Source: Dichotomocladium elegans (lineage: Eukaryota > Mucoromycota > Mucoromycetes > Mucorales > Lichtheimiaceae). From it: a stretch of DNA of 64,000 bases. The notes under the pieces are model-generated. The model was not told the DNA's origin. It saw only the letters and a list, made by a program, of their open reading frames with translations, and made no database searches. Made by a program: the position numbers and the translations under genes. Shown piece after piece: positions 1 to 64,000 of the stretch (its first letter is position 1; the number at the start of each line of letters is the position of its first letter). The stretch is taken from contig JAIXMN010000011.1 of assembly GCA_025716815.1 (NCBI GenBank), positions 372,001 to 436,000 of the forward strand, read 5' to 3'.

Positions 1-762
1 GCTTGAAGCCGAGATATCTGGCCTAACCGAAGTTGTTGATCAAGACACAGTACGATCCCATCTGGATTAACGATACCTCGATAAGAATAAAGTTATTCGC
101 CATCGAATATTTCCATTCAATGTTTTTGAAATGCCAATGTAGCTTCGCAATCGACAGATCCATATTGCGTAATGCTTATTCAAATGATGCATGCGATAGA
201 AATTAGGTTATACTTCAAAGCACAATGCCTCTGTTCCGCTTCTTGGAAAGCTTATTATTTGGTCCTAGGAATATGGCCCTACTGCATACAAGAGAGTCGA
301 GAGCTTCATCATCTTTACGGTCCACTATGTATCCAATCCTTCAGTGATTTGATACAATGGTTATCCGCTCTCATTTTATTTGGTATATAAATCCTTAAAA
401 GCTATTTCGGTATATCTGTTGCATGAACAGAGACCACTGGTTTCTGATTACCATAAGGGTACCTTTTGCATCCAACCAAATGATGGCCATCTCCTCCTGG
501 GACATACCACCTTAGCAGCGCAAGGGTTAAAAGCAAGTTTCTCGACGTGATAATTAATGCAGCTCGTGCCACTACGGTGCATTTATCACTCTATGTGAGG
601 CGCAGAAACCTCAAAGTATAGGCAATGACGAGTTTGCACCATAAAAAGATGCGCCATTGGGTGCCACGGGATTTATGTTTGATAAACCAATCACGCGAAG
701 ATGATGGTGACACTATAAATCAGATCATTGAATGGGTGAAGGAAGATCCGCTATCACTAAAA
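1..762. other. no gene recognised (window start to SDR gene)
   Basis: I see no frame here with family-like sequence on either strand. The longest open frames (about 70 codons near 172-390) are low-quality and lack splice-compatible neighbours. The last 100 bases are presumably the promoter and 5' UTR of the SDR gene. An upstream frame (start near 625) is continuous with the SDR first exon but has no SDR-like sequence. Confidence 0.4.
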
Positions 763-2111
763 ATGTTCTGGTCTTCCAAACACTTTGAATTTGACGACAT
801 TCCGGACCTTGAGGGAAAGATTGCTATCATCACTGGAAGCAACACTGGCGTATGTCTATTTTCGTTCAATGACGATGTATGGTGGTGCCCCTGACAAGCG
901 TTGTTAATATAGATTGGCAAGGTTTGTGCACTTGAAATGGCGCGCAAGAACTGCGAAATGTAAGGAAAACACAGAGAGCGCGTATGAATGACGCTAGGTG
1001 ATTAGGTGGAACATTGTTAAATTAAAAGACCTGGCGAGCAAGTGTACTTGCATGCCGCAATGTTGAAAAGGGCGAAGCAGCAGTCGCCGAGATCAAGCAG
1101 GCGACGGGCAACGATAAGGTCGTGTGTATGGAACTTGACTTGCTTTCGCTGGAAGCCGTTAAGCAATTTGCCAAGACTTTCAAGGAGAAATACAAGCGAC
1201 TCGATATTCTAATGAATAATGCCGGCGTGATGATGTGCCCGTTTGCACTCTCGAAAGATGGTAAGCTTGACTTACGAGGGTCGTACTTCCTTATCCAACC
1301 CTTTTATTTTTAGGTGTCGAGTCCCAATTCGCAACAAACCATCTTGCGCCATATTATCTGACAATTTTGCTGTTGCCACTGTTGGAGCAATCTCCATCTA
1401 GCCGTATTGTCAACGTCAGCTCGATGGCCCATCTACTGGTCCTTGGAGGCTTCAGCTATGAGAAAATCAGCGATGAGAAGGCCTATAACCCAATCTGGCA
1501 GTATTCCATCACAAAGGTAGGACGGGAAAGGGCATCATAAAACAGCAACTAGATCGAATGATGACAATCGGGCTTCTATCATGCAGGCCTGCAATATCCT
1601 GTTTACTCGGGAGCTGAGCAGACGTCTTGAAGCAAAAGGTGTCGATAACGTAAGAAATAGAGCTCACAAACCATCCGGCGTCAACGGTCTTGACAGTTAT
1701 CTACGAACTAGGTCTACGTGAATTGCAACCATCCGGGTACTGTGCAGAGCGAACTTTCTCGCTACGTTGCAAATCCCGGGTCGTGGAGGGAGACGCTGTA
1801 TAATAAGCTTCTGACTATTACTACCGAGCAAGGCGCTCTGACGCAACTCTATCTTGCCACAAGCCCAGATATTGAGATGAAGAAGATTAAGGCTAAATAT
1901 TATGTGAGCGAATGACATTTGTGTCCTCACCAGCATTGGTGCTTGTTCAATTGCTCACTCGTGGTTGGCATGTCTTGTTTAGGTGCCTTACGCTAAACCT
2001 GGATGGAACACTCCTTTCACATCATCTGCCGAAAACGCTGCTAAGTTGTGGGATTTCACTGAACAGCTCCTCAAGGAGAAGATGCCTGATTACCCTGGTG
2101 CTAGCATTTGA
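763..2111 (+). CDS. short-chain dehydrogenase/reductase (retinol dehydrogenase / WWOX-like SDR)
   Basis: NAD(P)-dependent oxidoreductase of the classical/extended SDR type; the substrate cannot be told. Seven exons fit one frame of about 312 aa: 763-849, 913-959, 1043-1260, 1314-1516, 1587-1649, 1712-1903, 1983-2111. The Rossmann signature ITGSNTG is split by intron 1 and continues as IGKV. The NNAG motif follows in exon 3 (LMNNAGVM), the catalytic Ser strand is IVNVSSMAH, and the active-site YxxxK is YSITK at the end of exon 4. HPGTV follows, as in light-dependent protochlorophyllide-reductase-like and RDH-like SDRs. I chose ATG 763 because the 46 upstream in-frame codons have no family character. 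No break was seen. Confidence 0.85.
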
Positions 2112-2341
2112 TCGTATTATTCTATTAAAACCCTGCAAACTCTTGCTTTATTTATTCGTGGTAAACGCCGACATGATTTCCACGGTGTGGTGAGACACAT
2201 GCAAGAAGTCCGAGAACGAGCTATGGTTTTTGTTGACATGAGCATTTAAACTTGCGTGTTCGTGTTGCAGTTGTTATTGTTTTTACTTTTTGATATCTTC
2301 CCTCTCCCCATTTTCTTGACCTGTACTGTTTTAGAAGCACT

Positions 2342-3095
2342 ATGCAGAATCACAATCATGTTCTCATGAGTTTAGAGATGGAGTTCAAACGAATGGACCG
2401 CATGTTTGAGCAAGGCGACATGCGTGTTTTTGGTAATTTGCATGATTCGGCAAGTGCACCCATCTAATGGTCCATTGCTTGCACTCTAGGACGAGATACG
2501 GATCGCATCTTTAAAGAGCTCAATATAATTCGAAGAAAGCAAATCGACTTGGCGCGCGACCATATATCACTGGAGGCTCTGAGTGACCAACCGTAAATAG
2601 CGAAACAGACTAGAGAGAGAAAGAGGATCACTCTTTTTATTAACACAGGCTTTCCATAAATTGTTGGGTGTGCAGATCATCCTCTGGAACGGATGACTCA
2701 GACCAAGGATATAAACAAAGCGCGGAAAACTTCCACAAGAAGGAAGTTGCATTGAAGAATCTGATGTTCAAGGTATTCCGTCCTCATGATGGCCGCCCGG
2801 AAGAAAAAGAGAGTGAGTTCCAAGTTATACTAACAGGGCCATATGTCTATTCAGCTCGATGATTTGGGCGAGTCTATGTATGCTACATAAATGTTTTTCT
2901 TTTAATGAGGTTCCAGGTCCTCACGCTAAGGTTTACAGGAACCGATTCAGAGAACTGTCAGACCCTGACATGCGCAACTACCGCCAGGCGCAGACCGATC
3001 CAGCTCTGGATTTTGCAATCGAGGCGTTCGAGGATCCCGGACTCAAGACTCCTCGACAAGAGGCATCTCCGCTTCTTGCTGGCCAACAGCAGTGA
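2342..3095 (+). CDS. small coiled-coil protein, CCDC28-like
   Basis: Four exons (2342-2432, 2490-2592, 2676-2812, 2917-3095) join in frame to about 169 aa. The N-terminal half is a predicted helical region rich in charged heptads (FKRMDRMFEQGDM, then RIFKELNIIRRKQIDLARDH). Its pattern, a short 'G-x-FG' linker between two helices followed by R..Q..LA..H, resembles the CCDC28 family. The middle is acidic and Ser-rich and the C-terminus is polar and probably disordered. No enzyme motif is visible. The stop lies 111 bp from the convergent methyltransferase gene. The CCDC28 assignment rests on pattern only; a lineage-specific coiled-coil protein is the alternative. Confidence 0.5.
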
Positions 3096-3206
3096 AGAAG
3101 GGACTGTATTGCCTTGCAGCCTTGAGATAGTATGGCAATCATTTATGCGGATAACATTCTCTCTGAAGGACATCGACCATCACCAACAATAACAATAAAT
3201 AAGAGG

Positions 3207-4524
3207 CTACAATACCGTTTCGTCTTTTACTATTTTCTTGCGTCCAATGGCGTAGTGTAAATTCGACCATGCACCGAATTCGTGACATTCTTTGGCGACG
3301 GCTTCCATGATCTTGTCGTACTTTGCTGGCAGCATAGACCAATCCTCGCACAGCCGCGGCTTCATCGAGTCGATCAGCCGTTCTGTCGCCTCGAGCCCTA
3401 GATCGCCGAGCTTTCCCAGCCATGCAATCGGGAATGAACGGTGTCCACTCTCCACGTCCTCCACGTCATCGTGCGCCTCAAGCGCTTCATGGATCTTCGC
3501 TCCTATTTTCATCACAATATTGCGTGTTTGCAACGACACCGTCACTGGTGGATGTATGAGCAAGGTGTTGTTTCGATTCAGTTCCTCCAATGCTATGTAC
3601 CTCGCATGAGCCATATGGATAAGTTGGGCCCAATGTCCTGGACCAAACCCCCCGGTTCAACCAATTGGATCCATCCCCCAGGCTTAGTGACTCGGATAAT
3701 CTCGTTTATTACAGTGGTCCACTCATCCTGCGTATAATCGAAAACAGAGTCATGCTGGGCGACATAATCAAATGTGTTATCCGGAAATGGCAGCTCTTTT
3801 CCTGCGTCAGCAATGCAATAATGACAATTGCGGGGCGGATTGCTAGCGTGAGAGTGAGCAAATCAAGCCCCTCTTGCCTGCTGCGCGTCTGTCTCTTCCC
3901 GTCTACATACCTAATAGGGAAGATGATGAAATCTGTGCCTGTGAAGTGCGAGTTCGGGTATGCTTCGGCCATGTCCTGGGTAATCATCATTATCGCTTAG
4001 GCAAACGATGAAGCAATAAAATCAGCCAATTTACATTAATCCAGAAGCCAGGGCCTGCCCTGAATATATATAAGTTAAGCCGATCAATTTTTACGCTTCG
4101 ATCGAACGGCCATAAACCTTACTTTACTGAAAGGACTCTGATGCCCTTGTGTAGGTCATCCTCAATTGGAGGGAAAACAGTTCTTAATAATGTCATATTC
4201 CATAAGTGAATTTGTCCACCGCGTCGAAAAGGGCCCACATTGTCTTACTTTCCGAAAACCGTCCTATGCATATAATTAGACCTTTGTGCGCTGTATACAG
4301 TTGCTAACCGGAAGAAAAGGAACATACTTGAATAAATAATAGTTAATCTGCTTGCGTTCAATCTCTTCATCGTCGCAAGGTAGGAAATGACTTTTGTTAC
4401 CCGACTTTTTATAGAAAAGTCTCCCTGTCGAGTGCTCATAAAAGCTAGTAGGAAATTTCGGGTCAGGGAATCCCTCAACATCGGCTCCCGATGAGCTGCA
4501 GCATAAGGATTTGCTAGCGTACAT
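3207..4524 (-). pseudogene. SAM-dependent methyltransferase with a frame break (pseudogene or sequence error)
   Basis: Fungal class I SAM methyltransferase. From the 5' end: exon 1 (about 4524-4328) carries FLPCDDEEIERKQINYYLFK; a 15-nt exon gives TVFGK; the next gives FPPIEDDLHKGIRVLS; then AGPGFWIND, DMAEAYPNSHFTGTDF (motif II acidic region), ADAGKELPF and the conserved KPGGWIQLVEP. Directly after this the frame breaks. The run of six C at 3648-3653 (six G in sense) leads to a stop, whereas one more G would continue into the 3207-3614 frame (AQLIHMAHARYIALEELN). The first Gly of SAM motif I is read as Lys (VKAGPG for VGCGPG), although splice placement affects that residue. It shares a 245-bp divergent promoter with PWP2. 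The break could be a sequencing error or early decay. Confidence 0.7.
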
Positions 4525-4769
4525 TAATATCCTCATCATCACCAGCCAGGTTCTCTTTCCATACACCTTTTGATTCTTTTGCAATTACCTGGGCTTGAAG
4601 CGCATTCTTTGTAAAAAAGAAGTCGTGGAGGAGAAGTCTAAAACGGGATCCGTTTCCCCCAAACCAGGCGCCCGCCGAAAATGGAAATTGTGACTTTTTA
4701 ACTTTTTTTCGATCAAATAAAAAACCGTGCACGGGTGATCTCACTCGATTGTTGTTGAAGCATTTGGGA
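4525..4769. promoter_or_regulatory. divergent promoter region between methyltransferase and PWP2
   Basis: About 245 bp separate the two predicted start codons, which face away from each other, so both genes must use this interval. No clear TATA box is visible. The open minus frame across it looks like a chance frame. Confidence 0.5.
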
Positions 4770-7745
4770 ATGAAGTCGTCTTTTAAGGTGAATAACAAGG
4801 CACCTTTTTGTTTTGTTACAAACGGCTACGGTGACTCAAACGACAGCGTTTTAGTTCTCAAACCTTTGTGGTACGGTCTATACCGCAGGCAATTTGATCT
4901 TTACCCCGGATGGTAACTCCATTCTGAGTCCCGTCGGCAATCGCGTTTCTGTTTTCGACCTTGTCAAGTAAGCTCTTGCCAGTTATTACAGCAGTCGGTG
5001 TGTCTATAGGAAAAGGAGAGTTTTCGGCTAACTTTTCCGGTTCGTTTTTTAAAGCAACAAGTCGATGACGCTGCCGATCGAAATGCGGAAAAACATTGTT
5101 CGAATGGCATTGTCCCCTAAAGCAACAATTCTGATCACGATCGATGAGGGTAAAACAGCAGCACTCAAACCCAATATAACTTTTTAACACCTACGTGCAT
5201 ACTTGTTAGACGGACGATGCTTGTTGATTAATCTGCCACGACGTGTCATTATCAGCCACTTCAATTTTAAGGCACCTGTCAATGCGATCGAGTTTAGTCC
5301 GGACGGAAAATGGATTGCAGTGAGCCACGGAAGACTTGTTCAGATCTGGCGAGCTCCAGGATTCAATCGCGAATTTGCCCCGCTTGTTCTCCACAAGACG
5401 TTCGGTGGTCATTATGATGATATTGTCAATCTTTGCTGGACAAACAATTCAAAGTACTTGCTGACTTCGTCCGTGGATATGACGGCTCGCCTATATTGGA
5501 TTGATGCACCCAAAGACTACGTGCCGCAAACTCTGACGGGACATCGTAATACGATCATGGGCGCGTGGTTTTCGGATAATATGCAGAATGTAAGCCTTGT
5601 GGAGAGCACGATAATAAGCGAAAAGAAACTATGATGTTAATACGAGATCTAGATTTACACAGTTAGCAAGGACGGTGCTGTCTTCCATTGGCGATATGGA
5701 ACTAGGGCGGCTATTGCTGGACTTGATTCGGATGATGAGATGGATGTCGATGGAGAAAATAAAGTCGACAGAGTGCAATGGCGGATATCGGCAAAGCATT
5801 ACTTCAATCAGAACAACACAAAGGTCAGATCTTGTCAGTTCTTTTCTGCAAGTAATCTGCTTGTTGTCGGCTTCTCGACCGGTCTCTTTGGCTTATATGA
5901 ACTTCCGAGCTTCACCAATATCCACACGCTAAGGTATGAGAAAGCGAAATGTAATCCGATCCAATACACATGGAATATTGACATATCGACATTATACCAG
6001 CATCACTCAACATAAAATCGATACTGTGGCCATCAACAGAACTGGTGAATGGCTTGCCTTCGGATCTTCAACACTTGGTCAGCTTCTTGTGTGGGAATGG
6101 CAGTCAGAGACATATGTCCTCAAGCAGCAGGGTCATTTCTACAACATGAGCTCTCTTTCTTATGCGTCAGACGGTCAGACGCTTGCAACGGGCGGTGAAG
6201 ATGGAAAGGTTAAGGTGTGGAACACAACCTCCGGTTTCTGCTTCGTCACCTTTAGTGACCATAAAAGCAACGTATCAGCCGTTGAGTTCGCAAAGCAAGG
6301 GAAGGTCTTGTTCTCGGCGAGTCTTGATGGCACAGTGCGCGCATTTGATTTAGTGCGCTACCGTAATTTCAGAACCTTCACAAGCCCGAAACCAGTTCAG
6401 TTCTCTTGTTTAGCTGTTGATCCCAGTGGTGAGGTGGTATGTGCAGGCACAACCGATACCTTTGAAATCTACGTCTGGAGTGTGCAAACTGGCAAGTTGC
6501 TTGATATTCTCGCCGGCCACGAAGGACCTGTCAGCTCGCTTGCTTTCTCATCCACAGGCATGATGCTTCTAAGCGGTAGTTGGGACCACACAGCGCGCAC
6601 GTGGGACGTATTTGGCCGCAGTAAACACATTGAACCGCTTCAGCATCAAACAGAAGTCCTTGCGGTTGCTTTCCGCCCAGACTGCAAGGAGATTGCCGCT
6701 GCGACATTGGATGGCCAGATCTCGTTCTGGGATGTTGAGCTCGGAAAACAGACGGGGTCCATCGAAGGCCGCAAGGATATCTCAGGCGGCCGCAAGCTGA
6801 ATGACCGGACGACTGCTGATAATGCATCCTCGGGCAAGTGCTTCAATTCGATCTGCTACACAGCTGACGGTAGCAGCATCATTGGTGGAGGAAACAGCAA
6901 GTACATTTGTATATACGATATCGAGACCAAAGTTCTTGTTAAGAAATTCCAAATCTCCCAAAACCTGTCTCTCGATGGCACACAAGAAATTCTCAACTCG
7001 AAGAAGATGACTGAATTCGGCAACATAGATCTGATGGATGATGACGATCCTTCTGATGTGGAGGACCGCTTGGACCGCACGCTTCCAGGCACGCAAAAGG
7101 GCGATTTGTCGGTTCGACGGACACGGCAGGAGGTGCGAGCTGCTGCGGTCAAGTTTTCTCCAACAGGACGTGCATGGGCAGCAGCTACAACGGATGGATT
7201 GATGATTTATTCGCTGGATGATGCGATTCTCTTCGATCCATTTGATCTTGAGATCGATATCACCCCTGAGGCAGTGATGGAAGCCTTGGAAGACCAAGAA
7301 TATTTGCGGGCATTGTGCATGGCTTTCAGACTAAATGAAAAGGCGGTTATTCACAAAGTCTTTGAAGCCATTCCACCGTCGTCTGTCGACATTGTTGCAC
7401 GGAGCATATCCCAAAAATATCTCGACAAGCTTCTTCAATTTGTCGGCGTTCACATGGAGAAGAGCCCTCATATCGAATTCCATCTGATGTGGGTAGTGAG
7501 CATCATGACCGCCCACGGTAGATACCTCAAGGAGCATCGTAGCGAATATCAATCTGTGTTCCGTACATTGCACAAGAGCATTAGCCGTGTACGCGAGGAT
7601 ATTGGAAACATGTAAGAGACAATAACTGCATTGCAACTTTGAAGCTTACAGAAACTCTGCTCCTAGCTGCGACTCCAACACCTACACTCTCAAGTATCTC
7701 ATTACCCAAGGCGTCATTGCCGCCCGCAGCAGCGACTCCATGTAG
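4770..7745 (+). CDS. PWP2: periodic tryptophan protein 2 (WD40 U3 snoRNP / SSU processome subunit)
   Basis: Nucleolar tandem-WD40 scaffold of the UTP-B subcomplex, needed for early 18S rRNA processing. Seven exons (4770-4787, 4855-4967, 5055-5149, 5210-5589, 5653-5933, 6001-7611, 7667-7745) give about 858 aa. The six-codon first exon (MKSSFK) and exon 2 (LSPVGNRVSVFDL) match the family N-terminus. WD repeats include FSPDGKWIAVS, TGEWLAFGSS, GEDGKVKVWNT, SLDGTVRAFDLVRYRNFRTF and GSWDHTARTWD. Downstream come the conserved NSKKMTEFGNIDL linker and the Utp12-type helical C-terminus (FRLNEKAVIHKVFEAIP). The long acidic C-terminal tail of yeast Pwp2 is absent; the protein stops shortly after NTYTLKYLITQGV. 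The frame is intact throughout. Confidence 0.96.
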
Positions 7746-8032
7746 AATTATCATATATATACTCCAAAAAGCATTTTCTGGCATTGTTTTTACCTAATAG
7801 ATACAAAACCCACCTCCGTCTCCGCTTATCCGTCTAGCTGTGTATGCGTATTGCTGTGCATAAAGCACTATATCGGGAGGGGGGAAGGGTAGAACTCTAT
7901 TAGAATTGGCGGACAATTTGGATGCTATAATGAATGGGAGTTGATAGCAAAAGTTGAAATGGATAAGCACGAGTTCCCCATCCGTCGGATAAACCATTTG
8001 GTCTGATTTTAGCCTCCACGCTCTTTTCTACT
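7746..8032. other. short intergenic stretch after PWP2
   Basis: No gene is seen. It holds the PWP2 3' UTR and the probable 3' flank of the convergent membrane-protein locus. Confidence 0.5.
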
Positions 8033-8790
8033 TTATTTCACTGCAGTATGCCGGTTCATGTTCTTCATACGCAGGAAAGCGAGGTTTGCAAAGACCATGA
8101 TCATGGTCATGAAGGAAGCCCCTCTCTGGAGAGCAGTACCGAGAATGTCGGATACGATGTATTGCCATTCTGGTGAAAGGCTCTTCACTTCGCGGATGGA
8201 TGCACGAATAAATCGCGTGAGCTCTCTATCGACAGGAATTCGCAGACAATCAACCAATGTGGGCTCAGCTTTTCCCTGCATCATGTACCTACCGCTCTTG
8301 AATGGCTCCTTATGTACCGTATCTGCATCGGGATTCCCCTGGACAACGGTTACACCGAGTACATATACGCCATGTAACCTGGCATGATCACCATTCACAT
8401 GGCCAAAGTAACTACTATGTATTCTGTTTTGTTTTTTCTCAAAACATGATACATGAGCATTGCAGCACGTGCTCTACTAAAAGTTGGAAGAGCAAGCTTC
8501 GAGCATATTGTATATATATATATATATATCTGAGCATGTAATATCGCTTGAACAAGGTGACAAGGAGTGCACCAAAAGCAAACCCCTGGGGCAATCATCA
8601 GGAGGGTAGCATCTCGTTCACGCTCGATGCTCTTCGTCATCCAAAGTCACATGGCTGCAAACCCTATATGATCTGCCACACCATAGGCAATGACAAAATT
8701 GCGCTTACTATATCGATATATCTCGATCTGCTCCGTTTCACCAGGCCTTGCTATAGAAGCAGGATTGGCTGGCCTGAATATCTCGATATG
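8033..8790 (-). CDS. unrecognised multi-exon membrane-protein gene (model uncertain)
   Basis: Reading 5' to 3' on the minus strand, a coherent exon near 8790-8690 reads IARPGETEQIEIYRYSKR and then a hydrophobic stretch (NFVIAYG). After an intron this continues in frame as GFAFGALLVTLFKRYYMLR, which looks like one transmembrane helix. A further segment reads ALPTFSRARAAMLMYHVLRK, followed by a soluble frame (PDADTVHKEPFKSGRYMMQ ... VDRELTRFIRASIREVKSL) and an end near 8033 with another short hydrophobic piece. I could not find junctions joining all of these: one junction would need a 20-nt intron or a read-through TGA. Either the model is incomplete or the gene is damaged. No family is recognised. 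An uninterrupted (TA)n run lies at 8509-8529, inside the locus. Confidence 0.35.
8509..8529. repeat. (TA)n microsatellite
   Basis: About ten TA units, read directly, inside the membrane-protein locus. Confidence 0.9.
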
Positions 8791-8871
8791 TTTTGCAATA
8801 ATGAATCAAATAGGAACCGAGTTTCAAAAGGCCATTTCTTTTCTTCAAAGAAATTAGCATTGTGTTGCTGA

Positions 8872-8896
8872 CACACACATACACACACACACACAA
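8872..8896. repeat. (CA)n microsatellite
   Basis: CA dinucleotide run near the presumed 5' side of the minus-strand membrane-protein locus. Confidence 0.9.
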
Positions 8897-9018
8897 ATAA
8901 CGCGCGATGCGGTATATCTTATATAAAGTATCCTTGTTGCTGCTTAACAACATTGTCGTTATGTAAATAGGAGATCTCCGTCACCAAGGATTGATGAACG
9001 CTAAATCCTTCATATATA

Positions 9019-9640
9019 TATATGTAGTCGGCGAGCTAGCCGATGTTTTCGGGCCAAGGTCGGTCCTTATTGCCTTGACTTTTTTTTCTTGGCTGGAGCC
9101 TATGGATACGGCGCTGCCCAGCGCTTCACGCAGATCGTTGTCGCGCGAGCCATCGCTGGGCTCGCGGGTGGCGGGTGCTGTCTCATGGCGAATATGGTCA
9201 TCCATGACGTGGTGCCTGGCAAGGAACGAATCCAGCACCAAGCCTCCATCAACATCGTTCAGTTGGTAAAGTAAACGAGGCTGATAAAAGAAAGGGGGGG
9301 GAAAAAAAAAACAAGCAATCCAATTCTACTCTGTATATCATCTATTTAACTCGGCCTTTCCTTGGGATCATCCATTGTTGACGGACTCTTATCCGATACA
9401 TTCGGATGGCGATACCGCTTCAAGATCAGTCTCTTGCCACTCCCATTCAACGCGTTTATCTGTATTTTCTGCCTCGATCACTATCCTGTGATAACCATGA
9501 AGGACGCCAGCACCGATGGGCATCACTTTGGTCGATTGATATCGCAGACGTGCTATTGTAGGCGTTTGGGCAGCCTTGCACATTTGTTATTGGCCTCGTT
9601 CTGGGGCGGCAACAGGCTTCTATGAAGCGACCCCCGCTCA
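9019..9640 (+). pseudogene. MFS multidrug-type transporter remnant
   Basis: Fragment of a 14-TM drug:H+ antiporter-like major facilitator. It starts without TM1, at the loop 2-3 signature GELADVFGPRSVLIALTFF. The frame then shifts at a run of eight T (9080-9087) into AGAYGYGAAQRF, VVARAIAGLAGGGCC and NMVIHDVVPGKER. After a probable intron it resumes as GSSIVDGLLSDTFGWRYRFK, the usual 'GGLLTD..GWRW.F' motif C region. Beyond that the frame decays with an in-frame TAG (IDIADVLL then stop) and no further TM segments can be followed. The N-terminal third and C-terminal half of a usual ~500-aa transporter are missing, so I read it as a pseudogene. Confidence 0.7.
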
Positions 9641-10775
9641 TTGCGTCGTCAGACGTGGGTGTTCGTGTGCGGGTTAGGTTGTCTATGAAACATACGGTGC
9701 GATAAACCCCCCCCCAGCCCTCCTTGTCTCGCGCATGTCCCGGGATGTTCCTGATGTGCTGCAGTGAGGGCAGCTGAACATTCCTGCTACCACAGTCCCT
9801 AATGGTAAAAGAAAGGCATGAGAATATCTCCGCTCAATATGCATATGCTCTTCTTGTCTTTCTGATGCGTTACTGTCTCACATACATTCTTTCTGTCTCT
9901 TTTTCTAAAATCCCGCCTTAGGGCGTGCTCGGTTTCTCCATCTGTCTATCTGGTTTATGTCCGCGTCCCCGCCCCCTCGGGTGTCAGTCGGCTGCTTTGT
10001 AGCAGGACAGTGTATGCGCCGCGTTGGCTATTTGACAATACGAAAAAGCGACTCACCACAAAAGTCATCTGGGGACAGACTGACACGGCCCAGTGGACTA
10101 CTTGTGTCCGCACACACACTTTCTGCCACTGGTGTCATAACAGAAGGAGATGGCTCTTTTGGATCATCCGTGATCTGAAGACTCTCTGACAATGATAGTA
10201 TCCTAGCCTTCGCAAGAACTCCTAATGTAATGTTTTGGCCGAAGTATTGGCTATCGTTCTCACCGGTGTGCCCGCCCTGGAACAGCTTATCAATGCCTGC
10301 GATGAAAATAAAGCGTTTATGCTGTTCTTTTTTATGATATATGCCAGAATAGTCCCATGTGCATTTATGGGGTATCAAAGCTTTGAGTATTCCGTTTTAT
10401 AGATGGCTACGTCTCATTCTTTTGCTATGCACTGAGACCCATCCATATTTTCATTTAACCGCTCACAAGAAAAGGAGCGTGGGGGAATAAGTCCGAGATT
10501 CGTTAGAAATGAGAGATTTGCAATATCATCAATGCTAGTCTACTTTATTTTAGTCCACGTGTGCAATCCGATTGCTGAGAATGCAACAACACACATCACC
10601 AAGCACACGACGATTAACAAGGAGCAACATCATTACCCTCGAATCCTGAAGGGGAACATTCTTCCCCTATCCCTCATATGCTAACAAGGCTTATAAATGG
10701 TATGAAGCATGTCGTAAGCGTCTTTTTTAATGTCGTGACTGAAAAATAAGTCAAGGATGCATTGATGTTGGATTT
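9641..10775. other. intergenic, one unassigned minus-strand frame
   Basis: No recognisable gene. A minus-strand open frame of 116 codons (10028-10378) contains segments that could be coding (ITLGVLAKARILSLSESLQI; SPLGRVSLSPDDFCGESLF), but it has no family match I know and no clear neighbouring exon. The rest is AT-rich and featureless. A short poly-C run sits near 9710. Confidence 0.35.
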
Positions 10776-12373
10776 CTAGTTTTCACTGTTCTCGGAAGCG
10801 GATTCGCTCTTCTCGGGAGCGGATTCGCTCTTCTCGGCAGCGGATTCGCTCTTCTCAGGAGTGGATTTGGCGGCCTGCAATTTTGCATACTCCTCAGCCT
10901 GAAAGAAGTGATCAAAATCATTAGATTGCATTCGGTAAAGCATCCCTACTGTCCGAAATGACTCACATAACCAGGGAATTCGTATTCAATGCCGGCAGCT
11001 GCAATATTCTTTCTTCGCGTCTTTTCACGAGCAAGAATCACTTCAATCTTCTTTTGGAGATCCTCGGGCGTTTTCTTCTTATTATGGGATCTGATTAGAA
11101 GTTTCATAGATGTAAGTCTATCCTTCTTGCTGAGGATCTTGGGAGATTCGAACATTAAGGGATGAAGCGATTCCTTTGGAAGGACGTGACCTTTATATTT
11201 CGGATGAACGTGAGATAAAGCTTTCAAGAAAAAGGCACATACTTACATTGTAACAATCTGCCACGCAAAAGGTAGTTATGCATAGTATCGGCAACAATCT
11301 TGGCAACCTGTGCGGACTCGAACTCGATGAAGGCATAATGCCTAGAAGCACCTGACAGCTTATTCCGTGATAGGCGGAACCGCGTGATATTGCCGAATTG
11401 TGAAAAGTATTCCTTCATATCCTCCTCGTAGAAGCCCTTGGGGATTCTGCCCAGGTAGATCACACCAGTATCTTCCTTGTCCTAAGACGCATACATTCTG
11501 GGTCATTACACCAATCCACATTTGCTCTCCCTTCAATACCTTTTCGACATTCTTCTGCTCTTCAAGCTTGGCCTTGATCTCGAGCTTGCTTTGCTCCAAA
11601 TCTCCAAGGCCGACAATATCATTGTTCTCCTCAATCACATCCTTCTCGTCCGCTTCTTCGTCAGAGCTATTTTCACCCTCATCGCTGCTGACCAAATCGC
11701 CCAAGACCTTCTTGCGCATGGCTTCTTCCGGATCTTCAACTTCCTCATCCTCATCGGCCGACACTTCCTCGGCAGCAGCTTTTTCAACAGCCTTCTTCAG
11801 AGTCTTGGCGGGAGCAGCGTTCTTCTTTTGAATACCAGCACCCTTTTGCTGAGCCTTAACAGGAGTTGCTTTGCCCTTGGCAATAGTCTTCTTTCCGGAG
11901 TCAGCTGGAACTTTGGCGGCCTGCTTCTCCTTGGCGGCAGCGGCGGGGGCAGGAGCAGCAGCCTTCTTGACAGGTTCCTCTGCGGGTTGTTCTTTCTTTT
12001 CCTCAGCGACCGCGGGAGCTGCAGCCTCCTTGACAGGTTGCTTCTTTGCAGGTTGCTTCTTCGCGGGTTGCTTCTTCGCGGGTTGTTCTTCCTTTTGTTC
12101 GGCAGCAGCAGGAGCAGCAGCCTTCTTGGCAGGTTGCTTCTTCGCAGGCTGTTCTTCCTTTTGTTCGGCAGCAGCAGGAGCAGCAGCCTTCTTGGCTGGT
12201 TGCTTCTTTGCAGCGGCAGAGGGCTTCTGAACGGTCTTTGCCTTCTTTGCTGGTGTTTGAACCTGATCATCGCCATTATCAGAAGCAATGGCGCGCTTGC
12301 CAATGATCTTCTTTTGTGCTGGCGATGCAGCCTTCTTTACTGCAGCTGTTGTCGTTTTCTTCTGTGGAGGCAT
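10776..12373 (-). CDS. nucleolar RRM protein, NIFK / Nop15-like
   Basis: Ribosome-biogenesis RNA-binding protein. Four exons (12373-11540, 11481-11247, 11190-10967, 10898-10776) give about 471 aa. Residues 1-190 form a basic Lys/Ala/Pro-rich region with near-perfect repeats of [13 protein letters not shown] and AKKQP type. An acidic stretch ([14 protein letters not shown]) follows. A single RRM covers about residues 285-365: [35 protein letters not shown] and [16 protein letters not shown]. The NIFK-type post-RRM segment is [18 protein letters not shown], created by splicing a 56-nt intron, followed by a helical [16 protein letters not shown] tail. Exon 4 encodes an EKSESA repeat (about 10780-10860). 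The repeat-rich N-terminus is unusually long compared with yeast Nop15 (about 220 aa). Confidence 0.88.
10780..10860 (-). repeat. short tandem repeat encoding EKSESA units
   Basis: Three to four copies of a roughly 24-nt unit (plus-strand core TCTTCTCGGGAGCGGATTCG) inside the last exon of the RRM gene. It is in frame, so length changes keep the protein open. Confidence 0.9.
12030..12200 (-). repeat. coding minisatellite in the RRM gene (Lys/Ala/Pro/Gln repeat)
   Basis: Tandem units encoding AKKQPAKK and [14 protein letters not shown], some nearly identical at DNA level (blocks around 12075-12130 and 12135-12190). It creates long shadow frames on the other strand. Confidence 0.88.
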
Positions 12374-13369
12374 GATCAATGAAGATTATTTCAAGCGGGA
12401 TATACGAACTTTTTTTTGGGAGGTCGTCAGGACCTTCTCGGTCATTTGAAAACCTGCGAAAAAGCGAGTCACGGTCTTCAAAAAAGGTGAGGCTTGTCTC
12501 AAAACGACACCTCTTCTGCTTTGGTCTGTGCAAGGACATCACAAAATTTGAAAAGAACAATAACATGTAGGGACAATTTGTAAGGCAGATCTATGGTAAC
12601 AATAACTAGGAGTGGGTTGTAAGTGCCTAAAGGATGTGTACGATTCGAGATACGTTCGCTAAACGCGTGCGTAAATGGGTAAATGTTAAAATGCGCAGCG
12701 GACGGAAAGGAGGTTGGAACGGTTAGTGGATCCTGTCAGAGGCCTGGAACAGAGTTAACAAGGCTGCACGTATCTATGCATATGCAGCGAAGCTCTTCCT
12801 CCGGTCACAAGGAATAGTGTTTTAGCAAAACATTAAAAGCCTATTTATAATCTCAACCTCTCCGGAGATGATCTTAAACATTAGATACATGCGTTAAACG
12901 AGACACTTTGCCTCAACACTGGACCCACGTGACAGGCCGTATCCCTTCTTTTTGAAAAAAAGGGAAAGAAATGCCTACCCCTATGCTGTGTAACTTCCAA
13001 ATGTACAGGACAAGCTTTCTCGCAAGGAGAGAAAAGATAAAGCGCGGCTTACTTTTCCTTTTCCCCTATTATTTCGGCAAAAGATGCCATGGACTAGAGA
13101 AGAACTCCCCGAGGAATTAACACTATCGGTTCTTGCAGATGCTGCTTCATTGTGCTTTGCTAATACTCGTGTCACCCCAAAGATCGTCGTACAGAACCCA
13201 GAACAGTTTGCCTTTTTTGTTTATGTATGGGAAACGTGTGTAGAGAGGGAAACTAGGAAGAGGAGGATCGTTATGTTAAAAGAATTGGGGGAGGGGGAGG
13301 CCATAAAGAGATACTGAAATAAGTGGTATACACAAAAGGGATTACAGTGATAATAATGGACTGATCTTA
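12374..13369. other. intergenic, no gene assigned
   Basis: Lies between the RRM gene start and the PL14 gene end. A plus frame of 77 codons at 13084-13317 has no recognisable motif and I do not call it. The first 200 bases should hold the RRM gene promoter. Confidence 0.4.
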
Positions 13370-14495
13370 TTACAACAGCAGGAAGAAGCCGGTGACCACT
13401 GGAAGTGCAGCCAAGGAGAGAGTGGATGCGGTGAGCCGTACTGCTGAGCTATTAGTGAATATGACTTCCTTGCCGACGCTGAGTTCGATATTTTTGAAAT
13501 ATGTAAAGGTGTCTACCGATGTTGCGTATGCTGTATCGCCTCCGCCGAAAAACGTGCTGAACATAAGACCCGTAGCCGCAACGGAATCTCGCGTCCGATA
13601 CTTGAGAGACTGCTGGTTGATGACGAGAGAGCCATCTTGCCATACCATCAGTATACCATCGGCCTCAGTAGCGTTGTTGATTTTGATGTAAATTTCTAAT
13701 TTCGTCCATTGATTTGTCTTGAATTGGATTACACCTCGCGAAAAGCTGATGCCGTACTCGTCATTGCAAACCGTACTCCTGGACCCACATATGCTGTTCT
13801 CTGGAAGGTAAGCATATGCTTCGCCAGCGCCTTTACGGGATAAAACACGTTCATTATAATTTAGTTAATATTATTTGCATATTTTTGAGTACCTAGTTCG
13901 CGCCACATGAGCCGCACCGAGAAGCAGCTTTGACCATCGGCCTTGTTACCACCCGAGCAGCCTTGGGGTTCAAAACCTAAAATGAATTTAATGAGGAATG
14001 AGTGCACACACAGAAAAATACCATATGAACATCGCTTTTTGTTACTACACGCACATTACCTCCAAATATGCCTGGTAACTTGCCGCCTTTAACCCAGTTG
14101 AAGTTTTCCGCAAACGCAACTTCATAACTTAGTAAGGCACCATCGTATGATGCCTGGCCGAAAGGAAGCGCCAAAAACTCTGCGCCGCCAAGGCTCCCGT
14201 CATTCACCTTTGTACCGCTTGGAGAATACGACCCGGCTGCGTAGAGGACACTCATGACCGTTTCAGTCCCGTTGTTGCTTAAGGGATCGGACTCGAAATT
14301 AACATCGGAATAGCCGTAAAAGGTTTTTGATGACACGCCCCAATTGCTTGCAATAAAGCTAGGTGCATCGTCTGTCGTATTACTGAACGGTGCTGTCCAA
14401 GTCTGGCTAAGCCCAAGAGACTTGGCTCGGTCTGAGAGCTTGGCTACGGCGCAAGTTGCAAGACTGGCAGATAACAGCAGCAATGGATTGAGCAT
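13370..14495 (-). CDS. secreted polysaccharide lyase family 14-type enzyme
   Basis: Likely cleaves a uronate-containing polysaccharide (PL14 members act on alginate or glucuronan; the substrate here is inferred only). Three exons (14495-14051, 13976-13893, 13830-13370) give about 329 aa. The N-terminus is a signal peptide (MLNPLLLLSASLATCAVA). The family hallmarks are the beta-strand motif ENFNWVKGGKLPGIFGG, the CSGGNKADGQSCFSVRLMW block spanning intron 1, and GAGEAYAYLPE after intron 2. FSRGVIQFKTNQWTKLEIY and a Gly-rich FFGGGDTAYAT follow. The C-terminus is a hydrophobic tail after a Ser-rich stretch, which suggests GPI anchoring. Intron 1 was placed at GTGTAG because only that keeps the CSGGN frame. 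Confidence 0.82.
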
Positions 14496-15771
14496 ATCAA
14501 TTGCTGTGTCCGCGAGAGAAAGGGGTGATGAAAGGAAAGAAGGAAAGAAAGGAAAGAAAAAAAAGGAGCGGGTTTTCTGTAGTCATTGCTCTGCGTGCAA
14601 CCTTTTTTCCCAGTCTTCGGGGTTAAATTTTCATGATTGAATTCACGCAGCTATGTAATAGCCAAAAAGACACACACACACACACGTTTGCCTTTGTCAA
14701 TACCAGAATACATCGCTCTCTCTTCCACCCTTCGCGACGCCTATCTCGTCTCCCGTAAACCGTCCAGCCAAGCGATTCTTACATAATCAACATGTGCGCT
14801 TACCATCTCCTAGAGTACGTTAGATCACTCGGTATATTTTCAGAGGGTATGGCGGGAATGGAGTTGATCTCGCCATGCAAATGCCGTTATGCTCATTGCA
14901 ACATAGGGATTGTCGCTATATTATTCCCCCAATGTATAGGATAGGCGCCCATGAAGCCATATATAACGATTATTTCGTTTCTCTCCTTATGCAAGATGGC
15001 TCTTGATGAATAAATAAAAACAAAGTAGATTAAAACGAGTATATTTATTTTGAGTTGCTGCGATTTGCTCATCCTGTGTAATGCTCAACATTTGTTTTGA
15101 AAGCATACCTGTACGACGTAATACAAATGGGCCTGTACAGAATGCCGCAGTGTAAAACGCCTAACTAATGACATCAACTTGGAGAGAATTAACGCCCTAA
15201 GCAAGATATTAGGAGCACTATTAAGTAATAATCGACATTTCTATTTTCAAATTCTTCTTTGCAAAAGATCTAAATATTAGGCGTCGGCTTCATACCGACC
15301 TGATGCGCACTAGGCCTCGTACGTATCACTCCAAACTTGCCAAGTCGCATAAACAATCTATGAACATGTTCTTTTATTCAAACCCGCCTTGTTCAATGAA
15401 GGATACTGGCGTGAAAAGATGTATGATATGCACTTGACATCCGCCAGAGTAATATCATTAACTCTAGCTAAACTACACCTTAAAACAGCAACGAATGAGT
15501 GATATATCATGGACTTGCTCGTTCAGCTCTGCCAAAAGGGTATCACAATAATTAAATATCATTATACAGACAGGCGCTGTACCAGCCTGAATTGATTTAC
15601 ACAAGGTTACATTAATATTCATGGGCCAGTGTACGCACAATGTCTACAGAGTGCATAATGCATTGTCTCCAGGAGTCTGTGTAGAGAACAAGGATTGCTG
15701 CTGTCAAACAAAAGACTGAAGGCAGATAAATTTCATCCTAAAATTGCGCACATCATACTCATTGCGGACGG
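14496..15771. other. intergenic, no gene assigned
   Basis: AT-rich DNA between the PL14 gene and the repeat region. It holds the PL14 promoter, a purine-rich AAGG/AAAG tract near 14525-14565 and a short (CA)n run near 14671. I see no coding signal. Confidence 0.45.
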
Positions 15772-15995
15772 CGTTGAATAAAAACAGCTGTCTTTTTATA
15801 TGGTTTTTAGGCCAGGATAGCAGTGGTCATGGGATCGATAGCCATCAAGTGTTATCGTCGAGTTATTACCTATTAGAGTCCTTCATGGTGCCGGGATTGG
15901 ATAATATTCTATCCGTGCTTGTAGAACGTGAGAATAAGTCTGTAACTCTACTCAGTATTGTCTATGGAAGCGCACTGTCATGAACAGTAGGGGTA
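15772..15995 (+). repeat. dispersed repeat, copy A
   Basis: About 220 bp that begins GTTGAATAAAAACAGC and ends near CATGAACAGTAGGG. It matches a second copy at 16284-16507 along its whole length, with many substitutions and small indels. Shared blocks include the start, TTTTTATATG, GTAACTCTACTCAGTA versus ATAACCCTGCTCAGTA, and GAAGCGCA near the end. Confidence 0.75.
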
Positions 15996-16283
15996 CGATA
16001 TCGGAGGACAGTCATAGCCGATTTGTGGGGATGTGTGATTGCGATGCGCATATGCAATTGTGTCATGATCTTGTCGAGCACTTTTGGAAGAAGTTTTTGG
16101 GAAGTGGTATTCGATTGGATCCATTGGAAATAAAAGCTTACTGGCCATCTCATACCGCTCATTATTTCAATTAAACACATCAAAATAGGAATAATTTATA
16201 CTGATTGTGGTGGTTAGAGAGTTAGCTGCAGGTATTAAAACCGTTCAGGCCAAAATCAAGTCTTTGAGACGGGATCCTCTTTA

Positions 16284-16507
16284 TTGAATAAAAACAACTC
16301 TCTTTTTATATGATTTCCGACCAGGGTGGTAGTGGTGATACAAGCGGCAGTAATCGACCATTGTCCCCCAATCATTACCGGTTAGCGGGCTTCGTAACGT
16401 TGGAATGGGAGGACAGTCGAGGCGTGTTGTAGAAGAGGTGGATAAGCCGATAACCCTGCTCAGTACTGTCTGTAGAAGCGCAGTGTTATGAACAGTAGGG
16501 CTATGAC
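16284..16507 (+). repeat. dispersed repeat, copy B
   Basis: Diverged direct copy of the 15772-15995 unit, starting ATTGAATAAAAACAAC. It is followed at once by the twin-hairpin element at 16508-16550. Confidence 0.75.
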
Positions 16508-16550
16508 ACCCAGGAGTTATCCTGGGTAGTCCCGGCGATAACCGGGACGG
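16508..16550 (+). other. twin hairpin with CGATAA loop, locus 1
   Basis: Two back-to-back inverted repeats: ACCCAGGA-GTTA-TCCTGGGT, then GTCCCGG-CGATAA-CCGGGAC with seven perfect pairs. Related sequence with a different stem but the same CGATAA loop occurs at 44741-44775 and near 61259-61290. Function is unknown; see the findings. Confidence 0.7.
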
Positions 16551-16901
16551 ATAGACAGGAGGAGAGAGCCAGCACGCCAGAAGAGACAGGCGGCGGCTGC
16601 CAGGGCTCCAGACGAGGGAATGGCGGCGGCGGAGGGAAGGAGCGGAATGGGGCCTGAGATGGCAGCGAAAAAGAGCGAAAGGAGCGGAAGGGTGTTCAGG
16701 AACTCCTCTCTTCGATGGCTCATCAAGCACGGGTACGATTGGTTAATCTATAAAGGACAGTGGATGTTAGTTGCAATAAAATAATTTGGTATTATAGCGA
16801 TCATACCGGATAAGTCCATGGAAGAGAGGGTCAGGATGAAGTTGATGGAGAAAGGAGATTTCTCGACTGTCCATTATTTATAGGAAATCAAGGAGGAGCA
16901 G

Positions 16902-17135
16902 AAGTTTCTTTGTGATAAACGATGCTGCAGCAGATACAGCAGCGGGTCACATGCTCTTTTCATTGGCGATTTCATCACTTGCTGATCTTTTAATCGGCAC
17001 AGGAGCTTGAAACGTCCTCTTATTGCATTCCAAGAGCACGCGTAGTTTCTTTGTGATGGACGATGCTGCAGTAAATAAGCAGCGGATCACATGCTCTTTT
17101 CATCGACATTTTCATCATTTACTGATGCTGTTTAA
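16902..17135 (+). repeat. tandem direct repeat, two ~95-bp units
   Basis: Unit 1 (16902-16998) and unit 2 (17042-17135) share AGTTTCTTTGTGAT, ACGATGCTGCAG and TCACATGCTCTTTTCAT in the same order and spacing. They are about 140 bp apart and roughly 80% similar by eye. No reading frame is conserved. Confidence 0.8.
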
Positions 17136-17269
17136 TTTGGTATTTTTAGCCCTAGGCCGCTCGCATAATATATCTCAGCAATCGACATGCCGTCCGTGAT
17201 GCTGTTAGAAACGGGATTACATTGGGCGTATGGGTCGGTTTGATAAGAGTTACATGTGCATTTATGTTA

Positions 17270-17425
17270 TAGTGGCTGCCCTTTATAGTGATACCCTCGG
17301 TTCCAGGAAATCGCATCGCCATAGCGAATTGGAATAAGCCATATCTGGTAATTTTGTTCTGTATAAAGTGTATCGCTATAATGAATTATCATTATAATGA
17401 ATATCACTATGAGGGGCGGCCACTG
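17270..17425. mobile_element. 156-bp MITE with TA target-site duplication
   Basis: Imperfect terminal inverted repeats of about 28 bp. The left end reads TAGTGGCTGCCCTTTATAGT and the right end, reverse-complemented, reads CAGTGGCCGCCCCTCATAGT. Both ends abut TA (17268-17269 and 17426-17427), the target duplication of Tc1/mariner-type transposition. The inside is AT-rich and has no open frame. Confidence 0.8.
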
Positions 17426-17639
17426 TAATTGATTTCCCGTTAATCCTACCATCTGAATGCTTGTATGAGACTAGTCAAATAAGAAAGAATAGATAATATG
17501 TACTTCCGCGAAGAAAACCGCTTGTTTACTCTCACTCGCTCTTTTCTTTGATACACTCCTTTCATCGACAACCTATTGCACTAAAACAGTCCTTCCAAGT
17601 ATGAACGTTCATCGACCTGCAAATTACGAAGGCGCCAAG

Positions 17640-18325
17640 ATGGCTGTTGCTTACACCAATAACATTCAAATGCGACTCGGCCGAACACTTCCGGCGGGCT
17701 ATCAATGTCTTGCTGAACATTCGACAGCGGAAAGAGGAACTTGAAGAGCAGCTGATTGGCGAAGGTCTGGACGCGACACAAGTCAGTCAACGCATCCGAT
17801 AGACAATCATTACACCCGCAACAACATTCAAACAGATTGTAGCTCGTCGAAAGATATCCAGAGACGACGTCCCCGAAGACCCAGCTTATCTTCAGGAAGC
17901 TTTCGACCCCATCCGGCCAATTGTCGATGCCTACACCAGTGCCCACGCCTTTGACAACGATAGCATCTACTACGATACAAATATTCATCCAATCCAACAT
18001 ACGGAAGCCTTTTACCAGCTCACTCTCCTTTTAGAGCGACTTCAGTTGCCTACATTTGCCTGTTTCCCTCTTCGTCGGTCATGGTCTCTGCCATACATAG
18101 TGATTGACACAAAATTCACATGGCAAAACAATCTGGGTCGCTCATGGGCCAAAAAAGTTCCTTATCCTGGCGGATGGGATCATGTCATCGATGTCCATTC
18201 GAAAGCTCTCAAACCTGCAGAGAATGGAGTACATCGATTTCGTGGTACACTTGAAATGGATGGCGTAGGAGTCTCCATTATCAAGAAGAGAAGGGACAGG
18301 GACGCACCCCCAAGAACCGGTGCAG
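17640..18325 (+). pseudogene. Fanzor-like nuclease fragment (locus 1)
   Basis: This plus-strand stretch aligns by eye with the middle of the longer Fanzor relic at 44.8-47.0 kb. Matching blocks are AYTNNIQMRLG, RRAINVLLNIRQRK, FDNDSIYYDTN, FPLRRSWSLPYIVIDTK and FRGTLEMDGVGVSI, the DG.GVS beta-hairpin that precedes RuvC-I in Fanzor/TnpB proteins. The frame shifts at least once near the start and carries TAG after SQRIR. Everything after the hairpin (RuvC-I, zinc ribbon, RuvC-III) is missing. An 11-bp direct repeat AACCTATTGCA flanks it at 17570-17580 and 18476-18486, which may mark an insertion or be chance. Confidence 0.7.
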
Positions 18326-18489
18326 CTCCGAAGGTGGAGGAGCAGCCGGATCATGGTTGCCCCCATTACGGCAGTTAAGCACATATGAGAATGTGAAACG
18401 AAACCTTCGAAATCGTTCAGCTTTAAGCTATTAGATGCTACGCTTATTCGTGTCATCAACGTCTCGCTTTCCAAGAACCTATTGCATTT

Positions 18490-19472
18490 AACTTAGCTCT
18501 TGACCACTGTCCAAAACTGCTCAATAGGATTGAGTTCACGCGAGTATGGTGGAAGATAAGCATATCGATATCCTCGACACTCGATGTATTCAGAGATATC
18601 CTGAGGTATGGATAGGTGAATTATCCATTACCAAATAATGGCCCTTCATATGTTCATACTTATCCATCTCGTCCATTGTTGGCTTAAGGAAGCTGAGATA
18701 ATGCCCAGTTACAATTCCTCTGCTCGTAACTTCAGATTGACCTGTCCTCTTTCTTTTCTTGGTTGAAGGCTCCGCGAACCTCAAGCTACATTTTGTGATC
18801 CCTGATGCTGAGATTGCTCCCAGGTTTGCGGTTGTCCTTGCTCTTAGATTTTTGCATCGCTATTCCTGCCTACAGGCTGAAACCAAGCCATTTTCAATGA
18901 CAAGTTGCATTCGTTTTTCATAAATTGATGGAGCGTCGTTTTGGATACTTTGAGACCCTCGAATCTCTAGAGAAGTTGATCCATCAGCTGCTCTAGGACA
19001 ATGAATGGATACTCATCAACGTATTCTAAAATGCTCTTCATTGAGAATACGCGAGCGGCCTCTGCTTTTACGTTTCTTAAAAATGCTGCCAGGGTCCATT
19101 TCGTACTGTAATACCCATCGCTGGACTGAACGAATATGGAGTCCTAGCTGCTGATGCACTCAAGATCTTCACAAATATCCGTTTGAAAAATCTGACCTTG
19201 TCTTGGTCAGCGTATGCTGTGTAACTGCGCTTAATCCCCGCTTCTTTCATCCGAATATCTGTGGCAGTAAGCTCAGGATTATCTTGCACGATATGCTACG
19301 CAGATATTCAGTGTGAGAACAAACCGATTGAAGTGAGTACATTTCCTCATCAATGGCATAGTCCGTAGGTTCAGGACAGCCACGCTCATCAGCGGCATGA
19401 CCTTGGCCATCTTCGTAGAAAAACGGGTTGCATTTTTGCGATCCTGCGACTTTGATTTTGAAAAATAGTGTA
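18490..19472 (-). pseudogene. IS630/Tc1-type DDE transposase relic
   Basis: Degenerate minus-strand transposase with many stops and shifts. Recognisable in order: EYLRSISCK and DIRMKEAGIKRSYTAYADQD leading into the helix-turn-helix (KVRFFKRIFVKILSASAA); the catalytic strand HYLVMDNSPIHTS (second Asp) near 18620; and the DDE end region YLPPYSRELNPIEQFWTVVK (third acidic residue in NPIEQFW) near 18490-18590. The first catalytic Asp lies in a decayed stretch. Its outer end carries the sequence GCGATCCTGCGACTTTGATT and stops at a TA (19473-19474), matching the right end of the element at 48008. It converges on the Fanzor fragment. Confidence 0.75.
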
Positions 19473-19474
19473 TA

Positions 19475-20823
19475 GTCTTTCATTTCATGTTCAGTAAGTA
19501 ACGTGACCTGTGACTTTCCTATAATGGTTGCTTTGTCAAGCCTCTTAGGCCATACGACGATGGAAGAATGCTTCAGCGTACAGAGACATTGCTCTACTGT
19601 CCTCAAGCGTCTAAAGCTGTGTTCGGCATAACGTCTCTGAGATATTGTTTTCCCCACGTTTTTGCACTTTTCAACCTGTTCAGATGCCATGTTCATAACT
19701 CGGGCTTACCTAAAAGATGCATTGGTGCTGCTTTTAGGATCAGCACGAAAACTGGAAAATGCAGAAACGAAGGTCGCGAATGACGCATATACGGTGCTAG
19801 GTGATCTGGCCCCAGCTTCGCGCTCCCAATCAGTCCCGAAGGAGGCGGTTAGAGGCATTACGGTGTTCCTTTACTTATAAAGCAATCGCTTTCTCTGGTA
19901 GCCCGTCATCGGTACACCATTCCGCGCTATCCAAACCAGATAGGTTCATCGTATCCTTGGAAATAACCAAATAGGAAGGTGTCGCTGGGCGCCGTTGCAC
20001 AATTGGAATTGCAAATTCAATTCTTGTGGCACTTGTCGCCGTGGAAACGAAAATGATGCCAGTCCTCCTTCCACTGTATGAATGGTCGAGAATCTATTTC
20101 TGCTCTCTGTGCCTGTGTGTTCTACCGTAGAATGGCCGCTATAAATGCCTTCTATCTTTAATATGCATTATTTAACCGCGGTATTTCGGAAAATGACTGG
20201 AAAACACAGCCTGAAAGCTTCCAAAGCACCGACAATCAGTCATCTTCATTTTGGGCATCGAGGTTGCGGTGTCGGAATGTTTTTTTGGCCTTCCCGATGT
20301 GCTTTTGAGCACCCGATAGATCACCCTGTGCTTATCTGGACCAGTCGTTTCCAAGGCGAGCCCGGTGTATCAAAATTGAGAGGCCAGCGTATGGACTTTA
20401 GGGCGTTATCAAAATAAGTAATCAGCGCAAGCATGCCCAGCGCAAGCATACCACGGCCCAACTACAACAACAAGCATTGAGAGGGCCTAGCCTGGAAGAA
20501 AAGTGAAATCATGCTGCCTACCAAGTTGAATGATAATGACATGTCACGCAATATATCCTACGTAGCGAAAAGACCGCTGGGACACCTTGTTTTCTTTATT
20601 AGACTTAGTTCAACGTGCATCGTACATAAAATCAATATCGACTAGAAGACTTATCTCAGCAATTAAAGAACGAAGGTGTTTCGTGTAACTACCAACGTCA
20701 ACCCGGTCGCAGGTTCCCGAGGAATATCCGACAAATTGGACATTTGCTAATCAATTAATTGACGATATTGGGAGACACATGGGGCTGGATAAGGCCACGG
20801 GAAACCGGCTGAACGCGCTTGAG
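19475..20823. other. intergenic, no gene assigned
   Basis: Frames here (for example minus 19497-19696 and plus 20145-20417) have no motif I can name. The proximal part is probably old element sequence and the distal part is the GH45 promoter region. Confidence 0.4.
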
Positions 20824-20830
20824 TATATAA
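20824..20830 (+). promoter_or_regulatory. TATA box of the GH45 gene
   Basis: TATATAA, 87 bp upstream of the GH45 start codon, a position expected for a strongly regulated secreted-enzyme gene. Confidence 0.6.
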
Positions 20831-20916
20831 ATATAGATGACAGCTGGTCAATTCGTTGACTCATCAAGTCAAGCGCGATCTACGCTTTACCCCTCCCATT
20901 CCTTATACATAAGAAC

Positions 20917-22054
20917 ATGAAGACTAGTGTCATTGGTATCTTGGCTGCGGCAATCGTCTCCATAAACGCCTACCCTGCCTCGAGCTCTTCCTCTGATCAC
21001 AGCCCTGCTTATGGTCAGTGCGGTGGTATCTACTGGACAGGCCCGACCACCTGTGTACCGGGCTGGGAATGTGTCCCTCAGGAAAACAACCCTTACTATT
21101 CGCAATGCTTGCCCGCTTCCAAGTCCAGTGAGTTTCATTTGAAGTGCTATATTAAGCTAGTGTGTCCTCGAGAACTCACCAAAGGCATGAATTTTGCTAG
21201 GCTCAACAAAAGTAACTACCACGACTACCACTTCCAAGGCCGCTCCTACCACTACCAAGGCCACTCCTACCACCACCAAGGCCGCTCCTACCACCACCAA
21301 GGCCGCTCCTACCACCACCAAGGCCACCACCAAAACAACCACTAAGACTACCACTAAGACTACCACCACAACAGCTGGTGCTGTTGCTACTCCCCCCAGT
21401 TCTTCCAAGGACTACTCTGTTATTCCGGGAGGCGCCTCTGGCTCTGGCTCGACGACTCGGTACTGGGATTGTTGCAAGGCCTCTTGCGGTTGGAACGGCA
21501 AGGCTTCCGTGACATCGCCTGTCGGTTCATGTGCTGCTGATGGCGTGACACTTGTCGGTGTCGATACCCAGAGCGGCTGCAACGGAGGCTCGGCCTACAT
21601 GTGCAATGACAACCAACCATGGGCTGTGAACGACAACTTATCTTACGGTTTTGCTGCCGCCTCTATCGCTGGCTCGAACGAGGCTGGCTGGTGCTGTGGC
21701 TGCTACGAGTTGACCTTCACCTCAGGCGCTGTGTCGGGCAAGAAGATGGTCGTTCAAGTGACCAACACAGGTGGTGATCTGGGCTCCAACCACTTTGATC
21801 TCCAGATGCCTGGCGGCGGTGTCGGTATCTTCAATGGCTGCCAGAATCAATGGAACGCTCCTGCCGACGGCTGGGGTCAGCGCTACGGCGGTCTGTCGTC
21901 TGCAGACGGCTGCGCTAGCCTGCCTAAGCCCCTCCAGGCTGGATGTGAATGGCGCTTCAAGTGGTTCGGCAATTCTGACAATCCATCCATGACCTTCAAG
22001 GAAGTCACCTGTCCTGCTGCCCTCACCGCTAAGACGGGATGCTCAAGAAAATAA
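20917..22054 (+). CDS. GH45 endo-beta-1,4-glucanase with N-terminal CBM1
   Basis: Secreted cellulase. Two exons (20917-21127, 21201-22054) give about 354 aa. A signal peptide ([18 protein letters not shown]) is followed by one CBM1 cellulose-binding module with the usual cysteines and aromatics ([16 protein letters not shown] ... NPYYSQC). The linker is Thr/Lys/Ala-Pro rich (repeated KAAPTTT) and runs to about residue 150. The GH45 domain has the catalytic-base motif [13 protein letters not shown] and the catalytic-acid region [18 protein letters not shown], plus many paired Cys. The order signal-CBM1-linker-GH45 is that of the Rhizopus RCE and Mucor endoglucanases. The single intron falls at the CBM-linker border. 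Confidence 0.96.
21225..21375 (+). repeat. coding tandem repeat in the cellulase linker
   Basis: About seven units of a 21-24-nt repeat with core AAGGCCGCTCCTACCACCAC, encoding [14 protein letters not shown]. The opposite strand shows a Val-rich shadow frame. Confidence 0.9.
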
Positions 22055-22311
22055 ATAGTCTATATCTTCTTGTTTTCTTCCCCATTCCTTTCGTTCAGTT
22101 GAATTTAACTAAACTTGACGCAAAATAACCATCCCTAATCACACTGTGTGATTAAATAAAAAGAAAATGCTGTACAAATTTCCCCCATCCTACCGAATTC
22201 CCGATCGCTGCTGAAAGACGTAGAGAAAATGTATACAACCCTGTGACGGGGTTGGGAAGTTCCTCTCACGCCTTTCTCCATTTTCTGCAGCTTTTGACGT
22301 TGATCATCGCG

Positions 22312-25964
<3,653 letters not shown>

Positions 25965-26227
25965 CTTGAATAAATCCCGTCGGTGCATACCAATGTTGTT
26001 AGCTATCACTAGTTTGTTGTGCATTTCAAGAACGTAGACTGTAAATATCTAAAAGCGTTGTCTTGCTTTGCAGTTCCTCAGACTAGTTCTCTTCATGAAC
26101 GCGAATTTAATTTTATGTTTGGTTAAAAAAAAAGCGCGTCAATTTACAATACAAACAGCGCGCGCGTAGAGGGGCTTTCCCCTTCCCGTAGCTGTCTTTC
26201 TCCATTCCCTCCGTCCTGATCATTGCC

Positions 26228-29078
26228 ATGGGAGGTGATCCCTATATGCCCTCGCCTCAATCGCCCCCATTGCCCAAGTCTCCGAACTCTAAATCAATCT
26301 CACTTTCACTTTCCAAGAAACGTAAGCTCAGTGAATCTACTACTGCGGCTGAATCGTCCCGGGGTACATCACCCGATGCCGACATTCATGTAAAAGAAAA
26401 AAAGAAATCACTACCGGGATCTCTCAATGGAGGACTCATGTTGTTGTGATCTGCAGGGGGATTGTGACATGGCTGAGAAAAGTTCCCCGTCGGGATCGAC
26501 GTCTCTCTCGCCCTCGACATTGAGTTTAAAGCGACGCGTTATCGAGGACGAGGACGAGGACGATTCCATCTTGGTGGACGATCCAAGCTTTTGGAATCAG
26601 CTCGATCGGGTTGAGGAAGTTTACCTGGCCAAGGAAGCGGCCGAGGCAATCGATGAATGTGGTTCTGTTGATTCTGCTTCGCCTCAGCCATCTGCAGTTG
26701 GCGAGGACACAGCACGGCCGACGGAGAAGGTTGATGAAACAACAACGCAGTTTGAGGGGCTGGTGGTCTCGCCGCCAGTACCCACGAAGCGCAAACCTGT
26801 TGGCGAGGATGTCTTTACCGAGTCCTGCGTCAAGACGTGGCAGACGTCACGCATTAAGGCCTGGGAAGGCCGCTACACGGTGAGTTATCTGGATCCTCTC
26901 TCCCCTCTCCTATCTCTCTTTCTCTCTCTCTGTGTGTGTGTGTGTATGTGGATATATAGCTGGTTGCATTTGTTCCCTCATACAACCAATGGATAGAATC
27001 CTGAAGGCTATTACTTTCGTTTCGTTGGTACGTCATGCCAAGCAAGATAGTGTCTGGATGTTATTAACGCGCAGACAAGTGCCTAGAGAGGGGCAGCAGA
27101 ACGGCGGCTGGTCACAGAGCGAACACAAGCTGTTTATGGCACGTTACAACGAATGGATTTCGCACGGATGGAAGATTGGAACATCCTGGGGGCTCTTCAG
27201 CCGAGGGATTCCGCATCGTGTAGGCTACCAATGTATGAATTACTATCGTAAACTTGTGGGCGAAAACAAGATCAAGGATGAGTCTTATGCGATTGTCGAC
27301 GGCAAGCTCAAGCAGGTCCACAAGGAGCGAGCACCGACAGGAGAGGTCCCAACAACGGAGCTCGGCGCGGAGTGGGCGTCAGACGATGTCAAGCAAGTCG
27401 AGAAAGACGTGGATCGATGGCTAAAGCAGTACCACAGCAGAAGCGGTTTCGCCGCCACCGCGCCTGCGGTTCGCAAACCAGCAGCATCAGCAGCATCTCG
27501 CGTTGCAAAGACGACGACACCGAAAAGGAATACCATCGGAGAAATGGTCAAAAAGATGCCGCCACCTCGGCCCCGGATGTTCGATGATAGCGATGAGGAT
27601 GCATTTATGGAAGGTGCTGAACCTGAGCACGCCAACCTTCATGTTCGCGAACACGACTGGGAAAAGGAATGGCGGGAGCGTCTTGAGGGTTACAGGACAT
27701 TTATGCAACCTTTCCTTGACCCTGCCGCCAGACACGATTACTGGGTTGCTAAGCAGGAATGGCGGCGGGGATTGACAACGACGGAGATGTAAGGAAAAAG
27801 CACAAACGGGAAACTACGTTCGCATGGATCTGACTGACACTTCCTGCCTAGGCTGCTATCAAAGAAACCGGCCACGGTGAAAGTACCTCTTCCAGAAGAG
27901 AATACGAATAAGACAGTGGTGCGACAAGCAAACCTGTCCCGTTTCTTCACCGGCGTCAAAAAACTCAAAGTGGACACTCCGGATGAGTTCATCTCGAACG
28001 TCAGGATACCCAACGACCTCTTCAGCGGCGTTCATCAGATCATGCCAATCGCGTTGAAGCCAGTCATAGACGACGAGAAGAATTATTACTGTGAAGTCGA
28101 CGATATGTTTGAATGCCATTCGGTTCTGGATGCGCTCCTTGGTCCTGTTACGGACGACGCCAAGACGCTCTCGCCTTTAGAGGGCATCCTCGTTGATCCG
28201 CCATGGGAATTCTACGTCAAGGATGGACGCAACGATGGCCGATGTACTTGGAATGCCAAGGATATGGTAATTATAGTGGCGAGCGTAGAACCTTGAAAAG
28301 AAATATTGTTTACTGATGCAGGGAGGGAGAAAATTAGATGAAGCTCATGAAGAAGGTCTTGCAGCAAATGACAGCCGGTCTTGTTTTTGTCTGGACCCAC
28401 AAGCTTGTTCAGGCCGACATTGTACGGCTAATGGATGAACTAGGCAAGTTGTTATCATTGTATATAATTCCAGCGGATGTATTCAACTTGTTTTTCTTCT
28501 TCACTGCCAGACTGTCGATATGTAGAGAATCTTGTTTGGTTCAAGAAAAACATCAACAATGTGCCTGTGGACCAACCAAGTCCGTACATCAGCTCCTCCA
28601 AAGAGATTCTACTCATGTTTAAAAAGGCAAGTGCCATCGACCTCTTTTGGAGGGGGAAGACGAGGGAAATGTTTTTCCTAGTTCCCTCACCGTCCGCGGA
28701 TTGTAGGGCGATAGCTTCGAGTTGCGACATCAGCGGACAGCCGATGTGATTATAGATTTTGAGCAGCCTACCTCCCAGTGGATAGATAGCGAATTCACCG
28801 AGCCCAAACCACCGGCGGTATACGACATGATTGAAACATTATTACCGCGGGCAGGATACAGCGAAGATCTTAAAAGGGGTCGTTTATTAGAGCTGTAAGC
28901 TACTGATCTGGAAATGAAACAGAAAGGATATATATGTATATATAGAATGCTAATATCATGTATAAACGATAGGTGGGCCAAGCGCGCATCTCCCAAACGA
29001 GAAGGGTGGATTGCCTTTCATCAACGGAAGAATAACGATAATGCATCTGTCAAGAGTGAAGGAATGTTATGTACATAG
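26228..29078 (+). CDS. MT-A70 family adenine-N6 methyltransferase with Myb/SANT-like domain (MTA1-like)
   Basis: Nine exons (26228-26389, 26457-26879, 26997-27027, 27080-27788, 27852-28266, 28338-28443, 28511-28626, 28707-28894, 28973-29078) give about 751 aa. The N-terminus is Ser/Pro-rich with basic KKRK clusters. A Myb/SANT-like DNA-binding segment covers about residues 210-265 (GGWSQSEHKLFMARYNEW ... PHRVGYQCMNYYRKL). The C-terminal MT-A70 domain has the catalytic DPPW (ILVDPPWEFY), GLVFVWTHK, ENLVWFKKN and the closing RLLELWAKRASPKREGW. DPPW indicates an active amino-methyltransferase. In early-diverging fungi, MT-A70 proteins of the MTA1 complex make symmetric DNA 6mA. A METTL4-like or RNA-directed role is the alternative. 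Introns 28444-28510 and 28627-28706 both start with GC. Confidence 0.85.
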
Positions 29079-29205
29079 AAATTTTACTGCATTCGCATCG
29101 CGTCAAGGACCGATGCAGTCATTTTCCGCATTGTTTCTGAAAAATGGGTGGGGGTGGGACGTGAAAGAGTTGGTTAGAAAAAAAAAACTTTTGGGCAAAG
29201 AAGAA

Positions 29206-31239
29206 CTATCCTTGTTTTTTTTTTTTTTCCTCACCTTCTACGTCGGCTAAAGATGTGTCCTTTTTGGCCGCGACCAGATAGATTTCGACGTAATCGTCTG
29301 GCGTCGTACCAGCATGGTAAAGAGGCTCATCATCTTCTTCGTCTTCGGTAGGTGGCTCCTGATGATCGTCCGTGGGCGTCTTTGGTGTTTGCTGCGAAGC
29401 GATGATGGGTTGATTGTACACACGGCGCCCGGCAACCCAATAATTTGAGGTCGAGCGAGTATAAACTTCTGTCGTGTTGGGAATCCTGTTTATGAAAGGT
29501 CAGTTCATAAAAAAAGGGTTGGAGAGCGCATAGCTGTTTGCGGGTTTACGTCTCAAAATCGTTCTTGATGTCAAGGAGTTGAAGCAACATATCATTGGAG
29601 ACAGTGAATGCATCTTTCCGTTGCTCCAATAGAGTGGACTTGACGTTTCGGGTCCCGTGGTCATAATAAAGATAGCGATAGTTCTTTCCAAGGTTCAAGC
29701 TACGAAACAGAGCGCGTGCATCAGACATCTTTTCCCTCTTCGACAGCGCTCGGCGAGTTATACCTTTTTTCCTGGGCGCTCCCTTGACTCTCCTGAATCA
29801 TGCTGAGGATCCCCTCAAGGTTTCGTTCAATCATTGCCTTCTCGAGGTCTGCGATGGAGTTGGGTTCCGCAAGCCAGTCTTCCACACGCTCGGCAAAAGC
29901 CGGCAGAAGAAAACACAACAGAAATCCATCCTTGTGCTAGTGTCGTTGAGCTTTTCTGCTGATAGACGGGCCAATGCTTCCCCCCCATCCCCATCTCCCC
30001 GAAGATCAGTTTACCTTATAGACAACAAGATAGTACTCTTCCAGCTCCTCATCCAGGTCCAGCCCGGACCTACTCGCCAAATGGACTCGCACCACATCCT
30101 CGATCTTTCCCTGATGTTGGTGCACCTGTCCATCGTGGTCGTCGTCGTCGTCGTCGTCTTGCACGTGAGCTTCTTCGCTTTGATATGCTGTACGTGACGC
30201 CGAAAAATAGTTCGAGATAGATCGCGTCAGTGTCTTGACGACGACAGACGCTGTTGTTGCGGATGATCGCGTTGACTGGGGCTTAGCCGCCGCCGCTGTG
30301 GCTGCAGCGATGATGGCCATCTGCTGGGATTGTTCGACCCAATGCTTGAGAACGACCATGTCGTCCTTGCTTAGGGAGCTTGAATGATAAATAAGACGTC
30401 CGCCTTCGCCATCCGTCAAGAAGAGATGGGCGATGTGAAAGAGTTTTCCGAGCTGGATGTCGAGGTCGCGGATCCGGAGATGATCCTGGCGACTGAGCGC
30501 CTGCACGGGCCAGCCCTTGAAGACGACATCAAAGATCATCCGATCGAGCCGATCAAAGTCCCACTTCCAGATCCATTCCGAAAAGAATTCCTCGATAAGG
30601 TGCATCAGCGACGACCGGCGTCCGGTGGCCTTGAGGATCGAGGTCATCGTGCCGTTCAGGAGCCGGAACTGCTCGTAACCCGCCCTGAGCAGGCGCTCGA
30701 GAACCCCGTCGCTGAGCTGATGGTCAAGATACTCGGTCACCAACTTCTCTTTGCCGCCGCTGTCCTTTGTCTGCTTGCGCATAATCCCCAGCTCCACGCA
30801 CATATGCATCCAAAAATCTGGCTCAGGCTGAAAAAAGATAAGGCGGTGCTTTTGCGCATGCACATTTTGCGCCGGCTGGAATGGCGAGAAGGCTCTAATC
30901 GGGGGGGTAAGGTCAGGCAAAGCACACATGCACATACATACACACAAAGAGAGTGTGAGTGACATTCACGATGGCCAACGTATCATATGTCTGATAACCA
31001 GGTATAAAAAAAAAAAGAGAGAGAGAGGAGGGTGCAGTTGAGCCCAGAAATACTTACGTACTAAAGTTGACCAGTGCCTGAGCAAGGCCAACCTGCTTCA
31101 TCTTGACATCGGCAGGCACAACGGTTTTTGCAGTATAATAGAGGATCTGATCTTTGGTGTTTTCTTCAGTCTGCCCCAGGGTCGGATTGTAGACGCAAAA
31201 ATAGGAGAGCATGGGTGGCGTGCGGCCGAGGGTGGTCAT
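29206..31239 (-). CDS. CCZ1: vacuolar fusion protein CCZ1 (Mon1-Ccz1 Rab7 GEF subunit)
   Basis: Longin-domain subunit of the Mon1-Ccz1 complex that activates Ypt7/Rab7 on endosomes. Exon 1 (31239-31058) carries the first longin start, LSYFCVYNPTLGQTEENTKD and KMKQVGLAQALVNFS. The next large exon has HAQKHRLIFFQPEPDFWMHM, RAGYEQFRLLNGT and the second longin-like region. Later exons give KNYRYLYYDHGTRNVKSTLL and the C-terminal NYWVAGRRVYNQPI, which are CCZ1 family motifs. Two acidic, low-complexity insertions (a DDDDDDD run and a TEDEEDDEPL stretch) are probably disordered loops. It ends 127 bp from the convergent MT-A70 gene. The short second exon near 30990 is the least certain. Confidence 0.85.
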
Positions 31240-31854
31240 GACGAGTGGAGGAACAAGCAGAACAAGAAGGGTGACAATCACCTATTGGGGGGGGAGGGCC
31301 TTAACTCACGCTCGCCGTGAAAAAGGAAATAAAAAAAATATTAAACCCCTCTTATGCAAAAGGAACCCTCTTTCTCTCTGCCGCGCGCGCGCGCGCGTGT
31401 GTGTGTGTGTGTATCACACCCTTCCCCAGAGAAGCCAGTGATGGATGATAAGCCGAAACAGCTAACGGAAATGGGGGATATGTATCTTGCCCCTCCCCAT
31501 GCCCCCAAACCGTACGCGCCATCCATGTCTTCCTGCGGAGTGAAGTTAAGCGTATGCGTTCGAGAAAAAAAAATAATAATAGCGCACCGACCCTGTGTGT
31601 GTATGTGTGTGCGTCGATCCGCCTGAGTCGAATAATTCGACTTCAGGTTGCGTCCACCTTTCGCCTGCCAACAACCCCCCCCCACCTCCACTACCCACAC
31701 CGTCTGCTGTCTTTATTGTGGGAAGCAAGAGTCCCCCACGCCTGTCCGTACGTTCTCGCCTTCATATAACCCGTCTCTGTCTTGCCCTTGCCTTTTCAAC
31801 ATTGCCCCGGATCGCCACATACATTTTTCCTTTCGATAAATATAACGTCTGCCA
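31240..31854. other. promoter region between CCZ1 and GT31 gene, low-complexity
   Basis: Divergent 0.6-kb interval dominated by simple sequence: a (CG)n/(TG)n tract at about 31383-31412, poly-A runs and a second TG-rich patch near 31593-31613. Frames here are translations of simple repeats. I see no gene. Confidence 0.6.
31383..31412. repeat. (GC)n(GT)n microsatellite
   Basis: Alternating purine-pyrimidine run of about 30 bp, a sequence type able to adopt Z-DNA, in the shared CCZ1/GT31 promoter. Confidence 0.9.
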
Positions 31855-33710
31855 ATGGCTACGGTAAATGATCCATCATTGGGCTTTGGCCATCAACTCA
31901 ATCTAGAACGTTACTAGCCACATGGTCTACCTTCTTTTCGACAGCGTGCGCTTTCCCTATCCTCGCTCAATGTGCCTCGCCGACTCCATCTCCCCATCAT
32001 ACTGCTCAGACTCTTGAGTATTATACCCGCAGGCATCGGCCTCCTTCAATCCCTTACGCGCATATGGCATCAATCCCCGTACGATGACACTGGGATTTTC
32101 GAGAATAAGAGCACACCCATAAACTGCTGTGTTGCAATGCTCTGGGTGGGTTACCTAGTGTTTTCTATTCTTTGTGCGAGGCGATCCGAATACGATGGAA
32201 TGGACTGATTGTGGTATCCTTATTTTCTTTTCGGGGGGGTTTGGGGAATGCGATAGATTATGCTTGCCGGTTACTGGAGCTGGGTCTTGACGACAAGCAT
32301 GATGCGGCGATGGCTGTACCATTATGAAGGCTCGAATGCAATTGTGCGTCTCGCAACACTGATGGTGATTCACTGGTCTGTATATGCGTTTATCTCGTCG
32401 TATTTTGGCGCAGATCAGCCGGTGTGGCAGTGGATGAACGCGTGTCTGATATTACTGGTGTGCAACATGCTCAAGATCGCGCTTGCGTCGAATCCAAAGT
32501 ACACCAAGCGTTCAATCGACCACCGGTCGACGGTGGTCCGGGTACTGGTACTGCCGCTCTCTGTGGTAGTGGTCATCACGACACTTGTGACGCTTCTTCA
32601 GGTGCGGTCCTTACGTGGCCGAAGCAGCAGCAGCAGCAACAACATGGTGGAAGAGACGCTTCTGCTGCCGTCGTCCCTGTCATCATCCTCGACTGCAATG
32701 GGCAGGTCAATAATGCAAAAGCATCCAGAGATGCCGGAGACGGCGGCTATCAAAGTTATGGTGTTTATCCTGTCTGCGTGGACCCCCAAGAGCGTTACCA
32801 AGCGTCAGACGTTCCGAGAGACAACAATGAAACTGATGCCGGGAAACACGGACGAGATTGCATACTTTTATCGGTTCATCATCGGTCAGCCTCCCAACGA
32901 GAAGGTTCGCCAAAATATGTGGCCACCGATCGAGGCCGAGATGGCAGAGCACGGCGACGTGCTAATGCTGAATTGCTCGGATAAATACGAGGATCTGAGT
33001 CGCAAAGTGTTCAGCACGATGGAATGGGCCGATCAGTATGAATTTGATTATCTGATCAAGACGGATGACGATATCTTTGTGCGGTGGGAGACGATTACCA
33101 GTGAATTACTTGAGCTAGGCGTCCGGCAACGGTACTGGCAAGGACTTAGCTATTGGTAGGCCTTTTTTTTTACCCTTGGGTTGGCTCATGGATGATGATG
33201 TTTAACTTGGGTTGCTGCTGCAGGAATATCCCTCCTATCCGAGATAACTCAAACAAGAATAGCGAGTTTGGGTACCCCTTGCCACTCTTCCCACGATACA
33301 CCGCAGGAGCGCTGTATATCCTATCGCGTGATCTTGTCCATCTTATCGCCCGTGGGCCGCGCGTTTTTGTCAAGAATGAAGATCAGAATCTAGGCGTCTG
33401 GTTATTCCCCTACCAGGTTGAACCTATCCTGGATGCGCGGATACAACAGATTGATGTGTGCGAGGAGGACATGATTGCCAAGCACTTTGGGGATTTCGGG
33501 GATCCTGAGGCCATTGGCGGGACAATGTATGATATGCTGGATAATATACGAAATGGGCGCAAAATGTGCGAAGGCTTCCGAACAAAGTTCTGTGCGCTCT
33601 GCTATCCTTGCCAGGGCAAGGTCAACCATTGGCACGATTGGAACTTTGATTGCGACCCTGTCAAGGGCGTTACCTTACTAAATATGCCAAAATTGACATT
33701 GTTGGAATAA
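31855..33710 (+). CDS. GT31-like (beta-1,3-galactosyltransferase-type) glycosyltransferase, polytopic N-terminus
   Basis: Predicted Golgi/ER glycosyltransferase. A three-codon first exon (31855-31863, MAT) is spliced to RALSLSSLNVPRRLHLPI. Four hydrophobic segments follow: PIILLRLLSIIPAGIGLLQ; LATLMVIHWSVYAFISSYF; NACLILLVCNMLKIAL; VVRVLVLPLSVVVVITTLV. A poly-Ser/Asn linker leads to the catalytic domain: KVMVFILSAWTP..TKRQTFRETT, the DDD motif YLIKTDDDIFV, YTAGALYILSRDL and VKNEDQNLGVWL (the family's EDV..G position). A C-terminal Cys cluster (CALCYPCQGK) and WHDW close it. Ordinary GT31 enzymes have one N-terminal anchor, so several TM segments are unusual. The intron near 32147-32256 was placed by frame. 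Confidence 0.78.
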
Positions 33711-33949
33711 TAATAGTAATAATAATAATAATTTAAATGGTTGGCATTTGCTTGTATTCATAGAACAAAACGCTCACTTTTTTTTCTTTTTTGCTTTTTT
33801 GTTTTGGAGGAGTACGGGAGTGGCAGGGAAACAGTGAGAAGTTTTTCGTATGTGCGCGTGTGCATATGGGTGTGTTTGTGCGTGTGCGTGTGTGTATGTA
33901 TATATGTATATATAAAAAGGACGAGGATTGCTATCTCACTTTGCTCCTT
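33711..33949. other. convergent 3' flank, AT- and TG-rich
   Basis: Holds the 3' ends of the GT31 and fumarate reductase genes, with an (AAT)n stretch near 33709-33732 and TG-rich sequence near 33855-33900. No gene. Confidence 0.6.
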
Positions 33950-35991
33950 CTACTTCTTGAGGGTACCGATGATAGCAGAGGGGGCGTACTTCTCAACAAC
34001 GTCCTTCTTGTGCAACATGTTGAATTCCTCCGTTGCATCGCGACCAGCATAGAGCAGGATGGCCTTCTTTCCACCAGGGTGGTCGGGCAAGAACTCGGTC
34101 ACATCGAGCACCTGACCATTGACGACCACCCAGCAGTCATCAGGCTTGTTGTGCTTGGCGACGTCCTCAAGAGTGTACTCGGCCATCTTGACGGGCTCGC
34201 TTTCTGCCTGGGCGGGAGCAGCAGCAGCAGCAGCAGCAGGTGCAGGTGCAGCAGCAATGGCATTGGAAACAGGTGCACCGCTGGCAGTGGGGAGGGTGAT
34301 TTCAAGATTGATGCGATGAGGGTCGCTGGGGTTGATGGAGAGCGAGAGGTTGAGGTGGTTGGCGATGGCACCGAGACGCTGCTGCGCGACACTGCCGCCG
34401 GCGCTGTTGTTGACCAGCTTGTTGTAGAGATAACGCGAGGCAGACTGGCCAGCCACACGACCAAAGACGACACAACCCAAGAGAGAAGAGCCACCGAGAC
34501 GGTTGGCACCGTGGACACCACCACACATCTCACCGCAGGCGAAAAGACCACTTACGCAACCATCGCCGGACTTGATCTCTGCATTAGGCGTAATTTCGAC
34601 ACCACCCTAAAGAAAAAGAGAAAACCAGCAAGCGTGAGCATTTTCTTTTAAAACAAAAAACAGAGGGGGGTCTTGTGCTTACCATGGTGTAGTGCAGCAC
34701 GGGCTGCATGTGGGCAACGTAAAAGTAGTCGGACATCTGGATGGGAACGTTATGGAAGAAGCGCTTGCCCCAGGGGTCCTTCTGCTTGCCGGCGGCAATG
34801 GCGTTATAGGTATCAAAGGTCTCCTTGAGCTTAGAGGGAGGAATACCCATCTCCTTGGCCAAAGCCTCGCCGCTATCAAACTTCTTCATGAGACCACGGC
34901 CGGCGTAGTGGCGGCAGTGCCACTCGATCTCCTTCGAGGCGGCGGTGTTGAGAATGAGACGGATGGGGAACTTGTTCTTCCACATCATACCGGTGACATA
35001 GTCACGGTGACCGAGCTCATCACAGAAACGGTTACCCTCCGCATCCAACAGGAGACCACCGCAGCCACGGAGGGCCTCGGCAGCAAGGAACTTGACCTTA
35101 GCATCAGGTTCGTTGGGGTCCACCAGACCGGTAGGGTGGACCTGAACCTTCTCGAGGTCGACGGTGTTGGCGCCGACAGCGGCGGCCATCTTGATACCGT
35201 CACCGGTGCAGTGGTCACCATTGGTGGTCGACAAGTCGTAGTACTCCGGACGGTGCTGCTTCAAGAGCGAGTTGGGTCCAAAGTCGGCGGCATAGCCACC
35301 CGTGGCAAGGACGACGGGGCCGTATTCCTTGTAGACCTTACCGTCGGCGGCATTGCCAACGAGCTCGTACTCGACACCGATGATAGAACCGTCCTGTTCT
35401 TTGATGAGGTTAGTGACGCGGGCCTTCTTGACGATCTTGGCGCGGTGCGGCTGGTTGATGGCGAGCTCCTCGATGCCTTCCATGAGGGCATAGGTGATGG
35501 TCATGCCAGGGAATTGCTCCTTGCCGCGGTGGGTGCGGGGGAACGAGTGACCGCCCAGGCGGGAAACCAAACTCAAGTCGAGTTCGAACTTGTCCTGGAG
35601 CCACTCGACAGCTGATGCCGAATGGCCGGTGAGTACCTTGATGAGCTCAGGACGAGCAAGCTCACGTGCAGACTTGAGGGTATCCTGATAAAAGGCCTCA
35701 ACAGAGTCCTTGATTTCGTGTGCCATCTGGGTACGGGTCAAGGCACCGTTGATACCAGAGGTGGCCTTGGTGGAGTTACCGCTGCGTGACACAAGCAGAT
35801 GAGATCCCGGGTTCCAAGACAAGACGTGTCTATTAGGATAAAGAAGAAAAAAAACAAAGAGGATAAACTCACCCAAAGAAGGGGTTCTTGTCAAGAAGCA
35901 AGACGTTGCCTCCTTGTTCGACGATGGTGTGAGCGGCAGACAGGCCCGATAAACCGCCGCCGACGACGATGATTTGGTTGTTCAAAGACAT
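33950..35991 (-). CDS. soluble fumarate reductase (flavoprotein) with C-terminal cytochrome b5 domain
   Basis: FAD-dependent fumarate reductase (Frd1/Osm1 family) that regenerates NAD+/FAD under low oxygen. Three exons (35991-35873, 35781-34683, 34606-33950) give about 624 aa. The N-terminal dinucleotide fold is IIVVGGGLSGLSAA. Flavoprotein/active-site blocks include GGNSTKATSGINGA, GGHSFPRTHRG, TGDGIKMAAAVGA, VQVHPTG and GGVHGANRLGGSSLLGCVV. After an Ala-rich hinge comes a complete cytochrome b5 domain (YTLEDVAKHNKPDDCWVVV; FLPDHPGGKKAILLYAGRDA) with the HPGG axial haem ligand. A Ser-Leu start without an obvious leader suggests a cytosolic protein. The reductase-b5 fusion is known from other fungi and protists. 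Confidence 0.93.
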
Positions 35992-38141
35992 GGTATGTAG
36001 GTACGAGAGGATGTGTGGAGGAGAGGGGAGCAAGGACAAGAAAGAAAAGAAAGGGAAAGAAAGAATGGCGATGCATCCAATTTAAACACGCGGATGTTGA
36101 GCAAACCTTGAGGAAGCATAAATATTCAAGCACCCACTCACGCGCGCACAGCGAAGGCAGCAGCACCAGCAACGACAGCAGCGCTCAACACAGAGCAGGC
36201 AGCACAGCGGCGTCAAACCTTGCTTCGTTCCTCGGGGGGCCCGCTCTCGTCCGTCATTAGCACGCTACCAACCCATCCACCCCCGCGTAAATCGTTAGCC
36301 TGGATAGTGTTTATGACCGAAACCACCTGACCTTTTCCCACCACTCAATATTAAACGCCATTGCATGTGCCTCTCCCACCCGCTACGCTGCTTTGCCACG
36401 TGAAAATCCAGGATGACTTGAATGTCGTCTTTTGCAAAGGTGGACGGTTCTTCAGCTAAATTCCTCCACCAGGCTCCTCGGCTCCCCTATGCAAACGGTG
36501 GGAGAGTATAGATTGAATTCCCGCAAGATCAGGCCACTTGTTCTCCATCGTTTTTTTAAACGCGCTCTTTGACCTCCCGAAAAGAGGAATAAAGCGTACA
36601 TAAGCATCTTTAAGACGTTCCACAATCGGGCGTGTTTGTCCTTAGGGGGTGAAAAGGGTCTCCAGTGCAAACATCAATCCGGGTGTGAAAAAAACGGAGG
36701 GCGAGTAGAAATTGCGGGGTAAGCGGGTGAGAAAATTCGCCTCAACCAACCAAAGATGCCTTGTGGGTGTGTGACGAAATGGAGACATCAACAAACCAGT
36801 GCGATATCCCTTTCAATAAGCGGGAAACATCCAAAGCTAGTCGCTCTCTCTCTCCACCTCCTCCCCCCCCAAGTAATATAAAAGAGCCATATCTACTTCT
36901 TTGTGTATTTTTCAACTTGATAAAGACACCCGTTCCACGTTACGTACTTGCGCAAAAATCGTAAGATCGGTCATTGTATCACACATGTGCTTTTTTTTAT
37001 ATATCAGATACTATTTACTTATCTCGCATGAGTTCTACTCTCTTCCCTGTCATTGATGATAATAAAAAAAGAGGAACAACTGTCCGATCAGTTCATTATT
37101 CCTTTCATAGGCACGATGGATAGCGCGACGCTAGGAATGAACATCACCTAAATGCGTTTGCTCGTAGCGAATTCTTTCTGCACTAGTCAAAGAAACAAGG
37201 ATGTGAAAGCAATGTATTGATCCGGCTGCGGTGTGTACGTCAAACGAAACGCCCTCATGAAAAGGGAGCTGAAGGACTAAGCCAACTCATCCACAAGCAG
37301 CCTAGTCTATACCTACTCCCGGCTCTCAGATGGATCAGCAATAAGGCTGCAGCGTCAAGCCTCGTGGACTTTTTCCCACAAGAATAGGTGCCGCTGCTTT
37401 TGCCATAATTCAGTTTCTTTTTACAAAGATGGACAGGATGGTGCCATTCACGGTTTTATACAGATAGACGAATACATCTTTTGGAAACGGCCGAAAACGT
37501 GGCCTTCAACCGTATCAGGATCCCAATTAGTATCAACAGCCAGTGATGAGGCTGCGCCCGTATCTGAATAGAGAAACCGTCAGAAGAAGAATTACATGTC
37601 GCTTGTTGTGAGCTGCATTTCATTCATACATGTTCATGCACGATCCAGTTAGCGAGCATTCTCGAGACATGTCAACTGCGAAGCAACCGAGCAATGTTTC
37701 ACAGCAATAACGGACTGTCTCTTGTGTAAGGGTCACGAGACAACCTTCCAGACTGAGGCAGCAAGCCCCAAATCGGTCCATTTTTCAAGGCGCGCCGCAT
37801 ACTAGAACGGGAAGCCTCCTTTGCTCAACATGGCATACTGCAAAGAAAATCCCAATGCAACTTCTCCTTCACTGTGTTTGCTCACGACATTTGCTTTTAA
37901 ACAATGAACTATTATTAATTGCTGATCCCCTCCCTCCGTTGACTTAAACCCGCGTATACCTAGAATAATACTCCAAGGTACCGCAACTCCGCCCCACTAA
38001 CACATAGCACACACAGACACAGACACAGACACAGACACCCAATTTTTTTCCCTTTACCCGGATCCCGCCTTTCATCAGTTTCGGTTTCCTTCTCACCCTT
38101 TTCCCCTTCACCTTCCCCCTCTTATCTTCATCCTTTAAGCC
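35992..38141. other. 2.1-kb intergenic region, divergent promoters
   Basis: Lies between the fumarate reductase and calcineurin starts. I find no coding frame with family character on either strand. It holds pyrimidine-rich tracts and, just upstream of calcineurin, an (ACAGAC)n repeat at 38012-38037 and CT/T-rich sequence that likely belongs to the core promoter. It is unusually long for this compact part of the window. Confidence 0.5.
38012..38037. repeat. (ACAGAC)n short tandem repeat
   Basis: About four hexamer units, directly visible, about 100 bp upstream of the calcineurin start codon. Confidence 0.9.
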
Positions 38142-40456
38142 ATGAGCGCCGATGATGCCGAAACTGTGCCCAGGGCTGACATGAGTCCGGCTATTCGTCG
38201 CTTGCAGAACAAACCCGAGATTCCGACCATCGATTTCTCAATCTACCAAATGGAAGACGGAACTGAAGTGAGCACTAAGGAACGGGTCATTAAAGGTAAA
38301 AATAAACAGAAAGGAATGCGGCGATGCCCACTGCTTGCTGTTGTTCCCCACCGTCGTGGATTCCCTCACTTCTCATCCCCGAATCGCCCCGCTTCCCTTC
38401 CAAAAAAAAAAAAAAAAAGAGCTCGAGGAACGTCCGTATTAAACATAGTCTGCCTGGTATATATGCAAACAGATGTTCCAGCGCCTGCAGTTTCTATACC
38501 GACAAACGAACAATTCTTCAGCAAGGAACGGCCTGATTATCCCGATATTGCATTCCTGAAGGACCACTTTTATCGCGAGGGCAGACTCTCTGAAGAACAA
38601 GCATTGTATATTCTCGAGAAAACCACCGAGATTTTCAAGACAGAGCCCAATTTGCTCGAAGTCGGCGCGCCAATTACTGGTACAGTGACCATCTCGTTCG
38701 CCCAGATGGAATGTGTGCAATATGTATTCATGATCTGCATTCCCCAGTGTGCGGCGATGTTCATGGTCAATATTATGATTTGATGAAGCTCTTCGAAGTG
38801 GGTGGTGATCCCGCCGACACTACTTACCTCTTCCTTGGCGATTATGTGGATCGAGGCTACTTCTCTATCGAGGTAATAACATGGAAAGAAAAAAGATGGG
38901 GGGGACACAGGCTGGAGTGTGGCTGGTTTGGTGGATATCATGCTGACATCCCTTTTTTGGGCATGTAGTGTGTATTATACCTGTGGTGTTTGAAGATGTG
39001 GTACCCAGATACCTTTTTCTTGCTTCGAGGCAATCACGAGTGCAGGCACTTGACGGATTACTTCACCTTCAAGATCGAATGTAAGCTGGTCGATCAATGG
39101 ATCTGCGAGACAACACTCTAAAAAATCCCCATTTGTAACAGGTCGACACAAGTACACCGAGGCTGTGTACGAGGCATGCATGGATTCTTTTTGTGCGTTA
39201 CCTTTGGCTGCCATCATGAACAGACAATTTTTGTGTATTCATGGCGGTCTGTCTCCCGAACTCCAGACATTAGATGATTTAAAGAATGTGAGTAAATTCA
39301 TGGTGACGAAGTATCGCTTGCCAACATGTGACCTATGTCCGACAGTTTGACCGCTTCCGTGAACCTCCCACGCACGGCTTGATGTGCGATTTATTGTGGG
39401 CCGATCCCTTGGAGGAATTTGGCCAGGAAAAGACGAACGAGATGTTCATCCACAACAATGTCAGAGGTTGCTCGTACTTTTTCAGGTAAGCGGATGGTTG
39501 CGCAGACGACGTCCCAACGTAGATGCCTAAACTGATTTTCCTATTTGCGTACAGCTACCACGCAGCTTGTGCGTTTTTGGAACGCAATAACCTTCTGTCG
39601 ATCATCCGCGCTCACGAAGCACAGGATGCAGGCTACCGCATGTACCGCAAGAGCAAGACAACGTCGTTTCCTTCTGTTATGACCATCTTTTCCGCACCAA
39701 ATTACCTGGACTTATACAACAATAAGGCTGCGGTCTTGAAATACGAGAACAACGTCATGAACATCCGCCAGTTCAATTGCACACCTCATCCTTATTGGCT
39801 GCCCAATTTTATGGACGTCTTTACCTGGAGTTTGCCGTTTGTCGGCGAAAAGAGTATGCAGTAGTGGAATCTGACGAAGAAACGACGTCCAATACTCAAA
39901 CCCGGGTGTTTCCCTTTTTAGTCACCGAAATGCTGATTGCTATCCTCAACATCTGCAGCAAGGACGAACTGGCAGATGAAGAACATAAATTCTCTTTGGA
40001 AGAACCAATGTCCTCCAAAGAGCAGGACGAACGCCGAACAGTCATCCGCAACAAGATCCTTGCTGTAGGCAAGATGTCACGTGTGTTCTCCGTCCTACGC
40101 GAGAACTCGGAACGGGTCATGGAGCTCAAGACACTCTCGCCCACTGGCAAATTACCTCTGGGCACATTGGCTCTTGGTGCTGAGGGCATAAAGACAGGTT
40201 CAAACAAAGGAGCGGGAGGAACGCCCCCTAAAAGATGATATCATTAATGCAATTTTGTTATTTTCCTAATTTAGCCATCACCTCCTTCGAGGAAGCCAAG
40301 AAGTCTGATATAGAAAACGAACGGCTGCCTCCCACGCGTGAAATGAAGGACGCATTGATCAAGGAAGAGACGGATAACAAAATCCGAGATGCTATTCAGG
40401 AGGAGGACAAGGAACTCGCTGAAGTTGCGGACGCCATCATGAGTGATGCAGATTAA
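38142..40456 (+). CDS. CNA1: calcineurin A, Ca2+/calmodulin-dependent protein phosphatase catalytic subunit
   Basis: Ser/Thr phosphatase (PP2B) of the calcium stress pathway. Several short introns interrupt the gene (after VIK|D, PIT|VCGD, SIE|CVLY and FF|SYHA). The PPP metal and catalytic motifs are complete: [21 protein letters not shown], and the His in [10 protein letters not shown]. The calcineurin loop is [15 protein letters not shown]. The B-subunit helix is [21 protein letters not shown], the calmodulin-binding helix is [20 protein letters not shown], and the autoinhibitory segment [20 protein letters not shown] sits in the last exon. An acidic tail ends the protein. All regulatory modules are present and the frame is intact. 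Confidence 0.96.
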
Positions 40457-40801
40457 AATGGACTTAGCAAAAGATGTGACACAAAATGCGTAGCTGCTTA
40501 TGCAGAATGACAAGATACCTCCCTTTCCCCAAAATCACAATTCTATCGACTAGTACAACAACAACAACAAAAAAAAAGACCCGTGTGACAAAAACAACAA
40601 CTGGACATATTTGGTTAAGCCCTTGATTGGGAAGGTGGGGAAAGAACGACATAGTCCCTTCTCTCCACCTGATGTTTTCCAAGTACTTTCATTCGCGTAT
40701 CCTTCATCATCCCAATGGATCCTGTTTTATTTCCTTTCCTTCTCTTTTACTTTTTACTCCCTTTCAAAGCGCCATAGCTATCCGTGGATGCATATGACAT
40801 A
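40457..40801. promoter_or_regulatory. promoter interval of the CYK3-like gene
   Basis: 345 bp between the calcineurin stop and the next start. Contains an (ACA)n patch near 40555-40570 and T/C-rich sequence just before the start codon. No gene is seen. Confidence 0.4.
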
Positions 40802-43282
40802 ATGGGTTACAACAGCAATAGCTCTTATTGGCTAGCATCGACGCAAGCTAACAGCAATCATCGACAACCCGTCGTCATTGCCTCTCATCCACTCAATCCG
40901 GTGAATCCGTCCTCGCGGCCGCCCATGGATTTGCACCGCCGTTACGCTAATGTATATTCGGAGGACGACATGCGCGTTTCGAATTCGACTACCCAGAAAC
41001 ACCCTACTCGTGACCGTCGAATATCGGCGCCTCACATGGTAGCATGCAGCAATGCGTATCAACAGCCGCCACCGCACAGCAAACCCGTCGCTCATCACAA
41101 CGGAACACGCCAACAACAACAACAACAACAACAACAACAGCAGCAGCAGCAGCAACATATTATTCATCGCAAGCCCTTGCCGCTTGTCATTCCAGACAAA
41201 TATGGTGCGGGACAGCAGCGATCATCCCCGTGTGCAGCAGGGAACCGACTTTGGACGCCTCGTTCGCCACAGCAACGGCTTTTGTTCCGTTCACCCCTGT
41301 CGGATCGCCTCAACCATCCATCCGTGACAATCCATCCGAGTAAGAGCACGCCTCTCAGCACCAGCGGCAGCAGCAGTAGTAGCAGCCATGACGGCCTGCC
41401 ATCGCCGAATACCAGTCCCATACCGAAGCAACCCACATTTTGGAATCCACGTATCGAAGAGAATACACACGATCGGGTGAGTGTCATTAGCAGCCATAGC
41501 AATAGTAGCAGTAGCAGTAGTAGCGCTAGTATTAGCGCCAGCGCGAGTATCGGCATCAGCAACAGCAGCAGCAGCAGCAGCGGTAGTAGCAGCACGCACG
41601 GCGGTGTGCTTTTGCGGCGAAACCTGTCTCGTCGGCTTAAAGGACTCCTACAGCCTCAGCGAACCAAAGCCGCCGTTGCCGACGCCGATGCTGCCAGAGT
41701 CGCTGCACTCCGAACATGGAGCGTCGAGCGATCGCTTTCGCCTCTTCACAACAACAACAACAACAACAGCAACAATCCGTACTGGGCCTTGGCAAACACG
41801 CTGCCTGTGGCAGACGAGCTGTGGGACCACGACGACGACACGCTTGATTTTCAGCAGATCGACACGTACGCGGCCAACGTGAATCAGCGTGGTCCGATGC
41901 TCACACCCGCCCTACTCGCGCAAAAGTTCCTTGCGAGGCCATACAAAAGCAGGCTGTTCCAACTGAGGTGCATCTTCATCTGGATCACGCAAAACATCGG
42001 TCCTGGTGGTGCTGCTGCTGCTGCTACCACAGCTATGGATCTTTGCAACAATAACGAAAGCTCGTTTCTTTCTTCTTTGGCCGAGAAGGTACTCATGTCG
42101 CGCGAATGCAGCTCGTCTCTTGAGATGGCTAGTCTCTTTTATGTCATGGCCAGGGCCATCGGTCATGAGGAGGCTCACGTGGTTTACGGTTACTTGCGGG
42201 GACAGAAAGACACAATCGACAGCATGCGGCAACCAAACCATGCCTGGGTTGCATGTAAGTCCAAGCCCATATCCATTGCATGTCGCCTACTCTCATTTCT
42301 TTTCTTTTTTTTTTCACTATTATTATTTACATCCTTTCTAGTAAAAGTGGATGGTGAATATCGATTTGTCGATTGCTGGCTAGGGTCTCCGTATTACCCA
42401 GATAATAACGGCAGAGTGGAAACGCACTGGTTCCTGTGCCAACCGCTGGACATGATCCTTACACATTTCCCACACGACACCAGTCATCAGTATCTCGAAC
42501 CACCTGTCAACTCGACGGTTTTCTTTGCGTTACCGTACGTGACCATGCCTTACTTTTGGCATCGTGTCCAGGTCCTCGACTTCGACCCGAGCTGCCTGGA
42601 CCTTGTGGATGATGCGCTATGTCACCTCACCCTCGCTCTCGACCCAGATATCGGATGCTACGCGCATGTCGAAACAACGTCTGTCCTTGCTGATAACTCG
42701 ACCGGCAGGGTCACGAAAACACGAGGCTTAGCCCAGTGCACACTATCGCCTACAACAGGCGAACGGATCTGCAAAGTCAAGGCGGTCTTGCCGCCCCATC
42801 ACCCCATCGGCTGGCTCAAGATATTTTGCGGACCACGCGTCAGAAGCAATAGCAACGGAACCCAAGAAAAGATCGGGCCCGGCCACTACCCGTTGGCCCT
42901 CTGCTTTCGCTTGACGCGTCGTGCCGGAGACCACCGAAGCTCTTCGGTTGCATCCTACCCGCCAGCAGCGACGCCGGCCCCACCTCGTTTCGAATTTGTA
43001 CAGCTTCATGTGTCATCCTATGACATTTACATTCAGGAGCCCCAATGTTTCTACCTCTACCCAATGCAGCAGTACATATTTAGGGTAAAGAGCGACCATT
43101 CACATCACAAGTTGGCTGTCCGTGGCCCTACCGGAAGAATGTATAAACTCATGTATTACCCGCACGATCATACATACGACGGTACAGTGAACATAAATGA
43201 TGCGGGCTCCTGGTCTCTGGTTTCCTTACTGCATCATTCCAGTGGCTTTAATGTCGTTGCAAGCTGGGAATGCAAGATCTGA
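40802..43282 (+). CDS. CYK3-like transglutaminase-fold cytokinesis protein
   Basis: Two exons (40802-42254, 42342-43282) give about 797 aa. The first 330 residues are low-complexity: a poly-Q run (41110-41157), long Ser-rich stretches and many Arg/Pro, and no SH3 domain. The C-terminal half fits the fungal Cyk3/KY-type transglutaminase-like domain: FLARPYKSRLFQLRCIFIWI, an EMASLFYVMARAIGHEEAHV block, NHAWVALKVDGEYRFVDCWL spanning the intron, and HWFLCQPLDMILTHFP. A beta-rich tail with a second immunoglobulin-like region follows. The usual nucleophile Cys appears to be replaced in the block before EMASL (SRECSSSLEM keeps one Cys), so activity is doubtful. Yeast Cyk3 has an N-terminal SH3, so this is a variant or a paralogue. 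Confidence 0.75.
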   Translation: MGYNSNSSYWLASTQANSNHRQPVVIASHPLNPVNPSSRPPMDLHRRYANVYSEDDMRVSNSTTQKHPTRDRRISAPHMVACSNAYQQPPPHSKPVAHHNGTRQQQQQQQQQQQQQQQHIIHRKPLPLVIPDKYGAGQQRSSPCAAGNRLWTPRSPQQRLLFRSPLSDRLNHPSVTIHPSKSTPLSTSGSSSSSSHDGLPSPNTSPIPKQPTFWNPRIEENTHDRVSVISSHSNSSSSSSSASISASASIGISNSSSSSSGSSSTHGGVLLRRNLSRRLKGLLQPQRTKAAVADADAARVAALRTWSVERSLSPLHNNNNNNSNNPYWALANTLPVADELWDHDDDTLDFQQIDTYAANVNQRGPMLTPALLAQKFLARPYKSRLFQLRCIFIWITQNIGPGGAAAAATTAMDLCNNNESSFLSSLAEKVLMSRECSSSLEMASLFYVMARAIGHEEAHVVYGYLRGQKDTIDSMRQPNHAWVACKSKPISIACRLLSFLFFFFSLLLFTSFLVKVDGEYRFVDCWLGSPYYPDNNGRVETHWFLCQPLDMILTHFPHDTSHQYLEPPVNSTVFFALPYVTMPYFWHRVQVLDFDPSCLDLVDDALCHLTLALDPDIGCYAHVETTSVLADNSTGRVTKTRGLAQCTLSPTTGERICKVKAVLPPHHPIGWLKIFCGPRVRSNSNGTQEKIGPGHYPLALCFRLTRRAGDHRSSSVASYPPAATPAPPRFEFVQLHVSSYDIYIQEPQCFYLYPMQQYIFRVKSDHSHHKLAVRGPTGRMYKLMYYPHDHTYDGTVNINDAGSWSLVSLLHHSSGFNVVASWECKI
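41110..41157 (+). repeat. CAA/CAG trinucleotide repeat encoding poly-Gln
   Basis: About 15 consecutive Gln codons inside the CYK3-like first exon, CAA in the 5' part and CAG in the 3' part. Confidence 0.95.
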
Positions 43283-43426
43283 ATCGATTTCAATTGTATA
43301 TGCGCCTAGCCACTGGCCCATATGTGTACATATGTATACTCGTGCTTGTTTTACTTACTTTCCCTTTATATATATTTGTTTGTGTGTGTGTGTTTGTGTG
43401 TGTGTATGTGAATATATTTTTTCTTT

Positions 43427-44425
43427 CTATGGTCGATTACGGGCTGCCTGTTCGCGCACACGTCGTTCATACTCTGTTTTGTCTTTCCTGTATTCCCATT
43501 TCTCAGCCATACCAACTTCGCATCTTTTTGCCTTGCAAAAGATCTTTACCTGAAGAGCATATATGCATCTTGTTGGGCTGGACTCTCGGGGTTCGGATCG
43601 TTTAGCAAGTCCTGGATACCAAGCAGGATCTGATACGAGAAGCGTCAATTTTATTCATATATAGATTCATCTGATGCACCGATGGATGTTCACTGCTATT
43701 TTACCTGTTTCAATGTAATTGCCGGCTTCCATCCTTCATCTTCGTTCAATATAGAGAGACAGACAGTACCCGAGGGATACACGTTGGGATGGAAAAGGGG
43801 AGGTGTGAATTTGCCTTCAAAAAAAGATAAAGAGGTAAGAAGAACAAATGCGCCTTTTGTTGTTTGTCTGCCCCGGGTTTTTACATTTGGGCGGTTTGCT
43901 TGGATAGTCTAGGTGGATGAGCGTGTGTTATATAAAAAGACTGTGCATGGTATTTGTTCACTGCTCGGTTTCTTTTACCTTCCGGAAAGGACATTGTGAT
44001 CTTGTATATGCCTTGCTCCCAAGGCGTCTAAGAAGGTTGTCAATAAAAAAAAAGGGTAAAAAAAAAAGCGCGCGCTACTGCGCAGCTAACTATCAAGAGT
44101 GTATGCGCGTGTGGCGAGTGTGGGTAATACATACCCCTTCTTTGCCAGGAATGCCGCAGGTCCACTGCATGAGATCTAGAGAACCATCCTGATTCTTTCC
44201 CGGGCGTGCCCAGAAGCCCTTTCAAATACGGGGAATGGTGTTAGAATGTCAGGTTTTCTGTGAGAATATATGAGGGGAGGGGTTGATATGTGTGCATTGT
44301 GTATATGAATGCAAAGCATTAAACTAGGAAATAAGCATGAATCAACAGGAATTTACATGAGGGTGATCTTTGCGCCATTGTTTGCGTTCTTCCAGTAAGC
44401 GGGTTCGTGCAATGCCGTTACTCAT
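43427..44425 (-). CDS. UBC9: SUMO-conjugating enzyme E2, UBC9
   Basis: Transfers SUMO to substrates. Six to seven short exons join in frame: [84 protein letters not shown] (the catalytic Cys is in GTVCLSIL, with the HPN motif before it); [30 protein letters not shown]; and the C-terminal [14 protein letters not shown]. Length and motifs match UBC9 (about 158 aa) along the whole protein, including the UBC9-specific N-terminal basic helix and the DPNPxSPAQ loop. It lies 144 bp tail-to-tail with the CYK3-like gene. Confidence 0.95.
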
Positions 44426-44740
44426 TTTGACTGAATGATAGTTCTAGAGTAAAAAGAGAAAAGAAAAATCCCCTTCCCGTTTTCAAGCGCAAATTTATTC
44501 TCAACCCCAAAGGGCATTGCATCCAAATGCTCTGGGTTTTTTTGCGTGTCTCTTATACTTCATTTTCAAAAATAAATGTCGCATAGAATTATATAAATTT
44601 GTCGTATCACTAGGTAAAAAGATTTCGCATCCATGGATTAAACCCTGTTAGTCAGCGGAAAACACTGTACCTTCTCCAATCCCGTTAACTTACAACACAC
44701 CGTCCTTCCAAAGGAAGGGGGCTTGCCCCGAAGGGATGTG

Positions 44741-44775
44741 GTTATCCTGGGTGCGCCAGCGATAACTGACGCGGA
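44741..44775. other. CGATAA-loop hairpin, locus 2
   Basis: GCGCCAG-CGATAA-CTGACGC, six of seven positions paired, preceded by TTATCCTGGGT as in locus 1. It lies just beyond the 3' end of the Fanzor relic, the side where Fanzor guide RNAs are encoded in known systems. Function is not shown. Confidence 0.6.
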
Positions 44776-44791
44776 AAATTCTTGGCCGGGG

Positions 44792-46959
44792 TTACGGTCG
44801 TCTCGACCCGCCAGAGCGTGCACCTCGTGGCCTTCCTGGCCTCGTCCGTCGTGGTCTTACGCTGCGCTGCTCTGGTTCAGGTGAGTGTGGCCTTCCACCA
44901 GCTGCGGACGCTTGTGCAGCATTTCTTCTCTGAAACCTTGCTGGGATGATACCATCTTCCCGAAGACCCCAGAGGATATGATGCATGTTGAGATTTGCCG
45001 CCAGATTCAGGTTCCATAACCTTGGTTGACGAACACCCTCTGCCATGCCTGCTGTACGGTTTTGATTTGTGCATCTATTGAAACATCAAAATATTAGAAT
45101 CTTTTGTAAATATAACACAACATGCCCGGCCTTCATACCGTAGCAGGCCATGGCAGATCGTGAGCGGATTGTCGGGTCGTCAATATGGGCGTGGATAAGG
45201 AACCATTTTAAAGGTAGCAAGGATTTCATTGTCAAATACAGGGCAGCACTTGCTTGTCTTGTGCTCGTCGATTAAATAAATATTGCAATTGTTCTTCTTC
45301 AACAGCCGCCGGAAGCCGACATCACGGATAGGCTCGTGATATCTGGTATGCGGCGCAGACCAATTTCCCATCACGAAAACGGACTTACTGCCAAACTTCG
45401 CGTTCAAAGAGTCGAGAAGCTTTTCATCTGTTTGCTGCTTTTTGTTGTAAAATGCTGACAGGCGAAGTTTTCGAAAAAGAAATTGCGGGTTCGGGTGGTT
45501 CGTAGTGGTTGTCGCGTAGTAAGACTTGAGAACTACAGAGACCCTGTTCTTGGCGGCGAGGTATCCGTCGTAGTTGGGCACGGAAAGCGTATGACTTTGA
45601 AATTGGGATAGATACTGCTCCGCCAACGCGACCTCGGGTCGCTCTAACTTGGGTCGTTCTCGGAGTCTGCGGTACCGTTTGGTCTTGCGTGTATGATCTT
45701 GAAGCTGCTTCGTATATCGGAAGGTCTGGTGGTTGTCGGGTGAAGAGTTCTCATGAACGCAATACAACAGGTCTCTCCTGCCAGGACCAATGGTGACCCA
45801 TTGTCCTCTGTAGTCTTCGTTCCGGACTATCTGTGGGTTGACGTATTCGATATCTTCGCTCTGGATGCCAAATCTCTGTCCGAAACCCGATTGAAGGCCA
45901 TTTGTCTTCTTGAACACAGTAACACCGATGCCGTCAATGTGAATAGTCCCACGGAATTGGAGCATTCTTGGGGTTTGAAAGCTCTTGATTTCAGGTTTAC
46001 AACCCGTCTCCAGTACTCCATATTGCTTGTGTGGGATCCATTTTGCAGCCCAGGATATGGTAGCAAAGGATTTTCGTATCGATCTCCATGTAGCATGGTG
46101 ACCACGAGCGACGAAGTGGAAAACAGTTGAATCCGCGTATTCCGTTCTGTTGACAAACACGTGCAAGCTGGAAGAAGGCGTTAAAATGCTTAACGGGATT
46201 GGCCTTGGCGTCGTAATAGATGCTCTGGCGTTGGAATTGGTGGTTTTGGGGGTAAGGGTTTAAGACAGGCTGTAGGATATCGTATGCTTCCCGAAGAAAC
46301 CCAGGCCCGGCATTAATGTCTTCCCTCAAAACACCTCGAAGGGCAATTGCTAGCTTGAACCCTGTGGCATGCCGGGTGATGGTTTCATAAAGGTCCTGGC
46401 GTACTTGATCGGGGCTTAGGCGCTGTGCGATTAACTCCCGCTTGCGGTCGGCTTTTCGCTGACGAAGATTCAGGATGACATTGATGACACGCCGAAGGTG
46501 TTGCCCGAACCGCGTGTGGACATTATTCACGTAAGCAGTATAAATCTTGGTGCCTTGGTAAGAAGAACATTGCTGGGAATAAGGGAACGCAGGCCTTTCG
46601 TATCCGGATATCCGAATGTACTCATCCTTGTGGGGATTAATTAGTTCTCGGATGCGGGCAGTTTCACCTTGGGTGCGGCGTCCGGCTTTGTTAACCATGG
46701 AGAGCCAAACTTCTGAAAAGAACTTCTCCGTGATGTTTTCCTGGATGTTAAAATTTGGATCGCGCGCTGCCTCGTTGATGAAAATATATTTGGCGAACGC
46801 GTACGCCTGTGTTGTGGTGTTGTGGACAAGGTCGACCAACTGATACAGACGTTCACGGTACTGCTGTCGCCAGCCGATACCCCGTATGGACGATTTCACC
46901 CCGATTATACGGCCAGTGCGCATGCCTTCGGGAATGACGGGGCGGTGGGGTTGGGCCAT
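44792..46959 (-). pseudogene. Fanzor (eukaryotic TnpB-like OMEGA nuclease), degenerate
   Basis: Two long minus frames (46959-45997 and 46166-45180) and a third (45046-44792) together cover one Fanzor protein. The N-lobe runs from MAQPHRPVIPEG through AYVNNVHTRFGQHLRRVINV to FPLRRSWSPCYMEIDTK. After it the sequence needs at least two frame changes between about 46080 and 45960 before FRGTIHIDGIGVTVF. RuvC-I reads WVTIGPGRRDLLYCV, with Gly where the family has the catalytic Asp (DPGRRDL). The alternative catalytic Glu is kept in YLIDEHKTSKCC, but the zinc ribbon CPxC is CPVF. A short intron then leads to WNLNLAANLNMHHI, where Asn replaces the RuvC-III Asp of WNRDxAAxxN. An Arg-rich tail ends it. 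It was catalytically dead before or while the frame decayed. Confidence 0.78.
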
Positions 46960-47269
46960 TTGGTGGGTGAAGACCCAGGGTATATTATTTCTTAGTATCG
47001 CAGAGCCGATATGAAAGCGGCCGTATTACCTTTCAATCGTAAATGTGGTGCTGTGTTATTTTCTGTATATGTGGATAGTGGAAAGGGACAGTTTGCTTGA
47101 GCATCCCTATTTATAGTGTCAGCAATGACTGCCCATAGTTTGAGTACTGCTTGTCGCATAGGTGATTGTTTAGAACAATGGAGCTATTATGATGCAATAT
47201 TCCAGATGCATCTCCATAGTCTTTTTCCCACTGGGTTCTTTAATGAGGTTTTACCGACGTGAGGGCGGT

Positions 47270-47760
47270 CTGAAATCAACAATGAAATCCCAAACAATTC
47301 CAAGAAGTAATTCCAAGAGACCATCTCAAGAATAATCCGATATATATCCGGCACTTGTGTAGTGTAGGAAGATTGTACTTCTTTTCGTACTCTCTCAGTC
47401 TCTGACAACACAACAAAACACGACACTGCTGCCAGGGCCCCTTTCGTATTGTAACGCCCATCGCTGTGCTGAACGAACATGGATTCCTAGCTGTTTTGCT
47501 GCAGCTGTGCACTCAATACCTCCTCAAACACCAGTTTGAGAAATCTGACTTTGTCTTGGTCAGTGTACGCTGTGTACTGCGCTTGATCCCCGCTTCTTTC
47601 ATCCGAATGTCTGGATCCTTTCGCTTGGGAATGTGTGTGAGAGTAAGCTCAGGCTTATCTTTGCACGATATGCTACGCAGATATTCAGTGTAAGAACAAA
47701 CGGATTGATGTGAGTACATTACCTCATCAATGACATAGTCCATAGATTCAGGTCAGCCAC
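47270..47760 (-). pseudogene. IS630-type transposase N-terminal fragment
   Basis: Closely matches the N-terminal part of the 18.5-19.5-kb relic: DYVIDEVMYSHQSVCSYTEY, LRSISCKDKPELT, DIRMKEAGIKRS and KTKSDFSNW. It has frameshifts and is cut off before any DDE catalytic motif. The cut lies near a sequence (47233-47275) that recurs at 57470-57510. Confidence 0.65.
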
Positions 47761-48008
47761 GCTCTTCAACGACATGACCTTGGCCATCGTCGTAAAAAAA
47801 AATAGATTGCTCATTTCAGAATGTAAAAGTTTATAAAGAGAAAGAGTCATAAGGATGGGATGGATTCGTGACATCTTTCCGTGTATGCATGTGATATTCG
47901 ATTTGTCGTCACGCGTAAAGATTTCTGGGCAAAATGCGATTTGTATTTTCGCGATCCTGCGACTTCCAGAACTGGCAGGGTGCGACTTTGATTTTGAAAA
48001 ATATTGTA

Positions 48009-48329
48009 TAAATATATAAACCTGTGAACTAGGGTCGAAAAGAAAGGTGGATGATGTGGAGAAGCTATAGATACGGGCCTTAGATATACAATGGGAAGAA
48101 TGCTCCCCCCACCTTAGAAAAAATAAACATATAGAGCGGTGTGAGTATGTGGGAAGGGAAGTGAATGTGTATGAAATAATTAGTTTCCGAATCTTGAATA
48201 CAAGGATAAATGATGGTAGCCCCAGCTCATGTACATGGACGTAATCACGTAATTATAGAAAGGAAATTGGTATAGACGGGGTAAGAAGTATGAACAGAAA
48301 CAAGTAAGGGTGAGTACGTTGAATGATCT
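48009..48329. other. flank between element end and Pumilio gene
   Basis: AT-rich DNA with no coding signal; it contains the Pumilio 3' UTR. Confidence 0.5.
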
Positions 48330-51300
48330 TCAATACAATGCTTTGTCGTCTGCCACCGTTGATCCATCTTTCGCTGGAAGAGGCTCGGGGGAGCTCGTTA
48401 CAGACTTAGTTTCGCCATTCTCCTGTTGTGCAAAACTAGTCAAGGGAAGCAACTTTTCAACCTCTATTACTCGATATGTGAGCGATTCTACTATACACTC
48501 TGCATTTCAAGAACTTACTTTGTGTTAGGTGCTTTCCATACGTATATTTTCTGACAGAATGAAGATGCATCCTGATCCTGCTAACAAGGAGATCTCGTTG
48601 ATCCGGATCATCCACCACATCCAACATTTTCTGCAAAACGTAGTTTGCATATTGGTCTTTCATAAGGGCAAGGAGAGGTGAAGAGCTAATATCATTGTCG
48701 AGATTAGATCGTATAACTACCAATGTTTGAAATGAGATAGGGAAAACTCACCCATCAGGTCTTGTCTGGAGAACTTCGTCAATAAGCGCCCGACGGTCTT
48801 CGACACGTCCATACGCTACGCACTTCTCAACGACGTTGCTCGCAAATTTATGCTTGCTCAATTGGAGAACATGTCCACGTATCTTTCCAATAATTAACTC
48901 CTTGTCATCGCTTTTGCCATGTTCAAGAATATGCTGAACAACATAATTGCCGTATTGGTCTTGTACCAGCTGGTTTGTGCAGCGATGGAGTTCATCCAGG
49001 AGCTCCGCCTATACGTGCAGGCAAAGGCCAATGTCAGTAAAACAATCGACATTGAAGCGAAAATGTATCATGCGACTCACAGTTTGTTGCTCAGGGCAAT
49101 GTTCAAACATGCGTTGAATAACCCTGCAGCCATAAGGATGTGTTGCCAGGTGATACACCTGGTTGTGGAAGGTATCAATGATAAATTGGATGTGCTGAGC
49201 AGGAACACGCTCAATGGCTTTTTGGACGACATGATTGCCATTCTGATCCTTAACACATTTCAAAACGTTTCCATCGAGTTCACGGATGATGATAGCTTGT
49301 TGATCCACCAAAACGTGTTCTAGAGCCTGTAATGTAGGTAAATATCCATGGCCGCGCAATTGCAATCATGTAACCTTTTGTATACCTTCTGGACGACACG
49401 ACAACCGTACATCTGCAGAGACAACGAAAGAATGTGCCCTTCCATTTGCTTTGCAAGGATGGTCTTCTGCGCCTGACTGCCGTGCTCAAATAATTTTTGG
49501 ATCACATAATTTCCAAAAACATCCGTCATAAGCTGTAGGCAATTTGGAAGTATCTCGTCGAAAACAAGCTGTTTATCATCGCTGCTGGCCGTTTCAAGTT
49601 TCTGCTGAATAAATCGAGATCCGTGTTGATCACCGCTGAACTCGACAACATGATTAACAATATCCTAAGCAGATGGGTCAGTATTACTAAAACATATCCA
49701 ATATTTTCAATAGTGTTTTTCTTTGATGGAAGTACCTTCAGTTCATACTTCCTATTCTTATTACTTCGGAACTCTTCGAGTAGCGGGCTTCGGATGATTT
49801 GAACAACATCTGGGGATGCAAGTGGCATAGCTTCGTGGGCAGCCAGCAAGTGCGCACGATTAGGCTGATTCATCACACCACTGGCTACGGGAGGCATCGC
49901 ATACGGTGCATACGGACCCATGTTGCGTAACATCTGGTTGCGAAGAAGAAGGAGTTGCTCCTGCTGCATCATAATCTGACGTTGGCGCGTCTGCAATTGT
50001 CTCAACAAACGCTCGTCGAGACTATCCTGAGGAAGGTCATACATGGCCATCCCATTTCGGCCGATCAGGTAGCCACCCGCTTCGCTCGCCGGCCATTGTT
50101 CTCCTTGGTCATGACCAAGCTCTGTACTTATTTGCATGTTTGACAAAGCACTTAATGAAGGTGTAGAAGGGAACTTGCTAAGCTGCTGCTGTTGTCTATC
50201 GCGCTGTTGCTGCAGCCGATGCATAGGGTTGGGTTGCTTATCCATGTATCCTCCCAAATCGTCGTTGAACCTATCTTCGAAACCGAGGCCGACATATGCT
50301 GAAGGTGAGACGGCCCCAGTTCTCCCATCAATGTCAAATGAACCATTTGCTGAATGATGATGCATTAGCTCAGGTGAGTATAAAGATCAGGTATCGACGA
50401 TGAAATACCTGGAGACATCATCCTCGTAGGCGTACCATTGCTACTCCATCCCATGGAAGTAGGGCTATCATTCATCATAATATCCAAACTCTGTTGAGGA
50501 GGTTTTACCCCACCTTGGCGATTTATACGCTGCGGATAACGCTGTTGCTGCGTCAAGCGATTGTTTTTAACATCATCTCCGCTGTGGAACGCCTAGTATT
50601 CTTCTTTGAGAACAATATTCAGATTCAATGATCGGCATTACCTTTTCATTGAGATTCAAGCCACCCATTCCGAAAAGCATGTCATTATATTCTTGAGAAT
50701 CTGGACCAACGCGACCACGCTGCCCATTCATATGATTTCCTGGTGGTGTCGAATTGGCCCGAGGTGGAGGCGAGGTGGTGAAATTGTGTGGAACAGAGGG
50801 TGACATGATTGGCGTCATTTGGTATTGGTGTTCAAAGGACGCATTATTTCTTATTTGCGCATATTCTGCTTGTAGTTGCTGGTGGTGGTGATGGGGTTGA
50901 TGGGTGCCTATCATTAATTGTTGAGCACGATATGCATCGAGGCGATCACCCGCTGCGGCTCGAGTGTTCGCTGACGATGAATGCATCATTGATACACGCC
51001 CTTGTTGTTCAAAATCACTATTTAACCGCCCCATCATTGGATCTTGTTTTGACCTTCCTGGGTTAAATGGCGATGCTGTACGGCTTGGTATCTACAGACG
51101 GGAAAAGTCAGATATCTCTGTGCATTTCTGCAAGGTTCGTGAAAAAGAAGAATTACCCCCTGGTCAGGATCTATTGAGCCATCCCCATCTAAATTGCCAT
51201 GCATATTTGGTGACATGAGGCCGGGTGCGTTCCACATCCGCTCGAACTTCTCATGCTCGTTTCCACCGGGGCTATTTGTTTCAACAAAAGCATCAAAATA

Positions 51301-52003
51301 GCTGTCATGATCTAGATCAGAGATCTTGAATTAGTTCGATCCTTTTTGTGTCACAGTATCACATGAGTCATGGATGCCGGAAGAAAAGAAGCGTCACACG
51401 CGTTGCTTCCTTCTGGAAAAACGAAGGCTTACTTATTTCGTTATTGCCAAACGTTCTAATTCCATCGGTGGCAGGCACCATCTGATTCGGAGTAGAGGAC
51501 CACGCTTGGCGCGCTGAGTTCAAGAGTGATGTTCCAACGTCATTGCTAATATGGTCCCAATGGCGCTGGTGACTATTGAATCGCATACCCTCACCAAGTG
51601 GAGTTGTTGCCACCGACGATGACGCGTCGCCCAGTTGGCGAGGAGCCATGAACTTCTCATGTAATGTATAGTTGAGAAGATTGGGATCGGGCGGTGCACT
51701 GCTTGAACGGTGTTCAAAGTCCCGGGGCGAGTCTCCATAATCATCACTGTCAAAATCGGTTCCTCGGTCTCTCATAAGAGCTGCGAGCTATAGAGATTGG
51801 CAAGAGGAAAGCGATACAGGCGTTCAATAATTTGTGATGGGCTTTCCTCGCATCAAGAATCCTACCTGGCCTTGAGGCTGGTTTCTTGCCTGTGGCTGTT
51901 GGATATCCAATTGCGGTTGCGAGCGAGGAGGGAAGTGGAGCTGTTGCTGTTGCTGCGGCCTCACAAGCCCAGAATATTCGGTCATAAATGCATTTCTTTG
52001 CAT
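48330..52003 (-). CDS. Pumilio/PUF-domain RNA-binding protein
   Basis: Cytoplasmic 3'-UTR-binding repressor. Multi-exon gene from ATG 52001-52003 ([20 protein letters not shown]) to a stop at 48330. A long disordered N-terminal region (Gln/Asn/Ser/Pro-rich) precedes a C-terminal Pumilio homology domain of eight repeats, with introns between repeats. Base-contact triads in order: [23 protein letters not shown] (across an intron), [40 protein letters not shown]. These are the canonical PUM1/2 side chains, predicting a UGUANAUA target. The C-terminus is KYTYGKHL then about 45 polar residues. No break was seen. The N-terminal exon borders (51000-51400) are only roughly placed. Confidence 0.92.
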
Positions 52004-53708
52004 TGCTCCTGCTTATATCTCTGATAGATCAATTAAGCAAACGTATATCAGAATAGATAGGGAGAGTTGTCAAATAAGTGGAAAGGTCAATTCTCTGTGA
52101 ACGTATGGAGACGAGAGAAAGAAAAAAAGGAGCTGATTACAACACAATATTAGTAGATTACAAGTGATGACAGGGGGCACAAGGTAAAGTGCCCTCGCCA
52201 GGAACAGGTACCAGAAGAAGAGAAGAGTGACAGGAAGAAAACAAAAGAGAGAAAGGGAGGCGCTGCGTGAAGTGACCGATTGTAACGGAGATGGAGTTAT
52301 TATCTTTGGAATGAATATTCTGTGCGTGAGAGTGAGAAGAGAAGGATTGCACACGGTGATGTGGTCGGTGCAACCTGTCCAAATAAAAGGTGTGACTCTA
52401 TGGCGAGGGAGGAAGGGAAGGGAGAAGAAAGAAGAGAGCAAGAAATAGGAAGAGTCCACAACAGCAGCTTTTTTTGCCCAGCAAATGAAATAAAGTTGGT
52501 GGCGAGCGTCCGCATACTTATCCCGCAAGGCACAAATGGAGCCGTCGCTTTTTAGCGCAGAAAGACCTTTCTGCTGATCTTCTTTTCCAAACAGGACATG
52601 GCCAGCGCCGCTAGGATCGCTTGAATAGAGATTTATATGTTTACTTGCGGCATTTGCTACAGAAAGTATAAACAGGTAATTCCCATAGATGATGTAGAAA
52701 AAGATTACGTCTTCGCTCCATTAGACAACTTCCAAGCTGTCCTGTGTCCGTGCTCATCAGAAATGGCAACCGATTTTGGTGACACTGCACGTTTACAAGA
52801 GCGGTTATTTTCACTCCGATCAGACCACAACCCAACCGTACGGTTTTGCCTCAGATCATGGGCATGCATATATCCTCATGGAAGATATGTTCTTAGTTGT
52901 CAATTTGCCGTTTGGACGGCTTGATCCTTACTGGCTTGATAAGCTGAAATCTTGTACCGGACAACATAGGGAGCAAATACAAAAACCGTACATGTCGTTA
53001 CACATTTAAATGGCATCTTGAGAGATTACCAAGGTTACACCATTCTCTCGATTAATCATCAAATACTCACACCCTCTTCTTTGTGAGCATACCGCGGTAT
53101 TTACCTGCAGCATCCCATCTTAATGTCCAAGTGAAATACAATATAAAACGCTCGTGGGCAAGGCTTCCCCCTTTTTCTAACAAGTCTCATACACATACTG
53201 TCGTTCTGAGCGAGCATTTGTGATCTCCGTACATCCATTTTGAACCTCAATATATGGTCCAATAACCCAACAAGAACCATAGCAATAACGATTTTGTGTA
53301 CACCTATGCGACAAACAAACCATCTAAGCACAATCTGGGGTTAGGCACTGGATTGTCATGTGAAGAAAAGAGTTTTGCGGTCGCTTATTTAGCACGTGGT
53401 GTGAAGACGTAGAGCACCCCTGGCTCGTGCGCGAACAACCATCAAACTTAACATTTGCACGACAAGTCACAGACGTCGCTTCTATATTACCATCTCAACA
53501 TCGTATACGCCAAACCCGGTTATAAATGGTGTTTACTTGAGATGACAAACCGATATGAAGGATATCCCGTCATTACGCACAAAAAGAAAGAGCTTTAGCT
53601 TTAAATGATGAAAACCTTATTCATATAAGCCATCCTGATGAACCCGCGATATGATCCCACTTACTTTTAGATATGAACCATTTCAGAAGGCTCTATGTTC
53701 TTTGCTTC
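52004..53708. other. 1.7-kb intergenic stretch
   Basis: Contains the Pumilio promoter/5' UTR (purine-rich on the plus strand, 52190-52450). Overlapping plus frames at 52637-53009 switch reading frame and match nothing I know; they could be an old decayed gene. No feature is called. Confidence 0.4.
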
Positions 53709-54246
53709 TTATGTGGTTGACTGTTTACCTTTTTTATGGCAGAATACGGAAATTTTATTTAGTACATATTGATGGTAGGGATCATTGCCAATGACTACCT
53801 TAGAAATCATCTGCTCATCTGTTAGGGTTCTCTTTTGTCTCTCGGACGCTGATAAGGTATCATATGCTTCTGTGCGTGGTGTATCATAGGTATATCCACA
53901 AACGACGCACTGCATGTGGTTAAAGACAGGATCACACATCAATGGTATCTGATTTAACTCATGTCAGCCTCAGCGAGAATGTAGGCGAGGAACATACTGC
54001 ATAACATGTCTCGTTCACGCAGATATCACTCAAAAGAATCCATCGCAAAAGCAATTTTTCGGCAATTAGTTTTGATGCTTGTTCGGACTGTTCTTGTCGA
54101 CTTTTAAGCTGAGAATATGTCGCCCCCGCGCCGAGAATGTCGTTTTGGACATTCATTGGTGAAATTTGATCGTTGCATTCGCGCGATTTTGGTTGTTCTT
54201 CACATTGTGGCGGCATAAACGCATCCGATTCAATACAGAAAGACAT
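53709..54246 (-). CDS. ZNRD2/SSSCA1-like (AUTOAG1 domain) zinc-ribbon protein
   Basis: Two exons (54246-53998, 53948-53709) give about 162 aa. The core, KLIAEKLLLRWILLSDICVNETCYA then IPLMCDPVFNHMQCVVCGYTY, matches the Sjogren/scleroderma autoantigen 1 fold. That fold is 'K..LL.GW..L...C....C..PLM......CV.CG', a small zinc ribbon with four Cys. The second Cys pair (CVVC) is in exon 2. The N-terminal 55 residues are polar and the tail after TEAYDTLSASERQKRTL is basic and helical. Family members are small proteins of unclear cellular role. The ribbon is not interrupted. Confidence 0.72.
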
Positions 54247-57200
54247 GCTCGCACTGATTCAGCTACTTAAAATATGATTAGGGAATCATGTATCCATTGC
54301 ACCCGTCGCAAAGCGGCCATTTATACGAACTCAAGAAGACCAGTTTATCGTGCAGGGAAAGCCAGAGGAAGATTATTTGACTGCATAAAAATTAAGCACC
54401 GATGGGCTGAAACCGCTTGGCCAATGATCCTGGTTTCGCTGGTGATAATTTGATAAGGGAAAAGTATTGCAGCGGTCTACCTACCTAGGCTTTTACCGCA
54501 ATCTTCATGCCTTTGCCTGTCCATAGCCTTCCGCTCTACTTTTCTGCTTTAGGTTGACCAGGCCATTGGCAAGCGACTGTCATTTGAGCGGTAGATCCTC
54601 CCAAGGAATTTTCTAGAGACGTAATTTGCCCAAAAGTTCTGAAGATACATAGTTTATATGATTCACAGCCAGCTCCCGACTTTGCGAGCTTGGTTAACAA
54701 CACTTCTCTGTAGTGCTTATTACACTTTTTCGAGTTACATATCGATAGAGCATGAAATCATTAAGCATGTGGGGAAATTTACAGCACGATAGAACCCGTA
54801 TTATAGTAAGTCGTAATAGATACTACTGGAATTCCAGGGATGTGGATATGGAACAAGGAGTAGACATGTTTTAAAAACCGTGAAACCCTCATTCTGTAAT
54901 TAGGTCAGCAATTAATAGTCCTGAGTTCATGGATTAAATATGCTTTGCCAGGTGCTCCTCTTCAACAATGCGAACTCAGTCTTTTAAATTTCACTATATA
55001 TGCATCCAAATGTGTTATGTTTTTCTACAATTACTGCATCAGCGTATAATTGGAGGGCATCCAACTCACTGGGATGATTTTTAGTTTTCGGTTAAAGGCC
55101 GATTACGTAAATAGAGGAAATTGGAGAGTTCGTAGCGATTAATTACCAATGCTCATCAGGATAAATCATATTATTTCTAAATGACTACTAACATTTGGAT
55201 ATGTACTATTGGTAATACTAGTGAGATTACACTATCTGAGTATATATGCGGTTGGAGTGATTGTGTGTAAACAGACAATAGGAGATCGTGAGCGACAAAA
55301 GATAATATGAAGAAACATGTACAGTATATACCCAACCATTATCGGAGTGGCTCACACTGTTTAAAATATTAATTACCAGTTCATCCACGAGAATTTTAGT
55401 ATTGCGACTCAAACCATTCAGGACACTATAGGAACCTTCTTTATACCTTTTAGAGCTACACTAGTATTGGGTCGAAGTTTGTCATTTTTACTCACAGCAA
55501 AAAAGAGTATTTTGTGGATAGTTTGCAGCATAGTCTCGACAATCTCGGTGAGAAATGATACTGCTCAGCTTAAGTTTTAAAGACTGTTATGGCTTGGTTT
55601 TTAAGAAAAGGAATTAATATCTATTGCGATATTACAACAGAAACAATACCTGCGGATTTTTGAATATATTTTCTTGTAGTGCTATAGTGAGGCCATGCAC
55701 TATCTACAAGAGTATTCTTTACTTACATAGGTACTGGAGAGCGCAGCCTCACTTTTTTATTCTGTTGTGGATGGTGATTCCAGTGGTTTTTGGAAAACTG
55801 ACTGGAACTGGTGTTTTGCTCTGTTTAAACTCAGGTTTATGCTATGCAACTCAGGGCATAAACCAGCATTTGAGCGCAGTATACGCGTACACAAAATCCG
55901 GTGTTCTATCAGGCAGGAACGGCAGCAGTAACTGTATGGTCCTGCTTCGGCCCTGCCTGACGCGCCATAAAATTCAGCCAGGAAAGACCATACAAAATCG
56001 TCAGGCAGTTCTGCTTTGTTCATTAAGAAGGACCATACAAAACCGTCATGTAGAAGCTTCCTTCATATGGATCTGATTTGCCAGTGTAGTCTCCCTTTTA
56101 TTCAATCTGATGATTGTAAACAATACTCATCTTCTTGATTATTGGATGCAGGCTTAATGCCATGAAATACGAAATATTCATATTGGGATGTTCTCATCTT
56201 GGTATTGGTCATCATTGGCTTTCTTAAGGCGCCCTTTATAGACGAATGATTCACAAAAAAGAAATATGTCTAAACTATTTCTTTATTACTCACCAACACC
56301 AAAACTGCTACACGTACTATTCTCTTTACTGCATTCTTCTTTACTATATGATATTGGGATATATAGTATCACAGCACTTTACCTTCAAGTTTGATAAGTA
56401 AATGCTGCAATACTTATTCAAAAGAAGGGAACGAGGAACACACAAATCTTTACGGATATCTTCTTGCCTCAAATCAGAGTGCGTGTATGACTGTTCGTCA
56501 TCAAGCAGGCGTAAAGCTAAGTATACCAATCGGGATAAAATTGCTAGATCCAACCGAAGGCGATGTACCAAGTCCACCAGAGCCCGGATCCTCCTTGTAA
56601 GAAATACGTTTAGTGTTACAAATATAGCAAGAAATATAGCACCTACCTACTCAATAACCGAATGTTTTCGAGTAAGAGTTCAGGATCATTTTTTGAGCCT
56701 TTCAAATAAGAGACTACACTGGAAAAGTTAAGGCTATGTTGCTAGTAAGAGCAATTAAAGATCCTCCGCTCACTCCGTGAATAAATCTGAGAGCAGCTTC
56801 TTCGAGATATCGAACAGTGCGTCTAGCCTGATTAATGAAAAGAAGACAATTGAGCGGTAGTTCTTCTGATTAGTATATGTAGACATCGAGTACCTTATTC
56901 ATATTGTACCAAGCTGAATCGCAAGTGGATAACATTTCTATTCAAAAATAGTTGCTAGACTATATCCCCTTCCTGAGTTTTTGACTTACCCTATGCTGAA
57001 TGATAAGCTGAAAAGAAATGAAATGGGGAGGTAGGTTGCCGCCGAGCTGCCCGGTCCGTTTCACTATTCTTAAGATCTAACGAGCGACAACATTGCCCTC
57101 TCCAAAAAGTCACTGCATTCTCGACAATTTCGATACATGCTACGGACAGAAGAGCGTGCCGACTCTCTTGGAGAGCAAATGAAACGGTGCCATTTATCGT

Positions 57201-58636
57201 GTTTTTGATTTGGAATGAGCAAGGCTAAAAGTTGGTTGATCAGTAGTGTCGTGTTTTGGAATTTTTTGTTAAGCCGAGATACTCAGAATACGATGAAACT
57301 CGTGGATGTCTTTATTCGAACAAAGTCGGAATCCGTTACACAGGTGTCTACACAATTCATAGAAGATATCTTAACTTGGGTTGACTAGGTACTCTGAAAT
57401 GGTGGTACTATTATGCATAAGGTGGTCATATGTACAGATGACCGATATCCGGGTTTACATGTCCTTGTCCCATTCAGACCATCCTCACGTCGGTAAAATC
57501 TCATAAAAATCTAGTGAGAGAAAAATAGAAGGAAAAAGACCCTGGAAATGGATCTGGTTATAGCGCGGTGCTATGATCCTTCATTCCGTAATCACCCATC
57601 GGACATGGATCCAAGATACACAGACCAGGAGCAAGCACCTGTGTCTAGAGGTCTCGGCGATATGCTACATAGAAAGCAGTTGAAAGATTCATGATTCTTT
57701 ATTCAATGTGAAGTGCAAACTCGCTCTGAAAAAACCCCAATTGATTAGAAATACATGAAGTACACCTTCATATTATTATCTTAGGGTACTAGGAAGCTCA
57801 ACCTGGGGTAACTACAGCGGTTTGAAAAACAATGACCTGCATATGGCGCACAAGATGGATAAGGAGGAAAGGGCCATATGCTTGCCGGCTATGTAAGCTA
57901 ACTCCATATTCAATACCATGAAAACACCCTCAACTTCACGACAGATGTTTCTCTGGTGTAGATATAAAAAGACTGACTTAACTGAATCAGAATCGCCAAC
58001 AGTGTCTCCAATAAATCAACACTTTTGGGGACTATCTTCCTCACTAGCAATTATCAGAGAAACTTGAACATTGACGTGCTAATCTCCATCTTACCAGGAA
58101 TGGATTGATCATCCTCTGACATCAATGTACTATCAGTGGCAGTCCGATTAGCGCGCCATTGCTTAGCAGTACTTTCTGAGTTCCATTCTTTCAATTCTGT
58201 TTACATTGGACTCATTTGTACTTTAGCATAAATTGAAGTCCTACTCTCTCTTATCGCTTAATCAGCATACGTAATGTTGTTTTTCATAAATGATGTTGTT
58301 TCTGTACAAGCAACAGGGGTAATTGTTCAATGAGAGCCCGCATTAGAAGTAATATGTGTTCGGCTCACTCATAACTCGGGTGTATCTGTTTGCTTTTTAA
58401 AAAATGCCTGTGCACATGTGCATGATAGGCATTGAGTACATGAAGTGGCCGATTAAGAACACTGATAATTTGGAAAAGCGATAGAAGTACCAACTAGCCT
58501 TATATTTTTATTCCATTTTCGTAAAAGAAAAATTGAAAGTAGAAGGATAAGAAAGTTTTGCCTGAAGTACCACAGTGTTCCAACCGGGAGAGCGGGAAGG
58601 AACCACAAATTATAAACACAGCCGCAAGCACGTCTA
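54247..58636. other. 4.4-kb gene-poor region
   Basis: AT-rich. I find no frame with family character. Small structures are seen: a perfect 9-bp inverted repeat GGTTTATGC/GCATAAACC near 55832-55864, direct repeats of GACCATACAAAA.CGTCA at about 55986-56048, and a copy (57470-57510) of sequence found at the transposase breakpoint at 47233-47275. A 150-codon plus frame at 55624-56076 is probably chance. Confidence 0.45.
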
Positions 58637-58709
58637 GCCCCCTTGGCTCAGTTGGCAGAGCGTCGCTCTCGTAAAGCGAAGGTCACTGGTTCGATTCCAG
58701 TAGTGGGCA
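58637..58709 (+). tRNA. tRNA-Thr (anticodon CGT)
   Basis: A 73-nt cloverleaf can be folded. The D arm is GCTC...GAGC, the anticodon arm is TCGCT-CTCGTAA-AGCGA (anticodon CGT, reads ACG), the variable loop has five bases, and the T arm is ACTGG-TTCGATT-CCAGT. The acceptor is GCCCCCT/AGTGGGC with one C-T mismatch at the fifth pair, then discriminator A. No intron. The downstream hairpin CAGAAC...GTTCTG and T-rich tract suit Pol III termination. Confidence 0.9.
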
Positions 58710-59884
58710 CTCAGAACTAAAAAAGTTCTGATGTTTCATTTTTCCGTGGCGATCATTGGTCACGTGACCTGCTATTTTCTTGTGCAGAATCTAACAAAGG
58801 CAAATTGCTAACCATGGTCCAGCGCATGAATCAAATGCCACTTTGTTGGTATCCTTGCGGAGATATCATAAAAACGATAGTTTCATGAATTTTTGTATCA
58901 TCTGTTGCGCTTTCCACGCTGTAACACATCAGGACGTTCATTCCTTACCACGTCCATGAATGGCTCAGATTCTCAATGGCGCGCGTAACTTCTCCAAGGC
59001 TGGTCACAAGAGTGAGTTACATCGGGTGTGGACATGACCTGAGGACGATCAAATAGATGTAACGCTCATATATGGTCCATAGCATCAGAGAAATGGCTCC
59101 ATTGGCTTATCTATTGCACCACACGCTTCCCAGCGAATGACGAACTCAATCCCTGACTATTATCTTGACAAGTTGTTAAGGAGTACTTTAATGGATTGTT
59201 TCTTTTTTTAAAAAAAAAAATTAGCGCCGAAGAGCACCTTAAGGCGATTGCTTGGTTCTGGATCGTCTGCTGATTTATAAATGCATACCAATCTGCCAAA
59301 GTGCAAGTTCAACAACATAGAGTTGAAGTTTACTGGGTTACCAGTGAATATGCAGGTAATTGTAACTTTCAACTTCAAAGGTAAGGTAACCCATCGTAAT
59401 TTCCCATTAATTGCTATGTCACTCACTGACTTGATAAAATGAATTGGAAGCAATTCGCGTTTGATCTACTGGACACATAAATAATGTATGGCATTAAAGA
59501 GGATAAAACACGCTTGATTCAAACACTAGCCTTGGTACCACCCAGCCAAGAAATGTCCTTTGTGTTCATAAGGATGCATTTAATTTCGGCGTCGGTACAG
59601 TAACTTTGCAAGAAGGTGATAATGGGAGGCCAACATATCCTGGTGTCTAAATACAAGATGGTTTACTTGGTGGACCACAACTACCCTACCTAAAGAAGCG
59701 GACTATTTGGGTAAGCTAAATGCATTGCGCTTTTGGTTACTATTGATTGAACTTCAGTTTTATTCAGCGTATACAGCTCGCCTCTCATCCACTTATTTTT
59801 GACACAAGTTAAGTTCACATTGAGCTACCGCTGGTGGATTGCAGAAATTAAACCGCGCGGTTATGAACTATCGAATATATAGTG
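58710..59884. other. intergenic, no gene assigned
   Basis: AT-rich. Minus frames at 59111-59299 and 59208-59453 have no recognisable motif. Confidence 0.4.
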
Positions 59885-60020
59885 TTTTCCCAAAATTGAG
59901 GTCGTGCCCTAGCAATACTGATGTCGCCGGATCGCAAAAGTAGAAGTCAGATTTGCCCAGAAAACAACAAAGTGATGACAAAGCACGGAGAAAGATGATG
60001 AATCTTTATATCGATTTGCG
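59885..60020 (-). repeat. inverted copy of the element right end (locus 3, outer)
   Basis: Contains GCCGGATCGCAAAAGTAGAA and the following 80 bp (GTCAGATTT..GCCCAGAAAACAACAAAGTGATGACAAAGC). This is the reverse complement of 61545-61635 at nearly every position, preceded by a TAGTGTTTTCC-like end. Confidence 0.75.
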
Positions 60021-61124
60021 ACGTAGACAATATAATCTGGCGTGCACAGTATTATGTTCTTGTTACATAATTTGGGAGCTATTATCGTCGGCTGCTGGAC
60101 AGCTATTCCATTCCATCAGGACTAATCAAAGTTTGTTCCAAACCCCAATAGGCACCTTTGTCTTTCTATGTTGTTCCGGCCCCAAAAGGGGAATGCCGCT
60201 CTGCCTATGATTAACCTCAGATATCTTTATATTGCCACAAGAACATGTAATACTCATCTATGTAGCTGTCAACTTCTTCTGATTTCTTTGTATCTTTCTC
60301 AAACTCCCCGTACTCTTTGAATGCAGAATTAAAAACGTTATGGTCTCGGCTATCCATCCTCTACAATGCAATGTTCATGAAAATTCCCCATTTTTGAGAC
60401 AGTGAACTACACAATCCTTGAAGTTCCTACTGATATGCCAACAGTAAAGGCGGGAGTGCTCGATGGAAATATGGCCCAGGGAACGGCGCACGAGGCCTTG
60501 CCGCTGTCTCTTACAAAATACGCACGGAATGCTTTCAGGATAACCCGTTTGTTGAAACAGTGCTGATTAAAAGGTCCTTTATTTTGACTCATTGTGGCCT
60601 GGTTACTCTCTGGAGCTTTAAACTGATAATACAGTAACCCCACACTAAGACGGTACATAAATAGAATGCTCGCAAAGGGCGGATTTAAAAATGCCGAATG
60701 GTGTAGAGAAGACAAGTCGGTTTGGGCACCACCGCATATAACCAATAGGCCTGCGCTCGTAGCAATTCCCTGTATTCCTCAAAGGGTAGCTCTGAGCTTA
60801 TTTGTTGATACGCATATCCAACAAAATGATATATATATATATATATATTCGTATGAAAGAACCAGATGTAAGGCGCAGTTACTCCATATACGTTGTCTGA
60901 GAGAAGGTCATATTTTTCAAGTTGATGTTTGGGAATGCTTGAGTGCACAGCTACAACAAACCAGCTATAAAACATGTGCTTTCAATGCAATGGGCTTTAT
61001 AGCGAGAAAATGAACTTGGTAGCATTAACGGCAAACATAGATGTAGGGATTGACTCTGACTCATAAAGAAGAGCGTAAGAACATTATTTTAGAATTGTTG
61101 GACGAGTATTGATTGATTGTCCTA
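60021..61124. other. interval between inverted element ends, no gene recognised
   Basis: 1.1 kb between the inverted copies. Overlapping frames on both strands at 60407-61013 show no transposase or nuclease motif. An (AT)n run sits near 60829-60847. Confidence 0.4.
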
Positions 61125-61660
61125 TAGTGACTGATGGAGTTTCGCATAAAATTATACGAAATTGCCGTACCAACAGGTAAAAAGATTTCGTAGCCAACAG
61201 AAAAGATTAACTTCTCCCTTGTACACTTTGACTTACCAACCAGGCTCACACCAGACGTATCCAGATGCGCACATGTCGATAACCATGGCGGGGGATGGTG
61301 GAGCGCCTGGAGCAGCGACAGGAGCAAGGCAGGAAACACAAAACCAACGACAGGGGGACGTTGGGGGAACAAAGACGAGACACAGGAAGCACAACGGTGA
61401 AGCGACGGGGAAACAGCCAACTCGTGGCCGCCATTGAATGATCTGGTATTCTGTTAGCCTCTCTTCCATGGTCTATCAATTAAGAGTGCGATTGGTCAAT
61501 GACAAAGGGCAGAAGGCGTTAGATTCGACTGAAAGGCAAATCGACATAAAGATTCATCACCTTTCTCTGTGCTTTGTCATCACTTTGTTGTTTTCTGGGC
61601 AAAATCTGACTTCTACTTTTGCGATCCGGCGGCTTCGTATTTGGAAAACAGTGTACTATC
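61125..61660. mobile_element. internally deleted derivative of the Fanzor element family (locus 3)
   Basis: About 0.53 kb with the left-end signature of locus 2 (CGCATAAAATTATACG ... GGTAAAAAGATTTCG), a CGATAA hairpin at 61267-61290, and the right-end signature (TTTTGCGATCCGGCGGCTTC) ending near GTGTA at 61655. No transposase or Fanzor sequence remains between them, as in a MITE-like derivative. The left border is approximate. Confidence 0.6.
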
Positions 61661-62889
61661 CACCAGCGGGGACTAATATTATCTTTTTTCCCCTCCCTCG
61701 ATCGCATTTATATCTATCAAAGGGGTAAAGTAATTTGAAGTATACAGAGGATATCGGTATCAACTTGGGTCTTATCCATTCATCCATTCATTGAAGATGC
61801 TGCCCCAGATATGTCCAATCCAGGAAAGTCGCAGAGTTCAAGAGATCTATTAGACGGGATGACATACTGCTTCTCTCCAAAATTGTGCATTGGCCTATAA
61901 AAAACAAATCTGGGAACGGAGCCATACAACAAAACTCCGTCGTAGAGAGAACTGTGCCTCGTTTGTAGCGCTCAGGATATTTGGAAATGTTATGAATTGG
62001 GCTATATGCAACTTGTAGAAAGGAAGAAAATAAGCTTGCATGATGCAAAATACAGAATCTCAGATACAAACTATAATCGGTAGATACGTTTATTTATGAT
62101 GAAAAAGCAGTTTTTCCGTTCTTGCTTTGGACGTCGCTTATATTCCACGTATAGTATTGCTCTATCTCAGAGCTCTGATCCTGCTTGCAGACACCACTTT
62201 ATACGATGACATTTTCGACAAAATCCCCCTGGAGTAGAAGCTCCTGAATGAAACTGATTTATGTTAGTTAGTACAATATCAAAGTTCGGATTTGAACGTG
62301 ATACCCACTCCGGCAAGACTAATTCGCTTATTATTGACAGTCGCATAAAAATCCCTTTGAGACTGTTGTTTGTATTTATCTCAATGCATCGGTTGCTATC
62401 CCGTATCCTCTCTTATTGTATGAAAAAAAAAAAGATAGTCTCAGAGTTGTTTTAATAGTGAGAAGTAAAGAGGACTATTAATCACGATGAGCAGTCAACT
62501 GCTGCTGATTTTATTCATTGAGCAGCTTAAATATGAAGGTGAGTTGATGGCGTACCAAAAGCATAGAAAAAAAAAGAATATCTGACAGATTGTAGCTTAG
62601 GATCACAAATTGACCCAGGCTCGGACCATCGTGAAATCCGGTATACTTGTGTATATATACACACATCTCTGGAGGACACAAACAACTTTGTCCGTCGGTC
62701 GATTCTCCAATCCGACGATGTTTCATGGTTGAGCTTGTGTGATGATAACACACAGACAAGCTTACCTTAACAATACACTATAGTCATTTCCCGAGAGTCA
62801 GCCACGCTTCTTTCTAACTTTTTTTTTTTTGCATACACTACATACAAGTTTTCGCTACTGTCCTTCTTACCGTGCTGCATCAAGCAAGA
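61661..62889. other. intergenic and promoter of the LRR gene
   Basis: No coding frame I can support. A T-rich tract at about 62816-62830 lies shortly before the LRR start codon. Confidence 0.4.
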
Positions 62890-64000
62890 ATGTCAGATAA
62901 TTCCTTGACGGAATTAGATACGGCATTAGAAGGCTTGGAGCATCTACGGATCTCCCATGACCCTCTTCATGACCTTTTTTCGCCTACTACCCTTGCTCAT
63001 GATCTAATGTACGTCGACAAGACGTATTACGGCTCCCGTGTTTTAGCACATGATCCACCGAACGTTTTGATAGACGGCCAATCTTGGACGAAGAATATTG
63101 AAAAGCTACATCTCCCGTTACGCATGCATAAGATGATATCCAGCCGCCCGTTCAATTTAGTTGGTTCCATTACCCGTCTGGATCTGTGAGACCACAACTT
63201 ATAATTTCTACAATGACTTGCTACTGACAACCTTTTCTTGCCTTGCTGCTGCTACAACTACAATACAACAACAAAACAATTACTACTGTTGCTAGGCAAA
63301 ATATAGGTCTACAGTCTGTGCCAATCCAGGTCATAACCTTGACGCGCCTTACCTTTCTGGATTTATCCCGAAATCATCTAGACACGCTTCCACCAGCCTT
63401 CCGGAAGCTTAAACAGCTTCGGCACCTCAATATATCGCACAACCGACTTCAACGGGTACCCGATGTGATTAGCACTCTGAGGAAACTCATGTATCTCGAC
63501 CTCTCGCATAATCTGTTTCGTGGACTCCCCATCAGTCTCTCCTCTTTGTTTCATCTCACATGGTTGGACGTGTCTCACACACGCATCGATGCAGTTCCGG
63601 CAGAATATCTCAGACTTCTGCAGATGACCATCAGAACAGATGGTTGCCCGCGTCTTCAGCGCAAAGTTTCCCGGTTTCGCCATTCCATCGCACATAGTCC
63701 ACCCAGCCTCGTTGAGATCTGCGCGCGAAAACTCTTCGGCGAATGCACCGATCGAAGCGGAAACCGTCAGCAGCAGCAGCAGCAGCAAGAGCATTCACCA
63801 ACTTATAACTCTGACAGACTACCGGGACATGTCATACATTATTTGTCTCAGAAGAAACCCTGCTCATTTTGCGGTGGGCCCTATTTCGATCGCCCAATCA
63901 TACGTTACCGGATCACCCTTCAGAACGACGGACACTACATCCCTGTAAAATATCAGCTTTGCGCTGCACACTGGACAAGCGAACCGGACAGAATTCTTGC
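62890..64000 (+). CDS. leucine-rich-repeat protein with C-terminal zinc-knuckle-like motif (3' end outside window)
   Basis: Starts MSDNSLTELDTALEGLEHL and runs off the window with its frame open. The first exon (to about 63187) is followed by an intron ending in GCTAG near 63295. About five LRRs follow (LTFLDLSRNHLDTLPPAF; LRHLNISHNRLQRVPDVI; LMYLDLSHNLFRGLPISL; LTWLDVSHTRIDAVPAEY), which are SDS22/Ras-suppressor-like, typical-type repeats. After them come a basic stretch (RLQRKVSRFRHS), SLVEICARKLFG, a poly-Gln run (CAG repeat at 63766-63790) and KPCSFCGGPYFDRPIIRY with a later Cys-His pair, a possible zinc site. This resembles fungal and animal LRR adaptor proteins with a terminal Cys-rich module. 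The partner is unknown. Confidence 0.78.

Follow-up and report, generated by a model that had tools for sequence, protein, structure and literature searches.

Introduction

The retention that TnpB confers on its transposon is proposed to operate through RNA-guided re-cutting of emptied donor sites. For the Fanzor1 proteins, published passages describe RNA-guided DNA cutting after a TAM (CATA for SpuFz1, ATN for PpFz1), the guide being the 3' flank of the RNA. One question then is of what use a Fanzor is to the transposon that carries it. In its relevant passages Saito 2023 (PMC10432273) leaves such a use as a possibility, discusses TnpB-like retention for Fanzor as a possibility only and suggests, for SpuFz1 and its ghost loci, an action in trans. 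The association as such is on record: the initial annotation of the locus considered here linked a Fanzor to a transposon family, and the part of PMC3627910 that deals with these elements had already published Fanzor1 in Tc/mariner transposons in 2013.

Here we analyse a stretch of 64,000 nucleotides from Dichotomocladium elegans (G000:C13:372001-436000, henceforth the window) against the genome of 39.4 Mb to which it belongs. Our preferred reading, to which as a whole we assign a probability of about 70%, is that the locus derives from a non-autonomous IS630-type element in which a Fanzor1 and a guide-RNA scaffold would have replaced the catalytic half of the transposase, which would spread by a transposase supplied in trans, and whose persistence the Fanzor would aid.

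The element and its copies

The minus strand of the window carries, at 44556..48008, a decayed copy of a Fanzor-bearing Tc1/mariner (IS630-type) element, here termed family A, delimited by genome copies and shared ends. The 5' terminal inverted repeat (47980..48010) includes an inner TA at 48007-48008 and an outer TA at 48009-48010, and the 3' repeat (44554..44585) an inner TA at 44556-44557, the flank being TATA in both cases; 48008 and 44556 lie on the inner TA of the respective element end. The initial annotation had placed the Fanzor between terminal inverted repeats with TA at each end, the configuration of Tc1/mariner (IS630-type) elements, and the same ends recur in the genome copies, reading, in the Fanzor sense, TATACACCATTTTTCAAAATCAAAGTCGC at the 5' and CATTTATTTTTGAAAATAAAGTATA at the 3' end.

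Family A comprises at least 39 loci including the window copy (the best 39 of 1364 candidates, the other 38 being the sequences compared), of which 32/39 have a recognisable left and 36/39 a recognisable right end, loci without a recognisable end being either truncated or beyond the pattern through divergence. The proposal that the locus was once a single composite element is thus borne out. That Fanzor and transposase fragments became adjacent by accident between chance repeats is scarcely credible, since this copy number, with common ends recognisable in most loci, excludes a chance origin of the arrangement and leaves nothing in favour of such an account.

Intact sister copies measure about 3.9 kb; compared with its relatives, the window copy is shortened at two places, one in the 5' region and one directly inward of the 3' end. 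In the intact copy L020 (3951 bp; element coordinates, el, correspond to L020:1008-4958) an IS630-derived 5' part containing a helix-turn-helix transposase remnant (el 1-598, in the Fanzor sense) is followed by a stretch that includes a dispersed repeat (el 1052-1228, with a second occurrence at window 17268-17428), by Fanzor exon 1 (el 1470-3316), an intron (3317-3385) and exon 2 (to 3668), by a structured region (el about 3680-3770) and by the IS630-derived 3' end (about 3766-3951). The window copy has the IS630-derived 5' part, that is, the end and the helix-turn-helix remnant without a DDE domain, at 47427..48010 on the minus strand and the IS630-derived 3' end, common to relatives without a Fanzor match, at about 44556..44690 on the same strand. 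Outside the 39 loci there is one more Fanzor copy, L051, partial in the sequence compared, as well as a deletion derivative of 1.2 kb, L054.

The genome search with the element ends that had been proposed as a check yielded the copies and their common ends; empty TA sites, the other object of that search, were not recovered among the genome copies, which counts against the preferred reading. Of the nested insertions, L026, L040 and L013 did not yield a clear empty site; the only approximate pre-insertion site comes from a single one, L035 (C31), where a family A copy has entered an older copy, in inverted orientation, at its 3' end.

The Fanzor gene

The intact copies encode a spliced Fanzor1 of 709 amino acids with one intron and the residues D401, E574 and D639. 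Published passages describe a RuvC D-E-D with a DPG motif and with its Glu preceding the zinc finger by six residues, and the intact copies show these as IDPGRRDL, DEYKTSKCC and WNRDLAA. Among the best 39 of 1364 candidates 15/39 copies are intact with D-E-D, having no indel, no stop and GT-AG splice sites. L018 has an open frame with AT at the donor site, and the other 23/39, including the window copy, have gaps or stops or align in part only; in this count a gap within the intron was enough for a copy to be scored as not intact.

The identification of the gene as a Fanzor was right: in a PDB search an intact sister matched the solved Fanzor1 structures PpFz1 of Parasitella (E 1.5e-119, the closest) and SpuFz1 (E 1.5e-42), which establishes its sequence kinship to biochemically characterised Fanzor1 proteins; identity between that sister and the window pieces is 92-93%. 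The details of the gene had to be revised. The frame at 46959-45180 is Fanzor, as had been proposed, and consists of two frames rather than one, exon 1 (45139..46959, minus strand) being interrupted where the frame changes, within about 45965-46051. The second frame at 45046-44792 is likewise Fanzor with a mended extent, belonging to exon 2 (44792..45074, minus strand; zinc finger and RuvC-III) behind a GT-AG intron on the same strand at about 45075..45138, which was placed by eye against the intact copies. Some of the motifs originally quoted in support are lesions, since GPGRRDL corresponds to IDPGRRDL and WNLNLAANLN to WNRDLAAALN in intact copies; the RuvC-I Asp is lost and the RuvC-III Asp has become Asn, so that two catalytic Asp are missing, the D-E-D is absent from the window copy and this copy is dead.

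A profile search had also been suggested; Pfam gave no match for the window pieces and, for L020, a zinc-finger match below cut-off only, so this profile library alone would miss the Fanzor, which the PDB search recovered. PF26935 is the precomputed domain in most of the protein relatives. These number 113, and the named ones are all fungal (Mucoromycota; Syncephalis and Coemansia among others). Identity is 47% for the relative with the best score and 51%, over 55% of the query, for one short relative. Taken together, the observation that opened this analysis is confirmed and its interpretation supported, with the qualifications that the element is non-autonomous and that the Fanzor-Tc/mariner link was already in the literature.

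Selection on the Fanzor and on the transposase remnant

The changes that distinguish the copies were divided into those carried by one copy and those carried by several, with ratios expressed as relative N/S (rows: Fanzor exon 1, n=39; exon 2, n=37; transposase remnant, n=38). In exon 1 the synonymous/non-synonymous counts are 130/270 for singletons (0.70), 66/50 for shared changes (0.26) and 23/5 for changes in at least 5 copies (0.07; p=4e-6), and in the remnant 43/102 (0.76), 21/47 (0.72) and 7/21 (0.96), respectively. The difference between Fanzor and remnant in raw counts has p=7.5e-4 for shared changes and p=3.7e-5 for those in at least 5 copies, the copies being kin and shared changes therefore not independent in these counts. 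Exon 2 falls from 1.08 among singletons to 0.27 among shared changes (p 0.041; small counts). When exon 1 was read in two wrong frames, singletons gave 0.98 and 1.02, shared changes 1.15 and 1.79, and changes in at least 5 copies 9.3-9.4 (1 against 26), an excess that arises, as expected, because true-frame third positions carry the frequent changes. An earlier run with intron codons included gave the same picture.

The Fanzor is under purifying selection across the copies and the transposase remnant of the same element is not. This contrast bears on the idea that the Fanzor is a passive passenger, contributing nothing to a transposon that spreads by a transposase supplied in trans. Such an idea would accommodate the 24/39 copies, the window copy included, that fail the intactness test among the best 39 of 1364 candidates, as well as a Fanzor activity that is here a prediction from sequence; it is at odds with shared Fanzor changes that are strongly biased to synonymous while those of the neighbouring remnant are not, and we regard it as improbable. 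Because of the same contrast, the simplest reading would be that the Fanzor helps the element to persist.

The transposase remnant and its DDE-bearing relatives

The assignment of the transposase fragment to the IS630/Tc1 type holds, in that the 5' part of about 598 bp runs on into DDE sequence in related loci, and an intact relative contains DDE_3. Among the relatives examined for the 5' end (L047 and seven further loci), five of IS630 type (L047, L048, L049, L050 and L052) are 82-91% identical to family A over the 5' 598 bp, with the match of L050 starting at position 83. The shared part leads into frame-broken DDE sequence in L048, L049, L050 and L052, and L047 is an internal-deletion derivative; L047, L049, L050 and L052 have no Fanzor match in the stretch examined. 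In L053 the 5' part is followed by a family A-type 3' end, making it a deletion derivative.

Beyond its DDE part L048 also carries a Fanzor remnant in convergent orientation, with 38-60% identity over aa 139-361. A second Fanzor fragment, in the window itself (17619-18288, plus strand), is 42-50% identical to family A over aa 139-361 and lies directly against an opposite-strand, convergent IS630 transposase (19474-18373, minus strand), and because L048, on another contig, repeats both the arrangement and the Fanzor range, this pair looks like a unit that has moved. Decayed remains of IS630 elements are also dispersed over window 59872-61636, and one of them includes part of the family A 3' end.

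Within family A a DDE match between the helix-turn-helix remnant and the Fanzor is found in 0/39 loci (best 39 of 1364 candidates); no DDE transposase is encoded in the element, which is therefore non-autonomous. The DDE half has no match at all in the examined stretch of 34/39 loci. The remaining loci are L018, L040 and L041, where the match lies outside the element, L037, with an opposite-strand transposase at a truncated 5' end, and L044, a family A copy cut short within exon 1 (its homology begins at el 1521). Here a decayed co-directional transposase with DDE (L044:1-1100) lies 475 bp upstream of the Fanzor, which counts against the preferred reading.

The remnant itself carries a nonsense codon in 32 of 39 family sequences, which comprise L051 and all but one of the 39 loci. 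This stop is absent from L001 (the window copy), L009, L010, L011, L016, L034 and L041 and from 7/7 IS630 relatives at that site (L047, L048, L049, L050, L052, L053, L056), so that the stop is derived and most copies were made after it arose. The stop-free copies are not simply the most diverged, L043 and L045 being older by identity and yet carrying the stop.

A candidate source of transposase exists elsewhere in the genome. L055 encodes an intact 475-aa transposase (DDE_3 E 1.8e-30; HTH matches below cut-off) and, convergent to it, a second, intact Fanzor (609-aa frame; PpFz1 E 6.8e-115), and L056 a second intact 475-aa transposase, 99.6% identical to L055 over 2320 bp, a shared stretch that extends into the last exon of the second Fanzor. 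Only 4/116 matches to the 475-aa transposase are near full-length without stops (on C57, C44 and, at 58%, an inverted pair on C31), the rest being partial or with stops. That pair, at G000:C31:604362-605696 (plus) and 610245-611579 (minus), consists of open 452-aa IS630 transposases, 58% to that of L055, in inverted orientation about 4.5 kb apart. The ends of the intact 475-aa transposases differ from those of family A (TACACTCTTTTCC, with no outer TATA), which counts against their being the family A helper.

The omega-RNA candidate and the TATA flank

Downstream of the gene, at 44674..44780 on the minus strand, lies a putative structured omega-RNA, predicted as a stem-loop, a possible pseudoknot and a UUCG-capped second stem; it matches the RNA model R1 at 137 bits, the window copy being among the model's 7 source sequences. 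These comprise 6 family A sequences and 1 from the end of another element (the L052 neighbour). Pairing is maintained in 98.2% of cells overall vs at most 50% when the alignment is slid. Stem 1 covaries, with 100% pairing and 4/7 pairs changed on both sides, all of these from the one divergent L052 neighbour, which counts against the candidate; in that sequence's own best fold part of the pseudoknot partner is taken by another hairpin. The pseudoknot (UUAUC/GAUAA) can pair in 97.1% of cells but hardly varies, hence gives no covariation signal, and the UUCG-capped stem is kept in 96.4%. Folding z for the core is -2.99 in L020, -3.10 in the neighbour and -2.04 in the window copy, and -1.48 for a longer L020 3' region; Rfam gave no match in L020 up to E 1. 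A further omega-RNA-like hairpin pair occurs at window 16459-16556 on the minus strand (R1 32.1 bits, E 4.3e-7), with a core almost identical to that of the L052 neighbour and unrelated sequence beyond it.

The scaffold stops about 185 bp short of the element's end, and a guide from the genomic flank would therefore need a long or processed RNA. IS630-derived sequence directly adjoins the scaffold, which suggested a constant guide aimed at the ends of IS630 elements; this idea was set aside, as the matching stretch of L049 differs at many positions by eye.

The left end reads TATA in 32/32 usable family copies (7/39 dropped: 6 without a pattern match and L036 mismatched), while the outer TA is present at the right end in only 22/36 (p=3.5e-5 against the left; 3/39 dropped: no match in L046, mismatches in L011 and L041). 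In a control pattern count of left ends TATA occurs in 78/95. By left-end class (57 rows with letters) it is found in 21/21 TACACTC..TTC, 15/15 TACACCA, 9/13 TACACTA and 0/5 ..TTCCAAAACC ends and in three single variants (3/3). By coordinate comparison 18 of the 21 TACACTC..TTC ends are beside DDE hits, 1 beside a Fanzor hit and 2 beside neither. From this distribution TATA goes with the transposon lineage, ends beside DDE hits included, and its interpretation as a footprint of the Fanzor TAM was not supported, on a control that is weakened because L048, of the TACACTC..TTC class, has a convergent Fanzor remnant.

TATA at the left ends of DDE-bearing relatives could also result if the main target of the Fanzor were the IS630 family at large, reached in trans, and not the Fanzor's own donor sites; its presence there speaks for such an action. 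So do the recurrent Fanzor-IS630 junctions of this genome, an IS630 end being joined to a Fanzor 3' end at about five loci as read from coordinates (C57:1659500, which is L055, C44:470383, C28:716688, C57:1226527 and C31:940408), and so does a weak R1 match (28.1 bits) in the 3' part of L049, an IS630 copy without a Fanzor match; however, the latter is in part IS630 3'-end homology. We consider a predominant action in trans unlikely, if less so than a passive Fanzor.

A proposed mechanism for persistence

In the preferred reading the Fanzor1 gene and a hairpin RNA would occupy the place of the transposase DDE domain, with the 5' part of about 598 bp and the 3' end kept, and the element would spread by cut-and-paste, using transposase that sister IS630 elements, whose ends are related, presumably provide in trans. 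The family A Fanzor probably cuts DNA under RNA guidance, as its kinship and its D-E-D suggest. The omega-RNA would read the guide adjoining the element and direct a cut at the emptied donor site, the cut site would then be repaired from a copy still holding the element, and by such means the Fanzor would raise the element's chance of persisting, most likely through re-cutting of donor sites in the manner proposed for TnpB. That this cutting in itself might keep a transposase-less lineage alive, as a eukaryotic counterpart of TnpB-driven retention, we put forward tentatively, at somewhat short of even odds.

Comparison with known systems

A search of a paper library for literature on transposons in Dichotomocladium elegans found none, and in a search combining purifying selection with Fanzor the match, in its relevant passage, concerns PGBD5. 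The closest precedents are the elements PUl-4, PGv-1 and the TIR element SPu-1, which, in the passages of Bao and Jurka 2013 (PMC3627910) devoted to them, have Fanzor1 between TIRs flanked by TA, as here. Some elements in that account likewise have confirmed mariner TIRs and no transposase, and SPu-1 resembles family A in being multi-copy with intact ORFs. Unlike the elements as described in those passages, family A keeps a helix-turn-helix remnant without the DDE half and has DDE-bearing relatives with related ends in the same genome.

Similarly, the SpuFz1 element Spu-1 of Spizellomyces punctatus is, in the corresponding part of PMC10432273, a TIR element with an omega-RNA after the stop codon (the RNA being a candidate here) and a conserved dinucleotide before the 5' repeat, as in family A; the authors report in that part no transposase flanked by its repeats, whereas family A has an identified IS630 relative. 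The nearest solved structure to the family A Fanzor (E 1.5e-119) is that of PpFz1 from Parasitella parasitica, described in passages of PMC11423790, which differs by a RuvC insertion of about 100 aa; the alignment to family A skips chain residues 1002-1094 (fusion numbering), which fall between its two matched stretches.

With Fanzor1 in Tc/mariner elements known since 2013, the present analysis adds the hollowed architecture of the element, its partner family and the contrast in selection. With 15 intact of 39 copies (the best 39 of 1364 candidates), relatives with an intact DDE transposase and a contrast within one element, the role of a Fanzor that the described systems had left as a possibility becomes testable.
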